From positions 62,001 through 126,000 of the forward strand of contig JAIOQZ010000023.1 of NCBI GenBank assembly GCA_021108395.1: DNA of 64,000 bases, written 5' to 3'. Under the pieces are notes generated by a model that had not been told where the DNA came from, did no database searches, and worked only from the letters and a program-made list of their open reading frames with translations. Below are positions 1-64,000 of the stretch, piece after piece. Positions within the stretch are counted from its first letter, which is position 1. Each line of letters opens with the position of its first letter. Source of the stretch: Candidatus Cloacimonadota bacterium. GTDB taxonomy: Bacteria > Cloacimonadota > Cloacimonadia > Cloacimonadales > JAIOQZ01. The translations under genes and the position numbers were made by a program.

Positions 1-170
1 CGCTTTCCCTCGCGCACCGTTGCCATCAGGTTGTTGCCCGGGTAAAGCATTGGGTCTGAGCGGATCTGCTTCAGTATGCCCAGCATCAGGCTGAACTCGA
101 CCTCGCGCTCGCGCAGGATTGTTCCCGCCTGCCTGTCGAACAGCTCAGGGCCGCAAAGTGTGAGCTTCAT
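1..170 (-). CDS. Partial protein of unknown function, N-terminal 56 codons
   Basis: An open frame starts at ATG 170 and runs off the left edge. It begins MKLTLCGPELFD and is rich in charged residues, with no signal peptide or membrane segment. It lies 33 bp downstream of the Memo-family gene on the same strand, so the two are probably cotranscribed. The ribosome binding site is weak (an AGG about 10 bases before the ATG). I do not recognise the family from this fragment. It does not look like the start of AMMECR1 or of the radical SAM protein that often neighbour Memo genes. Confidence 0.5.
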   Translation of the reverse strand, partial: MKLTLCGPELFDRQAGTILREREVEFSLMLGILKQIRSDPMLYPGNNLMATVREGK

Positions 171-203
171 ATTGTTGCCTGTGACAGCGTTATCTGCACT
201 TCG

Positions 204-1028
204 TCACCTGTGAAAGACGCTGGCCAGGTAGCCGACGACCTGACTGTTATCGCCGCTTATGTCACCGGAATGAAAGTATTTCAGTGTTTCGCACTTGTCG
301 TAGCCAAGCATCTGGACCATGTGCATGAGCGTGAGCGCCGCGCCAAAGCCGCAAGCTTCGCAGTTGCCGGCGGCGATGTCGGCTGCCAGTCCATCGGCGT
401 CGAGCCTTTCGACGTGTGCGGCAAATCGCCTGTCCATTTGGCTCGCAGTAGCGGCATTGTAGAAGTGGGAAAGGTCGGTCGAGGCGATGAAGGCTGTGCG
501 GTCGAGCCTGTCGCTGAACAGCTCGGCGAGAATGTCGGCCAGTGCGGCGCTGTTTGCCGGGCTCTGCCTGCCCAGCACAATGGGTACCAGCCGTGCGTGG
601 GGATGAGTTACTTGCAGGAACGGCAACTGCACCTCGAGCGAGTGTTCGTTGCTGTGGGCAGCCTCGTGAAAGCCAAAGCCATCCTGCCGCAGCAAGGCGT
701 CCACAACCTCGCGGTTCACCTCGACATCGCCCAGCGGGGTGCGGTAGGCAGTGTAATCGCCCACCGAAAACGTGAATCCGCCCACACGATGGCTGGGCGC
801 GATAATGACAGCCGTGTCGATGGCCTTGCTCCTGATGGCCTGAAAGGCGCAACCCGCGCCGAGACCGGAGAATACGTAACCGGCGTGGGGCGAGATTACG
901 CCAAGCACATCGCTGTATGTGGTGTCGAGGACAGCCTTTCTCAGGTATTCCTCTACATGAAGACGCAACACATTTTCCTCGGCTGAATAGAAACTGCCTG
1001 CAACCACTGGTTCCCTGATTCCTGCCAT
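204..1028 (-). CDS. Memo-family protein (AmmeMemoRadiSam system protein B)
   Basis: A 274-aa protein of the MEMO1 family, related in fold to class III extradiol dioxygenases. In bacteria the family is usually part of the AmmeMemoRadiSam gene set, whose chemistry is unsettled. Family motifs visible in order are SPHAGYVFSG, APSHR, HSNEHSLEVQLPFL and STDLSHFY; the His residues in them match the metal-site positions of the family. The start is set at 1028, not at an upstream ATG at 1100, because a perfect AAGGAGGT lies at 1033-1040 just before MAGIREPVV. The length fits the family. The AMMECR1 and radical SAM partners are not seen, though one may lie left of the window. Confidence 0.93.
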   Translation of the reverse strand: MAGIREPVVAGSFYSAEENVLRLHVEEYLRKAVLDTTYSDVLGVISPHAGYVFSGLGAGCAFQAIRSKAIDTAVIIAPSHRVGGFTFSVGDYTAYRTPLGDVEVNREVVDALLRQDGFGFHEAAHSNEHSLEVQLPFLQVTHPHARLVPIVLGRQSPANSAALADILAELFSDRLDRTAFIASTDLSHFYNAATASQMDRRFAAHVERLDADGLAADIAAGNCEACGFGAALTLMHMVQMLGYDKCETLKYFHSGDISGDNSQVVGYLASVFHR

Positions 1029-1118
1029 ACGCACCTCCTTGGTAAATCGCATGATACACAGAACGCTCCATGCTGCAATCTTTTTTTGCTTAAAAAGCAT
1101 GGCACTGCCATATGAATC

Positions 1119-1268
1119 AGGGGTTCAGCCCCTCATACCATTGAAAAAATCACTTTGCTTCGCTATTCAACATGCTCACCTTTTTGCAAAAAGGTGAGAC
1201 CAAAAACTCTTGACGGATACTGTGTATCCTATGTACAAGTACATAATTCATTGAGGGGGCGGAGCCCC
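1119..1268 (+). repeat. Family I structured repeat, copy A, between memo and pyrE
   Basis: The 290-bp gap between divergent memo and pyrE holds no gene. It contains, in order, an AGGGG/CCCCT hairpin (1119-1133); an 11-bp perfect stem CTCACCTTTTT-GC-AAAAAGGTGAG (1175-1198); the linker ACCAAAAACTCTTGAC; a GGATAC-TGT-GTATCC hairpin (1215-1229); and a GGGGC/GCCCC hairpin (1256-1268). The two central hairpins and linker recur at 7238-7294, 32754-32806, 49015-49067 and, inverted, at 49098-49150. The linker resembles a -35 box (TTGACG), so the element could supply transcription toward pyrE. That is inference. Confidence 0.8.
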
Positions 1269-1318
1269 ATCTCTAAAAAAGTTTATCTTGCAATCTGAAT
1301 TAGAATACAGGGGGACAC

Positions 1319-2128
1319 ATGAGTTTCACGGTTATCAGACGATTCGGCACGGACGTGGAAGCCAACCTGGCGCTGGGGCTGTTGCGCACCAACGGTATCG
1401 AGGCGCATCTCAACGACGAGCACCTGGTCAGCGACGCGCCGGGATTCGCCGGTATGCTGGGCGGCATCAAGCTGGTAGTGCCTGCCGACAGGGAAATCGA
1501 AGCACGTGCGCTGCTCGATGAATACGTGGCCATCGATGAAGACACGCTGGCGGCGGCGGACGACTCGCAGGTCGAGATTATGCTGCGCGAAGCCGGAGCG
1601 TTGCTCACCGGCCACTTCAAGCTCACCTCGGGACGCCACAGCGATGCCTACGTCGAGAAGATACGCCTCATCAATCAACCGCAGATGGTGGTGAAGCTTT
1701 GCGCCATGCTGGCTGCCCGCATGCGTCACATCGAAAGCGACGTCGTGGTTGGCCCTGCCATGGGCGGCATTGTGCTGGCCTACGAGGTGGCGAAGGCGCT
1801 GGGGCGACGATTCGTCTTTTCACAGCGGTTTGACGGCAGGATGGGCGTTCGCAGCGGCTTTCCGCTCAAACAGGGCAACCGCGCCATCATCATCGAAGAC
1901 ATCACCACCACTGGCGGCAGCATCGTCGAGGTGATTGACTGCCTGCGCGAGCGTGGGGTGGAGGTGGCCGGGGTTGGCCTCATCGTTGACCGCTCAGGCG
2001 GCGCCATCGATTTCGACGTGCCCACCTTCGCTCTGCTCAGTCTCGACATCCAGAGCTGGGAGCCATCCGATTGCCCGCTGTGCGCCAGCAAGCAGCCCAT
2101 CACCAAGCCTGGTTCGAGTGACAAGTAG
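1319..2128 (+). CDS. pyrE: Orotate phosphoribosyltransferase with N-terminal DUF2007 domain
   Basis: Converts orotate and PRPP to orotidine monophosphate in pyrimidine synthesis. Residues 1 to about 70 (from FTVIRRFGTDVEANLALGLL to LVVPADREIEARALLDEY) match the small DUF2007 'putative signal-transducing' domain. Residues about 80-269 are the transferase, with the HFKLTSGRHSDAYVEK start and the PRPP loop IIIEDITTTGGS. The transferase part has family length, so the N-terminal domain is an addition. GGGGG lies a few bases before the ATG. The stop is one base from the next start, which indicates an operon. The DUF2007 domain may be regulatory or help assembly; nothing in the sequence decides. Confidence 0.92.
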   Translation: MSFTVIRRFGTDVEANLALGLLRTNGIEAHLNDEHLVSDAPGFAGMLGGIKLVVPADREIEARALLDEYVAIDEDTLAAADDSQVEIMLREAGALLTGHFKLTSGRHSDAYVEKIRLINQPQMVVKLCAMLAARMRHIESDVVVGPAMGGIVLAYEVAKALGRRFVFSQRFDGRMGVRSGFPLKQGNRAIIIEDITTTGGSIVEVIDCLRERGVEVAGVGLIVDRSGGAIDFDVPTFALLSLDIQSWEPSDCPLCASKQPITKPGSSDK

Positions 2129-2129
2129 C

Positions 2130-3839
2130 ATGAAGCGGCTGGCCATCACTACCGGCGATCCGGCAGGCATTGGACCGGAGATTGCCGCAAAAGCGCTGTG
2201 CTTTCACGACCTGCAGCCCGGCATCGCCTATGTGGTCTATGGCGAGCTGGACCCCTGGCGGGGCGGCCACGCTTTCACCCCGATCGAGCGCATCGAGCAG
2301 GCGACAGAGCCAGGCCGCATCTATCTGATACCCATTGGGCGTGAGAACGTGGCCGTCGGACAGGCCACGCCTGTGTCGGGCGCTGTGTCGCTGGACATCC
2401 TGCGGCGTGTGCTGGCCGACCTTACCGCCGGCCATTTGCATGGTGTGGCCACCTGTCCGGTGTCCAAGCACGCTATCCGCTGCCACGACCGTGGTTTCAT
2501 CGGCCACACAGAGTTCTTCGCGGGTGACGATCACGAGGTGGTGATGACCTTCTGGGGCGAGCATTTCAATCTGGCGCTGCTCACCACCCACATGGCGGTG
2601 AGCGAGGTGGGGCGCTCGCTCACAGAAGAGATGGTGACGGCCAGGCTGCGGGTGCTCTGGCGCGAGGTGAGCCGCTATGTGCAGGGACCGCATATGGCTT
2701 TGCTGGCGGTCAACCCGCACGGTGGCGAGCAGGGCGCTTTTGGCGAAGAAGACCACCTGCTGGGCCGGGTGTTGGGCACGTTGTCCGCCGAGGGCATCGA
2801 CATCGCCGGTCCCTTCCCCGCAGACTCCTTCTTTCGCTATCACGCCGCCGACTATGACTTTGTAATCAGCGCTTACCATGACCAGGGGCTTATCCCGTTC
2901 AAGATGGTGCATGGCGAGGAAGGCGTGAACGTGACTCTGGGACTGCCCTGGGTGCGCACCTCGGTGGATCATGGCCCTGCCTATGACATTGCCGGGCAGG
3001 GCAGGGCAAACGAGAAAAGCCTGGTTGCCGCGCTGGTTCGCGCCGAGCAGATGCTCGACCCCGGTTGCGCCGCACCTCGTCGCATCTACAGCGCCTTTGC
3101 CGAGCACTACGACCGCTATATGGAACACGTCGATTACGACGCCTGGGTAGCGCTTGTGCTCGGACGGTTCAACCGTCTGCATCGGCGCTCTCCGCGACGA
3201 GTGATCGAGCTGGCCTGCGGCACCGGCAACATCGCCACGCGACTGGTGCGCAAGGGCATCGAGGTCGAGGCGAGCGACTTTGCGCCCGCTATGCTGCTGG
3301 AGGCCTCACAGAAGAACTTCGCCCCCCTGCTGCATCGCGCCGATATGCTGGCGCCGCTGCCGCCGGAGCGCTATGACCTCGTGCTGCTGCTGTTCGACAG
3401 CCTCAACTATCTGCGCACCGATCAGGATGTCGCTACGCTGCTGGAGCAAACTTACGGTGGGCTCGAGCCAGGCGGTGTCTTTATCTTCGACATTTCTACC
3501 CTGCACAACTGCCGCGAATATTTCGACGGCTTCATGAACATCGACGAAGGGCCGGGGTTTTACATGGTTCACACCAGCGAGCATGAACCCGCCCAAGACC
3601 GCCAGACCAACCATTTCACCATCTTTACGCGCCGAGGCTTTCTTTTCGAGCGGCGTGATGAATACCACACACAGCACATCTTCCGGGTGCAGCAGGTTCT
3701 CGACTCCATCGAGGATTCGCCCTTCAAGCTGTGCGGCGTCTATGCGCTCGACAAAGACAACAACCTTGCCGATACAGACCCTGAACGCCTTGATGAGAGC
3801 TTCACGCGGCTGTTCTTTGTCTTGCAGAAGGAAAACTGA
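2130..3839 (+). CDS. pdxA: PdxA 4-hydroxythreonine-4-phosphate dehydrogenase fused to a class I SAM methyltransferase
   Basis: One 569-codon frame without interruption. Residues 1 to about 312 are PdxA, the NAD-dependent oxidative step of DXP-dependent pyridoxal phosphate synthesis: [28 protein letters not shown] and [13 protein letters not shown], with the metal-site histidines. Residues about 318-569 are a Rossmann methyltransferase beginning [13 protein letters not shown], with motif [11 protein letters not shown] near residue 358 and a [10 protein letters not shown] strand. No good start codon or ribosome binding site lies at the junction. The methyltransferase substrate is unknown. The gene starts one base after pyrE and its stop overlaps the rnhB start (TGATG), so all three should be cotranslated. 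Confidence 0.9.
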
Positions 3840-4444
3840 TGCTATATGCCGCCGAGCATGAACTGCACCGCGAGCATGGCTTGCTTGCTGGAGTGGACGA
3901 AGCGGGACGCGGCCCCCTGGCCGGACCTGTGGTGGTGGCGGCGGTCATTCTCGACCACGACAAGCCCATCGCGGGACTGAACGACTCGAAGAAGCTCACC
4001 GCCGCACGCCGCGAAGCCCTCTACGACGCTATCCTGGCCAGCGCGCTTGACTGGGAGATTGTCGAGATGAGCGCCGGCGAGGTGGACGAGATGAACGTGC
4101 TGCGCGCCACGCTCGAGGGCATGCGCCGCGCCGTGCTGGGTCTGCACCCCGCGCCCGCGCTTGTGCTGGTGGACGGTAATCAGTTGCCCGACCTGCCGTT
4201 TCCCGCCCGCGCCGAGGTGAAGGGTGATGGCCGCTTCGCCAGCATCGCCGCCGCCAGCATCCTCGCCAAGGTATGGCGCGACCGACTGATGGTGGCCATG
4301 CACAGCCGCTATCCGCTCTACGGCTTCGACCGCCACAAAGGCTACGGCACGCAGGCACACCGAGACGCCATAGCCGCGCACGGCATCTGCCCGCAGCATC
4401 GTAAGACGTTCGGGCCATGCGTGGAGATGAGGGTGAGGTTGTAG
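3839..4444 (+). CDS. rnhB: Ribonuclease HII
   Basis: Cleaves the RNA strand of RNA-DNA hybrids and misincorporated ribonucleotides. Family motifs are [15 protein letters not shown] (catalytic D20 and E21), [17 protein letters not shown], the [17 protein letters not shown] helix and [14 protein letters not shown]. The length (201 aa) is normal. The start overlaps the previous stop. The last nine codons (from TTCGGGCCATGC to GGGTG) lie in a sequence repeated at 6029-6055 after the TPR gene. The present C-terminus (MRVRL) was therefore probably created by an insertion, and the original end (MRVSI) is stranded downstream. Confidence 0.95.
4409..4435 (+). repeat. Direct repeat, left copy, inside the 3' end of rnhB
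   Basis: A 27-bp sequence, 22 bp of it identical (GCCATGCGTGGAGATGAGGGTG, 4414-4435), is repeated at 6029-6055 with a single mismatch. Here it encodes the rnhB C-terminus. The two copies bound the AT-rich TPR gene, which is the arrangement left by site-specific or homologous insertion into a gene end. Confidence 0.85.
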
Positions 4445-4477
4445 AAATACAGTGAGTTGGGGGATGCAAGAAAGTGC

Positions 4478-4506
4478 TTGACAACATACGATTAGCTAAA
4501 TCAATT
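4478..4506 (+). promoter_or_regulatory. Possible promoter of the TPR gene
   Basis: A perfect TTGACA (4478-4483) is followed after 17 bases by TCAATT, a poor -10. The same TTGACAA hexamer-plus-one occurs upstream of several other genes here. It lies inside the inserted segment, so the cargo may carry its own promoter. Confidence 0.3.
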
Positions 4507-4526
4507 CTTATGTTATGGAGGGCAAA

Positions 4527-6017
4527 ATGCGTATTTTGATGATTGTTGTTGCTGCTGTGATGATTTCAGGTTTGTTGGCAGTTGAAGAACCATTAGATAT
4601 TTCTTTTGAAATATACAGTGATACAACAATTTCAGCAATTATACCTGTGGGACAAGATAGTATTCCTATAACCATGAAGATAACTGTTCCAGACAGGATG
4701 AAAACAGATAGGGAGTTGTTAGAACACGCTCAGGAACAATTCGACAGAACGATTGGGTCAGCAGGTTTGTTCGCAAATGGTTATAATTTCATGATTACGG
4801 CAGCTACTTTCATCTTCATTATTGTGACTTCTATTATCGGGATAATGGGATTCAAGAGTTACAAAGATGTTAAAAAAACCACAGATGAATTACTAAAAAG
4901 TAAAACTGATCATGACAAATTGATTTCGGAGCTTAAGGGAAGGAAAGAAAGCAGAAGCACACAAAATCTGTTAAAGAAATATCGAGATGACTTTGATAAT
5001 CTAACACTTGTGATTGATGTAGCGAATAATGAAATTGCCAGCCTATCAGAAGTCGATGCAATTAAACTGGATGATTTTCTCAGAATAACAGATATATTGC
5101 GAGTATGGGATGATCAATTTACAGAGCAAGATTATTCGATACGTTGGAAAGCATATATCTATCTTAAGCAATTTCGATTTGCATTAAGAGAGGCTCTGGA
5201 AGGTATTGAAAGAGGCAAAAATGGAGAAAAATGGTATGAACGCCTGTCACAAACTTATACTATACTCAAGCAATATACTCAAGCTTTAGATGCAATAGAC
5301 AAAGTTCTTGAAATAAACCCCAACAACATAAATGCTTGGTATGCAAAGGGACTGATTCTCCGTGAAGATGAACAAGTTAAAGAAGCTCTACTTGTTATGA
5401 AGCATGTTACATATCTATCGCCTCAAATGTATCAGGCATGGGTAAGCATCTCAAACTACTACAGTAGATTGCGGGAGTTTGATAAGGCCGAAGAAGCTGG
5501 ACGTCAGGCATTAGATATTAGACCAGATGATGCAAAAGCACATTCCAATCTTGGCTTTTCGCTACTTAATCAACAGAAATATGAAGAGGCTCAGGTGGAG
5601 TATGACCGTGCGATATCATTCGACTCTAATCTAAAGGATGCATTGCAAGGGAAAGGAACTGCTCTAGCAAACTTGGGTAATTATGATGAAGCTCTAGAAG
5701 TTTTCCGTTATCTACTCGAACAGGATTCTTCTATATCAATCAATTGGAGTAATCTAGCTTACATTTACTTTAAACAGGATGATATCGAAACATCAAAGCA
5801 TATGCTTGAAATTGCCTTAAACCTGGACTCAAAAAATTTCACTGCATGGTATAATTTAGCACGACTTTATTCAAAGAAGAAACAAAAAATACCAATGTTG
5901 AACAGTCTGCGATGGGCCATTGAGCTAAATAAAGATTACAAAAGCGCTGCTCGTAAGACCGAGGACTTCAAAGCCTACAGTAAAGACTCTGACTTCATCG
6001 CGTTGACGAAGGAGTAA
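4527..6017 (+). CDS. Membrane-anchored TPR-repeat protein on the AT-rich insertion
   Basis: About 496 aa. It has an N-terminal signal-like hydrophobic segment (residues 1-18), a short exported domain, one membrane helix (about 88-108, ITAATFIFIIVTSIIGIMGF), a charged coiled-coil linker (about 112-140) and then tandem tetratricopeptide repeats to the end, such as ALDAIDKVLEINPNNINAWY and AHSNLGFSLLNQQKYEEA. The start is placed at the second in-frame ATG because GGAGG (4517-4521) overlaps the first codons after the upstream ATG at 4515. TPR arrays bind proteins; the partner is unknown. Codon use is unlike the neighbours, pointing to transfer. Confidence 0.8.
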   Translation: MRILMIVVAAVMISGLLAVEEPLDISFEIYSDTTISAIIPVGQDSIPITMKITVPDRMKTDRELLEHAQEQFDRTIGSAGLFANGYNFMITAATFIFIIVTSIIGIMGFKSYKDVKKTTDELLKSKTDHDKLISELKGRKESRSTQNLLKKYRDDFDNLTLVIDVANNEIASLSEVDAIKLDDFLRITDILRVWDDQFTEQDYSIRWKAYIYLKQFRFALREALEGIERGKNGEKWYERLSQTYTILKQYTQALDAIDKVLEINPNNINAWYAKGLILREDEQVKEALLVMKHVTYLSPQMYQAWVSISNYYSRLREFDKAEEAGRQALDIRPDDAKAHSNLGFSLLNQQKYEEAQVEYDRAISFDSNLKDALQGKGTALANLGNYDEALEVFRYLLEQDSSISINWSNLAYIYFKQDDIETSKHMLEIALNLDSKNFTAWYNLARLYSKKKQKIPMLNSLRWAIELNKDYKSAARKTEDFKAYSKDSDFIALTKE

Positions 6018-6028
6018 CACGTTTGTCC

Positions 6029-6055
6029 TTCGCGCCATGCGTGGAGATGAGGGTG
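6029..6055 (+). repeat. Direct repeat, right copy (stranded rnhB 3' end)
   Basis: Matches 4409-4435 with one mismatch. Read in the rnhB frame it gives FAPCVEMRV followed by Ser-Ile-stop at 6056-6064, a plausible original RNase HII terminus. It lies directly before the ribosome binding site of the rhomboid-like gene, so the original order was probably rnhB followed by that gene. Confidence 0.8.
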
Positions 6056-6089
6056 TCTATCTAATCGTAAATATCTCGCTGGAGGCCAT

Positions 6090-7211
6090 ATGAGTTATTT
6101 CTGTCCGAACGACGAAACCAAGCTTGAGCCAGTCACCAAACACGGTGGCAGGACGTTCATTTGTCCCAAGTGCAAAGGCGAGATGATCAACATCGCCGTG
6201 CTGAAACGCAAGCCGGAGCTTCGCGGCAGCGCAAACGCAATCTGGGATGAGATGAAGCTGCACATGAACGAGAACGGCAATGAATGCCCTCAGTGCGAAG
6301 GCAGGATGGCCCGGGTGCAGGCGCCCGGCACAACGCAACTGGTTGACGTCTGCAAGCCCTGTCAGTCCATCTGGCTGGATCGCGGGCAGTTCGAGCTGTT
6401 GCCGCGCAATATCCTGGCGCCGACTGAGGACACTGAGGCCGCTGAGGAAGAATTTTGCCCCGAATCGCTGGCGGCGCTCAGTCTATTGCAAGTTGAGCCG
6501 AAGGAGGAGAAACCGGAGCTGATGGGCGACATGGCGTGCCCCAGGCCCAGAGGCTGGAAATTAATCCCCGCGTTGCTGCTGCTGCCGGTGAAGGACGACG
6601 ACGCAGAGTTTATCGACAGGCCATATGTAACCTGGCTCATCGCGGCGCTGTGCACGTTTCTCTTTGTGTTCTTCTTCCGCGACCGCTATCCAATCACAAA
6701 CGAGTGGGGCTTCCTGATTGACGATCCGTTCCGCAAGGGCGGATTGACCCTGCTCACTTCCTTTTTCGTCCACAACAACATTTTCCCTTTCATTTTCAAT
6801 ATCTATTTCCTACTCGTCTTCGGCGGTAACGTCGAAGAATATCTGGGGACTGTTCCATACATAATTCTCTTGCTTCTCAGCCATCTTACAGGCCTGCTGA
6901 TTCACGCGACTCTGAGCGCCGTCCATACCATCCCGGCGGCCGGCCTCGGCGCCGGCGTCGCCGCGATCATCGTTTACTATGTAGCTCTGCACCCGCAGTC
7001 ACACCTTCGGGTTATTCTTTTCTACTTTATCCCTATCAGATTCAAAGCCTACTGGTTTCTCATTGCCTGGGCCGTGTTCCAGCTATCCTTCGCTCTTTCG
7101 CAGATGGGTGGCGCCACGGGCATTGTCAACGCGCAGGTGAATGTCGGGGGCGCTTTGATCGGTTTCCTGTGGGCTCTTCGCAACCGTAAGGTACAACTGA
7201 GAAAGGAATAA
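6090..7211 (+). CDS. Zinc-ribbon rhomboid-family membrane protein, catalytic residues lost
   Basis: 373 aa. The N-terminal 105 residues hold zinc-ribbon Cys pairs (C5; C25xxC28; C66xxC69; C88xxC91 with the SIWLDRGQFE ending typical of the zf-TFIIB group). After an acidic linker, about six membrane helices (from residue 180) follow the rhomboid layout, including HNNIFPFIFNIYFLLVFGGNVEEYLG. The serine of the rhomboid GxSxG site is Gly287 (AAGLGAG) and the histidine of the last helix is Asn351 (VNVGGALIG), so protease activity is not expected. A GGAGG precedes the ATG. It probably binds membrane clients as a pseudoprotease; this is inference. Confidence 0.85.
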   Translation: MSYFCPNDETKLEPVTKHGGRTFICPKCKGEMINIAVLKRKPELRGSANAIWDEMKLHMNENGNECPQCEGRMARVQAPGTTQLVDVCKPCQSIWLDRGQFELLPRNILAPTEDTEAAEEEFCPESLAALSLLQVEPKEEKPELMGDMACPRPRGWKLIPALLLLPVKDDDAEFIDRPYVTWLIAALCTFLFVFFFRDRYPITNEWGFLIDDPFRKGGLTLLTSFFVHNNIFPFIFNIYFLLVFGGNVEEYLGTVPYIILLLLSHLTGLLIHATLSAVHTIPAAGLGAGVAAIIVYYVALHPQSHLRVILFYFIPIRFKAYWFLIAWAVFQLSFALSQMGGATGIVNAQVNVGGALIGFLWALRNRKVQLRKE

Positions 7212-7213
7212 GA

Positions 7214-7294
7214 CAGGGGTTTCGCCCCTGAACCCCACTTACCTTTTTCGAGAAAAAGGTAAGACCAAAAAGCTTTGACGGATACTGCGTATCC
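7214..7294 (+). repeat. Family I structured repeat, copy B
   Basis: Follows the pseudo-rhomboid stop. It holds a CAGGGG/CCCCTG hairpin (7214-7230), an 11-bp stem CTTACCTTTTT-CGAG-AAAAAGGTAAG (7238-7263), the linker ACCAAAAAGCTTTGAC and GGATAC-TGC-GTATCC (7280-7294). Compared with copy A, the stem differs by a compensated pair (C-G in A, T-A in B), which preserves base pairing. Confidence 0.8.
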
Positions 7295-7391
7295 TGTGCA
7301 CAAAATATTGTATTACAGTACATAGGAAACGAAGATTCCAGTCATGTAGCGAAGCGGAGTGACCCTTTTAGAGAAGTTTTTGATCCAAACC

Positions 7392-7424
7392 CTCGAAAAT
7401 CGACTCAATTGTCGATTTTGCGAG
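7392..7424. repeat. Strong hairpin in the convergent gap
   Basis: CTCGAAAATCGAC pairs with GTCGATTTTGCGAG with one bulged base around a TCAATT loop. It sits between the plus-strand rhomboid-like gene and the minus-strand NYN gene. No long T run follows, so it may act in transcript ends or as part of a repeat. Confidence 0.6.
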
Positions 7425-7425
7425 C

Positions 7426-7452
7426 AGTAAACAGTGCAATGCACTGTTTACT
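7426..7452. repeat. Perfect 27-bp palindrome
   Basis: AGTAAACAGTGCA and its exact complement TGCACTGTTTACT flank one central A. It begins two bases after the previous hairpin and ends 17 bases before the stop of the NYN gene. The rest of the 7212-7469 gap is noncoding. It could be a bidirectional transcript-end structure or a protein site. Confidence 0.65.
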
Positions 7453-7469
7453 CAACAAAAAGTTTGGCG

Positions 7470-8303
7470 CTAATAGTGATATACCGCCTTCACATCCTGC
7501 GCCTGCAATCCCTTGTCGTTTGTCACCAGCCGGAACTCGAAAATCTGCTCACGGTTTGGCAGATAATACGGGTCGAGGTTGGCCGGAAGCTGTGAGTAGT
7601 GCAGAAACGCTGTCTCATAAGGTGAATCATCGCGGCGGGAGTCGAGTATCCACATATCGCGGGAGATGTGCTTCATATAGCGCACGAAACCAAACCCCTT
7701 TTCCTGGTTCCACATGTAGCAGACTCCACGAACAAGACTGTTCTCTTCTCCCCAGGCTGCCGGTTCTTCAAAGAGGTCATCCTCGGTGCGCAGTAGATTG
7801 GGGATAATGTATCCAGAGGTGAAGTAGTCGGCTTCTTTGCGCAAGTCTCGCGAGACGTTCTGGAAGGCCACAACCTCCACGCGACAGCCACGACTCTGCA
7901 ACGCTCGCACCACCTGCACGAAGTCGCCGTCGCCGGTGGCCATGAGCACATAGTCAAGCCGCTCGGACTGCATGAGCGCGTCCACGGCCATGTCGAGGTC
8001 AGCATTGGACTTGGTGTGGACGACGCCGTGTTCATCGCGGAAGCGGCGCACTTTCTTTTCGATTACCTTATAGCCGTAGTCGCGCAGCACGGCGTGAAAG
8101 CTGCGAGCCTTGCGGTTGTAGTCAGGGTTGCGCCCTGCTTCTTCTTCATCAAAGGCGAGATATACATTCAGGCGCATGGCGGTGCCCTGTCCACGACAGG
8201 CGAACTCTCGCAAGATGTCGTATTGCAGGCCAAACCCGCCCGACATGCCGATGTTGGATGCGTCCACATACACACCGACGCGTTGTACTTGACTTCTGTC
8301 CAT
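7470..8303 (-). CDS. NYN-domain (LabA/DUF88-like) putative ribonuclease with C-terminal cold-shock-like domain
   Basis: 277 aa. Residues about 8-165 are a NYN/PIN-like domain with the acidic positions expected of that nuclease fold: VGVYVDASNIG, SNADLDMAVDAL and MATGDGDFVQVVRAL. Residues about 195-277 look like a cold-shock OB fold (GVCYMWNQEKGFGFVRY, then FLHYSQLPANL), which binds single-stranded RNA. The pairing suggests an RNA-processing enzyme. The start is 8303, not the ATG at 8315, because GGAGGA (8308-8313) lies between them. It follows lepA by 17 bp, so it is probably cotranscribed with it. Confidence 0.85.
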   Translation of the reverse strand: MDRSQVQRVGVYVDASNIGMSGGFGLQYDILREFACRGQGTAMRLNVYLAFDEEEAGRNPDYNRKARSFHAVLRDYGYKVIEKKVRRFRDEHGVVHTKSNADLDMAVDALMQSERLDYVLMATGDGDFVQVVRALQSRGCRVEVVAFQNVSRDLRKEADYFTSGYIIPNLLRTEDDLFEEPAAWGEENSLVRGVCYMWNQEKGFGFVRYMKHISRDMWILDSRRDDSPYETAFLHYSQLPANLDPYYLPNREQIFEFRLVTNDKGLQAQDVKAVYHY

Positions 8304-8320
8304 AATATCCTCCATAATTA

Positions 8321-10108
8321 TTAAGTTCTGTCCGCTCTAAGCACAGACAGAAACGCCTCTTGCGGCACCGCTACCGATCCGATTTCCTTCATACGCTTTT
8401 TGCCCGCTTTTTGTTTTTCGAGCAGCTTTTTCTTGCGTGTGATGTCGCCGCCGTAGCACTTGGCGGTCACATTCTTGCGCATGGCGTTGATGGTGGAGCG
8501 GGCAATGATCTTTGAGCCAATCGATGCTTGCAGGGCGATTTTGAACAGGTGACGCGGGATTTCGTCCCGCAGCGTTTCGGTGACGGCTTTGCCCCAGGGA
8601 TGGGCTTTTTCTTCGTGACACATGAAGCTCATCGCATCCACACGCTCGCCGTTGATCATGATATCGACCTTGACGATGGGGGCGGGGCGCATATCGCGAA
8701 ACGAGTAGTCGAGCGAGGCATAGCCGCGGCTCACCGATTTCAGTTTGTCGAAAAAATCGAAAATAATTTCAAGAAGCGGCAGCTCGTAATGGAGCGCCAC
8801 TCGTTTTTCATCGATGTACTGCATGTCCTTTTGTGTTCCGCGGCGTTCCTGGGCCAATTGCATGATATTGCCCACAAACTGATTGGGAACGATGATTTCG
8901 ACGTTCATGATCGGTTCGAGTATGCGCAGGATTCTAACAGGATCGGGCATCTCGACTGGGTTGTTGATCTCAATGTTTGTGCCGTCGGTGAGAAAGATCT
9001 GAAAGCGAACGCTGGGCGTTGTGGTGATGATGCCGCAGTTATATTCGCGCAGCAGCCGCTCCTTGACGATTTCGAGGTGCAGCATGCCCAGGAAGCCACA
9101 GCGGAAACCGTGCCCCAGCGCCATGCTGCTTTCTTTTTCATAGGTGATGCTGGCGTCGTTCAGTTTGAGCTTGGCCAGGCTGTCGCGCAGAACCACGTAG
9201 TCTTCTTTGGCCAGAGGGAACAGCCCCGAATAAACCATCGGCTTGGGTTCTTTGTAGCCGGCCAGCGGCCCTTCGCATCTGTTGTCGTCGAGGGTGATGG
9301 TGTCGCCAACGCGGGCGTCGGAGACATCTTTGATCGAGGCGATGATGTAGCCCACCTCACCGGCGCGAAGCTCTTTGCCGGGGTGCAAACCCAGCCCCAC
9401 CGCGCCTATCTCCTCGATGTCGTTGGCGCTGCCGGATGCCCAGAAATGGATGGTGTCGCCGCGCCGCAGAACTCCGTCGTACATGCGCACCAGCACGATG
9501 ACACCCCGATAAACGTCATAGAAGCTATCGAAGACGAGGGCGCGAACCGGCGCTTCGTCATCACCGCTGGGAGCGGGGACGCGCGCCACGATGCCCGCCA
9601 GCAGTTCACTCACGCCCTGGCCGGTCTTGGCGCTCAGTTTGAACACGCTTTCATCGTCCACGCCCAGCGTTTCGGCCAGCTCGTGAACCGTACCTTCGAT
9701 GTCGGCGGCGGGCATGTCGATTTTGTTTATGACCGGTATGATTTCGAGATTGTGCTCCATGGCCTGGTAGAGGTTGCTCATGGTTTGCGCCTCGATGCCC
9801 TGGCTGGCGTCAACTACCAGCAGAGCGCCCTCACAGGAGGCCAGCGAACGCGACACCTCATAGCCGAAATCTACATGACCGGGCGTGTCGATGAGGTTGA
9901 ACTCATAAGTTTGCCCGTCGAGTTCATAATCCATGCGCACGGCATGAGATTTGATAGTGATGCCCTTTTCGCGCTCGAGTTCCATGTCGTCTAACACTTG
10001 CGCAGCACCCCTTTCGACCACATGCGTCTCTTCGAGAATGCGGTCGGCCAGGGTTGACTTGCCGTGGTCGATATGCGCGATGATGCAGAAGTTGCGAATG
10101 TTCTTCAT
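8321..10108 (-). CDS. lepA: Elongation factor 4 (ribosome back-translocase LepA)
   Basis: A translational GTPase with the LepA domain order. G1 is AHIDHGKSTLADRILE, G3 is DTPGHVDFGYEV, G4 is NKIDMP, followed by domain II, EF-G-like domains and the LepA-specific C-terminus (GGDITRKKKLLEKQKAGKKRMK). About 595 aa, normal for the family. The start is placed at MKNIRNFCI (10108) because AAAGGA lies a suitable distance upstream; the ATG at 10132 has no such site. A TTGACA-17-TAAATG promoter is visible at 10130-10158. Confidence 0.97.
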   Translation of the reverse strand: MKNIRNFCIIAHIDHGKSTLADRILEETHVVERGAAQVLDDMELEREKGITIKSHAVRMDYELDGQTYEFNLIDTPGHVDFGYEVSRSLASCEGALLVVDASQGIEAQTMSNLYQAMEHNLEIIPVINKIDMPAADIEGTVHELAETLGVDDESVFKLSAKTGQGVSELLAGIVARVPAPSGDDEAPVRALVFDSFYDVYRGVIVLVRMYDGVLRRGDTIHFWASGSANDIEEIGAVGLGLHPGKELRAGEVGYIIASIKDVSDARVGDTITLDDNRCEGPLAGYKEPKPMVYSGLFPLAKEDYVVLRDSLAKLKLNDASITYEKESSMALGHGFRCGFLGMLHLEIVKERLLREYNCGIITTTPSVRFQIFLTDGTNIEINNPVEMPDPVRILRILEPIMNVEIIVPNQFVGNIMQLAQERRGTQKDMQYIDEKRVALHYELPLLEIIFDFFDKLKSVSRGYASLDYSFRDMRPAPIVKVDIMINGERVDAMSFMCHEEKAHPWGKAVTETLRDEIPRHLFKIALQASIGSKIIARSTINAMRKNVTAKCYGGDITRKKKLLEKQKAGKKRMKEIGSVAVPQEAFLSVLRADRT

Positions 10109-10129
10109 AACAGCTATTCCTTTGTCTGT

Positions 10130-10158
10130 CATTTAAGGCGATGGAGCGAAGTTGTCAA
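10130..10158 (-). promoter_or_regulatory. Sigma-70-like promoter of lepA
   Basis: On the minus strand TTGACA (10158 to 10153) is followed after 17 bases by TAAATG (10135 to 10130), about 20 bases before the chosen lepA ATG. Its divergent partner for etfA is at 10324. Confidence 0.45.
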
Positions 10159-10323
10159 CGATTTTACGCGAGGCTGGCCTTCGTATCGGGTATCTGAAAG
10201 ATATCGCTACGAAGGTGACGGGCTGTAGAGCCGACACAAGCGCAAAGCAATTGCTCATTTCCAGGCAAAAATAAAGACAAAGACAGAAAAATACCGAAAA
10301 TCGCCGATGAAAAAGGAAAATTC

Positions 10324-10352
10324 TTGACAACCGTCTTCGTGTTAGCTATCAA
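10324..10352 (+). promoter_or_regulatory. Sigma-70-like promoter of the ferredoxin-etfA operon
   Basis: TTGACA (10324-10329), a 17-base spacer and TATCAA (10347-10352) precede the ferredoxin-EtfA gene by about 75 bases. The region 10159-10323 is AT-rich and noncoding on both strands as far as I can see. Confidence 0.45.
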
Positions 10353-10357
10353 GAAAA

Positions 10358-10402
10358 TTGACAGAGAGGCGGGTCGATTCGCAGGCCTTCTGTCTCTGTC
10401 AA
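10358..10402 (+). promoter_or_regulatory. Ten-base inverted repeat in the etfA leader
   Basis: TTGACAGAGA at 10358-10367 is the exact inverse complement of TCTCTGTCAA at 10393-10402. It lies just after the proposed -10 and 27 bases before the ATG, so it is either an operator overlapping the transcription start or a leader hairpin with a 25-base loop. Confidence 0.45.
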
Positions 10403-10428
10403 CATTCAGGTAAGGTTATGGAGTATTA

Positions 10429-11607
10429 ATGATTGAAGTGATAGTTGACAAATGTGTAGGGTGTGGCCTGTGCGTTAAATCCTGCGCATACGACGCGATT
10501 GTAATGGTGGACAAAATCGCCGAAATCGATACTGAGAAATGTACATTGTGCGGCGCGTGCGTAAGCGCTTGCACCTTCGACGCAATTTTTATTCGCAAGC
10601 AAGGCCGCCACGTTGTGGACAAAGAAGCCTACAAGGGCGTGTGGGTCTTTGCCGAGCTGCATAACTGCCAGATAGCGCCGGTGGGGCTCGAGCTTCTGGG
10701 CAAAGGCCGCGAGTTGGCCGACCAGCTCGAGAGCGAGCTCACCGCTGTTCTGCTGGGGCACGATGTCGAGCCTCTGGCCGACGAACTCATCGCCTATGGC
10801 GCCGACAAGGTCATCATGGTTGACGACGAAGCGCTGGGCGACTTCCTCGACGCGCCATACACCGAAGCATTCACCCGCCTGGCCGAGACATACAAGCCGG
10901 AGGTTATTCTGGCCGGCGCCACCAACGTGGGGCGTTCGTTCATTCCGCGGGTGGCTGTGCGCCTACAGACCGGCCTCACCGCCGACTGCACCGGCCTCGA
11001 AATTGACCGCGAGTCGGGCAACCTGTTACAGACGCGCCCGGCGTTCGGCGGCAACATCATGGCCACCATCGTCACTCCCGACCACCGCCCCCAGATGGCC
11101 ACCGTGCGCCACAAGGTGATGGACCCGCTGTCCCGCGATGACAACCGCTCGGGCACGGTCGTGGTCGAAGAGATGGACTTCGACGAGACCCGTACCCGCT
11201 ACATCGAGCACGTCGAAGATGAGTCGCAGGCGGTCAATATCGCCGAAGCAGACTTCGTTGTCTCGGGCGGACGCGGCATGAAAGACCCGAAGAACTTCCA
11301 TCTCATCGAGACGCTGGCCCAGCACCTCGAAGGCGCTGTGGGCGCATCGCGCGCCGCCGTGGACGCCGAGTGGATACCATATGCGCACCAGGTGGGGCAA
11401 ACCGGCAAGACCATCAAGCCGAAAGTCTATGTTGCCTGCGGCATATCGGGGGCCATTCAGCATCTGGCCGGTATGCAGTCATCCGACTACATCATCGCCA
11501 TCAACAAAGACCCGGACGCGCCCATCTTCCATGTGGCCGACCTGGGCATCGTGGGCGACATATTTGAAGTGTTGCCATTGCTGAACAAAAGGTTCGACAA
11601 CGCATGA
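10429..11607 (+). CDS. etfA: Electron transfer flavoprotein alpha subunit with N-terminal 2[4Fe-4S] ferredoxin domain
   Basis: 392 aa. Residues 1-60 carry two classical iron-sulphur sets, CVGCGLCVKSCAYDAI and CTLCGACVSACTFDAI. The remainder is EtfA, with the FAD-binding end CGISGAIQHLAGMQSSDYII and NKDPDAPIFHVADLGIVGD. Ferredoxin-fused EtfA is known from anaerobes, where the EtfAB pair passes electrons between acyl-CoA or lactate-type dehydrogenases and ferredoxin or NAD. The usual upstream etfB is absent; the gene begins its own operon. Its TGA overlaps the ATG of the amidohydrolase. Confidence 0.92.
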   Translation: MIEVIVDKCVGCGLCVKSCAYDAIVMVDKIAEIDTEKCTLCGACVSACTFDAIFIRKQGRHVVDKEAYKGVWVFAELHNCQIAPVGLELLGKGRELADQLESELTAVLLGHDVEPLADELIAYGADKVIMVDDEALGDFLDAPYTEAFTRLAETYKPEVILAGATNVGRSFIPRVAVRLQTGLTADCTGLEIDRESGNLLQTRPAFGGNIMATIVTPDHRPQMATVRHKVMDPLSRDDNRSGTVVVEEMDFDETRTRYIEHVEDESQAVNIAEADFVVSGGRGMKDPKNFHLIETLAQHLEGAVGASRAAVDAEWIPYAHQVGQTGKTIKPKVYVACGISGAIQHLAGMQSSDYIIAINKDPDAPIFHVADLGIVGDIFEVLPLLNKRFDNA

Positions 11608-12812
11608 GAATTTGTGCTCCGCTTGTTGTAAGGTGCCCCGATCAGGTGGTGAGCGACGGTAGCGTACGGCTTGTCAGCTCTTTTCTCAAGCCCGATGCGG
11701 CCGACCTGACACTTGAAAACGCGGTGGTGATGCCGCCGTTCATCAACTCGCATGACCACCTCGTGGGCAACTGGTATCCGCGCTCCGGCGAAAACCGTCC
11801 CTATGTGAATTCGCACATCTGGGTGGAAGACATGAAGAAGTCGGCCTCTTACCGTGAACGTAACAAGGTGTGGATTAACGATGGCTCGTTCCGCCTTCAC
11901 AAGGGCAACGCCAGGCTCATCGTTGCCCTGGGCGTTTACAAGAACGTGTTCAGCGGCGTAGGCGTTGTGCAGGATCACGCGCCCAACCAGGACGACTCCT
12001 ATTACCAGGGCTGGCCCATCCGCATTCTACAGGAATACCGCCAGGCGCATTCCGTCACCCTGAACAACTGGTGGGGCGGCGGCAGCCTCGAAGACGAGAT
12101 GGACAACACCGATGGCAACATGCCGTTCATTACCCATCTGGGCGAAGGCACAGACGAGGTGACACGCGGTGAGTTCGAGGAGCTCGCCTCGATGGGACTG
12201 CTGCGCGCCAACACTGTCATCGTTCACGGCGTAGCGCTTACTGACAGCGAACTGGCCCGCGTGGCCGAGGCCGGCGCCACCGTCTGCTGGTGTCCGGCGT
12301 CAAACGAATATCTGCTTGGCCGACATCTCGATGTGGCCGCTTGCAGGCGTCACGGCGTCAACATCGTTTTGGGCACCGACTCGACACAGTCCGGCTCGGC
12401 GAACCTGTTCAGTGAACTGCGCGAGGCACACAAACACGAACCTGAAGTGCCCGCCGCAGAACTCTTTGCAATGATAAGCGTTAACGCCAGACGCGCTATG
12501 TTCCTGGACGACTTGCACGGTGCGCTGAAGCCAGAGACGCCCCACCTGCTGGCGTTGCGCCGCCGTCACGAAGACCCCTTCGAGAACCTGCTGCACGTTG
12601 GCATGGAAGACGTGCTGCTGCATGTGTATGCCGGTCGCCCCGTATATGGCCTGGCGCGCTACCTTGATCGCTTCGCCATCGACGCAGCCGACTACGGTTT
12701 CTTCTCTCTGAACGGCGAAGAACGCTTCGTCGCCGGGCATCCAGCGCAAACCATGCAAACCATCGACTCATTGTTAGGCTATCATAAGACTTTTCCATTC
12801 CTTCCCTTCTGA
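11604..12812 (+). CDS. Amidohydrolase-superfamily metal-dependent hydrolase
   Basis: 402 aa. The metal-site pattern of cyclic-amidine deaminases and chlorohydrolases is present: the HxH pair in NSHDH (H50, H52), FITHLGEG, VIVHGVAL and the late aspartate in LGTDSTQSG. The substrate is unknown. The start overlaps the etfA stop (ATGA) and queE follows after 3 bp, so it is translated with them. Deaminases of this superfamily act on guanine, cytosine, adenosine, S-adenosylhomocysteine and aminodeoxyfutalosine; I cannot choose among these. No signal peptide, so it is cytoplasmic. Confidence 0.82.
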   Translation: MRICAPLVVRCPDQVVSDGSVRLVSSFLKPDAADLTLENAVVMPPFINSHDHLVGNWYPRSGENRPYVNSHIWVEDMKKSASYRERNKVWINDGSFRLHKGNARLIVALGVYKNVFSGVGVVQDHAPNQDDSYYQGWPIRILQEYRQAHSVTLNNWWGGGSLEDEMDNTDGNMPFITHLGEGTDEVTRGEFEELASMGLLRANTVIVHGVALTDSELARVAEAGATVCWCPASNEYLLGRHLDVAACRRHGVNIVLGTDSTQSGSANLFSELREAHKHEPEVPAAELFAMISVNARRAMFLDDLHGALKPETPHLLALRRRHEDPFENLLHVGMEDVLLHVYAGRPVYGLARYLDRFAIDAADYGFFSLNGEERFVAGHPAQTMQTIDSLLGYHKTFPFLPF

Positions 12813-12815
12813 GCG

Positions 12816-13487
12816 ATGTCCGACCACCTGCATTCCCCGCCCGCAAAGCCTCTGGCCCTGTCGGAGCTGTTCTGCTCGCTACAGGGTGAATCCACCTGGG
12901 CCGGCCTGCCGTGCGTGTTTGTGCGCCTGGCCGGATGCAATCTGCGTTGCCGCTGGTGCGACACCCGACACGGCTACGACATCGTCATGCACCGCACCCC
13001 GGAGCAAATCATCGAGCTGGTGCGCCAGTGGGAGCCGGTGCGGCTGGTGGAAATCACCGGTGGAGAGCCGCTCTTGCAGAGTGGCGTCATCGACTTGATG
13101 AATCGCCTGCTGGCCGCCGATTACACGGTGCTGCTGGAGACCAACGGCTCGCTGCCGCTGGATGCCGTGCCCGACGGCGTGGTGCGCATCTGTGACGTGA
13201 AATGCCCCGGCAGCGGCGAGGAAGACAGCTTTCTGGACGCCAACCTCGAGGCGCTACGTCCCAGCCGCGACCAACTCAAGTTTGTGCTGGCCAACCGCGA
13301 CGACTACCTGTTCGCCCGTCGGTTCATTCAGCGGGCGCCGGACGGCCTCGAGTGCCTGTTCTCGCCCGTGCACGGCCTGCTCGAACCAAGCGCCCTGGCC
13401 GACTGGATAGTCGAAGACCGGCTGCCGGTGCGCCTCCAGCTTCAGTTGCACAAGCTCATTTGGGGAGCGGACGCGAGGGGCGTATGA
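12816..13487 (+). CDS. queE: 7-carboxy-7-deazaguanine synthase
   Basis: A radical SAM enzyme of queuosine synthesis that converts 6-carboxytetrahydropterin to 7-carboxy-7-deazaguanine. It has the CxxxCxxC cluster site (C41, C45, C48 in CNLRCRWCD), the FCSLQGESTWAGLPCVFVRLAG start typical of QueE, and EITGGEPLLQ. 223 aa matches the family. Other queuosine genes are not in the window. Its stop overlaps the ispG start (ATGA). Confidence 0.93.
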   Translation: MSDHLHSPPAKPLALSELFCSLQGESTWAGLPCVFVRLAGCNLRCRWCDTRHGYDIVMHRTPEQIIELVRQWEPVRLVEITGGEPLLQSGVIDLMNRLLAADYTVLLETNGSLPLDAVPDGVVRICDVKCPGSGEEDSFLDANLEALRPSRDQLKFVLANRDDYLFARRFIQRAPDGLECLFSPVHGLLEPSALADWIVEDRLPVRLQLQLHKLIWGADARGV

Positions 13488-14560
13488 GTGGGCGCAAAGA
13501 CCTTTTAACTCCACGGCGGCACACCCGACGCATCCTGCTGGGCGACGTGCCCATTGGCGCAGGCAGCCCTATCAGCATCCAGTCGATGACCAACACCAGC
13601 GACACCGCCGCCACCATCGCCCAGATAGAGGCGCTGGCCGCCGCCGGCTGCGACATCGTGCGGGTGGCCGTGCCGGATATGGGGGTCGCCGAAGCCTTGC
13701 CACGCATCCTCGCTGCCGCGCCGGTGCCCATCATCGCCGACATCCACTTTGACCACAAATTGGCGCTGGCTTCGCTCGTTGCCGGCGTTCACGGCCTGCG
13801 CCTGAACCCCGGCAACATCGGCGGGGCAGACAAGGTGCGCGAGGTGGTGGCCGCCGCGCGCGAACGCCAGGTTCCCATCCGCATCGGCGTCAATGCCGGT
13901 TCGCTGGACAAGCATCTGCTACAGCGCTACGGCGTTACCCCACAGGCGCTTGTCGAGAGCGCTCTGGCGCATGTGAAGCTGCTCGAAAACGCCGGCTACC
14001 ATGAAATGAAGCTTTCTGTGAAGGCGAGCAACGTACCGCTCACTGTGGCGGCCTACCGCCTGCTTGCCCAGCGGGTGGACTACCCACTGCACCTCGGCGT
14101 CACCGAGGCCGGCACCGCTTACCAGGGAATCATCAAGAGCGCGGTGGGCATCGGCACGCTGCTGGCCGAGGGCATCGGCGACACCATCCGCGTTTCGCTC
14201 ACCGGTGACCCCCTGCAAGAGGCGCCCGCGGCGCGAGGCATCCTGCGCTCGCTGGGGTTGCGTAGCGGACTCGAAATCATTGCCTGTCCCACCTGTGGCC
14301 GCACGCAGATAGACCTGGTGCGCCTTACCAACGCCGTCGAAGCCCGCCTGACGCCTTGGCGCGACGTGGATATTACCGTCGCGGTGATGGGCTGCGTGGT
14401 CAACGGGCCAGGGGAGGCCCGCGAGGCCGACTATGGCATTGCCGGCGGCAGTGGCGAGGGGCTGCTGTTCCGCCGTGGCGAGATTGTGGCCAAAGTGCCC
14501 GAAAGCCAACTGGTTGACGCGCTGCTGGAGCTGATCGAGGCGCACACGCCGGCGCCATGA
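13484..14560 (+). CDS. ispG: 4-hydroxy-3-methylbut-2-enyl diphosphate synthase
   Basis: The [4Fe-4S] enzyme that converts methylerythritol cyclodiphosphate to HMBPP in the non-mevalonate isoprenoid pathway. 358 aa, the short bacterial form. Motifs: SIQSMTNTSDTAAT near the N-terminus, GLRLNPGNIG, and the cluster cysteines in CPTCGRTQIDL and MGCVVNGPGEAREADYGIAGG. The frame is open further upstream, but the true start is the ATG at 13484 overlapping the queE stop, preceded by GAGGGG. Confidence 0.96.
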   Translation: MSGRKDLLTPRRHTRRILLGDVPIGAGSPISIQSMTNTSDTAATIAQIEALAAAGCDIVRVAVPDMGVAEALPRILAAAPVPIIADIHFDHKLALASLVAGVHGLRLNPGNIGGADKVREVVAAARERQVPIRIGVNAGSLDKHLLQRYGVTPQALVESALAHVKLLENAGYHEMKLSVKASNVPLTVAAYRLLAQRVDYPLHLGVTEAGTAYQGIIKSAVGIGTLLAEGIGDTIRVSLTGDPLQEAPAARGILRSLGLRSGLEIIACPTCGRTQIDLVRLTNAVEARLTPWRDVDITVAVMGCVVNGPGEAREADYGIAGGSGEGLLFRRGEIVAKVPESQLVDALLELIEAHTPAP

Positions 14561-16227
14561 AATTCACGCTTTTCACCTTGCTTATGCTGCCGGTTTGCCT
14601 GGCGGCACAGCTAATCATTTCCCAGCTCGAATTCGAGGGAAATCACCGTTTGAGCAGCCGTGAACTGGCGCGTGTGGTTGTCTCCCGCGAGGGTGAACCC
14701 TATGACCCCGTCGCCGTGCAGGGCGACACGCGTCGCATCGCCGAATATTACGCTAGTCGCGGGCATTACAACATTGAGGCGTTCACCCCGCGAGTGGAGC
14801 CGGGCAACCGGCGAGTGCGTATCACGTTCGTGGTGCGCGAGTTGGAGCCTGTGTTGCTGGATACGCTGCACATCAGCGGTACGCACGCCATCAGCGAAAG
14901 CCGCCTGCGCCCGATGATACGTGCCGACGATGTGCGCAGCCTGGACGACACCGACGCGCTGGTGCGGCGCATTCCGCAGCTCTATGCCGAACTCGGCTGG
15001 CTGTTCGCCCGCTGCACACTCGACTCGCTTGGCTGGGAGAACGGCCAAGCGGCCGCCTGGGTGCGGGTGGAGGAAGGCCCGGCGTGCAGACCGCGGCAGT
15101 GGCGATTCGAGGGCAACGATGTGACTCGCCCGGCCACCATCCTCAGGATTTCGCAGGCAGATCGCGTCGAGACGCTCACCCTGCCTCTGCTGTATCGCAT
15201 GGAGGAAAACCTGCGGCGCAAGGACTACATCCGCGAGGTGGAAGTGGTGCCGCTGGACGGGCAAACCGTGCTCTTTCGACTGCGCGAAGACCGCATGACG
15301 CATGTGTCGGCGGCGCTGGGATATAACAACGATGACAGCGGCGACGATACCCTCACCGGCTGGGTGCGGCTCGCCTTTCTCAACCTTTTTGGCGCCGACC
15401 GCGATCTGCGGCTGGACTGGCATCGCCTCTCGCATGACCGCTCGTCCATCGAGATGGCCTATCACGAGTCGGGGCCGCTGCGTTGGCCGGTGGCGGCAGA
15501 TGTGCGGCTGTTTCGTGAGGAGGTGGACTCGACATTCATCCACACCACCTTCGACACAGAGGTGTATGTGTTCACCCTCACCCAGCGGTTTGGCGTGTAT
15601 GCCGGTGTCGATGACTACATGCCGGGCTCCCGCAGGCCAAAGCTGATCGAGAAGGCCAGCTACAAAAAGGTCGGCGGTGTTTGGAGTTACAACGGCGAGG
15701 ACAATCTGGGCAACCCCTCGAGCGGCGACGCCGTCAGCATCCGCAGCTACTGGATATATCACCGCGAGGATGGCCAGGGGCGCGGCAAGACAGCCACCGA
15801 GTTCGACCTGGCGCACTACCAGCCGCTGGGGTTTGACTGGGTGCTGGCCTTGGGGCTGCATGGCCGCGGCTACGACACCAGCGACATCAGCGACTATGAA
15901 CGCTTCGAGATGGGTGGCGCCGCCAGTCTGCGCGGGTTCATCGAGAACCGCTTCGCCGGTCACCGCCTGGGGTGGGGCAGCCTCGAGTTGCGCCGCCTGC
16001 TGGGGCGAGACTCGCGCACCTTCATCTTTGCCGACTACGGGGCGGTGGAGTGGGCCGACGCCGAGGGCGAGCATCGGCAGATCGACCTGGCGGGCGTGGG
16101 TTTGGGGCTGCGCGTGATGACTCGCATCGGCCAGTTCCAGCTCGACTACGCGGTTGGCCACGACAGCGAGGGCTGGGGCGCGCCGCTGGATGGTTTCGTT
16201 CACTTCGGCATCGAAACGCGGCTGTAA
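14557..16227 (+). CDS. BamA/TamA-family outer membrane protein
   Basis: 556 aa with a signal peptide (residues 1-17). Two to three POTRA domains follow (LEFEGNHRLSSRELARVVV, LHISGTHAISESRLR, WRFEGNDVTRPATIL). A C-terminal 16-strand-type barrel starts near residue 250 and includes the LRGF motif (ASLRGFIENRFAG) diagnostic of the Omp85 superfamily. It is shorter than BamA (five POTRA domains), so it is more likely a TamA-like or lineage-specific Omp85 translocation or assembly protein. Its ATG overlaps the ispG stop. Confidence 0.88.
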   Translation: MKFTLFTLLMLPVCLAAQLIISQLEFEGNHRLSSRELARVVVSREGEPYDPVAVQGDTRRIAEYYASRGHYNIEAFTPRVEPGNRRVRITFVVRELEPVLLDTLHISGTHAISESRLRPMIRADDVRSLDDTDALVRRIPQLYAELGWLFARCTLDSLGWENGQAAAWVRVEEGPACRPRQWRFEGNDVTRPATILRISQADRVETLTLPLLYRMEENLRRKDYIREVEVVPLDGQTVLFRLREDRMTHVSAALGYNNDDSGDDTLTGWVRLAFLNLFGADRDLRLDWHRLSHDRSSIEMAYHESGPLRWPVAADVRLFREEVDSTFIHTTFDTEVYVFTLTQRFGVYAGVDDYMPGSRRPKLIEKASYKKVGGVWSYNGEDNLGNPSSGDAVSIRSYWIYHREDGQGRGKTATEFDLAHYQPLGFDWVLALGLHGRGYDTSDISDYERFEMGGAASLRGFIENRFAGHRLGWGSLELRRLLGRDSRTFIFADYGAVEWADAEGEHRQIDLAGVGLGLRVMTRIGQFQLDYAVGHDSEGWGAPLDGFVHFGIETRL

Positions 16228-16329
16228 GTCCGCCCGACACGTTTTCGCTTGTCATCCTCGCGCAAGAGGCTTACGCTGACGACAAATCCTGCATGAGAAG
16301 CTTGCGCGATTCAACAGAGAGGAGACCCG

Positions 16330-17136
16330 ATGAGTTTTCAACAGCATATCACCAGTCTGTGGGACAGTGGCCGCCAGGAATTCACCCCCGGTGACCGCGC
16401 CATGTTCGAGGCTTTCAAGAGCGCGCTGCATCGCGGCGAAGTCCGTGCCGCCGAACCAACAGACGATGGCTGGCGCGTGAACGCCTGGGTGAAGCAGGGA
16501 ATCCTGCTGGGCTTTCGCATGGGCGTCATCGCTATGGTTAACGACACGCCCGCCGGTTGCTGGCTCGACAAAGACACCTATCCCATTCGCCACTTCGTGC
16601 CCGCAGACGCCGTGCGCATCGTGCCGGGCGGTTCGAGTGTGCGCGAGGGCGCATACATTGGCCGCCAGGTGACGATGATGCCCCCGATGTACGTCAATAC
16701 CGGCGCCTATGTGGACGACGGCACGATGATTGACAGCCACGCACTGGTGGGCAGTTGCGCACAGGTGGGAAAACGTGTTCACCTCAGTGCAGGGGCGCAG
16801 CTTGGCGGCGTACTCGAACCCATCGGCGCCACGCCGGTCATCATCGAGGACGACGTCTTTGTCGGCGGTCTCGCGGGGGTGTTCGAGGGTGTGCGCGTGT
16901 GCGCCGAGGCAATCCTGGCGGCGGGGGTGATCCTCACCGGCGGCACACCTGTCTATGACGCCACTGTGGGCGAGTTTCTGCCAGATTCGCGGGTGATTCC
17001 TCCACGCGCGGTGGTGGTGCCCGGCACAAGGCCGTTGCGCAGCAACCCCGACTTCGCCGTTGCCTGCCCCATCATCGTCAAATACCGCGACGCCCGCACC
17101 GACGCCGCCGTCACCCTCGAGGACGCACTTCGGTGA
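16330..17136 (+). CDS. dapD: Tetrahydrodipicolinate N-succinyltransferase
   Basis: Transfers succinyl from succinyl-CoA to tetrahydrodipicolinate in lysine and diaminopimelate synthesis. 268 aa with the N-terminal helical domain, then the left-handed beta-helix hexapeptide repeats: VREGAYIGRQVTMMPPMYVN, GTMIDSHALVGSCAQVG and IIEDDVFVGGLAGVFEGV. GAGGAG precedes the ATG. The 102-bp gap before it holds no gene. Its stop overlaps the GTG of the next gene. Confidence 0.95.
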   Translation: MSFQQHITSLWDSGRQEFTPGDRAMFEAFKSALHRGEVRAAEPTDDGWRVNAWVKQGILLGFRMGVIAMVNDTPAGCWLDKDTYPIRHFVPADAVRIVPGGSSVREGAYIGRQVTMMPPMYVNTGAYVDDGTMIDSHALVGSCAQVGKRVHLSAGAQLGGVLEPIGATPVIIEDDVFVGGLAGVFEGVRVCAEAILAAGVILTGGTPVYDATVGEFLPDSRVIPPRAVVVPGTRPLRSNPDFAVACPIIVKYRDARTDAAVTLEDALR

Positions 17137-18239
17137 CCACTCCGGCCACGCGCATGAACCATGTGCGCCGCTCGCTCATCCGGCGTATTGTCGATGCCGC
17201 GCCATCCGGTAGCGTACATCTGGGGCTGGGCGAAATTCGTCTGCCGCTGCACCCGCTGTTGCGGCAGGCGGCAGAGCGCGCATTGGCCGCCGCCGACTTG
17301 TTCTACACGCCCAACGCCGGTTTGCCCCAGCTGCGCTCTGCCATCGCCGCGCGCTACGGACTGGACGCCGAGGGCGTCTGTGTGACTGTTGGCGCTGCCG
17401 AAGGCCTCTACGCCGCGCTCACGGCATACATCGGCCCGGGCGACAGAGTGCTGCTGCCCACGCCTGCCTACCCCGCCTATGAGACCATCATCTGCATGGC
17501 TGGCGGCATGTGCGAGCCGTTCCCGCTGCTGCCCGACGACGCCTTCCGCCTCGATACAGACGTCCTGGCACAGCGGCTCCCAGGCGCAAAGGCGCTGGTG
17601 TTGTGCAATCCGTCCAACCCGCTGAGTACGCGGCTCGACAGCGTCGCCGTGCAGCGTCTGGCCGCTCTGTGCGAACAACACGGCGTGCTGCTGCTGGCCG
17701 ACGAGATATACCGTGACCTGTGGCTGCACAGTGTGGGGGAGAGCTTCATCGCTCACGGCGGAAACGTGCTGGTAGTGGGAGGACTCAGCAAGTCGCATGC
17801 GCTCACCGGCTGGCGGCTGGGCTGGGTGGTGGGCACGCCGGAGCTGGTGGCTCCGGTCATCGACGCGCACCAGTACATCTGCACCTGCGCGCCTGCGCTG
17901 TCACAGCGAGTGGCGCTATTTGCGCTGAGTGAGGAAGGCCGCGCGGTGGGCGAGGAGATTCGGCGCAGGCTGGCGTTGAATATGGATATGTTGCTGGAAG
18001 GCTTGCGCGGCCTGCCGCTGGAGCCATTGCCGCCGGATGCGTCCCCCTACGTCTGGTGTCGCGCACTGATACCGAACGCCCACGCACGCCTGCTCGAAGC
18101 CGGTGTCATCACCATCCCAGGCGACGCTTTCGGCATGGCGGGCGACTGGCTGCGCATTTCCTGCGGCGTCCCCGAAGCCGACCTGCGCGAAGGCCTGCGC
18201 CGAATGGCTCACTTTTTCGAGAAAAAGGTGAAGACATAA
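17133..18239 (+). CDS. Class I/II PLP aminotransferase, probable N-succinyldiaminopimelate aminotransferase
   Basis: 368 aa, fold type I. The PLP lysine lies in VVGGLSKSHALTGWRLGW, with NPSNPLSTRLD and LADEIYRDLW as cofactor-site elements. Overlap of its GTG with the dapD stop suggests it supplies the next lysine step (DapC). This is context-based; an aspartate aminotransferase role is also possible. ATG 17154 is an alternative start. The last residues (FFEKKVKT) and stop are encoded by a family I repeat hairpin, which appears to have replaced the original C-terminus. Confidence 0.85.
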   Translation: MTTPATRMNHVRRSLIRRIVDAAPSGSVHLGLGEIRLPLHPLLRQAAERALAAADLFYTPNAGLPQLRSAIAARYGLDAEGVCVTVGAAEGLYAALTAYIGPGDRVLLPTPAYPAYETIICMAGGMCEPFPLLPDDAFRLDTDVLAQRLPGAKALVLCNPSNPLSTRLDSVAVQRLAALCEQHGVLLLADEIYRDLWLHSVGESFIAHGGNVLVVGGLSKSHALTGWRLGWVVGTPELVAPVIDAHQYICTCAPALSQRVALFALSEEGRAVGEEIRRRLALNMDMLLEGLRGLPLEPLPPDASPYVWCRALIPNAHARLLEAGVITIPGDAFGMAGDWLRISCGVPEADLREGLRRMAHFFEKKVKT

Positions 18240-18260
18240 GACAGGGGCGTTACCCTTGAA
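18208..18260 (+). repeat. Truncated family I repeat overlapping an aminotransferase 3' end
   Basis: CACTTTTT-CGAG-AAAAAGGTG (18210-18230) followed by AAGACATAAGACAGGGG closely matches the CGAG-loop hairpin of copy B. It lacks the GGATAC/GTATCC half. It encodes the last codons of the aminotransferase. Confidence 0.55.
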
Positions 18261-18281
18261 ACAAGGATTTTCAGGATTGGG

Positions 18282-18309
18282 AAAGAGAAAAGCTCCGCCG
18301 AAACGGAGC
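18282..18309 (-). terminator. Intrinsic terminator of the small lipoprotein operon
   Basis: On the minus strand GCTCCG-TTTCGG-CGGAGC is followed by TTTTCTCTTT. It lies 144 bases beyond the stop of the 18453-18644 gene. The rest of 18310-18452 is noncoding and contains one perfect DnaA-box sequence TTATCCACA (18406-18414), probably by chance. Confidence 0.7.
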
Positions 18310-18452
18310 AGGTCGGAATGGTACCGGAATAGAAGACTGGCGCCGAATCGTCATCCTGCGCGAACTTCATAACATATATCGGCACTCACGAAAAATACAT
18401 TAACATTATCCACACAAAATGTGAAGAAGCGGTGGCTGATAGCTTTCCCGCG

Positions 18453-18644
18453 TTATTCACCTTCGGAGGATGCCATATCCTGCACGGCTGGCAGCGTTGT
18501 GTCTGCGGGAGCCGTTTGAGCAGGTGTTTGCTGCATCCTGGTTTCTTCTGTGGCCGGGGCGTCGGCGCGCCTGGAGCCGCAAGCTCCCAGCATTGTCAAT
18601 GACAGCGCAATGCAAGCCATCGCCGCTATTCTGCGTTTCTTCAT
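18453..18644 (-). CDS. Small lipoprotein of unknown function
   Basis: 63 aa. It has a basic start, a hydrophobic core and a lipobox LGAC (signal peptidase II cleavage before Cys), followed by a Thr/Pro/Ala-rich disordered tail (MQQTPAQTAPADTTLP). AGAGG precedes the ATG. It is last in a minus-strand run of small envelope genes and is followed by an intrinsic terminator. Function unknown. Confidence 0.7.
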   Translation of the reverse strand: MKKRRIAAMACIALSLTMLGACGSRRADAPATEETRMQQTPAQTAPADTTLPAVQDMASSEGE

Positions 18645-18677
18645 GTCGTTATACCTCTTCTGCCCTTTGCAGGGAGA

Positions 18678-18800
18678 TTAGAGTTCGGGGTCTTCGTCGA
18701 TGACGGGGCCATCGCAGTCGCCCATCAGCAAATGCTTGGCGACCGCCACAATGGCGCCGACAACAATAAGTGCAATCAGCAGTTTGAACAGGGTCTTCAT
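18678..18800 (-). CDS. 40-aa single-pass membrane protein
   Basis: ATG at 18800, stop at 18678, with TGGAGGAA a few bases upstream. The product starts MKTLFKLLIALIVVGAIVAV (one membrane helix), continues AKHLLMGDCDG and ends in an acidic tail VIDEDPEL. The good ribosome binding site, amphipathic layout and tight fit between two same-strand genes support it as a real gene. Function unknown. Confidence 0.65.
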   Translation of the reverse strand: MKTLFKLLIALIVVGAIVAVAKHLLMGDCDGPVIDEDPEL

Positions 18801-18825
18801 GGTTCCTCCAGGTTGATTTTGGTTA

Positions 18826-19548
18826 CTAAGGTCTAATCTCAGAATAAAACTTTACGGCGGATGTGTCAAGAGCTTCGGGGAAGACGCGCATGTCGTCGAT
18901 GAGGCCGTCGAACGCCATTGACTGGCCACCCGACCACACACGCTGGCCAATCTGGCAGGGGTCGTCGTCGATGTAGTCGAAGGCGCGATAGAAGTTCAAC
19001 TGCTCCGAAAGCTGCCCGTCCAGATACAGGCTGGCCATTCCACCGGCGCGATTGGCCACAGCGATCACGCAGTGCCATTGCCCCGCTTGAATGGGCGAGC
19101 TATGCAGATTGTAGTCTGCGATGTCATTGTATCGTTCACCGCGCAGAGAAAAGCGAACCTTGCCGCCGGTTATATCCAGGTTCATGCCGTAGCCGAAATC
19201 CATCTGGCGGACGCCGGAATCGGAGAAGAGGGTCATCGAGCGCTCTGGTTTATCGGTTTTGAACCACAGAACCAGACTCCAGCCATCGGGGTTGTCGCCT
19301 ATCATCGCTTCGAGTGATGGCGCCTGCACCCACTGTCCACGCCCGTTGAACTGCGCCGCGGCAGCGGGGGCGCCGTGTCGGTCGGCGGCATAGGTGATGT
19401 CGCGAGCCGTAGCGTACAGGCTGTCAATGGCGTCGGCGGTGTTCCCATTGAACAGCCATGCTGCCACAGGCTGTGGCGTTATCACTCTGTCGGCGCATAA
19501 CATCAGGCTGCTGCCCAACAGAAGCGCCAGAAGCAAAGCGTTTCTCAC
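18826..19548 (-). CDS. Secreted LamG/concanavalin-A-like lectin-fold protein
   Basis: 240 aa with a signal peptide (RNALLLALLLGSSLMLCAD). A single jelly-roll domain of the LamG type follows: VAAWLFNGNT at the start, GWSLVLWFKTDKPE, WHCVIAVANRAGGMASLYLD and FDGLIDDMRVFPEAL at the end. Such domains bind glycans or act as surface modules. The start is a GTG whose GTGA overlaps the stop of the 47-aa gene upstream. A second LamG lipoprotein lies at 48270-48986. Confidence 0.8.
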   Translation of the reverse strand: MRNALLLALLLGSSLMLCADRVITPQPVAAWLFNGNTADAIDSLYATARDITYAADRHGAPAAAAQFNGRGQWVQAPSLEAMIGDNPDGWSLVLWFKTDKPERSMTLFSDSGVRQMDFGYGMNLDITGGKVRFSLRGERYNDIADYNLHSSPIQAGQWHCVIAVANRAGGMASLYLDGQLSEQLNFYRAFDYIDDDPCQIGQRVWSGGQSMAFDGLIDDMRVFPEALDTSAVKFYSEIRP

Positions 19549-19688
19549 TTCCTGCCCTTCTTAGTCCGCAGAAGGCGAACGCCGTTCATGGCCTGTAATG
19601 ACCAGATGATGGCGTAACAACCGGCGATTCCAAGAATGACGCCGACGAAAGCCGTCAATTGCGCGTGGCTGATGTAGAGCAGATCCAC
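19545..19688 (-). CDS. 47-aa single-pass membrane protein
   Basis: GTG at 19688, three bases after the stop of the upstream lipoprotein gene, and TGA at 19545-19547 overlapping the GTG of the LamG gene. The product has one membrane helix (LTAFVGVILGIAGCYAIIWS) and a basic end (RLLRTKKGRK). The tight coupling on both sides is the main evidence. Function unknown. Confidence 0.6.
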   Translation of the reverse strand: MDLLYISHAQLTAFVGVILGIAGCYAIIWSLQAMNGVRLLRTKKGRK

Positions 19689-19690
19689 GG

Positions 19691-20053
19691 CTATTCGTCG
19701 TCCTCATCGTGGTTGTTGACCATCCAGCCCTCGAACTCGCCTTTGGCCACATCATAGACGACTCGCTTTCCGCTGCCGCTGGGATGATCGGCCCTGGACT
19801 TGGCCAGATAGGTCGTTGGCGGAACGCCATGAGCATAGAACTTCCAGCGGTCGAGAACATCGTCGTCGATTCTCGCGTCCACGACGGCTTCATCGATCGT
19901 GTAGTTCTCTGTCGAGCCGAATTTCTGAAGATGAGAGTCGTAGGCCGCCTTGATTCCCTCGATGGCCAGGCGAGGTTCCTGTTGCGGAGAAACCTTCCCG
20001 CCGCAGGATATGATCAGAATGGAGACAATGAAAAGCATAACAAGTGTTCGCAT
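19691..20053 (-). CDS. Lipoprotein with a pseudopilin-like C-terminal region
   Basis: 120 aa. Signal peptide with lipobox IISC (Cys17). The rest resembles the globular part of type II or type IV pseudopilins: AAYDSHLQKFGS, then VLDRWKFYAHGVPPTTYLA and GKRVVYDVAKGEFEGW, with an acidic tail. It lacks the pilin N-terminal helix and cleavage site. AGGAGG before MRTLVML fixes the start at 20053, not the upstream ATG at 20074. It heads the run of small envelope genes down to 18453. The pilin likeness is my reading and is uncertain. Confidence 0.65.
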   Translation of the reverse strand: MRTLVMLFIVSILIISCGGKVSPQQEPRLAIEGIKAAYDSHLQKFGSTENYTIDEAVVDARIDDDVLDRWKFYAHGVPPTTYLAKSRADHPSGSGKRVVYDVAKGEFEGWMVNNHDEDDE

Positions 20054-20122
20054 AATTCCTCCTGTCACCGACAATGAAACTGGTCTCTCATTTGTAAAGT
20101 TATTTTCGGTTCAGCATTTCGA

Positions 20123-20151
20123 TTGACAAGACACCACTCGAACTCAAGATA
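20123..20151 (+). promoter_or_regulatory. Possible promoter for the lipoprotein pair
   Basis: TTGACA (20123-20128) followed by an AT-rich AAGATATAG stretch (from 20146), about 60 bases before the ATG at 20208. The -10 position is ambiguous. Confidence 0.3.
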
Positions 20152-20207
20152 TAGCCATCCTGTTGAATGGACTGGCTGATTGCATAATCAGACCTACGCG
20201 AGGAAGC

Positions 20208-20915
20208 ATGAAACATACTTGGATTTGGTGCCTGCTGCTGTTTGTAATGGTGGCGGGATGCGCCAGGCCACGGCCTGTTCTGGTTCGCATGGAGTGCGTT
20301 GTCGCCGGCGAAGTGATAGCCACACTCCGGTTTGCGCATGAAAACGGACGACTGAGCAAGGCACAGCTCTTTGACGATCAACGCCAATGGATGTTTTCGG
20401 CGCTGCCCATACGAAGTCTCGGCAAGCTGGATGAAGTGACCTACAGCTCCAGCGAGAAATCACAGTGCGCCAGTTACTCCAGGCCCACGCGGGATTCGCT
20501 CGTGGCATCTTTCACGGGACGGGGCGATTTTCAAACCAATTCGATGCGTCTGGACGAGCGGGAGCGCGTCGTCGAACGCCGGCTCACCTTCAAGAACCAG
20601 AGCCTGCGTTATGAGATAACCACAACCTGGGACAACAGCCTGCCAGAGCGCATGGACTATGTCTTTATCAACGAATACCGCGGCAACGCAGTGACAAGTG
20701 GCGGCACGCTCGTGTTTCACGCGGAGGACGGCCTGGTGAGGCGCATCGAGGTGCAGGACGAGACATTCAATCCCGATGGCGAGTTTCACATCGTGTGCCA
20801 TTACGTCCTATCTGGGGACGGCCCGCACGATTGGTCGGAAACCGAGTTCTATCTGCCATCGCCATTGCTGCTCATGTCGGCGTGGAGTGTGCATGTGAAC
20901 CAGGAGACACTATGA
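20208..20915 (+). CDS. Lipoprotein of unknown function (first of a pair)
   Basis: 235 aa with lipobox VAGC. The body is beta-rich with charged strand pairs (RYEITTTWDNSLPERMDYVF, EDGLVRRIEVQDE) reminiscent of YD-type repeats, ending YLPSPLLLMSAW. GAGGA precedes ATG 20208; the frame is open further up but lacks a signal. Its stop overlaps the ATG of the next lipoprotein (ATGA). Function unknown. Confidence 0.72.
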   Translation: MKHTWIWCLLLFVMVAGCARPRPVLVRMECVVAGEVIATLRFAHENGRLSKAQLFDDQRQWMFSALPIRSLGKLDEVTYSSSEKSQCASYSRPTRDSLVASFTGRGDFQTNSMRLDERERVVERRLTFKNQSLRYEITTTWDNSLPERMDYVFINEYRGNAVTSGGTLVFHAEDGLVRRIEVQDETFNPDGEFHIVCHYVLSGDGPHDWSETEFYLPSPLLLMSAWSVHVNQETL

Positions 20916-21610
20916 GATGCGCCACACTTGTCTTGCTTCTATCGTTGGCGGCTTGCGGCGCCGCCCCAGAACGCGAAACCGTCGTCGAGCCTGCGGGCGC
21001 CACCCCTGTTCGCATTCACATCTTCGCAGGCGGTCAATTTGCCGGTAGTGTCAGCGTGGCTTACAATGGAGCGCGTATCGATCACCTGCGCCTCGATAAC
21101 GCCGAGGGCGAGATGGTGTTGCACATGGCGCCAGGGGTGGCGACAGACAGCGTCTTCACCTGTCGTTGGAGCCTGCGCAGCGGTGGGTTTGGCGGCCGCT
21201 GGCAGCGGCTGGACACAGGCGGTTCCCGCTATGAGTTTGACGAGGGCGCCCCTGTGCGCCAGATAACTACTTCCTGTGACAGCGTGGGCAGGCCGGCACA
21301 GGCGCTCTATCGGCTGAAGGATGAGACCATCGAACTGGCGGGTTTCTGCTTCGACGCAAATGACAGGCCACTCAGTTGCGTGGCGCTGGATACGAGCGAC
21401 TACGATTTGCCCGGTGGGCGTCTCGAATGGCAATATGATTCTGCCGGACGACTGGCGAGCCAGATATGGGATCCGCCGCAACGGCAAGCTGATTGGCGCG
21501 TCGAGGTGGAGTATGAAGGTGAGGGAGAGGTGAGCCCGACAATCTGGCGCGATATTGACCGCTGCCTGTGGTTGCCGTTACCGATACTTGCTCAACACCT
21601 GGGCTTGTAG
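20912..21610 (+). CDS. Lipoprotein of unknown function (second of a pair)
   Basis: 232 aa with lipobox LAAC. CAGGAGACACT precedes ATG 20912. It contains the YD-like stretch WQYDSAGRLASQIWDP and ends WLPLPILAQHLGL. That end resembles the LPSPLLLMSAW end of the preceding protein, so the two may be diverged paralogues. Outer-membrane-associated by its signal. Function unknown. Confidence 0.72.
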   Translation: MRCATLVLLLSLAACGAAPERETVVEPAGATPVRIHIFAGGQFAGSVSVAYNGARIDHLRLDNAEGEMVLHMAPGVATDSVFTCRWSLRSGGFGGRWQRLDTGGSRYEFDEGAPVRQITTSCDSVGRPAQALYRLKDETIELAGFCFDANDRPLSCVALDTSDYDLPGGRLEWQYDSAGRLASQIWDPPQRQADWRVEVEYEGEGEVSPTIWRDIDRCLWLPLPILAQHLGL

Positions 21611-21611
21611 G

Positions 21612-21917
21612 TCAATCTTCGGAGGTATCCGGTTCTTTCTGGCTATGCCGCTGCTGGAACTTGTCGTTCAGTTCTTCGACCTGCTGGTGCACACTGTTGA
21701 GCGAGAAAATTATTTTGTTCATGCCCAGATAGGCTATTCGGCGATATATCGTGAAGAGGATTACGCCCAGAATGAACGCAGTGATTGCGAAATAGAAGTA
21801 GAGGTTCACCTCGTCGTTCTTGAAATAGAATCCGAAGAACACAAGCATCCCGATGATTCCCAGAATCAGAAAGAAATATGAGAGGATGGTGAAGGCTTTA
21901 TGGAGCAATTCGTGCAT
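21612..21917 (-). CDS. Small two-helix membrane protein
   Basis: 101 aa with two membrane helices (ILSYFFLILGIIGMLVFFGF and YFYFAITAFILGVILFTIYR), then a soluble coiled-coil-like tail (NSVHQQVEELNDKFQQRH). GAGG lies nine bases before the ATG. It ends two bases from the facing lipoprotein gene. AT-richer than its neighbours. Function unknown. Confidence 0.7.
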   Translation of the reverse strand: MHELLHKAFTILSYFFLILGIIGMLVFFGFYFKNDEVNLYFYFAITAFILGVILFTIYRRIAYLGMNKIIFSLNSVHQQVEELNDKFQQRHSQKEPDTSED

Positions 21918-21958
21918 TTCGTTTTTCCTCAGGGCGCTATTGGCGTTTTGCGTTGCAG

Positions 21959-22255
21959 TTAATCGATTATGCCGATGAGATCGTTGTTATTAACTTTTTT
22001 GTGAGCCATGCCTCGGCGGCTGTATTCATTGAGTATGAGGCGCCGTGAGACTTTCAGGCACAACAGCTCGATACTTACACTGAGCAGTAGCACCCCGATT
22101 CCAATGAACAACCAGACCGGCTGCTCAATGTATTTCATGAAAAAGCCAAAGCAGGCAAATGAAACAACGAGACCAGATAGCAGGACTGTCAATCCGGTCT
22201 TGGCGATTTTGGCGCTTCTGTGTAATTTCACTCTTATATCATCCTTTGGCATCAT
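21959..22255 (-). CDS. Small two-helix membrane protein
   Basis: 98 aa with two membrane helices (GLTVLLSGLVVSFACFGFFM and VWLFIGIGVLLLSVSIELLC) and a basic tail. It precedes the 101-aa membrane gene on the same strand with a 41-bp gap. The start is either of two adjacent ATGs (22255 or 22252), with no clear ribosome binding site. The two neighbours share layout and may act together. Function unknown. Confidence 0.65.
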   Translation of the reverse strand: MMPKDDIRVKLHRSAKIAKTGLTVLLSGLVVSFACFGFFMKYIEQPVWLFIGIGVLLLSVSIELLCLKVSRRLILNEYSRRGMAHKKVNNNDLIGIID

Positions 22256-22413
22256 TCATCTACAGTAAAAATTCTAAAAGAACCTAATACATGAGCCCAG
22301 TCAACTTGTCAAACTCATTTATCAGCAATCTTCATATGGAAAAAAAGATTGCGGGATTTTGCTTTCGCTTGCATAGTGGGTATATTGTCAGAAAGATTAA
22401 AGGAGAAACGATA

Positions 22414-23154
22414 ATGACAGATGTGGAAACAACCGAGCGAAACCCAAAACGCTTCAAGCCGCCGTGGATCGCCCTCACTTTCGCCTTTGTACTGCTCATC
22501 GTTCTGGTGGGGAAGGGGCTGATCCCGCTGCTCACGGGGCAAGTATTGGTTCCCAACACTGTCGGGCAGCAGGTGGCCGACGCCCAGAGCAAGTTGCGCG
22601 AGGCTGGTTTTGAAGTAAGCGTCGTATCGCTTGTCGATGAATGGCGAGACGACTGGTTGGTCACCGACCAGGCGCCCAACAGCGTTCGACGCACACGCGG
22701 AGATACAGTCGAAGTGGTGGTGACTCCACCCTACATATCGCTGCCGGTTGTCACCGGCCTGCAACCGGAAGAAGCGTCTCGGCTGTTGACGGAGGCGGGC
22801 TTCGATGTGGGTGAGCCTGTCCTGGTGCATGATGAGCGCTTTGCCGCCGGCCTTGTGATTGATGTCGATGGCCAAGCCGGCCAGACAATGCAGGGCAGCG
22901 CCGTTCAGTTGCGCGTCAGCAAGGGACCACAGGGCTTGCCCGATCTGCGTGGCATTCCGGCGGAAGACGCTCGTCGCATCCTGCAACGTTTCGGCATCCC
23001 CGTGAACAAGGTAATTGGCGAGCTATGTGACGACCTGCCGGACAATTCAATCATTCGCACCGAGCCAGCGACCGGTTGTTCTATGGAAGAAGCCCGATCA
23101 TCTGGCATAGTTATCTACATCTCCCGTCCGCAGACAGGTTCTGTGGGGGATTGA
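22414..23154 (+). CDS. Membrane-anchored PASTA-domain protein
   Basis: 246 aa: a cytoplasmic N-terminus, one membrane helix (PWIALTFAFVLLIVLVGKGL) and three PASTA units (VPNTVGQQVADAQSKLREAG; LPVVTGLQPEEASRLLTEAG; LPDLRGIPAEDARRILQRFG). PASTA domains bind peptidoglycan fragments or beta-lactams in Ser/Thr kinases and penicillin-binding proteins. Here they stand alone without a kinase or transpeptidase. AAAGGAGA before MTDVETTE fixes the start. The response regulator gene follows after 8 bp. Confidence 0.85.
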   Translation: MTDVETTERNPKRFKPPWIALTFAFVLLIVLVGKGLIPLLTGQVLVPNTVGQQVADAQSKLREAGFEVSVVSLVDEWRDDWLVTDQAPNSVRRTRGDTVEVVVTPPYISLPVVTGLQPEEASRLLTEAGFDVGEPVLVHDERFAAGLVIDVDGQAGQTMQGSAVQLRVSKGPQGLPDLRGIPAEDARRILQRFGIPVNKVIGELCDDLPDNSIIRTEPATGCSMEEARSSGIVIYISRPQTGSVGD

Positions 23155-23162
23155 GCCACCTT

Positions 23163-24395
23163 ATGAGACGTATTCTCATCATCGATGATGAAGCCGACTT
23201 GCGCGACCTCTATCGCAGCATGTTCGAAGACCAGGACTACGATGTAGCCTATGCTGAAAACGGCCACGAAGCGCTGGCGCTGGCGGAAAAGTATATATTT
23301 GATCTGTTCATCACGGACATAATGATGCCCGGGATGACCGGTTTCGATTTCATCAGCAGGCTGCGGAGCATCGACCCCAACGCCTGTGTGATTATCATCA
23401 CCGGTTTCGATGACATCAGCTATAACCGCAAAGCCATCGAATACGGCGCCTGGCGCTACATCGTTAAGCCGGTCAGTCGCAATGAACTGCTTCAGATAGC
23501 CCGAAATGGCATCCAGGAACGCATGATGCTGCCGTATCCCGACAATCTCGAACGTCCCATTGTCAGCGTTACGCCGCCTGAGCCAGACTCTGAGCAGTCA
23601 GAAGACAACACCGGCACACTGCAATCAGAGCAGGAATTCGCCGAAGAAATTGCTGCCCCTGTGAGTGAACCTCACGTCGAAAAGCTGAACGACATATTCG
23701 ATTCAGAAGCTCTGGATTTGCTGCGACTGTTGCGGGATGAGCAAAACGAGGAAGCCATCATAGAACAGCAACTGGCAATCGAGCTGTTGTTAGAATACCC
23801 TTTCCACAACCTGTTCTCCAGTATTGTTCGGCGGTTGCCGGCGATACTCGCGGAGACCCTCGATATTTATAATGATTACTTTGAACCGGTGATGCAGAAG
23901 CTCCCGCAGGGCTTCATACTCAACCGTTATCTTGTTGGAGCCATATATCCGAAGAACAGCCAACTTGACGAATCGGGGCAGCTCTTTCTGGCCATCAATC
24001 GCGAGGTAATCCAGTATGGATTCACCATCGGCGCGTTTGGCGATGACAGCCAGATGCGTTTCATCAGTCATGTGCATAACCATATTGATGATCTGTGGCC
24101 TCTCATTCACATGCTGGGCGACAGTATGTCGTTCGGGCCGATGCTGATTAGCCTGTTCAAACAGGAAAGCCCGCCGGAGCCGCTCATCACCTCAAAGGGA
24201 GACAACCTCGCCAGTCCCCACATGGTTGTCAATCTGCCGCTCGATCAGTGTCTCGATAAGCCGGTAAATGCTTTGCGACAACGTATTGTACAGGATTTCA
24301 CCAACCTTTTCCCCTTCATTCTGTTAGCCAAAATGGAGCGGCCAATGCCCAGTATTCATGAATACACGGATTTGCTGTCTGGAAAACAGAAATAG
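23163..24395 (+). CDS. Response regulator with an unidentified C-terminal domain
   Basis: 410 aa. Residues 1-120 form a receiver domain: ILIIDDEADLRDLY acidic pocket, phosphoacceptor Asp52 in LFITDIMMPGMTG, IITGFDD, and Lys102 in YIVKPVS. An acidic linker (about 130-175) leads to a domain of about 220 residues (LLRLLRDEQNEEA, LNRYLVGAIYPKNSQLDESG, NREVIQYGFTIGAFG) that is not a DNA-binding, GGDEF or ATPase domain I know. No histidine kinase is adjacent; the preceding PASTA protein is the likely operon partner. Confidence 0.85.
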   Translation: MRRILIIDDEADLRDLYRSMFEDQDYDVAYAENGHEALALAEKYIFDLFITDIMMPGMTGFDFISRLRSIDPNACVIIITGFDDISYNRKAIEYGAWRYIVKPVSRNELLQIARNGIQERMMLPYPDNLERPIVSVTPPEPDSEQSEDNTGTLQSEQEFAEEIAAPVSEPHVEKLNDIFDSEALDLLRLLRDEQNEEAIIEQQLAIELLLEYPFHNLFSSIVRRLPAILAETLDIYNDYFEPVMQKLPQGFILNRYLVGAIYPKNSQLDESGQLFLAINREVIQYGFTIGAFGDDSQMRFISHVHNHIDDLWPLIHMLGDSMSFGPMLISLFKQESPPEPLITSKGDNLASPHMVVNLPLDQCLDKPVNALRQRIVQDFTNLFPFILLAKMERPMPSIHEYTDLLSGKQK

Positions 24396-24587
24396 CCTGA
24401 CACGTTTCCCGTGCCCGAGACTGATACAGCCGTCGCCTGCGTTGCATTTTCAGCGGAATTCCCTCTAATATGCAGTTGAAGCGCGTTACGGAACGCAAAA
24501 TGCATCGTCTTACGCAGGGAACAGGTATATCACCGATTTCAAGTGATTCCTGAAATACAACCACAATAACTCTGAATGGGGGATAAC

Positions 24588-27221
24588 ATGAAGTATCGCA
24601 CGACAATGATTCTCATCCTGCTTTCTCTTGCTACGTTTCTGGCGGCGCAGGATACTGGCGGGCCTGACACCTTTGGTTACACCTATGCCAATTCCAATGC
24701 CGCCTCCGGCCCAGATTACGCCTGGATAACACCTGCCGGAACGAACCAAATCACCGATCTGCTCGACGACAACGTCGTTGGCCCGATTCCCATCGGTTTC
24801 GACTTTCCGTTCTACGACGGCTTGTACAGCCAGTTCTGGCTCAGTTCCAACGGCTGGCTCAGATTCAATCAGGGCGCAGGCAGCTACCTGAGCAACGACC
24901 CGATTCCTGACACCAGCTTGCCTAACGACATCATCGCCTGGATGTGGATGGACCTCGACCCCGGCGATAACCCGGGCGGCAACACTTACATCTACTACGA
25001 GAACCTGCCAGACGACAACAGCTTTCTCATCAGTTTCATAGAGTATCACGACTACCCCGGCAGCAGTAACGGGTGGGTAACGGCGCAGATGCGCTTGTAT
25101 CCCAACGGCGATATTCTGCTGCAATACGACCACTTCGAAAACTTCGACCTGGATGAGTCAACCGTGGGCATCGAGAACATAGACGGCACTGACGGTCTCG
25201 AGTACGCTTACGAAAACTCCGCGCAGCTCTCTGACCAGCTTGCAGTCAAGTTCACCTACCCCGTTTCCGCTACGGACGACCTCTCCGCCGAGGGCATCGC
25301 GGGCAACATCGCGCCGTCGGTCGGGCAGGCCACCACCTACACCGTCACCATACGCAACCGAGGTTCGGAGGTGCAGGACACATATATGGTGAAGCTGTGG
25401 GAAGAAGAGGACATCATGGTTGACGAGGTAGTAGGGACAACCATCCAGCCGGGCGAGATTCTCGACTTCAACCTGACCTGGACACCAGGTGCCGAGGGCC
25501 CGACATATCTGTGGGGCGAAGTTGTTTTCGAAAGCGACGAAGTGCCAGACAACAACGTCACAGAGAACCTTGCCATCACTGTGATACCCGCCGGAACCAC
25601 CGTGGTTCAGATTGGCGATGGAACTGAGAACAACTACCAGGTACCGTTCAATTTCTTCTATAAAAACAGCCTTGGTGAAACTCTCTACTTCCCAAATGAG
25701 ATCAACCTGTCCGGTGACATCTTCGGCATCACCTGGTTCAACACCTTTTCTACCAATCTACCGAACATGCCGGTGAACATCTGGATGGGCCACACCACCC
25801 TTACCGACCTTTCAGCCGGTTTCGTTCCCGCCGGCGACCTTACGCAGGTTTTCACGGGCAATGCTGATTTCCCGGCCGGCGAGAACGAGATATTCATCCC
25901 ATTCGATGCGCCTTTCAGCTATAATGGTACCGACAACCTGATTATTCTCACCGAGCGTGTGATGGATACTCAATACTATAGCACGTCGGACAGATTCTTT
26001 CTGACACAGTCGCCAGAACACCCTGCCCGTTCAATCGAACAGGAGAGCGACTCGACTGACTTAGATCCATTCGCACCGCCAGACCCAGACACGCCACACG
26101 ACTATTTCCCCAACATTCAGTTGTGGTTCAGTGGCGGAATAACCGGCGTTGGCGGCTATGTCTCCAACTCACAGACCACACCCATCGTTGGCGCTCTGGT
26201 CGAGGTTGTGCAAACCGGCGACACCTTCACCACCGGCGACAACGGTTACTACTCCTTCGAGTTGCCCGCAGGCACATACACGCTTACCGCGTCGGCTGAT
26301 GGCTACCTGCCCGAAACCGTCGATAGCGTCGAGGTGATTGACGGTGAGATGACCGATCTCAGCTTCACACTGGGCGAGGTTGTCACGGTTACTGTCGAGG
26401 TCGATTGCAACGATGGCGGCTCGCCGGACAACGCGGCCGTCTCTCTCTCTGACGATGAAAACACGTTCAACGGTGAAGTTGGCGCGGCCGGCAGCATCTA
26501 CTTCGACAACGTGCCCGCCGGCACCTACGACCTCACCGTCTATCTGTCCGGCTACGACACCTACGAGGAGCTTGACATCGTCATCAGCACAGACGTGACA
26601 CTCCCTGTAATGCTGATCGAGTCACTCCTGCCTCCGGCTGACCTGGCTTGCGATGATACCGGTCTGTTCACCTGGGCAGTTCCCGTCGTGCCGGCTACCC
26701 GACGTAGCGATAATGCCCGTCGCGCTGTGCCCGATTCCCGTTCGCTCATCGGCTTCATCGTCTATCTCGACGGTGTCGAGGTGACGACCACCACCGATCT
26801 GACGTACCTGTTCACCGGCCTTGTTGACCAACAGACCTACACTGCCGGTGTGGTGGCAGATTACACTACAGGGCCGTCGGAAATGGCGACTGTCGAGTTC
26901 ACCTTCATCGCCCATGACAACGACGAACCCGACATTAATCCCTTCGTCAACGCCTGGCTGGGCAACTACCCGAACCCCTTCAACCCGACAACGACATTGC
27001 ACTTCAGTCTCGCCGAACCGCAGGCGGTGTGCATCGACATCTACAACACCCGAGGCCGGAAGGTTCGTACGCTGGTTAATGACACTCGTGCAGCCGGTAC
27101 GCACACCGTAACCTGGAACGGCGACGATGACGCAGGTCACCAGATGGCCTCCGGCATTTATGTGGGTCGCCTACAGGCAACCGCATACACCCATGTCTTC
27201 AAAATGATCATGATGAAGTAA
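24588..27221 (+). CDS. Large secreted protein with carboxypeptidase-regulatory-like repeats and C-terminal sorting tail
   Basis: About 877 aa. Signal peptide (ILILLSLATFLAAQ). An N-terminal beta domain (GFDFPFYDGLYSQFWLSSNG) is followed by a CARDB-like domain (VTIRNRGSEVQDTYMVKLWE) and two carboxypeptidase-regulatory-like folds (GALVEVVQTGDTFTTGDNGY; GSIYFDNVPAGTYDLTVYLS). The end is the sorting module: NYPNPFNPTTTLHFSL, IDIYNTRGRKVRTLV, MASGIYVGRL and KMIMMK. This FlgD-like tail marks proteins exported by type IX-like secretion in the FCB group. GGGGG lies before the ATG and a terminator follows. The 190-bp gap upstream holds no gene. Confidence 0.85.
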   Translation: MKYRTTMILILLSLATFLAAQDTGGPDTFGYTYANSNAASGPDYAWITPAGTNQITDLLDDNVVGPIPIGFDFPFYDGLYSQFWLSSNGWLRFNQGAGSYLSNDPIPDTSLPNDIIAWMWMDLDPGDNPGGNTYIYYENLPDDNSFLISFIEYHDYPGSSNGWVTAQMRLYPNGDILLQYDHFENFDLDESTVGIENIDGTDGLEYAYENSAQLSDQLAVKFTYPVSATDDLSAEGIAGNIAPSVGQATTYTVTIRNRGSEVQDTYMVKLWEEEDIMVDEVVGTTIQPGEILDFNLTWTPGAEGPTYLWGEVVFESDEVPDNNVTENLAITVIPAGTTVVQIGDGTENNYQVPFNFFYKNSLGETLYFPNEINLSGDIFGITWFNTFSTNLPNMPVNIWMGHTTLTDLSAGFVPAGDLTQVFTGNADFPAGENEIFIPFDAPFSYNGTDNLIILTERVMDTQYYSTSDRFFLTQSPEHPARSIEQESDSTDLDPFAPPDPDTPHDYFPNIQLWFSGGITGVGGYVSNSQTTPIVGALVEVVQTGDTFTTGDNGYYSFELPAGTYTLTASADGYLPETVDSVEVIDGEMTDLSFTLGEVVTVTVEVDCNDGGSPDNAAVSLSDDENTFNGEVGAAGSIYFDNVPAGTYDLTVYLSGYDTYEELDIVISTDVTLPVMLIESLLPPADLACDDTGLFTWAVPVVPATRRSDNARRAVPDSRSLIGFIVYLDGVEVTTTTDLTYLFTGLVDQQTYTAGVVADYTTGPSEMATVEFTFIAHDNDEPDINPFVNAWLGNYPNPFNPTTTLHFSLAEPQAVCIDIYNTRGRKVRTLVNDTRAAGTHTVTWNGDDDAGHQMASGIYVGRLQATAYTHVFKMIMMK

Positions 27222-27242
27222 GCACAGCACACAAATAACCTC

Positions 27243-27270
27243 AGCCCCGCTTCGGCGGGGCTTTGTCTTT
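27243..27270 (+). terminator. Intrinsic terminator after the large secreted protein
   Basis: AGCCCCGC-TTCG-GCGGGGCT followed by TTGTCTTT. Eight paired bases with a stable TTCG tetraloop. Confidence 0.85.
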
Positions 27271-27301
27271 GCAGCGAAGCTGCATGTCGAAAGTGGAATA
27301 C
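27267..27301 (+). repeat. Family II variable-hairpin repeat, copy 1
   Basis: CTTT, the hairpin GCAGC-GAA-GCTGC (27271-27283), then ATGTCGAAAGTGGAATAC. The flanks match copies at 48188 and, inverted, at 49159, while the hairpin arms differ. It follows a terminator directly. Confidence 0.65.
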
Positions 27302-27309
27302 AACCTTTT

Positions 27310-27419
27310 CTGAATCAGGATTTACAGGATTTGGGATATTATCAGGATTAAGAGTGGAGGCGGTTTCTTCGGTCTTTCTTATCCTGCAAATGTCTTGAAT
27401 CCTGAAAATCCTGATTCAG
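27310..27419. repeat. Inverted repeat of an AATCCTG-type intergenic element
   Basis: CTGAATCAGGATTTACAGGATT (27310-27331) is the inverse complement of 27398-27419 with one mismatch, around a 66-base centre. A half copy (AAGGATTTTCAGGATT) occurs near 18262. Such AATCCTG repeats occur in many environmental bacterial genomes. No coding sequence is visible. Confidence 0.75.
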
Positions 27420-27429
27420 AATATTTCTT

Positions 27430-27469
27430 CCGCCCGTTGGTTCGCTTGACTCGACGGGCGGTTTTGTTT
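27430..27469 (+). terminator. Hairpin with T run (possible second terminator)
   Basis: CCGCCCG (27430-27436) pairs with CGGGCGG (27455-27461), followed by TTTTGTTT. It lies before the promoter-like TTGACA at 27494 and insulates the next operon. Confidence 0.55.
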
Positions 27470-27553
27470 CACCTGTCTCGCTTGTGAAATCCCTTGACAA
27501 CAGCCGCCACAGAATGCAAAAGAGAGAGAATATACAAATCTCTGGAGGTATCT

Positions 27554-28798
27554 ATGAAGTTCGACCTACTTTCCAAATCAGACATGCAGGCGATGGACGC
27601 CCTCAAGGAATATCACGGCGGCGCGGCAAAGATTGTCGCCACGATTGCCGAGATGAGAAAATATGAGACCCGCAAGCGCATCCTGCAAGAAAAGGGCTTC
27701 GGCGACATGCTGGAATCCGCCGAAGCATTGGTGAAGAAGTTCCCCAAGGTGCCCGACTACGAAAAGAAGCTGGGCGCCAACTATAATCCCGCATTGGGAG
27801 TGGCCACCAGCCAGGTATCCGGCTGGCAGGGCGCCTATGTCACCCACCACGCAATGAAACGCATGGCCGCCACCGCCGGCGCCGCCGACCCCTGCTTTAT
27901 CCCCGCGGAGTTCATCTCGGTTGTCGCCCTCACAGACTATTACGTCCATAGCGGCGACCTCATGGCCACCCTGGCGATGAGCGAGAACATCATGCAGGCG
28001 CATAAGTTCTGTAGCACCAACCTAATCGGCATCCCCCAGCCCAAAGCCCGCTTCAAATACCTCGAGGAGGTCACCGGCAAAACGTTCGAGACCAACGAGG
28101 TGGATGGCGAGAACGCCGCCCTCATCCTCAAGAACATGGGCACGCCCTTCGGCAATTTCGGCGGCATCGAAGTGGCCAACGACAACCACCTCATATTCCT
28201 GGACGGCGTCACTCGCGCAGCCCTGGCCACCGGCGGCGACTTCTTCCTCAACCCAAGCTGGAGCTCCATCATCGCAGCCTGTTACTATGGACGCGACATC
28301 CCCAACCTCACCTTCAAGGTCTCGATGCTGCTCTCCACGCAGAACACGATGCAGTTCCGCATGTTGCTCAACATCATGAGCGCCTACCTGCGCGACGACA
28401 AAACCTCGCCGCTCTATGAAATCAACATCGGCAACGCCGCCTCCCCCGAAACCTTCATCCAGTGCGCCAAAGAACTCGATGCCAGCGGTATCAAGGGCGT
28501 CAGCCTGGCCGCGCACCTGCGCATCAACCCCGACCTCGGCATCGCCGGGTTCGACTGGACAGACAACGCCTTCAAGGTTCTGCACAGCGGCACTAACATG
28601 ACCTTCAAGTATGAAAGCGACGGCACCGCCCGCGAACTGGACACGATGGCAACCTATTTCCTCCCCGATGATGAGCGCAACGAGCTTGCCGAAAAAATCG
28701 GCGAAGTTATCTTCTACAAAGCGCTGAAAGCATCTAAAGACGGCATGGAAATGATGAAGCAAGGCATCAAGCCTATCTATGGCGATGCTTCCTACTAA
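27554..28798 (+). CDS. Conserved-looking cytoplasmic protein of unknown function
   Basis: 414 aa, no signal peptide or membrane segments. I do not recognise the family. Notable stretches are NYNPALGVATSQVSGWQGAY, LIGIPQPKARFKYLEEVTGK, FGNFGGIEVANDNHLIFLDG, SWSSIIAACYYGRDIP and ASGIKGVSLAAHLRINPDLG. The alternation looks like an alpha/beta enzyme, perhaps a barrel. CTGGAGG before MKFDLLSKSD fixes the start, and TTGACA lies at 27494. An aminotransferase follows after 12 bp, so a role in amino-acid metabolism is plausible but unproven. Confidence 0.75.
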   Translation: MKFDLLSKSDMQAMDALKEYHGGAAKIVATIAEMRKYETRKRILQEKGFGDMLESAEALVKKFPKVPDYEKKLGANYNPALGVATSQVSGWQGAYVTHHAMKRMAATAGAADPCFIPAEFISVVALTDYYVHSGDLMATLAMSENIMQAHKFCSTNLIGIPQPKARFKYLEEVTGKTFETNEVDGENAALILKNMGTPFGNFGGIEVANDNHLIFLDGVTRAALATGGDFFLNPSWSSIIAACYYGRDIPNLTFKVSMLLSTQNTMQFRMLLNIMSAYLRDDKTSPLYEINIGNAASPETFIQCAKELDASGIKGVSLAAHLRINPDLGIAGFDWTDNAFKVLHSGTNMTFKYESDGTARELDTMATYFLPDDERNELAEKIGEVIFYKALKASKDGMEMMKQGIKPIYGDASY

Positions 28799-28810
28799 AG
28801 CGAGGTTATC

Positions 28811-30040
28811 ATGATAAATAACTGGAATGACAGGTTTTCGGACAACATCTGCGAATTCCAGGGATACTCCATCGGCAAGATCATGAAGTATCTCAACAAC
28901 CCCGATATCATCTCGCTGGCCGGCGGCCTGCCTTCACCCGATATGTTCCTGAAAACAGGCATGAAAGCCGCTGCAAAAGCACGGCTGGAAGAGGATATCG
29001 ACACAATCATGCAATACACCAGCGTGCCGGGCGAACCGGCGCTGGTGGAAGCAATTATCGGGTTCCTGAAGCGCGACAATATCGTTGTGAAACCCGAAAA
29101 CCTTCTCGTCACCTCTTCGGGGCAGCACGGACTGGACATCACCGGCAGGCTGTTCCTGAACCCGGGCGATACGATCATCATCGACAGGCCCACGTTCGCC
29201 GGCGCTATCGTCGCGTTCAGCATGCAGCGCATCAATATCGTCGGCATCGACATCGAGCCGGACGGCGCCGATGTCGCGCAATACGAGCGGCAACTCGAGG
29301 CTCTGAAGAACGAAGGCGTGAAGCCCAAGTTCATCTATGTCGTGCCTGACTTCCAGAATCCCTCGGGGATTACATGCAGCCTGGCGAAACGAGAGAAATT
29401 GCTCGACCTGAGCTATCACTACGATGTCCCCATCATCGAGGACAGCCCATACCGCGACCTGCGCTACACCGGGCAAACGATACCCTCGCTGTATGCTCTG
29501 GACCAACAGCGCGATGGCGACCACGTTATCGGGCTGTACACCTTCTCGAAGATATTCTGCCCGGGCATCCGCGTGGGCTTCAATATCGGGCCGCCGGAAG
29601 TAATTGCTCGCATGGTCAACATCAAAGAAGGCAATGTGTTGAACACGCCAAAGTTCAACCAGGACATGTGCACCGAGTTCCTGACCACGATGGGTCTCGA
29701 AGATCACCTGACAAAGTGCCGCGAATACTATGGCGAGAAGCTGGATGTTTTCCTTGCAACCATGTCGGAATACTTCCCGCCGGAGATGGGCGTGACCTGG
29801 ACGAAGCCGGAGGGCGGGCTGTTTCTCTGGGTAACGGTTCCGAACCACATCGACACCAACGACCTTTTCCAGGACGCGCTGAAGTACAAAGTCGCCTTTG
29901 TGCCCGGCGATGTGTTCTATGGCGAGAACCCGGCATATAACCACATGAGAATCAACTTCTCGTTCGCCGACATCGACCAACTGACAGAAGCCGTGAAGCG
30001 GCTGTCGAGGTGCCTGCGTGACAGATTGAAAATGGGATAG
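28811..30040 (+). CDS. PLP aminotransferase of the LysN/2-aminoadipate type
   Basis: 409 aa, fold type I. The N-terminus ISLAGGLPSPDMF, YTSVPGEPALVEAI, VVPDFQNPSGIT and the PLP lysine in GLYTFSKIFCPGIRVGF are typical of the multi-substrate MocR-like or 2-aminoadipate transaminase group, without the DNA-binding domain. Substrates of the group include 2-aminoadipate, branched-chain and aromatic amino acids, so none is assigned. It lies between an unknown protein and thrC on the same strand. Confidence 0.88.
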   Translation: MINNWNDRFSDNICEFQGYSIGKIMKYLNNPDIISLAGGLPSPDMFLKTGMKAAAKARLEEDIDTIMQYTSVPGEPALVEAIIGFLKRDNIVVKPENLLVTSSGQHGLDITGRLFLNPGDTIIIDRPTFAGAIVAFSMQRINIVGIDIEPDGADVAQYERQLEALKNEGVKPKFIYVVPDFQNPSGITCSLAKREKLLDLSYHYDVPIIEDSPYRDLRYTGQTIPSLYALDQQRDGDHVIGLYTFSKIFCPGIRVGFNIGPPEVIARMVNIKEGNVLNTPKFNQDMCTEFLTTMGLEDHLTKCREYYGEKLDVFLATMSEYFPPEMGVTWTKPEGGLFLWVTVPNHIDTNDLFQDALKYKVAFVPGDVFYGENPAYNHMRINFSFADIDQLTEAVKRLSRCLRDRLKMG

Positions 30041-30063
30041 AATCGTTGATGACAGCCAGTAAA

Positions 30064-30096
30064 GGGCAAGGCGCCGGTGTGACAGCCGCCTTGCCC
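30064..30096 (+). promoter_or_regulatory. GC-rich hairpin between aminotransferase and thrC
   Basis: GGGCAAGGCG pairs exactly with CGCCTTGCCC around a 13-base loop. No T run follows on the plus strand. It sits 46 bases before the thrC start and could be a processing or attenuation structure. Confidence 0.5.
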
Positions 30097-30142
30097 ATCG
30101 ACGGCGGTTTACAAAGCAACTAACCAGGGAGAGCGCAAGAGA

Positions 30143-31501
30143 ATGATCAAGTTTTATTCCACCAATCTGAAAACAGCGCCGGTTCCATTTGAAGAGGCGC
30201 TGTTGAAGGGCCTTGCCCCCGACAAAGGGCTGTTTATGCCGGAAACGATACCGGTCATTTCATCACGCGACATCAGCGCTTTCTCGGATATGGAGTATCA
30301 CGAGATAGCCTGGGATGTCAGCAGGCGGTTTCTGCGTGGCCAGATAGACAACGATGTTCTGGCGAAAATCACGCGGAGCGCCTATAACTATGATGTGCCG
30401 TTGGAGCACGTCTTCGAGAACAAGCATGTGCTGCGGCTGGATCAGGGGCCGACCGCGTCGTTCAAGGATTTCGCGGCCAGGATGATGGCGCGCCTGATGC
30501 AGCATTACCTGACTGTCGAGCACCGCAAGCTGCTGATTCTCACCGCCACTTCGGGTGACACCGGAAGCGCCATTGCAAACGCCTACTATGGCCTGGACCA
30601 CATCAATGTGGTTGTGCTGTTCCCGCTGGACGAGGTGTCGTCTCGCCAGCGCAAACAGATGACGACTCTGGGCAAAAACGTGCGCATCATCGGGCTGGAC
30701 GCGAAGTTTGACGATTGCCAGGCGCTGGTGAAGGAAGCCTTCACAGACCCCGATCTGGACTATCTGGGGCTGTCTTCGGCAAACTCGATCAACATCGGCA
30801 GGCTGATTCCGCAGATTGTCTATTACTTCTACTCATTTGCACAACTGCGTAAGGGCAACTCGGATGATTCGGTCATCTTTTCGGTGCCGTCGGGCAATTT
30901 CGGTGATATGATGGGGGGGATGCTGGCCCGCAGGATGGGGCTGCCAATAGATAAATTCATCATCGCCTGCAACGAGAACGACGAATTTCCCAAATTCCTG
31001 AACACCGGCAACTACGCGAAGATCGACCCGTCGATCAATTGCCTCTCCAGCGCGATGAACGTGGGGCATCCGAGCAACCTGTCTCGCCTGGTCGCTCTCT
31101 ACGGCGGCGTGATGGACGAAACCGGCCACGTGAGCAAGCAGCCGGACATGGAACAGATGCGACGCGACATCTTTGGCGTCAGCGTCACCGACGCAGAGAC
31201 CAAGGCGATGATTGCCGAAGCCTGGGCGAAGCACGAACTGCTGCTCGAGCCGCACGGCTCGGTGGGCTGGGCCGGCCTATGCCGCTACATCGAGGAGGTC
31301 GGCAACGACCCCGACCAGCTCTATATCTCGCTCGAAACGGCGCATCCCGCCAAGTTCCCCGAGCAGATTCAAGCGATTCTCGGTTTCGACCCGGCGCTCC
31401 CGCCAAGCCTCGAAGGCCTCGAAGTCAAAGAAGAACAATACGATAAGCTCGATAGCTCATACGCGGCATTCAAGAGCTATCTACAAACCAACTACGAATA
31501 A
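30143..31501 (+). CDS. thrC: Threonine synthase
   Basis: Converts O-phosphohomoserine to threonine with PLP. 452 aa, matching the fungal/proteobacterial-type long enzyme. The N-terminus is MIKFYSTNLKTAPVPFEEAL, the PLP lysine is K108 in QGPTASFKDFAARMM, and TATSGDTGSAIANAYYG and VPSGNFGDMMGGMLARRMGL are family motifs. AGGGAGA precedes the ATG. It is followed after 9 bp by a gene that probably makes its substrate. Confidence 0.95.
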   Translation: MIKFYSTNLKTAPVPFEEALLKGLAPDKGLFMPETIPVISSRDISAFSDMEYHEIAWDVSRRFLRGQIDNDVLAKITRSAYNYDVPLEHVFENKHVLRLDQGPTASFKDFAARMMARLMQHYLTVEHRKLLILTATSGDTGSAIANAYYGLDHINVVVLFPLDEVSSRQRKQMTTLGKNVRIIGLDAKFDDCQALVKEAFTDPDLDYLGLSSANSINIGRLIPQIVYYFYSFAQLRKGNSDDSVIFSVPSGNFGDMMGGMLARRMGLPIDKFIIACNENDEFPKFLNTGNYAKIDPSINCLSSAMNVGHPSNLSRLVALYGGVMDETGHVSKQPDMEQMRRDIFGVSVTDAETKAMIAEAWAKHELLLEPHGSVGWAGLCRYIEEVGNDPDQLYISLETAHPAKFPEQIQAILGFDPALPPSLEGLEVKEEQYDKLDSSYAAFKSYLQTNYE

Positions 31502-31510
31502 GGGTTTAGC

Positions 31511-32710
31511 ATGAAATACATCATCATTCTGGGTGATGGGATGTCGGATCGTCCCATTGCCTCCCGCGGCGGTAAAACACCCCTGATGCTGGCCAATATT
31601 CCGCACATCGACGAGCTTGCCCGCAAGGGACGAAACGGCAGACTGATTACCGTGCCCGCCGACATGCCACCGGGAAGCGAAGTGGCCAATCTGGCCGTGC
31701 TTGGCTATGACGTTCGCAAGGTCTATCAGGGGCGCGGCGTGCTCGAGGGCGCCAGCATGGGCGTAGAGATTGCCGACACCGATCTCGCCATGCGCTGCAA
31801 CCTCATCTGCATCGAGGGCGACAACATAAAGAACCACTCCGCCGGGCACATCCACACCGACGAGGCGCATGTGCTCATCGACTACCTCAACGAGCGCCTG
31901 GCGGACGATGTCATCAGCTTTCACCGCGGCATCAGCTACCGGCACCTTGCGGTCGTGCACAACGGCAGCAACGACATCAGCTTCACCCCGCCGCATGACG
32001 TGCCCGGAAGCCCCTGGCGCGATGAACTGGTGAAGGCCTCCAGCACCGCCGGGCAGCCTACCGCCGACCTCCTGAACCGCTTGATTGTCAAGTCGCAGGA
32101 ACTGCTGGCAGCGCACCCGATTAACCTCAAGCGGATCGAGCAGGGCCTGGACCCCGCCAACTGCGCCTGGTTCTGGTCGGCGGGCTACAAACCGGCGATG
32201 AAAACGATGGGCGAGAAATACGGCGTCACGGGCGCGGTCATCACCGCCGTCGATATCATCAAGGGGCTGGGCATCTACGCCGGTATGGACGTGATCGAAG
32301 TGCAGGGCGCTACGGGGCTTATCGACACCAACTACGAGGGCAAAGCGGCGGCGGCTGTGGCGGCGCTCGATAACCACGACCTGGTGTATCTGCATGTGGA
32401 AGCGACAGATGAAGCCGGCCACGAGGGCGACATCGACCTGAAGATTAAGGCGCTCGAATATCTCGACAGCCGCCTGGTGAAGCACATTGTGCAACAAGTG
32501 GCCTCACTCGACGTCGCCATCGCCGTCATCCCCGACCACGCCACTCCCTGCGAGCTGCGCACCCACACCCACGACGCCGTGCCGTTCATCATCTACAAGC
32601 CTGGCGCCACGCCCGACGCGGTGGCCCAGTACAACGAGACTGCCGCGCAGAACGGCGATTACGGCCTGCTCGAGGGCGAGGAGTTCATCAAGGCGCTGCT
32701 GGGGAAGTAA
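31511..32710 (+). CDS. Archaeal-type phosphoglycerate-mutase-like enzyme, probable homoserine kinase
   Basis: 399 aa of the alkaline-phosphatase superfamily. It has the metal-site start IIILGDGMSDRP, the nucleophile-region serine S56 in DMPPGSEVANLAVLGYD, HVEATDEAGHEGD and VIPDHATPCELRTHTHDAVP. The family contains both 2,3-BPG-independent phosphoglycerate mutases and a subgroup annotated as proposed homoserine kinase because of its threonine-gene context. Its position 9 bp after thrC, with no GHMP-type thrB in view, favours the kinase role. Which activity it has cannot be read from sequence alone. Confidence 0.85.
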   Translation: MKYIIILGDGMSDRPIASRGGKTPLMLANIPHIDELARKGRNGRLITVPADMPPGSEVANLAVLGYDVRKVYQGRGVLEGASMGVEIADTDLAMRCNLICIEGDNIKNHSAGHIHTDEAHVLIDYLNERLADDVISFHRGISYRHLAVVHNGSNDISFTPPHDVPGSPWRDELVKASSTAGQPTADLLNRLIVKSQELLAAHPINLKRIEQGLDPANCAWFWSAGYKPAMKTMGEKYGVTGAVITAVDIIKGLGIYAGMDVIEVQGATGLIDTNYEGKAAAAVAALDNHDLVYLHVEATDEAGHEGDIDLKIKALEYLDSRLVKHIVQQVASLDVAIAVIPDHATPCELRTHTHDAVPFIIYKPGATPDAVAQYNETAAQNGDYGLLEGEEFIKALLGK

Positions 32711-32753
32711 AGAAGGGGAGAACCTCAGAAAGATCACTTCGTTACGGGACAAG

Positions 32754-32806
32754 TCCACTTTTTGTAAAAAGTGGAATCAAAAACTTTTGCGGATGCTAAC
32801 GCATCC
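32754..32806 (+). repeat. Family I structured repeat, copy C, before metH
   Basis: TCCACTTTTT-GT-AAAAAGTGGA (32754-32775), the linker ATCAAAAACTTTTGC and GGATGC-TAAC-GCATCC (32791-32806). The two hairpins keep pairing although both arms differ from copy A. It ends 36 bases before the metH ATG and is oriented like copy A relative to the downstream gene. The rest of 32711-32842 is noncoding. Confidence 0.8.
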
Positions 32807-32842
32807 TTGTTTCATAAGAAACACGGCACTAACGAGGCATTA

Positions 32843-35800
32843 ATGTTCTTAGACTTGCTGAGAGAACAGTTTGCGATATTTGACGGCGCTATGGGCACCA
32901 GTATCCAGAACCACAAGCTGGATACAAGGGGCAAGTGCAACGAATACCTGAACCTGATCGCCCCCGACAGCATCGCCGCGATTCACGCGGAGTTCATCGC
33001 TGCCGGCGCTATGGTCATCGAAACCAATACGTTCTCCGGCACAGCGGGCGTGCTGGCCGAGTACGGCCTTGCGGACGATGTGTATGACATCAACTACGCG
33101 GGGGCGAAGCTCGCGGCCAACCTGGCGCTGGATGTGCCGCAGGCCTGCTTTGTCTCCGGCTCGGTGGGGCCTGGAACCAAGCTGCCCTCGCTGAATCAGG
33201 TGAGCTATGAGCAGCTCTTCGAGCAGTACCGCCTGCAAATCGAGGCCCTGGTGGATGGGGGAGTGGACCTCATCCAGATCGAGACCTGCCAGGACATGCT
33301 GCAGCTCAAGTGCGCAGTGGCAGCCGCTTACCAGGTCTTTACGCAGAAACGAAAGAAGCTGCCGGTAATCGCTCAGGTGACATTGCAGGAAAACGGCTCG
33401 ATGCTGCTGGGCACCGACATCGCCACCGCCATGCACACCCTGATGGGCATGAACGTCGATGTCATCGGCATGAACTGCGGCACCGGCCCCGCAGCGATTC
33501 TGCCGCATGTGCAGACTCTGGCGCGGATGTGCCCGAGGCCAATATCCGTGCTGCCCAACGCCGGCATTCCCAAGCTCATCGACGGCAGGCTGCAATACGA
33601 TATGTCGCCGCGGGATTTCGCCGCGCAGGTGGCCGCCTTTGTCACCGCGCACGGCATCGAGATTGTGGGCGGCTGCTGCGGAACCACGCCGGAGCACATC
33701 AGAGAGCTTGCCCGCTCTCTCGACGGTGTCCACAGGCCTCAGCGAGCGCCGGATTACCACCCCTCGATATGCTCGCTGTATTCGAGCGTTCAGTTGGACA
33801 CGGAGCCCAAACCGCTGATGATTGGCGAAAAGACCAATACATATGGCAGCAGGAAGTTCAAAAAGGCGCTGCACGCGGAAAACTGGGACAAAATGGTGGA
33901 AATCGCCAGTGACCAGATACGTGAAGGCGCGCATCTGTGTGATGTCTGCCTGGCGTCGCTGGAGCGAAACGAAGCCGAGGACGCCGCCCAGTTTGTATCC
34001 CTGCTGAACAAATCGCTGCAAATCCCCATAATGATCGATACAACGTCGATAGATACGGTCAAAGCGACTCTGAAGAACTATGGCGGCAAGCCGGTCATCA
34101 ATTCGGTCAACTTCGAGAGCGGCGACGAAAAGGTTGCTCAATATCTGGAGTTGGCCCGGCAATATGGCGCTGTGGTTATCTGCCTGGCAATCGATGAAGA
34201 CGGCATGGCGCAATCCGCCGAGCACAAAATCGATATTCTGAAGCGTTTCATAAAACTGGCATCTTTTGCCGAACCCATTGTATTTGACTGCCTTACATTT
34301 TCCCTTGCAACCGGTGAGGAGCAATACCGCAACTCGGCGATAGAATCGATTGAGGCGATAAGGTTGATAACAAAGCATTACCCCGAAGTAACCAGCCTGA
34401 TGGGTGTCAGCAATGTGTCGTTCGGGCTGGCCAAAAACATCAGGAAAATCCTCAACAGCGTTTTCCTGTACGAGTGCGTGAAGGCCGGCCTCGGTGCGGC
34501 CATTGTTGACGCCGGCAAGATTCAGCCGCTTCACGGCATCGACCCTGCACACATCGAGCTGTGCCAGAACCTGATCTACAACCGCGCAGTCGATGGGGCA
34601 GACCCGCTCGAAGCGCTGATTGCCCAGTTATCTGACGTGAGTGAAGTAGTGGTTGAGCAGCAGGAGCAATCTCTGGAAGCGCAACTGAAAACCAAAGTCA
34701 TCTCGGGCAACAAAACCGACCTGGTTCCTCTGCTCGACAAGCTGCTGATCGACCGTTCCCCACTCCAGATTATCAGTGAGATTCTGCTCGTGGCGATGAC
34801 GGAAACAGGGGAACTGTTTGCCGAGGGCAAACTGCAGCTGCCTTTTGTGCTTAAAGCCGCCGAGGTGATGAAACAGTGCGTCAACTATCTGGAGCAATTT
34901 TTCGAAAAGAAACCCGGCAGCGAAAAGATTCTACTGGCGACCGTTCAGGGCGATGTGCACGATATTGGCAAAAACCTTGCCGGAATTATTCTTGAAAACA
35001 ACGGCTTCGAGATTATCGACATCGGGGTGAAGCAGACGCCGCAGATGATTCTGGACGCCATCCGCAAGCACGAGCCGGACTATCTGGGCCTCAGCGCGCT
35101 TCTGATAAAATCGACCATGATAATGAAAGACACACTAATATACCTGAAAAACAACGGAGTTTCCTTAACAGTGTTTTGCGGTGGCGCGGCGTTGAGCGAA
35201 AAGTATGTAAGAAACGAGCTGAAAAGCAGCTACGGCGACAACGTGATATACGCCAGGGACGCCTTTGCCGCCAGCAGTTACATAAACACCAGAACTGAGC
35301 AGGTCTCGGTTACGGCGCACAGCGAACTGCCGACAAAGAAAAAGAACATCGAGCTGGCAGGCGATATTCCCGTGGCGCCGTTCTTGGGCACCGGTCAGGC
35401 TCGGCGCGTCAGTTTTGACGAGGCGTTCAATTGCCTGAACCGCAGATTCCTCTATGCCCAGTGGAAGTTGCATCCCCGCAAACTGAAAGAAGACAGCGCT
35501 TTGGCGGCGGAGATGGAAGCCAGGCTGGCAGATTTCTGTGCGCTGGGCAAAGACATCTTTGATTTAAGGGCTGTGCACGGGTATTATGCCTGCTATGCAA
35601 ATGGGGAAGACCTGCATCTCATAGACGAGCAAAGCGTATTGCACTTCCCCAGGTCACAGTATTCGTTGGCCGACTTCTTCGACAGCACGAGTGATGTTTG
35701 CGCTTTTCAGTTGGTTACACTGGGAGAGAGGTTTCGGGAATACTCTGCCAAACTTAAGAAAAGCGAGCAATATCAAGACTATTTCCTGTGGAACGGCTTC

Positions 35801-36058
35801 TGTGCGGCCATCACCGAGGCGCTGGCGGAGTTCAATCACAGTCTTATCAGGAGCGAGCTTGGCTTTGCCGACAGCGGCAGGAGCAAAAGGTTCAGTTTTG
35901 GCTACAACTGCTGCCCCGACATGGCGCAGCAACAGATAGCGCTCGACTTGCTGCACGCAGACAGGCTTGGGGTCAGCGGCAATGAGTCATATCAGCTTGA
36001 GCCGGAATTCTCAACCTGCGCCATCATTGTGCATCATCCCTCAGCGTTTTACTGGTAA
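32843..36058 (+). CDS. metH: Cobalamin-dependent methionine synthase
   Basis: 1071 aa. The modules follow in order: homocysteine-binding barrel (FDGAMGTSIQ, zinc cysteines in GMNCGTGP and GGCCGTTPEH), pterin-binding domain (MIGEKTNTYGSRKFKKAL), B12 cap and B12-binding Rossmann domain (GDVHDIGKNLAGIILENNGF, with the lower-ligand His), and a reactivation domain (to the end, with RFSFGY as the SAM-binding RxxxGY and ending VHHPSAFYW). It is shorter than the 1227-aa E. coli enzyme, mostly in the divergent last domain. The start is the ATG at 32843 after GAGG; the frame opens earlier inside the repeat. It faces metF across 12 bp. Confidence 0.95.
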   Translation: MFLDLLREQFAIFDGAMGTSIQNHKLDTRGKCNEYLNLIAPDSIAAIHAEFIAAGAMVIETNTFSGTAGVLAEYGLADDVYDINYAGAKLAANLALDVPQACFVSGSVGPGTKLPSLNQVSYEQLFEQYRLQIEALVDGGVDLIQIETCQDMLQLKCAVAAAYQVFTQKRKKLPVIAQVTLQENGSMLLGTDIATAMHTLMGMNVDVIGMNCGTGPAAILPHVQTLARMCPRPISVLPNAGIPKLIDGRLQYDMSPRDFAAQVAAFVTAHGIEIVGGCCGTTPEHIRELARSLDGVHRPQRAPDYHPSICSLYSSVQLDTEPKPLMIGEKTNTYGSRKFKKALHAENWDKMVEIASDQIREGAHLCDVCLASLERNEAEDAAQFVSLLNKSLQIPIMIDTTSIDTVKATLKNYGGKPVINSVNFESGDEKVAQYLELARQYGAVVICLAIDEDGMAQSAEHKIDILKRFIKLASFAEPIVFDCLTFSLATGEEQYRNSAIESIEAIRLITKHYPEVTSLMGVSNVSFGLAKNIRKILNSVFLYECVKAGLGAAIVDAGKIQPLHGIDPAHIELCQNLIYNRAVDGADPLEALIAQLSDVSEVVVEQQEQSLEAQLKTKVISGNKTDLVPLLDKLLIDRSPLQIISEILLVAMTETGELFAEGKLQLPFVLKAAEVMKQCVNYLEQFFEKKPGSEKILLATVQGDVHDIGKNLAGIILENNGFEIIDIGVKQTPQMILDAIRKHEPDYLGLSALLIKSTMIMKDTLIYLKNNGVSLTVFCGGAALSEKYVRNELKSSYGDNVIYARDAFAASSYINTRTEQVSVTAHSELPTKKKNIELAGDIPVAPFLGTGQARRVSFDEAFNCLNRRFLYAQWKLHPRKLKEDSALAAEMEARLADFCALGKDIFDLRAVHGYYACYANGEDLHLIDEQSVLHFPRSQYSLADFFDSTSDVCAFQLVTLGERFREYSAKLKKSEQYQDYFLWNGFCAAITEALAEFNHSLIRSELGFADSGRSKRFSFGYNCCPDMAQQQIALDLLHADRLGVSGNESYQLEPEFSTCAIIVHHPSAFYW

Positions 36059-36070
36059 GGCCAGAGAAAA

Positions 36071-37027
36071 CTAATCGGCGTTCAGCGAAAACACCTCGCG
36101 CACAACCCTGGCGATGTCTTTGCCGGACGACATCGAGAAATAGTGAATTGCCGGAACGCCATGCGCCAGCAGTTTCTTTGATAGCTCTATCGTATAATCT
36201 ATGCCAATCTGCCGTGCTTCCCTGGGGTTCGCCCGCATCCTGTCGGCCAGGTTGCCTGGAACGGTGATATGGAAAATCTCGGGAAGCGCGTCGATCTGCT
36301 TCAGCTTCGTGATTGGCTTTATCCCGGGGATGATGGGGACGGTGATGCCTGCATCACGGCACTTGCGCTCCCAACTCACATATTTGTCGAAGTCATAGAA
36401 CATTTGAGTAACGATGTATTTCGCCCCGGAATCAACCTTGTGTTTCAGCCATTTGATGTCCTCATTCATTGACTGGGCTTCGGAGTGTTTTTCGGGGTAG
36501 CCGGCCACTCCAACGCAAAACGATACCGGCGCATGGGGTGAATCCTTGTGAATGTAGATATTGTTTGCCATGTCAACTATCTGGCAGACAAGCTCGGAGG
36601 CATAGGAATGGCCTAATGTTTTGGGCTTGAACAGGGCTTCTCTGACTGCCGGATCACCCCGCAACGCCAGGATATTCTCGATTCCCAGAAACAGCAGATC
36701 GAAGATGGCGTCTTCGGTCTCGAAGCGATCAAATCCGCCGCAGATCAAGTGGGGGACAACGTCGATGTTATATTTGAACTGAATAGCGGCGCAAACGCCC
36801 ACCTCGCTGGCGCGCTGCTGTAGCACGATGTCCTTTTTCCACCCATCGATCTCTTTGACCACCGGCGTCTGCTGATGATAGGTGACATTGATGAACTTGG
36901 GGCCATACTCGATGAAGCAATCGATGATGCGAAAAATATCGCTGACCGATTTTGTCTTGAGCGGAGAGCTGATCTCCACCGAAAAGAACGGCTTATCGGT
37001 TGCTTCGATGTATTCACAAACCTTCAT
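36071..37027 (-). CDS. metF: Methylenetetrahydrofolate reductase
   Basis: Makes 5-methyltetrahydrofolate, the methyl donor for the facing MetH. 318 aa, an FAD barrel: FFSVEISSPLKT at the N-terminus, INVTYHQQT, ENILALRGDP, FCVGVAGYPEKHSEA and YIVTQMFYDFDKYVSW. Its ATG overlaps the stop of a 15-codon ORF that has a strong ribosome binding site (GGAGG, 37080-37084), so translation of metF is probably coupled to that leader. Confidence 0.95.
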   Translation of the reverse strand: MKVCEYIEATDKPFFSVEISSPLKTKSVSDIFRIIDCFIEYGPKFINVTYHQQTPVVKEIDGWKKDIVLQQRASEVGVCAAIQFKYNIDVVPHLICGGFDRFETEDAIFDLLFLGIENILALRGDPAVREALFKPKTLGHSYASELVCQIVDMANNIYIHKDSPHAPVSFCVGVAGYPEKHSEAQSMNEDIKWLKHKVDSGAKYIVTQMFYDFDKYVSWERKCRDAGITVPIIPGIKPITKLKQIDALPEIFHITVPGNLADRMRANPREARQIGIDYTIELSKKLLAHGVPAIHYFSMSSGKDIARVVREVFSLNAD

Positions 37028-37071
37028 ATTTCCATCTCGTTGCGGCGTTCTGCCAGTTGTTCAATGCTCAT
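37024..37071 (-). CDS. 15-codon leader ORF coupled to metF
   Basis: ATG at 37071, TGA at 37024-37026, product MSIEQLAERRNEMEI. GGAGG (37080-37084) lies eight bases upstream, better than any site for metF itself. The stop overlaps the metF ATG (ATGA). No in-frame run of one amino acid suggests classical attenuation. It may simply load ribosomes onto metF, or regulate it. The remaining gap (37085-37251) has a family II half site CGAAAGTGGAATAC (37186-37199, minus) and no gene. Confidence 0.55.
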   Translation of the reverse strand: MSIEQLAERRNEMEI

Positions 37072-37251
37072 CGCTTTGTCCTCCATCTTAGATGGGTACG
37101 ATTGGATCAATTGACAGCATCGGTCAAGTGTTTCCTGAGCTTCCGGTATCCGGCAAGTGTGCCAGCTCTGCGCCGGGGCGTCGGTGTATTCCACTTTCGG
37201 GTATTCGCTACACTACATACCCTTTCGTTCGATGGTAGCGCCGAAGCGTCG

Positions 37252-40218
37252 CTACTTCAGCAACAGCATCTTGCGCACCTGGCTCACAGAGCCGGACTGC
37301 AAGCGATAGAAATATACGCCGGAAGCGCAGCCACCGGCTGTCCAGGTGACGGTGTGCTCTCCGACCTGCAAGTGTTCATCGACAAGCGTGGCCACGCTTC
37401 TCCCGCGCACATTGTACACGCTCAGTTCCACATGTGCGTTGGCGGGAATGTTGAAACGGATGGTCGTCGTCGGGTTGAAGGGATTGGGGAAGGCGGGGTG
37501 GAGGGCGATGCCGGACGGCGGCGCGGGGATAGCCTCGTCGTCCTCGACGCCGACAGGAACGTCCGTCAGGTATGGGTAGCCGCAATTAATGCCGAGCTCG
37601 ATGCTCCAGTAGTCCTCGGTACTGGTGTCGTCGAAGGGGTTGCCAACAAAGTCCCAGGGTGCGCCCAGCCCGGGTGTTGCCAGGCTGGTGTAGGTGGCCA
37701 CGTTCTGCATCTCGGCGGTTGTCTTGCCGGCGCCGCCGGCGCTGGTGCTCTGACCGGAGGTTTCGATGTCCCAGAAGCAGCTGTTGACAAGGGAACTTTC
37801 ACTATTACACCCCACCAAACCACCGATGCAATTCGCTGTTCCGCTCACGGTGCCGGCGCTATAGCAGTTATCTATGGCGGAATCGCAATTCCAGCCCACC
37901 AGGCCGCCGATGTATTCAATTCCTGTCACCGTACCGGTGCTGTAGCAGTTGGTGGTTGTGGAGTTTAGATTACTCATCCCCACCAGGCCACCGACAAGGA
38001 CGTCCTCGCCGTTCGCATTGCCGTTACTATAGCAGTTGTTCATTGAAGAATCAATCTGATAGCCCACAAATCCACCGATGTAACCATATCCCGCCACATT
38101 GCCGGCGCTGTAGCAGTTAGTAGTCGTCGAGCCAAGATTGCTCATCCCCACAAGTCCGCCGAGGAAAGAATCTATCCCGCTCACATCGCCTGTGCTATGG
38201 CAATTGTCAATAGAAGAACCAGCTTGGTACCCCACCAATCCGCCAATCACACGATCACCGGTAACATTGCCTGTGCTGTGACAGTTTACAATAGGGCAGT
38301 CCAGAATTTGCCCCGCCAGGCCACCACATTTAAAATATCCATCAACACTTACACTGCTATGGCAATCACTGATGGGTGACATCTCAGTCCGTCCAATCAA
38401 TCCACCGATGTATTCCCCCGGGCTGCTCACACTACCGGTGCTGTAGCAGTTAGTAATGCCTGCCCCCGAGTAATTGCATCCCACCAGGCCACCGACATAA
38501 TTATCCCCAGTCACATCGACATTGGTTACACCCAGATTCTCAATGGTTGCAGAGATCATACGTCCAAACATACCCTGAGAGTTTGATGTTGGTCGATTAA
38601 TATACAAACCATCTATCGTGTGCTCTTGTCCATCGTAGGCGCCGGAAAATAGATAGTTGCTATTAATGCCAATCGGCGAAAAGCCCTCGCCGTCGTTCCA
38701 GTTCTGGGTGTCGGTGGCGTCTATGTCTGCTGTCTGGATGAAGTGGCTGTCCCAAGAGGTGTTGTTAGTGCTTACCCACAGAAGGTTGTCGAGCGTGGCC
38801 ACCTGGTAGGGGTCGGTCGCGGTGCCGGAACCTGCGGGTTGTACGCCCTCAGAAGGATTATGAGCATACCCCTGCCATTCGAGGAACGGGTAGCCGCCGT
38901 TTTCTTCGTAGTTCAGTCCCCAGAAATCGTCGGCGCCGTTGGCCGTTTCTTCCATGAAGTCCCAGCCGGCATCGGTGTATGTGGCCAGCGTTTGCATCTC
39001 TGCGGTGGTGTGCCCGGTACCGCCGGCGCTTGTGGCTTGCCCTGATGTTTCCATGTCCCAGAAGGAGTTGATTACTTCGTTCAGGTTCACTCCCACCAGA
39101 CCGCCGACGAGAGCATTTCCGCTCACACTGCCAGTGCTATAGCAGTTGTTGATATTGGCGTCTTCTCTGTTTTTTCCCACAAGGCCACCAATCAAGCTAT
39201 CTCCCTCCACATAACCGGCGCTATAGCAGTTGCTGATGGTGGTAGAATGATTCTCTCCCACCAAACCACCGGTGAGACGACTTTGACCAGTGATATTACT
39301 GGTACTGTAACAGAACTCCATTGTTGACAAACAGGAATATCCCACTAATCCGCCGATACAAACAGCAACAGAATAAGGCTGAGTAGCAACAACATCCCCG
39401 GTACAATAGCAGTTACTCATGCTACTAAATATATCCAAACAACCCAGAAAGCCGCCGACATGCGAATAACCGCTCACACTGCTGGTGCTGTAACAGTTGT
39501 CGATGGTTGACTCACAAGCATTTCCCGCAAAACCGCCTGTATTCGAGCCTCCGACAACGCTTCCTGTGCTGAAACAGTCGCTGATTGTTGAATCGTAGCA
39601 AAATCCTATCAAACCACCAGTGTAATAATTGGACTCATCGGGATAATAGCCAACCACAGTGCAAGCACTGTAGCAGTTGTCAATAATGGAGAAACACGCA
39701 CCCCCCATCAAACCACCAATCTCGGACATATTTCCAGTTATGCTACCTGTAGTGAAACAATCGCTGATTGTTGAATTCTCGCATAGCCCCACCAAGCCAC
39801 CGAGACTGCCGTGGCCGCTCAAATCGACATTTGTAACACAGAGATTCTCAATAGTTGCATTGCCCATGTATCCCCAGAGACCTTGTTCACATGAATTGGG
39901 TCGATTAATATACAAACCATCTATCGTGTGGTTCTGGCCATCGTAGGCGCCGGAAAATAGATAGTTATAATAAACGCCAATCGGCGAAAAGCCTTCCCCG
40001 TCGTTCCAGTTCTGGGTGTCGGTGGCGTCTATGTCCGCTGTCTGGATGAAGTGGCTGGCCCAGCAACTGTCGGTCGTGCTCACCCACAGCAGGTTGTCGA
40101 GCGTGGCCACCTGATAGGGGTCGTCCTCGGCGCCGGAGCCAATTGGTTGAACGCCGTCGGCAAGCAGCCCGGCGCAGCAAAAAGCGAGAAGTATTGGCAG
40201 TAGCGTTTTGCGCAACAT
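37252..40218 (-). CDS. Secreted GLUG-repeat protein with internal duplication and sorting tail
   Basis: 988 aa. Signal peptide (LLPILLAFCCAGLLADG). Two large halves each start with DPYQVATLDNLLWVST, IDATDTQNWNDGEGFSPIG and GAYDGQ-HTIDGLYINRP. Each continues as tandem GLUG-type repeats (GGLVG...I-NCYSTG-V-G), a beta-solenoid found in surface adhesin-like proteins, and ends with FWD-ETSGQ-TSAGG and TTAEMQ. The C-terminus is the sorting module: AFPNPFNPTTTIRFNI, LSVYNVRGRSVATLV and RKMLLLK. GGAGG before MLRKTLL fixes the start at 40218. Likely a surface-exposed binding protein. Confidence 0.88.
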   Translation of the reverse strand: MLRKTLLPILLAFCCAGLLADGVQPIGSGAEDDPYQVATLDNLLWVSTTDSCWASHFIQTADIDATDTQNWNDGEGFSPIGVYYNYLFSGAYDGQNHTIDGLYINRPNSCEQGLWGYMGNATIENLCVTNVDLSGHGSLGGLVGLCENSTISDCFTTGSITGNMSEIGGLMGGACFSIIDNCYSACTVVGYYPDESNYYTGGLIGFCYDSTISDCFSTGSVVGGSNTGGFAGNACESTIDNCYSTSSVSGYSHVGGFLGCLDIFSSMSNCYCTGDVVATQPYSVAVCIGGLVGYSCLSTMEFCYSTSNITGQSRLTGGLVGENHSTTISNCYSAGYVEGDSLIGGLVGKNREDANINNCYSTGSVSGNALVGGLVGVNLNEVINSFWDMETSGQATSAGGTGHTTAEMQTLATYTDAGWDFMEETANGADDFWGLNYEENGGYPFLEWQGYAHNPSEGVQPAGSGTATDPYQVATLDNLLWVSTNNTSWDSHFIQTADIDATDTQNWNDGEGFSPIGINSNYLFSGAYDGQEHTIDGLYINRPTSNSQGMFGRMISATIENLGVTNVDVTGDNYVGGLVGCNYSGAGITNCYSTGSVSSPGEYIGGLIGRTEMSPISDCHSSVSVDGYFKCGGLAGQILDCPIVNCHSTGNVTGDRVIGGLVGYQAGSSIDNCHSTGDVSGIDSFLGGLVGMSNLGSTTTNCYSAGNVAGYGYIGGFVGYQIDSSMNNCYSNGNANGEDVLVGGLVGMSNLNSTTTNCYSTGTVTGIEYIGGLVGWNCDSAIDNCYSAGTVSGTANCIGGLVGCNSESSLVNSCFWDIETSGQSTSAGGAGKTTAEMQNVATYTSLATPGLGAPWDFVGNPFDDTSTEDYWSIELGINCGYPYLTDVPVGVEDDEAIPAPPSGIALHPAFPNPFNPTTTIRFNIPANAHVELSVYNVRGRSVATLVDEHLQVGEHTVTWTAGGCASGVYFYRLQSGSVSQVRKMLLLK
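38591..38848 (-). repeat. Intragenic duplication, second copy
   Basis: About 255 bp nearly identical to 39899-40155, encoding the start of the second half of the GLUG protein. The high nucleotide similarity points to a recent duplication or ongoing gene conversion. Confidence 0.8.
39899..40155 (-). repeat. Intragenic duplication, first copy
   Basis: Encodes the start of the first half of the GLUG protein, just after the signal peptide. Paired with 38591-38848. Confidence 0.8.
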
Positions 40219-40251
40219 GGTGTCCTCCAGCCCTCTGTAGTTTCTATGAAT

Positions 40252-40280
40252 AGGGTAGAGCAACAAACGCGCCAAGTCAA
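40252..40280 (-). promoter_or_regulatory. Sigma-70-like promoter of the GLUG protein gene
   Basis: On the minus strand TTGACT (40280 to 40275), 17 bases, TACCCT (40257 to 40252), with the ATG 34 bases further on at 40218. A TTGACA for the divergent glycosyltransferase lies at 40327-40332 without a clear -10. Confidence 0.4.
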
Positions 40281-40386
40281 GATAGTTTTTCCTGGCGGGA
40301 CATATGATTGCCCCGCGCGCTTTTGCTTGACAGCACAGAATAGCGCGACAGGCTGGGCGTAGCGAGCATCAAGGAGACCGCGACTT

Positions 40387-41556
40387 ATGAGAATCGCCAT
40401 TATCGGCTTTAACGACTTCATACATGATGGACGGCAACAGCGCATAGCCCGTAGCCTGCAACAACAGCACGAGGTGAAGGTGTTCGGCATCGCCCAGAAC
40501 GACGATGCCCGCCCCGAAGTTATCGAGGGCGTCCCCACCAGTATCATCGCGCTGAAAACAAAGAAGCTGTCACGCCACCCCGCCATGCAGGTGTTCAAAT
40601 ACGCCGAATACTACTGCCGCACGATTCGCGCAGTGGCGGCCTTTCGCCCGGATGCGCTGCTCGTTGTCGATATTTCGACACTGCCGTTCGCGCTCTTTTT
40701 CCGCCTGCGTGGTATCCCATTTGTCTATTGCGCCAACGAATACTGGCGAGGAACCACAAACATGACCGCCTATAACAGCATATTGTTCAAGGCGTTGCTG
40801 CTGCTCGAAGGGCCGGCTGCTCGCAGGGCATATCGTTCTTTCACTGTGTGTGGTTCAATCGCGGACGAGATGCAGCAGAGGTACCGCATCCGTAAGCCGC
40901 TGCTGGTTCGCAATATCCCCGACACCGACTACGAAAGCGGGCTGGGCGATTCCAGCGTCGACAGGCTGCGCCAGGCGGCAGGACTGGACGCCGGCCAGAA
41001 GATAGCGCTGCATGTCGGCGGCATTACATCCATGCGGGGATTGGCCACCACCATCCGCAGCGTGGCTATGTGGAACGAGGACATCTTTCTTGTCTTCCTC
41101 GGTGATGGCTATCTGAAAGCGGAGTTGATTGAATTGCGCAACAGCTTGGGATTGCAGGAGCGTGTCATCTTTCTGGACCCGGTGCCGCAGAACGAAGTGC
41201 TGGAAGTGATAAAAACAGCCGACGCCGGCATCGTCTCGTTCGAAAACACCTGTCGGAACTACTATTACGCGCTGCCAAACAAATTCTTCCAACAGGCGTT
41301 GATGCGAATACCGCTGCTCACCAGCGCGTTCCCCGAGATGAAGCCAATCGTGGACGAATATCGGCTTGGCGACACGTTCGATCCCACCTCTGCCGAGGAC
41401 ATTGCCGACAAGGTAAACCGGTTAATCGAGAGCGGGTTCGCCATCGACAGGGCCGACCACGAACGCTTTGCTTCCGACTATAGCTGGCGAAACGAGGAGG
41501 CGAGGCTCCTGGGCATCTTCACATCGCTTGAGCGCGGGTTGGCCACGCTGGATTAA
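40387..41556 (+). CDS. Family 4-type glycosyltransferase
   Basis: 389 aa with two Rossmann halves. The N-terminal domain begins RIAIIGFNDFIHDGRQQRIA. The C-terminal domain has ALHVGGITSMRGLATTIRSV, FLGDGYLKAEL, RVIFLDPVPQNEVLEVIKTA and DAGIVSF, the usual GT-B donor-site order. It probably adds a sugar to a cell-surface polysaccharide; acceptor unknown. It meets the oxidoreductase gene tail to tail with a 4-bp overlap (shared TTAA). Confidence 0.85.
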   Translation: MRIAIIGFNDFIHDGRQQRIARSLQQQHEVKVFGIAQNDDARPEVIEGVPTSIIALKTKKLSRHPAMQVFKYAEYYCRTIRAVAAFRPDALLVVDISTLPFALFFRLRGIPFVYCANEYWRGTTNMTAYNSILFKALLLLEGPAARRAYRSFTVCGSIADEMQQRYRIRKPLLVRNIPDTDYESGLGDSSVDRLRQAAGLDAGQKIALHVGGITSMRGLATTIRSVAMWNEDIFLVFLGDGYLKAELIELRNSLGLQERVIFLDPVPQNEVLEVIKTADAGIVSFENTCRNYYYALPNKFFQQALMRIPLLTSAFPEMKPIVDEYRLGDTFDPTSAEDIADKVNRLIESGFAIDRADHERFASDYSWRNEEARLLGIFTSLERGLATLD

Positions 41557-42554
41557 AGCTCGATGCGTGCTCCCGCCTGATCGAGGCTCTGCTGCGCTTT
41601 CTCGATGATGTGCACCACACGGCGCGCATGAATCGAATGGGGGAAAGGCGCTTGATGCTTCTCTACGCATTCCATGAAATGGACGCACTCGGACATCAGC
41701 GGTTCTTTCTGCGAGATATGGGGAACATGGATGTCACCCACCCGATAGTGAAAAGCAGATTCCTGCGGCGCGTTGGGCTGCACCTCTACTCCCGTATCAT
41801 ACAGAGTAATAGCTTCCACGCCCAGATTGTCGTCGTAGGTGAGCATTTTTTTACTGCCGATGACCAGCGCGTATCTTTCTTTGAGGGGTGATTTCCAGCT
41901 CAACTGCACGTTGGCGATGGCGCCACTGGGATAATGCAGCGTCATCACAGCGATGTCGCAAACCCCTGGGGTAGTGGAACAAACGCCTGCCGTCTGTACT
42001 GCGACGGGTTGCTCGTCCAGCCAGCAATCGAGAATCGAGAGGTCATGCGGCGCGAGGTCCCAAAGCACGTTATTGGTCATTTTGTGGCGTCCCAGGTTGT
42101 TGCGCTTCATGAAGACAGCCTCGATCTTTCCCAGCTCTCCGGCCTCGATAATCTCCTTTGCCTTCAACACGGGCGGACTGAACAGAAAAGTGTGCCCCGC
42201 CATGAGAATCAGGTCGTTGTCGTCCGCGATTCGTATCAGAGCGTCCACCTCAGCCCCCGAGCAGGACAGAGGTTTCTCGACGAGTACATGCTTGCCGGCA
42301 TTCAGGGCATCTCGCGTGATCTCGAAATGCGTCTCGATGGGCGTGGCGATGTTGACGGCCTGAATGGTCGCATCCGCCAGAAGCTCCTGGTAGTCCGTCG
42401 ATGTATCGATCCACTGGTAGATGCCCTTTGCGATTTGGGCGCGCACCGGGTTGATGTCGCAAACGTGGCGCAACTGGGCATTTTCTATTGCCGCCCATTT
42501 GCTGGTGAGCTTCTCGCCCCAATATCCGTATCCGATAACTGCAATGCTGAACAT
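41553..42554 (-). CDS. Gfo/Idh/MocA-family NAD(P)-dependent oxidoreductase
   Basis: 333 aa. N-terminal Rossmann motif IAVIGYGYWGEKL, then AVNIATPIETHFEI and the characteristic HVLVEKPLSCSG (catalytic EKP lysine). The C-terminal alpha/beta domain includes WDLAPHDLSILDCWL. Enzymes of this family next to glycosyltransferases often act on nucleotide-sugar intermediates (WlbA-like), which is plausible here. GCGAGG before MFSIAVIG sets the start at 42554. Confidence 0.87.
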   Translation of the reverse strand: MFSIAVIGYGYWGEKLTSKWAAIENAQLRHVCDINPVRAQIAKGIYQWIDTSTDYQELLADATIQAVNIATPIETHFEITRDALNAGKHVLVEKPLSCSGAEVDALIRIADDNDLILMAGHTFLFSPPVLKAKEIIEAGELGKIEAVFMKRNNLGRHKMTNNVLWDLAPHDLSILDCWLDEQPVAVQTAGVCSTTPGVCDIAVMTLHYPSGAIANVQLSWKSPLKERYALVIGSKKMLTYDDNLGVEAITLYDTGVEVQPNAPQESAFHYRVGDIHVPHISQKEPLMSECVHFMECVEKHQAPFPHSIHARRVVHIIEKAQQSLDQAGARIEL

Positions 42555-42577
42555 AACAAACCTCGCTCTATGTTGTT

Positions 42578-42589
42578 TGTTGCGCAACA
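42578..42589. promoter_or_regulatory. Palindromic site upstream of the oxidoreductase gene
   Basis: TGTTGCGCAACA, a perfect 12-bp palindrome 24 bases before the oxidoreductase ATG. Possible repressor operator. Confidence 0.35.
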
Positions 42590-42667
42590 TAAGTTGCAGA
42601 AAGTTTCTGTCAAATGAAATAGCGAAGTACTTTTCGACCATTTCGCCCGTTTCACCACAAACCTCTG

Positions 42668-42768
42668 ATAATATATATTATGTAAACTTTGCGCACAGAG
42701 CCTTATTCGTTTCGCCCCTGTCGGTTGCCCCTGTCCTCCCCTGCGCTTATCCACAGCCTTGTGCATAG
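42668..42768. other. AT palindrome and inverted pair of DnaA-box-like sites in a 414-bp gap
   Basis: The gap 42555-42968 holds no gene. It contains a 14-bp AT palindrome (ATAATATATATTAT, 42668-42681), a perfect DnaA-box sequence TTATCCACA (42747-42755) and, four bases later, an inverted near match TGTGCATAG (42760-42768). The AT-rich tail (42880-42920) leads to yicC. This is too few boxes to call an origin. Confidence 0.35.
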
Positions 42769-42968
42769 GGTCGGGCAGATGCAGCGGACGCAGAATCACT
42801 TCGATTTTTCGCCGATAATTCCTCACCTGACAAATCGTACCACCTTTGTCGCGTCCGCGTCCGTATGCCGGTTTTTCGCATTTTGCTACTATTAATTGAA
42901 AAAGCTTGAACAATTTTCTGTCCTCTCAATAATGGACTTCATTGATAAAATGCAAATCAGGAGAGTCC

Positions 42969-43847
42969 ATGAAATCCATGACCGGATTCGGCAAAGCTTC
43001 TTATGCTGATGACCGCTTTGAAGTTGAAATAGAGGTTAAGTCGCTCAATCATCGTTTTCTCGACATGCGCATCCTGCTCCCGCGTGAGGTACAGTCGCTG
43101 GAGCTTCCCCTGCGTGACATCGTGGGCAAATCCATCGGTCGCGGCAAGGTTGACGTGCGCGTCACCTGGCGAGACAAACGCCTGCCACAAATAGAAATAG
43201 ACGAAGACAGACTGAAAGCTGTCTGGACGATGTTCGAGCAGGCGCAACGAATCGTGGGCCAGTCACAGGAAATCTCGCTCGACCGCATCCTCGATCGTCC
43301 GGGAGTAGTGCGCGAGTACTCGCAGCAGACAGAAGACGATGAATTGCTGGCGGCCATCCGCCAACCACTCGAAGAAGCTCTGTCCCGTCACGCAGCCATG
43401 TCCCGGCGCGAAGGTGAGGCTATGCACGACTTCTTCATCACCTCACTGGCTCGCATCGACAGCGCGCTTTCCGGCATCGAAGCGGAATTCCCGGAATATC
43501 GCAACGACCTGTTCAACAAGTATAAAACGCAGGTTTCCGAAATGCTTGCTTCGTCTCTCAGCGACGAAGAACACCGCCGCCTGCTGGTTGAAATCGCCCT
43601 GTTTGTGGAAAAGAGTGACGTGAACGAGGAAATTGTTCGCTTGCACGACCATATCGCCAAGTTCCGCGACAAGATATTCGAGACAAAACGACAGGTTGGC
43701 AAAGCGCTCAATTTCATCCTACAGGAGATGCAGCGCGAGACGAACACCATCGGGGCTAAGTTCAACTCGGTCAAGGTGTTCAGCGAAGTACTGACGATGA
43801 AAGAAGAGATTGAAAAATGCCGAGAGATGGTGCAGAATGTCGAGTAG
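42969..43847 (+). CDS. YicC/YloC-family endoribonuclease
   Basis: 292 aa. The start MKSMTGFGKASY and SLNHRFLDMRILLPRE are diagnostic of the family. So are the C-terminal EIALFVEKSDVNEEIVRLHD and GKALNFILQEMQRETNTIG-K. YicC proteins are endoribonucleases that can degrade small RNAs. AGGAG precedes ATG 42969. It heads an operon that also contains RNase R, which suggests shared RNA-turnover control. Confidence 0.93.
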   Translation: MKSMTGFGKASYADDRFEVEIEVKSLNHRFLDMRILLPREVQSLELPLRDIVGKSIGRGKVDVRVTWRDKRLPQIEIDEDRLKAVWTMFEQAQRIVGQSQEISLDRILDRPGVVREYSQQTEDDELLAAIRQPLEEALSRHAAMSRREGEAMHDFFITSLARIDSALSGIEAEFPEYRNDLFNKYKTQVSEMLASSLSDEEHRRLLVEIALFVEKSDVNEEIVRLHDHIAKFRDKIFETKRQVGKALNFILQEMQRETNTIGAKFNSVKVFSEVLTMKEEIEKCREMVQNVE

Positions 43848-44295
43848 CGTCGAGAACACAGCCGACTCTCCCCTGCTGGAATGGACAAGCTGGCCGCTTG
43901 TTGACTATCCCCGCAGCAGCCTGTTTCTCACCGCGTTTCTCGTTTTCCTCGTGTGGCTGTTGTGGCAAATCGCCGTCGTTGACTGGCAGATGCCCCTGTT
44001 CTATGTACTGGGCATTGTTTTTGTGTCGGGCAGCCTGATAACCTGGTTCATTCCCACCCGCTATCGACTGTGGCCAGACCGTGTTGAAGCGATTTATCTT
44101 TCGATTCGTATGAAGCGTCAGTGGAGCGACTTTCGCTGCCATTACACTGACAAAAAAGGGGTTATGTTGAGCACATTTGCTCATCAATCGCGCCTTGACC
44201 GCTTCCGTGGCCTCTCGCTGCGTTTCAGCAGGAACCGCGAAGAAAAGGAACAGCTTATGGCTATTCTCGTAGAAAAACTTGGAGACAGCGTATAA
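43837..44295 (+). CDS. Two-helix membrane protein with PH-like domain
   Basis: 152 aa. Two adjacent membrane helices (SLFLTAFLVFLVWLLWQIAV and FYVLGIVFVSGSLITWFI). A soluble C-terminal domain (YRLWPDRVEAIYLSIRMKRQ, then RGLSLRFSRNREEKEQLMAIL) resembles the bacterial PH-like domains of YdbT/DUF304 proteins. The start ATG overlaps the end of yicC by 11 bases and its stop overlaps the next ATG. Role unknown. Confidence 0.75.
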   Translation: MSSSVENTADSPLLEWTSWPLVDYPRSSLFLTAFLVFLVWLLWQIAVVDWQMPLFYVLGIVFVSGSLITWFIPTRYRLWPDRVEAIYLSIRMKRQWSDFRCHYTDKKGVMLSTFAHQSRLDRFRGLSLRFSRNREEKEQLMAILVEKLGDSV

Positions 44296-45380
44296 TGAAA
44301 GTGGCGAACGTATCCGAATGCGAAATGGAGTTGCTGGCGGCAATGCCGGTGGCCACGCTGCTTTGGGACAACGACAACAACCTGTTTTATGCCAGTCCTC
44401 AAACGGTCAGCCTGCTGGGTTACAGCGACGACGCCCTTATCGGCGCCTCGTTATCAAAGCTCGTTACCGAGCCTGGCCTCAGCTTGATGCTTGACCAGAT
44501 CGACATGCTGGCCGGCGATGATCCGCCAATCTGCGAACGCATACTGATGCAGCGTCATTCCGGCCGTACGTTCATGGGCGAGCTACAGGTATCTCGCCTG
44601 CCCCACAATCGTGGCTGCCTGGCCATTCTCTCGGATATTGGCGAGCAACATCAGAAATATGCGCTCCTCCAGGACCGCTTCGCCTTCCTGCAAGCCATCA
44701 TAGACGCTGTGCCGCTGCCGGTGTTCTACCGCGATTCGACTGGCTATACAACCGGTTGCAACGCAGCCTTTGAAGACCTGATGCAATTGCAAAGGGAAGA
44801 TATGAGTTTCATGACTCTTGCCGACCTCTTCCCCACCGACCTCGCAACGGAACTGAGCGAGCTCGACATCCGCGCCAGGCAAGAACCGCAAACCATCACC
44901 GCCGAGATCAGACTGCCCCTCGCAAACGGTGAAGAAGGAGAATTCATTTATTATCTCAGCGTTTTTCTCACCGATGACGGCAGGATTGAAAGCCTGTTGA
45001 GCGTTCTGGTTGACATCACCGAACGTCACAACGCCGAGCGAGCGCTGCTCAAGAGTTATCACGAACTACAGGAAACTCGCGACGAAGTGGTGCGACTCGA
45101 ACGCCGCAGTAGCGCACTTGCCGTCGCGGTGGCCGCCAACCATGAAATCAACCAGCCTCTGATGATTGCCAAGGGCAACCTGGAGATGCTGCTGATGCGC
45201 CTGGACGACCTGCCCGAGAAACCGCGAAAGAACGCCGACCGCCTGATGGAGTCCATTACACGCATCGGAACGATTCTGCAACGGTTCAGATCGAGCAATG
45301 ACGTACAATTCACCGACTACGCCGACAACACGGAAATGGCAATTCTGGTAGAAGAGGTAGAAGAAAAGGACAATGAATAA
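44295..45380 (+). CDS. PAS-PAS-HisKA protein lacking a kinase ATPase domain
   Basis: 361 aa. Two PAS sensor domains (residues about 10-118 and 130-245, the second ending SVLVDITERHNAERAL). A helical linker and a histidine-kinase dimerisation domain follow, with an H-box-like AVAANHEINQPLMIAKGN (His283). The protein then stops; there is no HATPase_c domain with N, G1 or G2 boxes. Overlaps at both ends (with the PH-like gene and rnr) show it is complete. It may act as a phosphotransfer, phosphatase or dimerisation partner. Cytoplasmic. Confidence 0.85.
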   Translation: MKVANVSECEMELLAAMPVATLLWDNDNNLFYASPQTVSLLGYSDDALIGASLSKLVTEPGLSLMLDQIDMLAGDDPPICERILMQRHSGRTFMGELQVSRLPHNRGCLAILSDIGEQHQKYALLQDRFAFLQAIIDAVPLPVFYRDSTGYTTGCNAAFEDLMQLQREDMSFMTLADLFPTDLATELSELDIRARQEPQTITAEIRLPLANGEEGEFIYYLSVFLTDDGRIESLLSVLVDITERHNAERALLKSYHELQETRDEVVRLERRSSALAVAVAANHEINQPLMIAKGNLEMLLMRLDDLPEKPRKNADRLMESITRIGTILQRFRSSNDVQFTDYADNTEMAILVEEVEEKDNE

Positions 45381-47616
45381 ATCTATTGCACAGAAAGTGC
45401 TTCAAGCCCTCGAAAAGCAGCCGCATCAATCGTTTCGCATCAAAGAACTCGCTGCCCTTGCGCGGGTGAAAAAGCACAATTACCGCGAGCTGAAAGACAC
45501 TCTGATCGAGCTGGTCAAGCAGGAACGCATCCAGCGTCATAACAAGACCTATCGCCACAAGCGAAACGCAGCGAAGGCACAGTCCGCGAAAAAATCCGCC
45601 GACTCCACCCCACAGAGCAAAGCCGACAGCAAACCGCGAAACACGCTGATGGTCGAGGGCAGACTGGACGCCACACCGCTGGCGCGCAATCACGCCTTCG
45701 CCTTCGTTATCTGCGAGGGCGACGAGGACGATGTTTTCGTCAGCGAGGAAGACCTGGGCGATGCCCTGCACAACGATCGCGTTCTGGTTGAACTGGCCTA
45801 CCGTCGCGGCAAACGACGGCACGGCATCATCCGCGAGGTGGTTAAGCGCGCTCGGTCGCGCTTTGTGGGCAACCTCGAAAAGCACCGCCAGGATGTCTAT
45901 TTCGTCGCCGATGACCCCAGGGTTCACCGCACTTTCCTCGTCCGCGACCTTCTGGGCGCTCGAACTGGCCAGAAGGTGATGCTGAATGTGGTCAATTGGG
46001 GCCTTCAGGCGCAACACGCCAGGCCTGCGGGCGATGTTGTGGAAATCCTTGGCGAAGCCGGCGATCCGCAGGTGGAGGTGCTGGGCGTCATTCGCCAGTA
46101 CGACCTGCCGCTCGAGTTCCCCAGAAAGGTGCTCGCCGAAGCGGACGCCCTGCCCGACAGCCCTCCGGCAAAGTCCATAAAGGGTCGGCTCGACCTGCGC
46201 CAGACCACCAGCTTCACCATCGATCCTGTCTCGGCCAAGGACTTCGACGACGCGCTCTGCCTCGAAAAGACGGCGGACGGCTGGCGGCTGTATGTGCACA
46301 TCGCCGATGTGGCGCACTGGGTTCGTCCCGGCTCGCTGCTGTTTCGGGAGGCCGAGAATCGCGGCAACAGCTTCTATTTTCCCAAAACTGTTATCCCCAT
46401 GCTGCCACAGAAGATATCCAACAAGCTGTGCAGCCTGCGTCCGCACGAAGACAAGCTCTGCCTCACTGTCATAAGCGAGATGGACAGCAGGTTCAACATC
46501 CGCAAGCAGAACGTCCACGAGACAGTCATCCGCAGCTCTGCGCGCCTTACCTACGAAGAGGTTGACGACCTGTTCGCCGAACGCGAGCACGAGATACCGG
46601 ACGACGTGGTGAGCATGCTTCGTGGACTGCGCAAGCTTTCGGACACCCTGAACAAACGCCGTCGCGCCCGCGGCTGCCTCTGGTTCGATATGCCCGACAC
46701 CGAGTACCAGTTCGACGACAAAGGATACCTCACCGCGCTGGGGCGCAGCATGGAGACCGAGTCGCACAAGCTGGTCGAGAACTGCATGCTCATCGCCAAC
46801 GAATACACGGCCACCATCCTCACCAAAAAAGCGCCGGCAACCCTCTATCGCATCCATGAAGACCCGGTCGTAGAGAAGGTAAGAAAAGCTGTGGACACCA
46901 TTCAGTGCAATGGATTTAAGGTTGAATGGCATGATGATGTTAGTAAGACTCTGCAATCCATACTGATGGGTGGACAAGGCCGTGACTTTCACCGCGTATT
47001 CGACCCGCTGCTGCTGCGCACTATGATGAAAGCGCGGTACAGCACAGACCACATCGGTCACTTCGGGCTGGCAATGGACACCTACACCCATTTCACTTCG
47101 CCCATACGCCGACTGTGCGACCTCATCGTGCACCTACAGATTAAGCAGCATGTGCTGGGTGGCCGGGGGGCATCGTTCTCAACGGCGCGGTTGCGTGAAC
47201 TGGCCGAGCGCAACTCCGGCCAGGAACTGCTGGCGCAGGAAAGCGAGCGCGAGGTGAACCGCGTCAACGAACGGCAGTTCATCCGGCGGCACATCGGCGA
47301 CGAGTTCGAGGCGCTCATCGTGCATATCACACGCGCCACCATCATCTTCGATCTCGACGAGTACCCCGTGCGCGGCGTCATTCGCACCGCCGACCTCGAA
47401 GGCGACCACTACCGCTTTCTGCCCGACCATGTGCGCCTGGTGGGACGTCGCACCGGCAGCGTCTTCAAGCTGATGGATCGTGCCCGCGTCCGCATCGAGC
47501 GGGTGGATGACGAAGTGTTCCTCTCGCTGGTCGAACCACCTAAAGAGAAGCCGGAAATCCGCAGCAAAAAACGAGGGCGCAAGCGGAAAAAGAAACAACA
47601 ACAGGAGAAGAAATGA
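45373..47616 (+). CDS. rnr: Ribonuclease R
   Basis: A processive 3'-5' exoribonuclease that digests structured RNA. 747 aa: an N-terminal winged-helix region (RIKELAALARVKKHNYRELK), cold-shock domains, the RNB catalytic domain (TIDPVSAKDFDDALCLEKT with the metal-binding aspartates; YTHFTSPIRRLCDLIVHLQI), an S1 domain (FEALIVHITRATIIFDL) and a lysine-rich tail. Its start overlaps the HisKA-like gene by 8 bases and its stop overlaps the following lipoprotein ATG. Confidence 0.96.
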   Translation: MNKSIAQKVLQALEKQPHQSFRIKELAALARVKKHNYRELKDTLIELVKQERIQRHNKTYRHKRNAAKAQSAKKSADSTPQSKADSKPRNTLMVEGRLDATPLARNHAFAFVICEGDEDDVFVSEEDLGDALHNDRVLVELAYRRGKRRHGIIREVVKRARSRFVGNLEKHRQDVYFVADDPRVHRTFLVRDLLGARTGQKVMLNVVNWGLQAQHARPAGDVVEILGEAGDPQVEVLGVIRQYDLPLEFPRKVLAEADALPDSPPAKSIKGRLDLRQTTSFTIDPVSAKDFDDALCLEKTADGWRLYVHIADVAHWVRPGSLLFREAENRGNSFYFPKTVIPMLPQKISNKLCSLRPHEDKLCLTVISEMDSRFNIRKQNVHETVIRSSARLTYEEVDDLFAEREHEIPDDVVSMLRGLRKLSDTLNKRRRARGCLWFDMPDTEYQFDDKGYLTALGRSMETESHKLVENCMLIANEYTATILTKKAPATLYRIHEDPVVEKVRKAVDTIQCNGFKVEWHDDVSKTLQSILMGGQGRDFHRVFDPLLLRTMMKARYSTDHIGHFGLAMDTYTHFTSPIRRLCDLIVHLQIKQHVLGGRGASFSTARLRELAERNSGQELLAQESEREVNRVNERQFIRRHIGDEFEALIVHITRATIIFDLDEYPVRGVIRTADLEGDHYRFLPDHVRLVGRRTGSVFKLMDRARVRIERVDDEVFLSLVEPPKEKPEIRSKKRGRKRKKKQQQEKK

Positions 47617-48158
47617 AACACGCTATCTGGATTATTCTCGTTGCCATGATGCTGATACTGGGCTGTCAGGCTCAGAAAGAAAATACCGACGAAGCAGAAA
47701 CTCAGGAACCCGCCGTCGAGCAGCCCGAAGTCGCCCCAGGATTTGACGATAACCCGCACAAAGATGAAGTCGTCGCCTTTGTTGCCGAGGCTGTCGTGGC
47801 CATCGAAACCGACGGCACGGCCGCATTCGACGAATTCCGCAAGCATGACAGCGCCTGGTTCGAGGGCGACCGCTATGTATTCGTGTGGGGACTGGACGGC
47901 ATGCGCTACTGCTATCCGCCTGACCCTGCCGGCGAGGGCAAGAACATGACCAGCCTCGTCGATCCGGCTGGACGACCCATCGGCCAGATGATCATCGACG
48001 CCGCAAACAGCGAAGCCGGGCACGGCTGGGTGCATTATCAGTGGCCCAGGCCCGACGGCGGCGAACCCGTATGGAAAAGCACGTTCGTCCAGCGCGTCAC
48101 CGGCCCCGACGGGCAGAACTACATCGTCGGCAGCGGACTCTACAAAGGCACGGAGTAA
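47613..48158 (+). CDS. Lipoprotein with a single-Cache-type sensor domain
   Basis: 181 aa with lipobox ILGC. After an acidic linker (about 22-45) comes an sCache_2-like domain (WFEGDRYVFVWGLDGMRYCY, MTSLVDPAGRPIGQMIIDAA, GWVHYQWPRPDG and NYIVGSGLYKGTE). Such domains bind small ligands in chemoreceptors and kinases; here it stands alone as a periplasmic or surface lipoprotein. The ATG overlaps the rnr stop (ATGA). Confidence 0.82.
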   Translation: MKHAIWIILVAMMLILGCQAQKENTDEAETQEPAVEQPEVAPGFDDNPHKDEVVAFVAEAVVAIETDGTAAFDEFRKHDSAWFEGDRYVFVWGLDGMRYCYPPDPAGEGKNMTSLVDPAGRPIGQMIIDAANSEAGHGWVHYQWPRPDGGEPVWKSTFVQRVTGPDGQNYIVGSGLYKGTE

Positions 48159-48187
48159 CGCCCACAGGGCGTTATCATCGAACGAGA

Positions 48188-48244
48188 GCTTTGCAGCGCT
48201 AACTTTTTATGTAAAAGTTAGCGCTGCATGACGAAAGTGGAGTA
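48188..48244 (+). repeat. Family II variable-hairpin repeat, copy 2
   Basis: GAGCTTT, then a perfect 15-bp stem GCAGCGCTAACTTTT-TATGT-AAAAGTTAGCGCTGC (48193-48227), then ATGACGAAAGTGGAGTA. The flanks match 27267 and the inverse of 49159. The long stem may also terminate the sCache lipoprotein transcript and the facing LamG transcript. Confidence 0.75.
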
Positions 48245-48269
48245 AGAAGCGGCAGTGCAGGGTCTCGCC

Positions 48270-48986
48270 TCAGGGCGCGGTGTACATCTCCTGAAGCTCG
48301 CTTTCGCTCTTGGCGCTGCGCCACAGGCGGATGTCGTCCAGCCTGCCGGTGAACGAAGAAGGCTGCAAGCGCCCCGGCATATCGCCGCGACCCAGCGTTG
48401 CCTCTCCCCTACCACCTTCGAGACGCAGTGGCGTATAGCGCTCGGCCTCCAACATCCCATTGATGAACAACCGCATACTGCCGGTGTCGGCGTCATATAC
48501 CCCCGCGACGAAGCGCCACTCGCCTGGTAGCAGCGGAGAACGCGCCTGCACACGCTCATCTTCGGAGCCAGGCACGCCCCAGGCCAGTCGACGGTGAACG
48601 CAGTAGAGGCTGTAGTCCTCGGTGGCGAGGATAACGCCGTCGGAGCCGTCCACCCAGGCGGTGAGCGTGAAGCTGGCGAGGCTGTCGGGACGGGGGAAGC
48701 TGTCGAGCACGGCCCAGCCGCCACGCAGGCGCAGGGCGCATCCGGCACTGTCCCGGCGGTCGGCGGTCCAGCCGAGGCTGCCGTAAGCGCGGGCGACGAT
48801 GCTGTCGCCGTGCGCCTCGAACGAGCCATCGAGCGACAGCCAGGCGGCTAAGTCAGGAGCCTGCTGTGTAGGGGCTGCGAGGCTGTCGGCGGGCGTTGGG
48901 GGTTCCTCTGCCTGCCGGGAGCAGGAGAGGATAATTGAGAAAATGAAAACAACTGTAATTAGTCGAGTTATAGAAAACTTTCTCAT
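48270..48986 (-). CDS. LamG-domain lipoprotein
   Basis: 238 aa with lipobox ILSC, a short Pro/Thr linker and a concanavalin-A-like domain (GCALRLRGGWAVLDSF, SFTLTAWVDGSDGVILATED, WRFVAGVYDADTGSMRLFIN, FTGRLDDIRLWRSAKSESEL). It resembles the LamG protein at 18826-19548 in layout. AAGGAAAA lies before the second of two overlapping ATGs, which is in the signal-peptide frame. A surface-anchored binding module is likely. Confidence 0.8.
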   Translation of the reverse strand: MRKFSITRLITVVFIFSIILSCSRQAEEPPTPADSLAAPTQQAPDLAAWLSLDGSFEAHGDSIVARAYGSLGWTADRRDSAGCALRLRGGWAVLDSFPRPDSLASFTLTAWVDGSDGVILATEDYSLYCVHRRLAWGVPGSEDERVQARSPLLPGEWRFVAGVYDADTGSMRLFINGMLEAERYTPLRLEGGRGEATLGRGDMPGRLQPSSFTGRLDDIRLWRSAKSESELQEMYTAP

Positions 48987-49014
48987 TCATTTTTCCTTTT
49001 CGCTACATGACAAG

Positions 49015-49067
49015 CTCGCCTTTTGTAAAAGGCGAGACCGAAAACTTTTAACGGATACTGCGTATCC
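49015..49067 (+). repeat. Family I structured repeat, copy D
   Basis: CTCGCCTTTT-GT-AAAAGGCGAG (49015-49036), the linker ACCGAAAACTTTTAAC and GGATAC-TGC-GTATCC (49053-49067). It faces copy E across 30 bases. Confidence 0.8.
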
Positions 49068-49097
49068 TATTACACAATAGTTATTCTTATGACACAA

Positions 49098-49150
49098 GGA
49101 TGCGTAGCATCCACCAAAAGTTTTTGATTCCACTTTTTACAAAAAGTGGA
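49098..49150 (-). repeat. Family I structured repeat, copy E (inverted)
   Basis: On the minus strand TCCACTTTTT-GT-AAAAAGTGGA (49150-49129), the linker ATCAAAAACTTTTGGT and GGATGC-TAC-GCATCC (49112-49098). It is closer to copy C than to its neighbour D, so D and E were not made by simple local inversion. Confidence 0.8.
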
Positions 49151-49158
49151 CGGGATTG

Positions 49159-49200
49159 TGTTCCACTTTCGCCATACCGCTTCGCGGTAAAGCTTTCGTT
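49159..49200 (-). repeat. Family II variable-hairpin repeat, copy 3 (inverted)
   Basis: On the minus strand AACGAAAGCTTT, the hairpin ACCGC-GAA-GCGGT (49188-49176) and ATGGCGAAAGTGGAACA. Flanks are conserved with copies 1 and 2 but the arms are new. Sequence to 49260 (GGCGTTATC-like, CAGGGG/CCCC) matches the region before copy 2. Confidence 0.65.
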
Positions 49201-49260
49201 CCAGGATAACGCCTCCTGTGCGTTGTCCTCTTCAGGGTAACGCCAGGGGCGTTACAGCCC

Positions 49261-49461
49261 CTATCTCTTACACAGCACCATGAGCGGCCTGGCGAGTACC
49301 GGCAGTGCCTTCAGCCAGCGGCCGTAGCCGACGTTGCGCAGCGCGGGGACGGCCCTGGCCAGCATCATGGCGAGGCAGAACGTGCCCACTTGCAGCAGCG
49401 CGAGGTCGATAATGGTGAGCCGCCGCACCCGTTTGTTCAACTCGAAGATATTGAGATTCAT
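49261..49461 (-). CDS. Small membrane protein of unknown function
   Basis: 66 aa with a hydrophobic segment (LTIIDLALLQVGTFCLAMML) and a basic C-terminal half (GYGRWLKALPVLARPLMVLC). GGGGG lies before the ATG. It stands alone on the minus strand and is divergent from the next gene. Probably a real small gene; function unknown. Confidence 0.55.
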   Translation of the reverse strand: MNLNIFELNKRVRRLTIIDLALLQVGTFCLAMMLARAVPALRNVGYGRWLKALPVLARPLMVLCKR

Positions 49462-49589
49462 TTGTGCCCCCTGTTATCCGTCACGAAGTTAAGCAGAGTT
49501 CGCGGTTTGTCAACGGGTTTTGTCGGGTTTCGGTTGACAACTGGGGAAAGCCGGTGCAACCTGACACTAACAAGTTCATGGAGGGCATG

Positions 49590-50411
49590 ATGAAGCGTTG
49601 CCTCTTGTTTGTTGTGTTGCTGTGCGTCGTTGTTGCGCTATCGGCTGTGCGCACCAAGGTCATCGACGAGGAAAACGAATTTGGCGGCCAGACCATCAAG
49701 ACCACCTATTCGACCGGAATGCGCTATCACACCGAAGAGAACGTGCGTACGACCATAGAGTACCATGACACTTCCGACCAGATTGTGAAGGTGCAGAAGT
49801 ACCTGATCAACGGCATGGTGGGCTATGAATACTATGAGCGCGGTTCCCTGCGGCGAATCGAGTGGGAGCGGCCCGACCTGACGTTCGAGTCGATTGAATA
49901 CTTTGCGCCCGATGGCGCTATCGAGCGCATCGAATGGTTTTGCAAAGGTGAAGAGCGCATCATCGACCATGTCATCTTTTACGAGGCCGACCTCATCAGC
50001 CGCATCGAGCGCACTCCGCCAGATGAGCCCAGGGTCATCGAGCATTACGACGCCGGTGTCCTCGCCCGCATCGATCTTCATCGCGCTGACGGCACTCTTG
50101 AATACACTCAGCATTACGACGAACGCAAGAAGCTGCGACAGCGTGATATGTTCAAACCAGACGGTAAACTGGAGAAGGAATTCTTCTTCGACGAGAAGGA
50201 AAACCTGATACGCGAGGTGTGGTATCAGCGCACCGGCAAGAAAACCGTGAGCCACTTCGAGAAGCGTCGCAAGGTGAAAACCGAGTTCTTCGATCGCTAT
50301 GACCGTCTCGAAAAAATATGCTACTACAACAAAGACGGTGCGATGACCCACTACGAGAAATACGACGCGACAGGCGCTATCATCGAAACCAGACGCTTCG
50401 AGCTTGACTGA
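49590..50411 (+). CDS. Secreted YwqK/MORN-like repeat protein
   Basis: 273 aa with a signal peptide (KRCLLFVVLLCVVVALSAV) and about ten short beta repeats of the form xxYDxxGxxxRIExxxxDG (IEYFAPDGAIERIEWF, KICYYNKDGAMTHYEKYDAT). The layout is that of YwqK-like 'antitoxin component' or MORN-type repeats; secretion and the lack of a toxin neighbour argue against an antitoxin role. GGAGGG at 49580-49585 overlaps an upstream ATG, so the start is taken at 49590. TTGACA lies at 49534-49539 with a weak -10. Confidence 0.75.
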   Translation: MKRCLLFVVLLCVVVALSAVRTKVIDEENEFGGQTIKTTYSTGMRYHTEENVRTTIEYHDTSDQIVKVQKYLINGMVGYEYYERGSLRRIEWERPDLTFESIEYFAPDGAIERIEWFCKGEERIIDHVIFYEADLISRIERTPPDEPRVIEHYDAGVLARIDLHRADGTLEYTQHYDERKKLRQRDMFKPDGKLEKEFFFDEKENLIREVWYQRTGKKTVSHFEKRRKVKTEFFDRYDRLEKICYYNKDGAMTHYEKYDATGAIIETRRFELD

Positions 50412-50421
50412 CCCAAACCCC

Positions 50422-51126
50422 TTAGCTTTTCTCAACCGGCTGAGACCGCAGGAAATTGCGGAAAATCAGCCGGTTTTGCGTGTCGTAGACCTCCTGCTCG
50501 ATAGGCAGGTCACGGGCAAGGCGGCGGGCGTCTTCGTACTTTTCTTTATTGCGGCGGGTTTTATCGCGGGCCACATCCAGAGTATATTCGGGATGGAACT
50601 GCGTGCCCCACACCGGCAGGTCGCGGTATTGAACGGCTTGCACACGGCAGGGCTCGCCCGTGGCGATAACGCGGAACTCCGGCGGCAGGCCGCTCACCTC
50701 CTCGAAGTGCGAGCACAGCGACACCAGCCTGCGCGCCCCTTCCCCACCGATGCCGACGAAAAGCGGGTTGGGCATTAACTGGATGCTTTGCAGCCCGAAC
50801 TCGGCGCAGCGGATAATGTTCTGTATGCCGGCCAGCGACCGCACAACCATCTGATGTCCGTAGCAAATGCCAAGCACACACCGCCCCCGCGCAACGAAAT
50901 CGCGGATGATGCCCTCGATCAGATCGTCGTTCTCGTGTGGTTCGCCGGCCATAAGCCCAGAACCTGAGATGAGCAGATGCGTGAATGCTTCGAGGTCGCC
51001 GGCGGGTGGCCAATCGGCGGTGCGAACGTGAGTATAACCGCCTGAGCCGAATATCTTGTCCATAGCGCGAACGAAGTTGCCCGATGGACCGATGATGGTG
51101 TCGAGAACGAGAAGATTGCTTCGCAT
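50422..51126 (-). CDS. Class I glutamine amidotransferase-like protein
   Basis: 234 aa. The nucleophile elbow ILGICYGHQMVV (Cys88) and GTQFHPEYTLDV (His and Glu) give the full glutamine-amidotransferase triad. Stand-alone members related to the GuaA glutaminase domain act as amidases or gamma-glutamyl peptidases; the synthetase partner is absent here. AGGAG precedes the ATG. Converges with the YwqK-like gene across 10 bp. Substrate unknown. Confidence 0.85.
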   Translation of the reverse strand: MRSNLLVLDTIIGPSGNFVRAMDKIFGSGGYTHVRTADWPPAGDLEAFTHLLISGSGLMAGEPHENDDLIEGIIRDFVARGRCVLGICYGHQMVVRSLAGIQNIIRCAEFGLQSIQLMPNPLFVGIGGEGARRLVSLCSHFEEVSGLPPEFRVIATGEPCRVQAVQYRDLPVWGTQFHPEYTLDVARDKTRRNKEKYEDARRLARDLPIEQEVYDTQNRLIFRNFLRSQPVEKS

Positions 51127-51194
51127 GACGGCTCCTTTGTCTTTGTCCCGCGCTGTCTACCTTGCCCAGGCTATGAGCGAGAGACACTGTGTGT

Positions 51195-51695
51195 CTATTC
51201 GTCGTCTCGCGGCAAGTCGCTTCCAGAGGCGGGGCTTGCTTCAAGAGCCTGTTCGCGCTGGTGCATACGGTCGGCCGCTTCTTTGGCTCGCGGGTCATTG
51301 TGCATCACGGTGCGCCAGAACCCCAGCAACAAATTCACTCCAGAGGCGGCGATGCAGCCCAGCAGGACATAATGCGTCCACACGGCCAGAGGAAACAACC
51401 ACATGCTCGATAGCATCAACGCAATGCCCACTACGAGAAAGCCCAGGCCGAGAACGAAGAATTTGAAGCCGGTGCGACGGTAGGCCAGGTCGTTGTATTG
51501 CACAGCGATGTCAAGGTACTGGTCGGTGTCATCTGCGCTCATGCCGCTTTCCAGCAGTTCACGACGCAGCTCGTCCTCGCCGCGGCCATTGAGAAGCGCA
51601 TCGGCGGTTTCCTTGAGGCGCTCGATCATCTCATCATTGCTTTGTGTGTCATTCATAGTGTCAAAATTGGGCAGGGATTCACCTGCGTCAAGCAT
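51195..51695 (-). CDS. Two-helix membrane protein of unknown function
   Basis: About 166 aa: a cytoplasmic N-terminal helical region rich in acidic residues (MIERLKETADALLNGRGEDE), two membrane helices (FFVLGLGFLVVGIALMLSSM and VWTHYVLLGCIAASGVNLLL) and an Ala-rich tail. The start is uncertain: ATG 51695 is six bases past the upstream stop, ATG 51656 begins MNDTQSND; neither has a good ribosome binding site. Likely cotranscribed with the PKD protein upstream. Confidence 0.6.
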   Translation of the reverse strand: MLDAGESLPNFDTMNDTQSNDEMIERLKETADALLNGRGEDELRRELLESGMSADDTDQYLDIAVQYNDLAYRRTGFKFFVLGLGFLVVGIALMLSSMWLFPLAVWTHYVLLGCIAASGVNLLLGFWRTVMHNDPRAKEAADRMHQREQALEASPASGSDLPRDDE

Positions 51696-51701
51696 TTCAG
51701 G

Positions 51702-53642
51702 CTACTTCAACAGCACTACTCGGCGGGTGAGCATGCCTCTGGGCGCGGTCAATCGCAGCAGATAAACCCCGCTGGCGCAGTAGCGGCCATTGTCGTCACG
51801 GCCATCCCAGTGCAGCAGGTGGCTTCCGGTTGGCATCGTGCCGGACAGCAGCCTGCGAACCCGGCGGCCCCGGATGTCGAACAGTTCGAGGCTTACAGCC
51901 CCCGGAAGCGGCAGCGAGAACGATATGCCTGCTCCCAATCGCAACGGATTGGGCAGGTGCAAGGCAAGGCCGGCGGGAACGGACATCTCTTCTGTGCTCA
52001 TCGCCACTTCCACGTTCCACGTCACCTCCAGTTCGGTCTGAGTGTCGGCCACCAGGCAAGTGACTGCCACATCGCCCAAGTCGGAGAAGGTGTGCGTGAA
52101 GTCAGCCTCGGTCTGGCCGGTGGATGCGCCGTCGAGTAGCCAGCTATAGCCAAAAGGGGTGTCGGGGTCGTAGGCGTTGACCGTAAAAGTCTGCTGTGCG
52201 CCCTGCGAGAGGGTGAATGCGGTCTGCTCCGGCTCCCAGCTCTCGATGACCGGCGGCAGGTTTTCCCACACCAGTACGCAGTCTTCGCAGGTATAGCTGT
52301 TTGTATGCCCTTCACCCTCCACCTCGAGGGTGACTGCGAAGATGCCCGGCTGGTTGTAGGTCCAGCTCGTGGCGCTGCCAAAGGCGTCGAACACGCCGTC
52401 GCCGGTGAAGTCCCAGCGGTACTCCTGCACAGGGCCTGTGGCAGTTGCAGTGAATATCGTCTCGATGGGCGCATGGCCAAAATCAGGCTCTGCTGTAAAA
52501 TCCGCATACAGCGGCACATAGACGGCGAGCAGAAAGTTGGTGTCGCCTTGCGAGGTTAATGTCCTGATGGCCGTGTACAGCAGGTTGCCCGATGACCACT
52601 GCAAACCGATGAACTTTGACCAGTCGTTGAAGGCATACGAGTTCGACCATCTGGATGTGCCTTGCATGTCCAGACACCACAGCAGTCCCGAAACATCGCC
52701 CGCTTCGGAAGTCGAGCCGCCGAGATAGATATAGCCGTCTGCTCCTGCCATGCCGTTCCAGACATAGTCCGAGCCGATGCCTTGATGATACCGCATCCAT
52801 TGGAATTCGCCCAGACTGTCATAGCAATATGCAACGGGCATAAAAATATCCAGCGCATCGCTGTACTGGTTGACAACCCAGATGAAGCGGTCATCGGGCA
52901 AGGGGAAAAGGCAGCGAGAGTAGTCGTCGTACACCGTCTGCACAGTCAGCGACCACAGGCTGTCGCCGGCGGCGTCAAACGCTGCCAGCGCGGCGTCCAG
53001 GTTCGGGTCGTCGGTTGTGTGAGCATCCACCAGCACGAGGTTGTCGCCCAGCGTTATCAGCTCGGTCGCCGCAATCATCGACGACGAGTTGACGCGGCGA
53101 GTCCACACCGTATCGCCAGCGGCGTCCAGCCTCATCAGGATGGGCTGAAGGGTATCTTGAATCACGGCATACAGGTCGTTGCCTCGGTTGGCGATGTGCG
53201 TCCCGCTCGCTTCGCCGAAATCGTCAATCTGCTTTGTCCACAGGGTGTCACCGACAGTATTCAGTCGCACAATGAAGGGCCGGAGGCTGTCCGGCGCATC
53301 CCGTCGCGAGGTGATGAAGACGCAACCGCCGTCAGTCAGGCCGCAGAGGTCGCCGTCCTGAGAGGAATAGGCGTATCCGACCGGTGGCAGCGAAAAAGCG
53401 GACAGGCTGTCGAGCGCGAGGTTATAGCGGGTGATGAGCGGTTCCTGCGAATAGATGCGGCTGGCAACGAAGGCGTTGTCTGCGCCATCCAGCGCCAGAA
53501 CGCCATAGGCGTAGTGCGAAAGCGAGTCGCCGTGGGTAATCAGTTCAAGCTCGTAAGGAAAGGCCTGTCCGAGCAGAGGCAACCCCGCAAGCAACAGAAT
53601 GAGAGGCAGAAAACACCGAATTGCGACAGACAACCCATTCAT
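51702..53642 (-). CDS. Secreted PKD-domain protein with sorting tail
   Basis: 646 aa. Signal peptide (LPLILLLAGLPLLGQA). An N-terminal propeller-like repeat region (repeats with 'LDAAGDTVWTRRV' and 'FDAAGDSLWSLTV' units) leads to a PKD domain (WDFTGDGVFDAFGSATSWTY) and a second Ig-like domain. The sorting module follows (LFDIRGRRVRRLL, CASGVYLLRL, RRVVLLK), with LHLPNPLRLGAGISFSL where others have NPFNP. Probably exported to the cell surface; ligand unknown. Confidence 0.83.
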   Translation of the reverse strand: MNGLSVAIRCFLPLILLLAGLPLLGQAFPYELELITHGDSLSHYAYGVLALDGADNAFVASRIYSQEPLITRYNLALDSLSAFSLPPVGYAYSSQDGDLCGLTDGGCVFITSRRDAPDSLRPFIVRLNTVGDTLWTKQIDDFGEASGTHIANRGNDLYAVIQDTLQPILMRLDAAGDTVWTRRVNSSSMIAATELITLGDNLVLVDAHTTDDPNLDAALAAFDAAGDSLWSLTVQTVYDDYSRCLFPLPDDRFIWVVNQYSDALDIFMPVAYCYDSLGEFQWMRYHQGIGSDYVWNGMAGADGYIYLGGSTSEAGDVSGLLWCLDMQGTSRWSNSYAFNDWSKFIGLQWSSGNLLYTAIRTLTSQGDTNFLLAVYVPLYADFTAEPDFGHAPIETIFTATATGPVQEYRWDFTGDGVFDAFGSATSWTYNQPGIFAVTLEVEGEGHTNSYTCEDCVLVWENLPPVIESWEPEQTAFTLSQGAQQTFTVNAYDPDTPFGYSWLLDGASTGQTEADFTHTFSDLGDVAVTCLVADTQTELEVTWNVEVAMSTEEMSVPAGLALHLPNPLRLGAGISFSLPLPGAVSLELFDIRGRRVRRLLSGTMPTGSHLLHWDGRDDNGRYCASGVYLLRLTAPRGMLTRRVVLLK

Positions 53643-53655
53643 CGCGTTACCCTGC

Positions 53656-53913
53656 TCAGGAGAGGATTTCCTGGCGGTCTTCCTCCATGATGAACTGTAG
53701 CAGAATGCGAAATCGCATCATCTCTTTGTCGCTGTAGATGCGAATCTTGCGGTGTGGCCGAACCTCCAGCTCGAAGTAATGGCACTCGTGGCCTTTGAGC
53801 AAGTGACGAATGGGATGCTTCCAGAAGCATTTCCGGTCAATCTGTGGCCGACCGACACGGATAACGTCGGCGAGGCTGATGACTTCACCGTCCGGCAAGG
53901 TGTAGTATTTCAT
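53656..53913 (-). CDS. Small cytoplasmic protein of unknown function
   Basis: 85 aa from MKYYTLPDGEVISL, with charged beta-strand patterns (HECHYFELEVRPHRKIRIYS) and a C-terminal helix (RFRILLQFIMEEDRQEIL). No signal or membrane segment. The start is uncertain; a TTG at 53949 gives 12 more residues. It lies 13 bp upstream of the PKD protein on the same strand. The fold is not recognised. Confidence 0.55.
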   Translation of the reverse strand: MKYYTLPDGEVISLADVIRVGRPQIDRKCFWKHPIRHLLKGHECHYFELEVRPHRKIRIYSDKEMMRFRILLQFIMEEDRQEILS

Positions 53914-53999
53914 AATCGCAAGAGTATCAGGTGGCGAGTTTTCTGGCAACTCATTTTCATTTCATTTTTTATTATCCTGCAACTATTTCGACATTTCAC

Positions 54000-54029
54000 T
54001 TGACAAGGTTAACATCACAGAGCTAACAA
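54000..54029 (+). promoter_or_regulatory. Probable promoter of the VWA protein gene
   Basis: TTGACA (54000-54005), 18 bases, TAACAA (54024-54029), about 70 bases before the ATG at 54100. The gap from 53950 is AT-rich and noncoding. Confidence 0.4.
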
Positions 54030-54099
54030 TGTATTGTATGAGTGATATATTCTGTGTCTGAATACAAATTGACCCTCAGCAATAAACAAGGGGATTGCG

Positions 54100-55665
54100 A
54101 TGAACACTCGCCGCTTGCTCTTCATCCTCGCACTTACCGCCTTTGCTATGCTCCTGAATGCGCAGGACGCCGACTCCTTGGATGTTTCCATTGTGCTCGA
54201 TGCCTCCGACAGTATGGATGGAGGCCTTCTGACAAGCGCAAAGAACGCCTCGAACCAATTCATCCAGCAGCTCGAAGTTGGTGACGAAGTGGCTGTGAGC
54301 GCCTATTCAAACCACGCCCACACTTACTACCAGATGAACCTTATCACATCGATCACGCAACTCAATGCCGTCACATCGGCTGTGAACACCATCGAAACAG
54401 ACCTGTACACCAGCATCGGCGCCGGCATGATACGCGGTCTGCTCGAAATGAACGACATCGTCAGCGTCAATCCCATCGTGGGCATGATCCTGCTTTCCGA
54501 TGGCCTCGAGAACGTCGTCCCGATGGTTTCACAGGTGATTGGAGGCGTTCCTGGCATCGTCGATATTCACACCGTCGGCTATGGCAGTGACTGCGACCAG
54601 GGCCTCATGGTGGCAATCGCCAACGCCACAGGCGGCAGTTACCACTATGCCGAAACCACAGGCATCACCCAGATTGTCCAGGACATCTGGGCCGATCTTA
54701 TCTGTGGTGATGTCAACATGGCTCGCTGGGGCGTCATCGGCGCCAACCGGCCCGCAACCGTGATGCATCCTGTAACCATCCATCGTGGCATGGGCGAGGT
54801 GATGTTCAACCTCTGCTGGTCCAACAGCGACGCCAACCTGGGCTTGCGCCTCGTCGCCCCCGACGGCACCGTGTACGACCCGGCGCACCTCCTGCCTGCC
54901 GACATCGAGTACAGACTGTGGCCCACCCAGGCATTCTTCCGCTTCGACAATCCGCAAGAAGGCCAGTGGTCGGCACTCATTGATCCAGTCGGCGCGCTGG
55001 AAGTGTCTGAGGACTACTTCTTCACCGTCTCCGGCAAGTCCGACCTGAATCTCTCGCTCAACTTCGACCATCCCATCTATCAGATTGGCGACGCTGTCGG
55101 CGTCATGGCCGATCTCACCTATTGCGGCAACTCGATCTCCGACGCCCAGATCACCGCGGTGGTCGAGCGCACCGACGGTAGCAGCATCGAGTTTCCGCTG
55201 ACCGCTTCGCAGTTCGTCGGCGAGGGACGGGGGCAATATTTCGGCAGCTTCATCGCCCAGTATGATGACAGCTACACTGTGCGGCTCTATGCCCAGGGCA
55301 GCACCAGCGACGGCGCTTTCACGCGCACTCGTGGCCGCTCCACCTACGTTGGCTCCATCCCGCAGTTCGATGCTGTCGCTCCAGGCCTTTTGCAGCTCAG
55401 CGCCGAGAACTACCCCAACCCCTTCAATCCCAGCACGACAATCAGCTTCAACATACCGGCAGAAGCGCCCGTCACCCTCGAAATATACAACGTGCGCGGT
55501 CAGCATGTGCGCACCCTGGTGAACGAAACGCTCCCCGCAGGTACGCACCAAGCCGTGTGGAACGGTGACGACGCCAACGGCGCACCCGTGGCCAGCGGCA
55601 TTTACTTCTTCAAAATAGGTTCGGGTCGCTACACCGCAACCAAGAAGATGATTCTGCTGAAATAA
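54100..55665 (+). CDS. Secreted von Willebrand factor A-domain protein with sorting tail
   Basis: 521 aa. Signal peptide (LLFILALTAFAMLLNAQ). The VWA domain occupies about 27-205, with the MIDAS motif DASDSM, TSIGAGMIRGLLEM and ILLSDGLENV. A region resembling the C-terminal parts of chloride-channel-type VWA proteins follows, then the sorting module (NYPNPFNPSTTISFNIP, EIYNVRGQHVRTLV, GIYFFKI, KKMILLK). AAGGGGA precedes the ATG. Metal-dependent protein adhesion at the surface is the usual role. Confidence 0.88.
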   Translation: MNTRRLLFILALTAFAMLLNAQDADSLDVSIVLDASDSMDGGLLTSAKNASNQFIQQLEVGDEVAVSAYSNHAHTYYQMNLITSITQLNAVTSAVNTIETDLYTSIGAGMIRGLLEMNDIVSVNPIVGMILLSDGLENVVPMVSQVIGGVPGIVDIHTVGYGSDCDQGLMVAIANATGGSYHYAETTGITQIVQDIWADLICGDVNMARWGVIGANRPATVMHPVTIHRGMGEVMFNLCWSNSDANLGLRLVAPDGTVYDPAHLLPADIEYRLWPTQAFFRFDNPQEGQWSALIDPVGALEVSEDYFFTVSGKSDLNLSLNFDHPIYQIGDAVGVMADLTYCGNSISDAQITAVVERTDGSSIEFPLTASQFVGEGRGQYFGSFIAQYDDSYTVRLYAQGSTSDGAFTRTRGRSTYVGSIPQFDAVAPGLLQLSAENYPNPFNPSTTISFNIPAEAPVTLEIYNVRGQHVRTLVNETLPAGTHQAVWNGDDANGAPVASGIYFFKIGSGRYTATKKMILLK

Positions 55666-55681
55666 ACCCGCACAACCTTTG

Positions 55682-55707
55682 GGCCGCTCTTTGGGCGGCC
55701 TTTTTTT
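55682..55707 (+). terminator. Intrinsic terminator after the VWA gene
   Basis: GGCCGC-TCTTTGG-GCGGCC followed by TTTTTTT, 17 bases after the stop. The rest of 55708-55863 is noncoding and includes a GGGGC/GCCCC hairpin near 55742. Confidence 0.88.
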
Positions 55708-55863
55708 ATATCAGCTATTTGAAGGATGCGTAAGGAAGGTTCAGGGGCAGCGCCCCCGCCTGTGTTGCACCACACTTGTGTCTTTTCTATGACGGGACAA
55801 TGAAAAAAACTTGCCAACTCATCCTTTTGTACAAAAATGCCATTAAGTCATTCTGGAGGGCAT

Positions 55864-56331
55864 ATGTATTGTAGTAATTGTGGGACTGAAGTTCCAGTCG
55901 ATGCCATCGCCTGCGGCAAATGCGGCTGGAATCCACGCAAAGGTACGAAGTACTGTTGGAACTGCGGCACCGAACCAGAAATTGGTGCCATCATGTGCGT
56001 TAAATGCGGTGCAGCATTAAAGGAGACAAAAGTGTCAACTGAAGCGAAAAACAACAAGATTCTGGTCGGCCTCATCGCGATTTTCTTTGGCTGGCTTGGC
56101 ATTCACAAGTTCATCATGGGCTACACCAACCCAGGGCTCATCATGTGCATCGGCTCGGTCGCCAGCCTCGTCGTCGCCACCCTGTTGGCCTGGCTCATCC
56201 TGCCTATGGTTCTGTATATCGTGCCATTCGGCATGTCCGTTATCGGCCTCATTGAGGGTATCATATACCTCACCAAGACCGATGAGGAATATCAGCGCAT
56301 CTATGTGGATGGCCAGAAGTTCTGGTTCTAA
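55864..56331 (+). CDS. Double zinc-ribbon TM2-domain membrane protein
   Basis: 155 aa. Two CxxC zinc-ribbon pairs (YCSNCGTEVP with CGKCGW; YCWNCGTEPE with CVKCGA), then a TM2 domain: GLIAIFFGWLGIHKFIMGYT followed by helices to GLIEGIIYLTKTDEEYQRIY. TM2 proteins are small two-helix membrane proteins of unclear role. CTGGAGG before MYCSNCG fixes the start at 55864. Confidence 0.88.
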   Translation: MYCSNCGTEVPVDAIACGKCGWNPRKGTKYCWNCGTEPEIGAIMCVKCGAALKETKVSTEAKNNKILVGLIAIFFGWLGIHKFIMGYTNPGLIMCIGSVASLVVATLLAWLILPMVLYIVPFGMSVIGLIEGIIYLTKTDEEYQRIYVDGQKFWF

Positions 56332-56347
56332 TCGTTTTCATATTACG

Positions 56348-56380
56348 AAAACCCCCGCTTATATTGAGCGGGGGTTTTTT
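56348..56380. terminator. Bidirectional intrinsic terminator
   Basis: AAAACCCCCGCT-TATATTG-AGCGGGGGTTTTTT between two convergent genes. It has A and T tracts on both sides, so it can end both transcripts. Confidence 0.9.
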
Positions 56381-56391
56381 CTTTGTGGAAG

Positions 56392-58608
56392 TTACTTGAG
56401 CAACAGCATCCGTTGAGTGTGGCTCGTGCCGCCTGCTTCCATGCGCAGCAGGTAAACCCCCGAAGCACAGCCTTCGGCCTCCCAGGTGACGGTGTGCTCG
56501 CCGGCGTCGCGGGGTTCGTCCACCAGCTGGGCCACGAAGCGGCCACGCACGTCGTAAACGCACAGTGTGGTGTGGGCTGGTTCTGTCAGGCTGAAGGCGA
56601 TGCTCGTGCTGGGGTTGAACGGATTGGGCCGGTTGCCCAGCAGTCGCGGCGCGGTGAACGGCGCTTCGTCGCCGCCGGTGGCGCTTTCGCCCCAGTGCCA
56701 TAGCTGCAACGTGCCGGTGACGTGCTGCGGGTTGGCGATGGCGCAGCCATTGTCCAACCAGGCTGCCCAGGTTTGCCCTACCGGTATGTTAAACACGTCC
56801 TCTCCGCTGGTGGACTGATACTGCGTGTGGAAGCTGTCGAACAGCATTGGCAACTGGTAGAACAGGTAGGAGTCGCCGGGGCCGACGAACCAGTTGACCG
56901 AGCCACCCTCGCCGGCGTGTTTGTAGAACAGCGGTCGCGTGCCTGTCTCGTCGATGTCGTCCCAAGTGACGATGCCGCTGACGACCTGCCCCACCGTCTC
57001 GTATTGCACGATGAATTTCCAGTCGTCAGTGTCGTCGTCCGGCTCGTTCACGGGGTTATACTCAGGCCAGGGCATGTCACCGGCGATGGGCGCTAAAAAG
57101 GTGTATTCGCCGCCGGGCGGCATGTTCTGAACCAGCAGGGCGTATTCGTCTTCGTCCACCGGGTAGTGGCCCAGTGGCGTCGAGACGTGCATGTAGTAGT
57201 CGCGGGCGTCGCCGACGATGAACACGCAGATGCCCTCGTTGTCGGTGAAGCCGACCATGTCGCTGCGCAGCGATCCGTCCATGATGGCGAGGATGATGCG
57301 TGCGCCGTCGATGGGCCGGTCGAACCAGTCATCGACGTGTATCTCGAGGGTGCCGACGTCCTCGGAGTAACGCTCGGTGACGCTGGTGAGGAAGCCGTCG
57401 GAGCGGATATCGAACGCGGTGCCCAGCACTCTGCCCCAGCCGTTTTCGTACACCAGCGGATTGTTGATGTAGCCGTTCACCGGCTCCCACGCCACCCATT
57501 CGCTCTCCCAGAACTCGTTCCAGGTGTGGTCGTTGCTGATGGTGAGGATGCTGGTGCAGGGAATGAGCGCCGTGCGGGCGGCGGCGGCGGTGATGTCGGC
57601 GTGTTCGCCGCAGCGACCGATGTGCTTGCGATAGATGCGCACCGGCTGATGCGGGCGCTCGTTGTTCGAGGTGAACGACATCGAATCGTTCACCCACTGC
57701 TGCACCGCCATGATGGCGTTGTCTGTGCTGCCGTCGCGCGCCCACATGTACTGCACGCCGTCCAACATGTCGGACAGCAGCGGGTAGTTGTCGTCGGCGT
57801 GAGTCCAGAACCACTCGCGCCAGAACTCGCCGTCCGCGTCGATGTTGTTCACATGCGTGTTGTTGTTCTCGATGACGTCAGGGTCGATGTAGGTGGGGAT
57901 GTCGTCGGTAATCTTGGGATGCACCAGGCACCAGTAGTAGATGTCGCGGGGGACGTCTATCTGCTCCACCTCGCCGTCCTCGTTCAGGCGGGTATAGCGC
58001 GTGGTTGACCAGTAATCGTCGTCTGGCCAGGCGCCCGTGTCGATGATCTCGACGTAGTCCAGCGCCGTGTCGATCTCGTACAGCAGCTCCGCATTCTGCA
58101 CGAACAGCTCAGGGAAGCTCCACTCGCTGCCGAAGAACTCGGTGCTGGTGTGCGCCACGCAAAAGGCTATCTCGTCCACCAGCGGGTTGTCGGCGTCGTT
58201 GATGATGCCGGCCCAGGTGTTCTGGTCAACGCTGCTGAGCTGGCAGAGCACGTTGGCGAGGTCGGTGCGCAGCCACGCGGGAGCGCGCTGAATGGCCTGG
58301 TCGGACGCATAGGTGAGGCCGTCGGCGCTCTGCACCAGCGACGCTATGCTGTTTTGCCAGCGCAGGCCCACATGCCCGCCGGCGTGCAGCAGCACATCCA
58401 GCGGCCATTCTTCGGCGATGTACCATTCCTCGCGGTCGAGGGGTTGCGGGTGGGCTTCCGGCTGGGGGGTGGTTTCCTCCGGCGCCACGTAGGTAGGCGC
58501 CTGCTCTCCGGCATACGCTCCCGGCGGCAGCGGCAGGGATTGCGTGAGGGGCGTGGCGAATGCGCTAACAAAGGATGCTACAAGAACACATGCAATAAGG
58601 AGTCTCAT
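56392..58608 (-). CDS. Secreted transglutaminase-fold protein with sorting tail
   Basis: 738 aa. Signal peptide (LLIACVLVASFVSAFA). A long N-terminal region leads to a transglutaminase-like core with Cys in IGRCGEHADITAAAA and His in NDHTWNEFWESEWVAWEP; Glu stands where the third catalytic Asp is usual. It is probably a protease or amidase of that fold. Beta domains follow (VDDWFDRPIDGARI), then the tail NRPNPFNPSTSIAFSL, VYDVRGRFVAQLV and RMLLLK. The start is the ATG at 58608 after AGGTATAGACAA; the frame extends upstream into the DUF3883 gene. Confidence 0.85.
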   Translation of the reverse strand: MRLLIACVLVASFVSAFATPLTQSLPLPPGAYAGEQAPTYVAPEETTPQPEAHPQPLDREEWYIAEEWPLDVLLHAGGHVGLRWQNSIASLVQSADGLTYASDQAIQRAPAWLRTDLANVLCQLSSVDQNTWAGIINDADNPLVDEIAFCVAHTSTEFFGSEWSFPELFVQNAELLYEIDTALDYVEIIDTGAWPDDDYWSTTRYTRLNEDGEVEQIDVPRDIYYWCLVHPKITDDIPTYIDPDVIENNNTHVNNIDADGEFWREWFWTHADDNYPLLSDMLDGVQYMWARDGSTDNAIMAVQQWVNDSMSFTSNNERPHQPVRIYRKHIGRCGEHADITAAAARTALIPCTSILTISNDHTWNEFWESEWVAWEPVNGYINNPLVYENGWGRVLGTAFDIRSDGFLTSVTERYSEDVGTLEIHVDDWFDRPIDGARIILAIMDGSLRSDMVGFTDNEGICVFIVGDARDYYMHVSTPLGHYPVDEDEYALLVQNMPPGGEYTFLAPIAGDMPWPEYNPVNEPDDDTDDWKFIVQYETVGQVVSGIVTWDDIDETGTRPLFYKHAGEGGSVNWFVGPGDSYLFYQLPMLFDSFHTQYQSTSGEDVFNIPVGQTWAAWLDNGCAIANPQHVTGTLQLWHWGESATGGDEAPFTAPRLLGNRPNPFNPSTSIAFSLTEPAHTTLCVYDVRGRFVAQLVDEPRDAGEHTVTWEAEGCASGVYLLRMEAGGTSHTQRMLLLK

Positions 58609-58612
58609 TTGT

Positions 58613-59791
58613 CTATACCTCTTTTGTTTTGTAGTTAATGTGATAGTTAACAGTTTGCTTACAGAAGTGATTACCGAAATTACAGCTTCTGCATCGCCAT
58701 ATCTTTGGTGCGTTGAAAACTCTGAAAACGAAGTAGAACCAGTATTGATCACCAAGCTCTATCGATTTCGCAAGCTCATTTGCAGTTATATAGAAGCCAT
58801 TGCGAAAATCTGAACTGGTTGTTGTTTTCACTTCGATATATTTCGTAGTCCCATCATGTTCAGTAATTTTTATATCATATCCAAGATGATCTTCTCGTTC
58901 TGACACGTGATCAATGCGTTGATCTACATCTGTGCAACCGATTTTCTTCAATCTTATCGCTTCTTTTCGAACAACAATATCTTCACCCAACTTCCCAATT
59001 TCCTGAAGCCTCAAATTATGTTTTTGCCAGTCACGCTTACCTTTTGATCGAGAATAGCGATTCATTTGAGTAGGTATCGGAGGACTGTCTAAGAATGTAG
59101 CGCCTAACTCGGGCAAGTCTTTAGATAAAATTGGTGCTTTACGATTGTGAAGCTTGGATAAGTCGATAATTGAACGTGTAAAGGCGTATATAGAAATATC
59201 TAATCCATTGTCTTCGATCAACTCTTGATAGAAATTATTTATTTCACGCTGCAAAAGAAAGAGAGTACCTTTAGTAATATTTAACTCTATATCCAAGAAA
59301 AAAGAATAGCATTTAAGATAATTTTCTGAAAAGAGATTAATGTATTGATCCGGGTAATACAAAAAAAGAAGCTTATGTTTAAATGTTGGAGCTAATCTGT
59401 TAGCTCTGATAGCTTCATCATTTTTATCTCTGGAAGCAATTAGAAGATCGTAGATTTCGTCTTTAACGGCAACGAAAACATCTGTTAGATTTGCCCCCCA
59501 TCTCCGTGCAAATATAAATTTCCCGTCTGCTTTTCTGCAATAAACACCAAATTTTGGCGCACGCCCTCCCTGCATACTTCCCAGTCTATTTGTTTCATAT
59601 TCTAATTTGTAACAGAAAGAATTGTGATTGTTTTTGCCTATAATATATTCATCTATAGAGAGTTCCTTTATCTGCTCTAAAGGGAATGTTTCAACAAATG
59701 ATTTACGAAGTGCTTCTGATTCAGCCCACTCCTCTGCCTTATCCTTTTGCCACTTCTTTGCATTAGCTGCTATTGCATCAACTTTGCTCAC
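58613..59791 (-). CDS. McrB-N-like domain fused to a DUF3883 nuclease-like domain
   Basis: 392 aa, markedly AT-rich. Residues about 35-185 match the region that precedes the AAA+ module in some McrB-type restriction proteins (SIDEYIIGKNNHNSFCYKLE, GGRAPKFGVY, FKHKLLFLYYPDQYINLFSE). Residues about 265-365 are DUF3883, with LGEDIVVRKEA, a GYDI strand (Asp306) and YIEVKTT (E320-V-K322), a PD-(D/E)xK-like nuclease signature. No ATPase or methylase is adjacent. The GTG start is eight bases after the upstream stop and follows GGGGGGGG. Likely a horizontally acquired defence-type protein; the function is inferred. Confidence 0.8.
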   Translation of the reverse strand: MSKVDAIAANAKKWQKDKAEEWAESEALRKSFVETFPLEQIKELSIDEYIIGKNNHNSFCYKLEYETNRLGSMQGGRAPKFGVYCRKADGKFIFARRWGANLTDVFVAVKDEIYDLLIASRDKNDEAIRANRLAPTFKHKLLFLYYPDQYINLFSENYLKCYSFFLDIELNITKGTLFLLQREINNFYQELIEDNGLDISIYAFTRSIIDLSKLHNRKAPILSKDLPELGATFLDSPPIPTQMNRYSRSKGKRDWQKHNLRLQEIGKLGEDIVVRKEAIRLKKIGCTDVDQRIDHVSEREDHLGYDIKITEHDGTTKYIEVKTTTSSDFRNGFYITANELAKSIELGDQYWFYFVFRVFNAPKIWRCRSCNFGNHFCKQTVNYHINYKTKEV

Positions 59792-59799
59792 GCCCCCCC

Positions 59800-60081
59800 C
59801 TACTTCCCATGCCCCTTTCGGCTCACGCCTATGGTGAAGCCGGTGAAGAGCGGTATCATGAAGCCGAGGTCGTACCACCAGCCGGTGTTGTGCACCTCGT
59901 AGAGGCGTACGTTGTCGCTGAAAAAGCTCCAGATGAGCGTTATCACCGCGATGAACCCGTGCCACATGCCCCACCAGAAATCCGCCGGGTCGTCGTCGTC
60001 GTGCTTGCCGTCGCCAGGGACGCAACCCGCCAGCGCCGCCAGAATCAGCAGCGCCAACAGTATAATCATCAGTCGCCGCAT
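59800..60081 (-). CDS. Lipoprotein with one membrane-like segment, unknown function
   Basis: 93 aa with a strong signal (LMIILLALLILAALAGC, lipobox LAGC), an acidic Asp run, then aromatic-rich hydrophobic stretches (GFIAVITLIWSFF, GFMIPLFTGFTIG). GGGAGA precedes the ATG. It has the GC content of its neighbours, unlike the DUF3883 gene that follows, so the AT-rich gene was inserted just behind it. Function unknown. Confidence 0.65.
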   Translation of the reverse strand: MRRLMIILLALLILAALAGCVPGDGKHDDDDPADFWWGMWHGFIAVITLIWSFFSDNVRLYEVHNTGWWYDLGFMIPLFTGFTIGVSRKGHGK

Positions 60082-60092
60082 CGGTGTCTCCC

Positions 60093-60512
60093 CTATGCCT
60101 TGTAGCGTGTACCGGCATCGTCGCCGGGGCGCATGAATTCGTACTCGTCGATGTGAAATTGCAACAGCATGAACTCAGGGTCGTCTGGTTGAGCGAAGTA
60201 CTCTTTGATGAAGCCGAAGCGCTCATGCACGTTGGCGCGAATTATCTCGTCGGTGACAAGCGCTGCCGTGCCGAGGCCGCGCAAGTAACCGTTGTTGGAC
60301 TCACCGGTGATGACCAGACACCACTCGATGTTGTGATTGAGCTCCAGTTGCGCCATCTTGGCGCACGACATGCCGGTAGCCATGAACTGACTGCCATCCA
60401 GCACGAGAAGAAAAATCGGTCGAACATAGGGCTTCTCGCCGTCGGTGGTAGCCAGACACACCGTCTGTTCAGGCTTCAGGTGGTCGAGCGCTTCAGCGGG
60501 GACGCGCCGCAT
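60093..60512 (-). CDS. Pyridoxamine 5'-phosphate oxidase-like flavin-binding protein
   Basis: 139 aa split-barrel protein: VCLATTDGEKPYVRPIFLLV, then FMATGMSCAKMAQLELNHNI and EWCLVITGESNNGYLRGLGT match the small PNPOx-like family that binds FMN, F420 or heme. Function in this group is mostly unknown. GAGGAG precedes ATG 60512, seven bases away. An overlapping GTG at 60518 is less likely. The stop of the upstream pentapeptide gene lies in the same few bases. Confidence 0.82.
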   Translation of the reverse strand: MRRVPAEALDHLKPEQTVCLATTDGEKPYVRPIFLLVLDGSQFMATGMSCAKMAQLELNHNIEWCLVITGESNNGYLRGLGTAALVTDEIIRANVHERFGFIKEYFAQPDDPEFMLLQFHIDEYEFMRPGDDAGTRYKA

Positions 60513-60514
60513 GT

Positions 60515-60883
60515 TCACTCCTCGGGGTCGGCGTACTTGAGGCTGTAGCGCATCCGCGTACCGTACTGTAGCGACAGGCGAATCTCGGAGCTGCTGAGTT
60601 CCCGCGGGAAAAACGTGCCCGATATGTGGGCGGCGTGGATGCTGGCGCCTTCCATCTGGCAGTTGTGCAGGCTGACGCCGCGCAGGTCTGTCTGGCGGAA
60701 GTAGCAGTTTGTGAGATCGAGGCCGTCGAGCCAGGCGCCGCGCAGATCGACGGCGCGGAAGTTCAGTCCGGCGAGGTCGCAGTGCGTGCCGGTCTCGCGG
60801 GCGCGGTTGAACTCCTCGATTTTACCCTCGCGCAACAGCAGAAACATGCGGTCTTCGGACATCTTCGGCTTTTCGTTCTTCAT
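60515..60883 (-). CDS. Short pentapeptide-repeat protein
   Basis: 122 aa. An N-terminal helix (FLLLREGKIEEFNRARETG) is followed by about eight A(D/N)Lxx units (CDLAGLNFRAVDLRGAWLDG, CQMEGASIHAAHISG), forming a right-handed quadrilateral beta-helix. The ending SGTFFPRELSSSEIRLSLQYGTRMRY is shared by a family of short pentapeptide proteins. Its stop overlaps the start region of the PNPOx-like gene, indicating coupling. Confidence 0.83.
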   Translation of the reverse strand: MKNEKPKMSEDRMFLLLREGKIEEFNRARETGTHCDLAGLNFRAVDLRGAWLDGLDLTNCYFRQTDLRGVSLHNCQMEGASIHAAHISGTFFPRELSSSEIRLSLQYGTRMRYSLKYADPEE

Positions 60884-60993
60884 ACGTCTCCCCCGTCATT
60901 ATATATGTTTATGTTATGTTGCAGATGAACGCAATGCTTGGCAAGAAAAAAAAGGCTCGTAACGGAAAACAGAGAGACGCCTCTGTCTTTTTA

Positions 60994-61140
60994 CACCCCC
61001 CTGTCAAGGGGGGAAGACCCGTATTCGGGTCAGGGGGGTATGGAAAACATAGAATTCAAGAAGAGATAAAGACAAAGAAGCAGAGAGAAAAAACGATACC
61101 CCCCTGCCGCTTTGCGGCTGCCCCCCTTGACAGGGGGGTG
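60994..61140. repeat. Nested inverted-repeat element, 147 bp
   Basis: Outer arms 60994-61013 and 61121-61140 are perfect 20-bp inverse complements (CACCCCCCTGTCAAGGGGGG). Inner arms CAGGGGGGTAT (61031-61041) and ATACCCCCCTG (61096-61106) are also exact. The centre is AG-rich and noncoding. It resembles a small non-autonomous repeat. The gap 60884-60993 holds nothing else I can name. Confidence 0.8.
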
Positions 61141-61152
61141 AGACTTTGCGCA

Positions 61153-62862
61153 TCACGGCATCAGCACGAGACGCCTGGCGATATCCTGCCCCGGCCCCTC
61201 GAGACGATAGATGTAAACGCCTGCCGGCAATCGCCGCCCCAGCGACAGCTCGGGATTCCACGCAGCGACGTGAGCGCCGGCGTCCTGCCAGCCGTTCACC
61301 AGGGTGTCCACCCGGCGACCGCGAACGTCATACACCCGCAAGCGCACATGGCCTCCCCGCGGGATGCTATACTCGATGACAGCCTGCCGGTGAAAGGGGT
61401 TCGGGTAGCTCTGGCGCATATAGCTCTGCTCGTTCTGCTCCTGGCCAACCTTCACCAGGGCAGTTTTCTCTATCAAGTCCTCCCCGTTATTGACCGCGAG
61501 AGCCACCGAATAGATTCCTGGCTGCGTGTAGGTGTGCGCCGGATTCATGTCGTCAGAGTCGGGCACGCCGTCCCCGTCGAAGTCCCACGACCACGACCAG
61601 GGCTGATGTCGGGAGCGGTCTGTGAACTGCACTTCGAGCGGCGCGATGCCCTGCACTGGCGAGGCCGAGAAATCGGCGACAGCCGTAGAAGGCAACTCCG
61701 CCTGCGAGAGAAACGCGAGCGCCTGAGCGCCCAGGCTGTCGGCTGCGGCCAGCATGGCGGCGTCATCGGGCGGAACGATGCGCCAGGCGCACAACAGCGA
61801 GTCTGCCTGGTCGAGCAAACCAGCCTCGAAGAGGGCGAGCTCTGCCAGCCAGCCACCGCCGGAAGCGTCAACGAGCTTCCAGGTGTCCAGCCAGGTGACG
61901 ATGAATGGGAAGTCGAACAAACGCTGCTTCAGGTTGATTGCGAAGAAAGTGAGCTGTGAGATTTGCTGGCCGCTGTCGATGGCCGCGGCGCTGGGGACTG
62001 CGCCTGTGGGCCACGCCGGCAGCATCACCGATGTCAGGGGATTGCCGGGCATTACCCACAATGTGGACAGCCAGGCCGACTCGCTCGGCAGAACGCCCTC
62101 GATCACCGCCGCCGAAACGGTTGTGTTGCTGCAAATGCTCCAGTCGGAGTCGATGTAGCCAAAGGGGCGGCCAGGCGCCCACTGGTGCTGATAGGGCAGC
62201 TCGAAGGGGGCGGATTCGCTGTCGGAGAGGTCGCGCAGCATCTGTCGGGCAAGGGTGTCGTGGCGCAGGCTGTCACCGGCTATGAGCGTCTCGACAATGT
62301 TGGTGGCGCGTTCGTATCTCGCCGTGCCGATGCTGCCGCCACCCGTAAACGAGAAGTTGGCGCGCACGATGTAACCGCTTGCGGTGTCTGCCGTGTCATA
62401 GCGGACATAGCTGGTTGCCCCTGTCTCGAATATCGCCGCGCCACCGCCCGCGTCGATAACCCCGAAGTTGGCCAGTGTGCTGCGTCCGGTGATGTTGGTG
62501 CTGTCGAGCAGGGCGACGAAGTCGTCGATGTTGGCGCACTCTGCCAATGCGAGCTGCATGAGTTCGCCGTTGCCGTAGCGGGTTTCTCTGAGATCGGACG
62601 AGTAGGAGTTGAGAATTGCGAATCCGTGCTCGTTCACGCCCATCCAGGCGCTGGGGTTGCCGGGGTCGGCAATGGTGACGTAGCGCCAGCCTTCGTCAGG
62701 CACATAGCGCAAGCCGTTATGAACGCCGCTGGCGTCGCGGGTTTTCCACAGCAGGGGGCGTCCACTGGCAGTGGCGCGGCCATCGGCCACACCGATGGTG
62801 CATGCAGGGGCGATGCCCCAGAGGCCTAACAGCAACAGAACAAGCGGTGTCTTGCGTCGCAT
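61153..62862 (-). CDS. Secreted Ntn-hydrolase (C45/C69-like) with PKD domain and sorting tail
   Basis: 569 aa. Signal peptide ending IAPA, followed at once by Cys21 in CTIGVADGRATASGRPLLWKTRD, the pattern of N-terminal-nucleophile hydrolases (penicillin acylase or peptidase C45/C69 type). Cleavage after APA would free the catalytic cysteine. The hydrolase fold runs to about 300 (GNPSAWMGVNEHGFAILNSY). A PKD domain comes next (WSWDFDGDGVPDSDDMNPAH), then the tail (YPNPFHRQAVIEYSIP, VYDVRGRRVDTLV, RRLVLMP). Probably an exported amidase or acylase; substrate unknown. Confidence 0.82.
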   Translation of the reverse strand: MRRKTPLVLLLLGLWGIAPACTIGVADGRATASGRPLLWKTRDASGVHNGLRYVPDEGWRYVTIADPGNPSAWMGVNEHGFAILNSYSSDLRETRYGNGELMQLALAECANIDDFVALLDSTNITGRSTLANFGVIDAGGGAAIFETGATSYVRYDTADTASGYIVRANFSFTGGGSIGTARYERATNIVETLIAGDSLRHDTLARQMLRDLSDSESAPFELPYQHQWAPGRPFGYIDSDWSICSNTTVSAAVIEGVLPSESAWLSTLWVMPGNPLTSVMLPAWPTGAVPSAAAIDSGQQISQLTFFAINLKQRLFDFPFIVTWLDTWKLVDASGGGWLAELALFEAGLLDQADSLLCAWRIVPPDDAAMLAAADSLGAQALAFLSQAELPSTAVADFSASPVQGIAPLEVQFTDRSRHQPWSWSWDFDGDGVPDSDDMNPAHTYTQPGIYSVALAVNNGEDLIEKTALVKVGQEQNEQSYMRQSYPNPFHRQAVIEYSIPRGGHVRLRVYDVRGRRVDTLVNGWQDAGAHVAAWNPELSLGRRLPAGVYIYRLEGPGQDIARRLVLMP

Positions 62863-62890
62863 GCGACATTTCTATCGTGCCGAGCCAGGA

Positions 62891-63265
62891 TCAGAAAGCG
62901 AATCCCAGGACGACGATGAGAATGCCGCTCGCCGCCATCAGCGTCAACAGCATAAGTGGCAAGCTATAGTTGTCGGTCTTGCGTTTGTGGCGTCTGGTAT
63001 TGAGCAAAAGCCCGATAATGCCGAGGCTGAAGTTGCATATGAGGAAATAGAGCACAATCGTCGTAAGCTCGGTGTTCCAGATTCGGTTCATCTCATTGAC
63101 CAGCGGCCAGAACTTGAGCCGGATAGAATCGGGCCTGGCAGAGCCGTAAACGAACAATGTGATGATCATCAGCAACCAGCCCAGAACACTGAGCCAGGTG
63201 ATTGTTTTCACCAGTATATCCGGGCCATGTCGTCTTTCGTCCGTAGTGTGTTTGTCCAGATTCAT
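62891..63265 (-). CDS. Three-helix membrane protein of unknown function
   Basis: 124 aa with membrane helices at ITWLSVLGWLLMIITLFVYG, TTIVLYFLICNFSLGIIGLL and PLMLLTLMAASGILIVVLGF. The start is ATG 63265 (MNLDKHTTDE), 6 bp after the upstream stop; the frame is open further but overlaps the preceding gene. Same-strand position between two secreted-protein genes suggests cotranscription. Function unknown. Confidence 0.68.
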   Translation of the reverse strand: MNLDKHTTDERRHGPDILVKTITWLSVLGWLLMIITLFVYGSARPDSIRLKFWPLVNEMNRIWNTELTTIVLYFLICNFSLGIIGLLLNTRRHKRKTDNYSLPLMLLTLMAASGILIVVLGFAF

Positions 63266-63270
63266 GATAG

Positions 63271-64000
63271 CTATTTCAACAGCAAGGCGCGGGTGGTCAA
63301 TGTTTTCTCGCCTGCTTGCAGGCGGAGCAAATATACCCCGCTGGCGCATGTGCGGCCATTGTCGTTGCGGCCGTCCCACACCACCACATACTCGCCTGCC
63401 TGCCTGTGCTCTGTTGCCAGAACGCGCACAAGCCGACCGCGCACATCATACACGCTCAGTCTGGCCACACCGGCCACGGCCAGCGAGAAGCGCACGCTCG
63501 TGCTGGGATTGAACGGGTTGGGCGAAGCGCCCGCCAGCGCTGTGCGGAACGGGGTTGCCTCACCGTCGTTCACCGGCAGGGAGGTCAACGTGCGCTCGAT
63601 GACGCAGGTCGAAACAATGCGCAGGCCGTCCTCGAAATAATCCACGAAACCGTCGCCAATCACCGTCAGCGAATACCAGCCGGGGACAACGTCGTCAAAC
63701 TGAGCGCCGGTGTCGAGCGTTGTGAACGCTTCGTAGGTGGTGTCGGCGGAAGCCAGGCTCACTTGCAGTCCTTCCCAAACAACCCCTTCGGTTGACAGCG
63801 GACGCACCAGCACCTGCACTGGCCCCGTTGTGAAGAACAGGTGGGTATTGGGAAGGTAGTCGGCCAACTGCCCATCGGCGGGATCGTTCGGGTCGGCCGC
63901 CTCGACATCGCTCTGCCAGCGACGGGTGCGAGCGGGATAATTTGCGGTGTCTGTCGCCAGAAAGATGTTCTCGGAGCTATAGAAGGCGTCGTCCAACATC
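63271..64000 (-). CDS. C-terminal part of a secreted protein with sorting tail (runs off right edge)
   Basis: At least 243 codons; the start lies beyond the window. The visible part has a domain with FFTTGPVQVLVRPLSTEG, then a regulatory-like beta fold (FDDVVPGWYSLTVIGDGFVD) and the sorting module SPNPFNPSTSVRFSLA, VYDVRGRLVRVLA, CASGVYLLRL and TRALLLK. The upstream domain order resembles the end of the large secreted protein at 24588-27221 (the TDRFFLTQSPEHPAR region followed by NIQLWFSGG), so the two may be relatives. Confidence 0.82.
   Translation of the reverse strand, partial: MLDDAFYSSENIFLATDTANYPARTRRWQSDVEAADPNDPADGQLADYLPNTHLFFTTGPVQVLVRPLSTEGVVWEGLQVSLASADTTYEAFTTLDTGAQFDDVVPGWYSLTVIGDGFVDYFEDGLRIVSTCVIERTLTSLPVNDGEATPFRTALAGASPNPFNPSTSVRFSLAVAGVARLSVYDVRGRLVRVLATEHRQAGEYVVVWDGRNDNGRTCASGVYLLRLQAGEKTLTTRALLLK

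Follow-up and report, generated by a model that had tools for sequence, protein, structure and literature searches.

An AT-rich TPR gene between an intact rnhB and a displaced rnhB tail in a Cloacimonadota genome, possibly the scar of an integrase-type insertion

In the genome of a Candidatus Cloacimonadota bacterium, we observe an intact ribonuclease HII gene (rnhB) that is followed by an AT-rich segment of 1,584 bp carrying a single TPR gene and, at the far end of that segment, by a displaced fragment of an rnhB 3' end in the same orientation. The explanation we prefer, at somewhat less than an even chance, is that this segment entered by a single crossover with the resident rnhB tail, probably catalyzed by an integrase-type enzyme that acted in trans or was lost afterwards. 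Such an insertion is partly supported and is the best of several readings, the chief and serious rival being that the displaced fragment is the relic of a second rnhB. The window, by which we mean the whole stretch of 64,000 nucleotides analyzed here, corresponds to positions 62001 to 126000 of its contig (contig C4) in an assembly of 2,886,526 bp and 62 contigs, with a listed completeness of 98.31% and a contamination of 1.44%.

Results

The rnhB gene (positions 3839 to 4444, plus strand) is complete and encodes a full RNase HII of 201 amino acids (Pfam RNase_HII, 9.3e-40; NCBIfam RNase HII, above the NF000595 cutoff). Its start is overlapped by the stop of the upstream neighbor, identified by family searches as a pdxA-methyltransferase fusion (2130 to 3839, plus strand). 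The PdxA and methyltransferase domains share a single ORF of 569 codons, and the same fusion, with 571 codons, is seen in the only genome of the same family (G001). The downstream neighbor is a rhomboid-domain gene with a zinc-ribbon N terminus (6090 to 7211, plus strand; Pfam Rhomboid, 2e-14; Zn_ribbon_TFIIB, 1.7e-11), whose product is matched in 4 of 58 genomes; one of these four is the organism's own, and the matches in the other three are weak or partial.

We observe that rnhB, together with the fusion upstream of it, stands in an inherited gene order. An rnhB match was obtained in 51 other genomes, and of the 29 best-scoring loci among these relatives, 27 keep the order methyltransferase-rnhB, and pdxA is seen farther upstream in 20 of the 29, within flanks of at most 1.5 kb. 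G001 keeps a Memo-like gene, pyrE, the pdxA-methyltransferase gene, and rnhB. The gene that follows rnhB there encodes a rhodanese-domain protein on the other strand and the TPR gene is absent from that place, so the TPR gene does not occupy one position in all relatives. Since G001 belongs to another genus and its rnhB is 51% identical to that of the window, it does not amount to an empty-site control. Given that those 27 loci share the methyltransferase-rnhB order, a foreign origin of rnhB is not supported. The closest RnhB in the genome_contigs scan is gammaproteobacterial, with at most 62% identity (best segment) versus 57% for the best order-level relative, and this similarity counts against dismissing a foreign rnhB.

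A direct repeat links the end of rnhB to the region just before the rhomboid gene. The preliminary description had reported 27 bp with one mismatch, 22 bp of them exact, in the last codons of rnhB and again after the TPR gene, and both the repeat and its placement are borne out: the copies lie at 4409 to 4435 and 6029 to 6055, 1,620 nt apart, with the exact 22-nt core at 4414 to 4435 and 6034 to 6055. The repeat is also longer than described, as ungapped extension brings it to 36 nt with 31 of 36 positions identical (copy 1, 4400 to 4435, within rnhB; copy 2, 6020 to 6055; both on the plus strand). This pair is not due to chance. With as many as 3 mismatches allowed, 100 shuffles of the window contained nothing that matched the 22-mer, and exact direct repeats spaced 100 to 2,000 nt apart reached maximum lengths of 12 to 16 nt in 60 Markov-1 windows. 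The assembly (2.89 Mb) has no further occurrence of the 22-mer beyond these two, even when 3 mismatches are tolerated, so it is not a dispersed repeat. The mismatches between the copies are clustered, with a shuffle P of 0.0016 for a 22-nt run within the 45-nt tails, a stretch that was chosen after the fact. For each of the 9 amino acids that the copies have in common, the codon is the same in both, and the rarer choices AGG (8% of Arg) and CCA (16% of Pro) are among them.

An assembly misjoin at the 22-mer, bringing together separate sites from a single genome or from two strains, would be conceivable in a 62-contig assembly, in which an exact repeat of 22 nt may mislead short-word assembly. 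We nevertheless regard it as improbable, as both copies are on the same contig, flanked on either side by complete genes and with their ends in frame, and the 22-mer occurs only twice in the assembly.

Other repeats in the window are of different kinds. A dispersed repeat built around the near-palindrome GGATACTGCGTATCC is present at 1188 to 1238 and at 7253 to 7303, and, with 2 mismatches allowed, its 21-nt pattern occurs at 28 sites of the assembly (17 forward, 11 reverse; none with a reversed-pattern control); it is possibly a REP-like element of this lineage. On the minus strand, an ORF of 1,007 amino acids (37252 to 40275) contains exact direct repeats of 16 to 38 nt at spacings of about 180 to 1,360 nt and is an internally repeated protein gene.

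Read in the rnhB frame, copy 2 ends in MRVSI and a stop, as the preliminary description had it; what that description overlooked is that the 14 codons of this copy form a diverged RnhB tail, RLSFAPCVEMRVSI-stop (6020 to 6064, plus strand). This displaced, same-orientation 3' fragment of rnhB begins 2 nt past the stop codon of the TPR gene, and its own stop lies 25 nt upstream of the rhomboid start codon. For comparison, a tail profile was built from 42 RnhB sequences of relatives and other genomes, 40 of which contributed a tail word (HR, any residue, usually S or T, and then an aromatic residue) and two of which lack one. The five codons to the left of the core in copy 2, RLSFA, score 12.2 bits against this profile and those of copy 1 score 13.3 bits; in the six frames of the window, 8 of 127,972 five-codon words reach 12.2 bits, both copies counted (P of about 6e-5). 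At the nucleotide level, 9 of the 14 positions to the left of the core match between the copies, which is equaled by 0.14% of the window's 14-mers. Since the left flank of copy 2 fits the RnhB-tail profile, we see no short target duplication here; judged by its sequence, copy 2 is a homologous tail of 14 codons rather than a duplication of 22 to 27 nt. The same finding makes a plain target duplication unlikely and turns the relic of a second rnhB into a real rival.

According to that rival, which we consider unlikely on balance but serious, a diverged copy of rnhB, arising from duplication or from a related lineage, once preceded the rhomboid gene and was later deleted except for its last 14 codons. 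Either an rnhB-TPR pair would have arrived upstream of it or the TPR gene would have come between two rnhB copies, with the deletion ending just past the TPR stop. The RnhB-like character of copy 2 to the left of the identity block favors this history, as do its changes from K to L, T to S, and G to A, all to residues found in other RnhB tails, and its start immediately after the TPR stop codon. However, the 22-nt block is identical at every base while both of its sides have diverged, and independent genes should differ at silent sites unless they were homogenized. Nor was a second rnhB found in the organism's own genome (one match), and none stands at this place in G001.

The segment between the copies (4436 to 6019) has a GC content of 37.0% against a window mean of 56% and holds one long ORF, on the plus strand, which encodes the TPR protein. 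The preliminary description of an AT-rich, one-gene segment with no recombinase inside it and no terminal inverted repeats is therefore accurate. We find no integrase gene and, by the ORF list and family search, no transposase ORF in the insert. The region from 4380 to 6100 has eight scattered inverted pairs of 10 to 13 nt, one of which (4487 to 4498 and 6058 to 6069, 11 of 12 positions) roughly brackets the insert with neither arm at an insert end. Matches to promoters and terminators in the insert are no more frequent than in shuffles. Transposition with target-site duplication could produce direct repeats around a compositionally different segment, but it is disfavored and in our estimate very improbable, given that the 36 nt of the repeat form an imperfect, homologous tail rather than a short exact duplication, and that the transposase and the terminal inverted repeats are both missing.

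The TPR gene (4515 to 6017, plus strand; ORF list, Pfam and NCBIfam searches) starts at 4515 or, more likely, at 4527, behind a GGAGG noted by eye. Its GC3 of 0.32 compares with 0.82 for rnhB and 0.71 for the rhomboid gene. The product combines TPRs with a C-terminal TPR_END_plus domain (NF047558), and its N terminus appears, by eye, to contain signal-like and hydrophobic stretches. A paralogue of the same plan and higher GC (GC3 0.55) lies on contig C13 of the same assembly, from position 45974, and is 57% identical to the TPR protein over the last 56 residues and about 23 to 33% identical elsewhere. Taken alone, the N-terminal 236 residues have no match among 57 other genomes, and a profile built from two N-terminal sequences is matched in 4 of the 124 phylum genomes, the organism's own included. 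In G001, a homologue adjoins the gene for elongation factor G (EF-G), not rnhB. With a paralogue in the same genome, few matches in the phylum, and the G001 homologue next to EF-G, the TPR family therefore belongs to this lineage, with copies at differing loci, and the higher-GC paralogue means that it is not clearly foreign.

Searches for a mobile source of the TPR gene gave no candidate that held. Eight IMG/VR stretches matched a pattern and none was confirmed, and the 2 phage and 202 plasmid records that match are all below 60% identity; none of the 2 phage matches and the 20 plasmid matches listed starts before residue 135, and they lie mostly within the TPRs.

The low GC of the insert suggests a recent arrival and does not prove one, with an AT-richer relative as perhaps the source; the two G001 contigs seen have 40 and 43% GC. 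A second AT-rich stretch among GC-rich genes of the same window (58601 to 59700, 27 to 42% GC per 100 nt) has no bracketing direct repeat longer than 11 nt, and low GC alone is thus no distinguishing mark of the rnhB locus. Together with that stretch, we compared the TPR paralogue on C13 and an AT-rich gene on contig C2. None of the three is bracketed by a direct repeat longer than 11 nt, so that only the rnhB locus, among the four places compared, has such a repeat.

We surveyed 124 rnhB loci, comprising 29 from relatives, 15 from genome_contigs, and 80 from IMG/VR (the best 80 of 311). A recognizable rnhB ORF was present in 106, the other 18 being dropped, and each was scanned for any stretch of the last 100 nt plus 20 nt that recurs exactly on the same strand. 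None of the 106 has an exact tail repeat longer than 14 nt, for relatives' flanks of at most 1.5 kb, several of them cut by contig ends, so that distant or diverged tail fragments would escape. A 14-nt recurrence was seen in 4 of the 106, and a within-gene control gave 14 to 16 nt in 6 of the 106. Even with 2 mismatches allowed, a 20-mer of the core is absent from all 123 other genomes of the phylum, and IMG/VR contains no exact copy of it. Likewise, no other element or alternative cargo using the same core and no empty site were found among the 124 phylum genomes or, by exact match, in IMG/VR. With the core unique and the tail repeat seen at none of these loci, rnhB as a general insertion hotspot is not supported.

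The preliminary description had proposed that an insertion rebuilt the rnhB 3' end, that rnhB might be a hotspot or new attachment site, and that an integrase acting in trans should be sought. Its first part fits the intact rnhB and the displaced tail; its second gains nothing from the survey, in which neither an empty site nor other cargo appeared. As for the integrase, this genome, for which the assembly is 98% complete, encodes only two tyrosine recombinases, both XerC/D-like (304 and 316 amino acids) and situated among housekeeping genes. Both pass the general NF001399 cutoff and match the XerC and XerD models below the stricter cutoffs. A serine recombinase (PF00239) had no match in the genome, and the same search was positive in 10 of 14 control genomes.

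Without a site-specific enzyme, a RecA-type homologous or homology-assisted single crossover of a nonmobile fragment or circle bearing an rnhB tail and the TPR gene could have had the same outcome. The 22-bp identity block, the failure to find an integrase, and the seemingly singular nature of the event (0 of 106 other loci) all speak for it. However, about 22 bp is close to the lower limit for efficient homologous recombination, and we think this route rather unlikely.

Discussion

From the arrangement at rnhB we infer a circle, a crossover point, an enzyme, and a direction of the event. Incoming DNA, circular or repeated, would have brought in the TPR gene along with an rnhB tail of diverged sequence, and a crossover within the common 22-bp identity block would have exchanged the right halves of the two tails. 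The resident rnhB would thereby have kept its body and received its final two codons and stop codon from the incoming DNA, while its original last codons (SI and a stop) would have moved downstream as the displaced fragment beside the rhomboid gene. Before the event, the resident tail would have run from RKTFG to SI and a stop. A block of exact identity inside diverged tails would be what a crossover between diverged sequences needs.

Several observations argue for this crossover: the uniqueness of the 22-nt block, the clustering of mismatches, the RnhB-like left flank, and the identical codons for the common residues, as well as the inherited order around rnhB, the location of the G001 TPR homologue at EF-G, and the contrast in GC3 between the TPR gene and rnhB. 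Against it count the failure to find a mobile integrase, an empty site, a circle, or a second element, the absence of a tail repeat from the other loci surveyed, a TPR family that is not clearly foreign, and three comparison segments that lack repeats. In a textbook attP, moreover, the left arm need not resemble the target. The left arm here does resemble rnhB, and survival of a second rnhB's tail explains this resemblance more simply.

Related scars are described in the literature. Integrases at tRNA genes leave an intact target, foreign-looking DNA, and a displaced 3' fragment on the same strand (PMC4383910), and the same signature, with reconstitution of the gene, is described at some protein genes (PMC12884075). 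Because the geometry at rnhB matches these scars, an integrase acting in trans, or since lost, appears by analogy to be the likeliest enzyme for the crossover. The likeness to islands of the Islander type, at tRNA, tmRNA, and some protein genes, lies in the complete target on one side, the displaced same-strand 3' fragment on the other, and foreign-looking DNA between them; unlike these, the present segment is 1.58 kb long, has no integrase, and has rnhB as its target.

Two further systems come close in other respects. The microcin H47 island of Escherichia coli offers a precedent, as it has no recombination genes of its own and recombines in identity segments of imperfect direct repeats (PMC3191183); the rnhB insert is likewise small, devoid of recombination genes, and set between imperfect direct repeats. 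However, that island measures 13 kb, carries a microcin system, and has had its excision and integration detected experimentally. SGI1 and its relatives insert at the trmE 3' end and share with our locus the 3' end of a housekeeping protein gene as the place of insertion, but they are resistance islands mobilized by conjugative plasmids (PMC8409611), whereas the rnhB insert has one gene, no mobilization functions, and another target.

For rnhB itself, open-licence full text in PubMed Central yielded no paper pairing rnhB or RNase HII with integrase, attachment-site, or ICE insertion terms. Papers in that library that join rnhB with genomic islands list it, describe it, or report it as diverged, and never, in the passages retrieved, name it as an insertion target. 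This absence is the silence of one open-licence library and not proof of novelty.

A more far-reaching version of the insertion would make the segment a one-gene, integrase-less cassette that spreads among related bacteria with the rnhB 3' end as its attachment site, repairs the gene with its own tail, and borrows a recombinase, which might be a host XerC/D-like protein or that of a helper. We judge this version improbable.

Overall, the locus probably adds one more case to a type of event that is already known. Should it be the relic of a second rnhB, it would caution that an imperfectly duplicated gene end may pass for an attachment site. Should it instead be a site-specific scar, rnhB would be added to the protein genes that serve as attachment sites, and the signature of a regenerated target with a displaced fragment would occur in single-gene, integrase-less segments, which the Islander filters drop by size and integrase content, candidates below 2 kb or without an integrase being discarded (PMC4383910).

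Follow-up and report, generated by a model that had tools for sequence, protein, structure and literature searches.

A distant relative of the single-gene phage defence protein PD-T4-1, encoded by an AT-rich gene of a Cloacimonadota bacterium

The window, the whole 64,000-nucleotide stretch of DNA analysed here, encodes a solo two-domain protein (Table 1) that is likely a single-protein phage defence of the PD-T4-1 family, acquired horizontally, in which a C-terminal NOV_C (DUF3883) domain would cut nucleic acid under the direction of the N-terminal domain (N-domain). Under this reading, the gene would have been gained by transfer and lodged in a row of same-strand genes. As a restriction-like nuclease, the protein would use a metal site made up of E270, D306, E320 and K322 in its NOV_C domain to cleave nucleic acid, phage DNA being the likeliest target, and the N-domain would bind the target or sense infection, and so direct or license the cut, with neither a motor nor a partner methylase. 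A role as a single-gene defence nuclease is well supported by full-length homology to PD-T4-1, a conserved PD-(D/E)xK-type site and the presence of homologues in defence islands. We infer that the protein is active as a nuclease, what it cuts, what its N-domain does and that it protects this host.

Homology to PD-T4-1 and distribution of the family

In 2022, a functional selection against T4 uncovered PD-T4-1, a single-gene anti-T-even system, in E. coli (Vassallo et al., PMC9519451). In that paper, 21 systems, PD-T4-1 among them, were each cloned and confirmed to lower phage plating, and protection by the ten T4-selected systems generally extends to T2 and T6. PD-T4-1 has been filed as a PD-(D/E)xK system (PMC10952713). 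The cited PD-T4-1 literature, in the parts available, holds no statement that PD-T4-1 acts as a nuclease or acts on DNA.

We observed that the PADLOC PD-T4-1 model (PDLC04021) matched the window protein in two stretches (E 1.1e-55). P0002, a plasmid-borne Salmonella protein, served as a stand-in for PD-T4-1 and was chosen by model score, not from the supplement of the source paper; it reached 679 bits, with almost the full length of the PADLOC PD-T4-1 model covered, and was therefore used as the representative. The window protein was co-linear with P0002 (28% identity over 341 columns, residues 27-355, E 6e-32, BLASTP). It shares with PD-T4-1 the pair of domains and their order along the whole length, the invariant residues of both domains, and a single gene that is patchy and mobile in its distribution. 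It differs in having only about 24-28% identity, and in grouping with a sister clade (with L029-L036) rather than with the clade of the E. coli protein (P0002, L037-L041).

The homology was thus full-length and co-linear, the PD-(D/E)xK-type residues were conserved, and the gene stood alone without a partner, as in the PD-T4-1 family. In the tree, the clade that holds the phage-tested protein of E. coli excluded the window protein, which is therefore a member of the wider PD-T4-1 family only. On sequence comparison, it is a divergent, distant full-length relative of PD-T4-1 and probably an ordinary member of a known defence family. A sequence-only reading of this locus had presented the two-domain architecture as new; it is that of PD-T4-1, and was already known (PMC9519451).

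A three-row alignment was used to scan the genomes of 84,980 species; in it, the L020 row joined two fragments of a frameshifted copy from a viral contig. The scan returned 13 full-length homologues, from Euryarchaeota, Verrucomicrobia, Bacillota, Desulfuromonadales, Ignavibacteriota, Bacteroidota, Pseudomonadota and Acidimicrobiaceae; homologues thus span archaea and at least seven bacterial phyla. It also returned McrB-like proteins with the N-domain alone in common. Single proteins as queries found no homologue, and alignment A6 as query did find them. The copy on the viral or mobile contig (L020:2690-3903) lies with an integrase, and its frameshift splits it into two ORFs. A phage-encoded origin was considered and rejected: a PHROGs search gave nothing of note, and phage records matched the NOV_C half only, not the whole protein. 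Copies of the P0002 gene, 98.9% identical, were present in 130 of 5,426 complete E. coli genomes (2.4%), and in the two contexts examined they lay on the chromosome, in a region that carries remnants of an integrase or transposase.

The tree split the family in two, with P0002 and L037-L041 (6 rows, support 100/100) on one side and all remaining sequences on the other. The window protein joined L029-L032 (support 100/99) on a long branch of 2.03 changes per column, and its clade has no member known as phage-tested. This defence family was defined in E. coli; these data add archaea and a further bacterial phylum to its range, and provide a small set of diverse natural variants for testing.

Gene integrity, base composition and locus

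The ORF is intact from the GTG at 59791 to the stop at 58613 on the minus strand, with no stop or frameshift, and in the alignment the GTG start agrees within a few residues with the starts of the 13 full-length homologues. Its GC content was 36.3% and its GC3 31.8%; the means of 45 other window genes were 58.2% and 72.2%, which puts the gene at z −4.1 for GC and z −4.7 for GC3. The AT-rich stretch coincides with the extent of the gene, from about 58,560 to 59,750, and the composition of the lipoprotein-like and transglutaminase-like neighbours is unrelated to it. Both domains together occurred in 1 of 125 genomes of the phylum, the window's own. The foreign composition and this distribution support horizontal acquisition as the best reading, in agreement with the recent transfer proposed earlier from base composition.

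Table 1. Positions of the PD-T4-1-like gene, its parts and its neighbours in the window
Feature	Positions	Strand	Basis or remark
PD-T4-1-like gene, 392 aa, GTG start	58613..59791	-	ORF list; PADLOC PD-T4-1 match
N-domain, residues 1-200, largely helices plus a short beta hairpin; candidate recognition domain	59192..59791	-	model and profile comparison
NOV_C / DUF3883 domain, residues 269-364; PD-(D/E)xK-type nuclease fold predicted	58700..58987	-	Pfam match, model, fold search
E270, putative metal-site Glu, first helix	58982..58984	-	invariant
D306, putative catalytic Asp	58874..58876	-	invariant
E320-V321-K322, (D/E)xK motif, predicted strand 316-323	58826..58834	-	invariant; model
Gap of 8 nt from upstream lipoprotein stop (59800) to GTG; run of seven G before GTG	59792..59799	-	sequence
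Upstream neighbour, small lipoprotein-like gene, outside the system	59800..60081	-	60% GC
Downstream neighbour, transglutaminase-like secreted protein, outside the system	56392..58608	-	occurs in most relatives of the phylum

The gene sits within a same-strand row with tight junctions on both sides, between the lipoprotein and transglutaminase genes as previously described. Only 4 nt separate its stop from the transglutaminase-like ATG (about 58608), and the ribosome-binding site of the latter gene lies inside the 3' end of the PD-T4-1-like gene. If the seven-G run (window 59792-59799) changed in length, the distance to the start codon would change with it. No mobile-element end, tRNA or repeats marking an insertion were found near the gene. 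An empty site was not demonstrable because the relatives are too distant: genes upstream of the transglutaminase orthologue differ among them, and the contig of the nearest relative ends there. A second AT-rich gene (window 4515-6017, + strand, 37% GC, GC3 32.5%) encodes a 500-residue, apparently secreted protein.

The gene might instead be a decaying or neutral passenger, recently acquired and unexpressed or no longer functional. The long branch, the absence of defence neighbours, the GTG start behind seven consecutive G and the foreign codon usage are consistent with this. However, no stop or frameshift was present, all family-invariant residues were kept in both domains, and the tight same-strand row would allow translation; we consider a passenger quite unlikely.

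Putative nuclease and recognition domains

Residues 269-364 matched Pfam NOV_C (PF13020) with 62.5 bits, against a cut-off of 22.1. In 2013, DUF3883 was described as a novel REase domain (PMC3710099). E270, D306, E320 and K322 were identical in all 15 full-length sequences compared. In the AlphaFold2 model of the whole protein (26-row alignment, pLDDT 87), E270 lies in a long helix, D306 just ahead of a strand, and E320-x-K322 in the next strand, a predicted layout that follows the order expected of a PD-(D/E)xK enzyme. The sequence-only reading had assigned D306, E320 and K322 to a DUF3883 domain and asked whether its core is arranged as a nuclease site; the invariance of these residues and their order in the model bear it out, and E270 can be added to them. 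Every fold match was weak, with no E below 0.001 for either domain.

We assessed the N-domain separately; modelled alone, it gave pLDDT 91.5 and pTM 0.87 (AlphaFold2). Profile-profile comparison aligned it with the N-terminus of McrB-like AAA+ proteins, streptococcal ones and their relatives (hhalign, 99.7% probability, E 3.5e-25). With tblastn, it matched McrB-like proteins of Acaryochloris and Marinomonas beside annotated McrC, and in both the gene for the N-domain-AAA+ protein adjoins McrC and Type I restriction genes. These comparisons confirm true homology between the N-domain and the start of McrB-type AAA+ proteins. Ten residues (D47, Y49, G52, C60, E64, K80, F81, G82, K138 and K140) were invariant in 15 of 15 sequences. 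The McrB-N-like assignment made earlier therefore stands, though the domain is not Pfam MrcB_N/DUF3578.

Assignment as DUF3578/ADAM (Pfam MrcB_N) was rejected, with no Pfam match and an hhalign probability of 0.1%. DUF3578/ADAM, a known methylcytosine reader, holds the same position in E. coli McrB, ahead of the effector part, but has no detectable sequence or profile similarity to the window N-domain; DUF3578-NOV_C fusions exist too (L011). We do not claim an HhH-GPD DNA glycosylase either (hhalign probability 0.4%). MutY/OGG1/Mag enzymes made up most of the top PDB hits for the N-domain model, none with an E better than 0.6 and with TM near 0.25. No fold match in the PDB was significant, and a search of solved structures by sequence gave no meaningful relative.

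McrBC-type (Type IV) restriction systems with this N-domain (for example L009 and L010) carry it in front, as the window protein does. The window protein differs in lacking the AAA+ motor and McrC, its putative nuclease being the NOV_C domain of the same chain. Pfam found no AAA domain in the protein, and no McrB or McrC was present among the window ORFs. PADLOC PDC-S36, TmtA and other NOV_C proteins have the NOV_C nuclease-type domain in common with it, but their N-terminal parts differ.

The unexplained N-half of PD-T4-1 is now tied to the N-terminus of McrB-type proteins, and this link gives a directly testable idea of how an orphan nuclease that has no methylase might distinguish phage DNA from that of its own cell, which its discoverers left unanswered (PMC9519451). 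Tentatively, and with more doubt than confidence, the N-domain may be an unnamed DNA-recognition module with a fold of its own, swapped between McrB motors (L009, L010, streptococcal McrB), NOV_C nucleases and the different, C-terminal nuclease-like domain of L005. This would make PD-T4-1 proteins the equivalents, in one chain and with no motor, of Type IV restriction enzymes, reading modified phage DNA directly. Recognition of modified or foreign DNA by the window protein, as suggested by the sequence-only reading, is something we only infer. The N-domain need not itself be a modified-base reader, because in one protein (L003:1255-3369, genome G061) it stands ahead of an EVE-like region and an AAA-type motor, judged by eye, so that two reader domains in tandem are possible there. 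A solo 371-residue protein from a genome of the same order (L005:1066-2181, genome G071) has the same N-domain and a different C-terminal region (..FFEVKC..ALGQIIEYA..), which has no Pfam match and looks like another nuclease type. This suggests a possible domain swap.

The same family could also act by abortive infection, in which the N-domain would sense a phage product and the nuclease would then attack the DNA or RNA of the host and kill the infected cell. In the source paper, 12 of the 21 systems act in this way, and 4 of 11 DNA-cleavage-type systems did not act directly (PMC9519451); its text, in the parts available, assigns PD-T4-1 to neither class. The window also holds no methylase to shield host DNA. 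On the other side, the remaining 7 of those 11 systems gave direct immunity (PMC9519451), and an N-domain found ahead of McrB motors suits target recognition better than sensing. We regard abortive infection as rather unlikely, and favour cutting of phage nucleic acid directed by the N-domain.

Defence genes near the homologues

No motor, methylase, McrB, McrC or other recognised defence gene was found among the 46 other window ORFs, with the exception of one PADLOC match (PD-T4-6 model, E 1.3e-25). The absence of motor, methylase and partner noted from the sequence was thus confirmed, and the earlier description was right in every point checked.

We scanned the ORFs around 14 homologue loci against PADLOC and judged the remaining ORFs by reading their sequences. 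Defence or conflict genes lay beside 10 of the 14, comprising restriction-modification, Dnd/Pbe, retron, Gabija helicase, AbiEi, TIR, DUF262 and AbiH genes. Eight were clear matches. One homologue is flanked by a Type I methylase and a DndD/PbeC protein (L031), and others adjoin a Type I restriction subunit (L032), a TIR-type effector (L033) or an HmaB-type methylase (L038); AbiEi is nearby in L034, a Type I restriction subunit accompanies L037, DpdB-like and DUF262-type restriction genes are present at L039, and L040 is described below. Two matches were weaker, a UvrD/GajB-like helicase (L029) and an AbiH-like protein recognised by eye and without a PADLOC match (L020). By PADLOC and reading, L030, L035, L036 and L041 had no clear defence neighbour. 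The rough background rate was 1 PADLOC match per 46 window ORFs at the same threshold (the PD-T4-6 model). Enrichment of the homologues near defence genes is likely from these 14 loci, counted without a matched control. The single-gene defence system suggested by the sequence-only reading, and its expectation of the same architecture near defence genes, therefore hold at the level of the family (PD-T4-1 homology, conserved site, relatives in defence islands); the window locus itself has no defence neighbours.

These neighbourhoods also bear on whether the protein could be a housekeeping DNA-repair or recombination nuclease with no part in defence, given that the predicted fold of the C-domain resembles Holliday junction resolvases. 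Hjc resolvases, which are PD-(D/E)xK enzymes, ranked among its top hits in the PDB (E 0.3-0.5, with probabilities as high as 0.84), and L030, L035 and L041 lie among ordinary chromosomal genes. A housekeeping role is nevertheless highly improbable: the distribution is very patchy, in the phylum as in E. coli, relatives lie in defence islands, and PD-T4-1 came from a selection for phage resistance (PMC9519451).

The Pantoea dispersa locus (L040:7990-11080) carries the homologue right after an integrase at the tmRNA gene, followed by the retron III genes (reverse transcriptase and phosphoribosyltransferase) and the GajB helicase. This locus is a compact defence island at ssrA.
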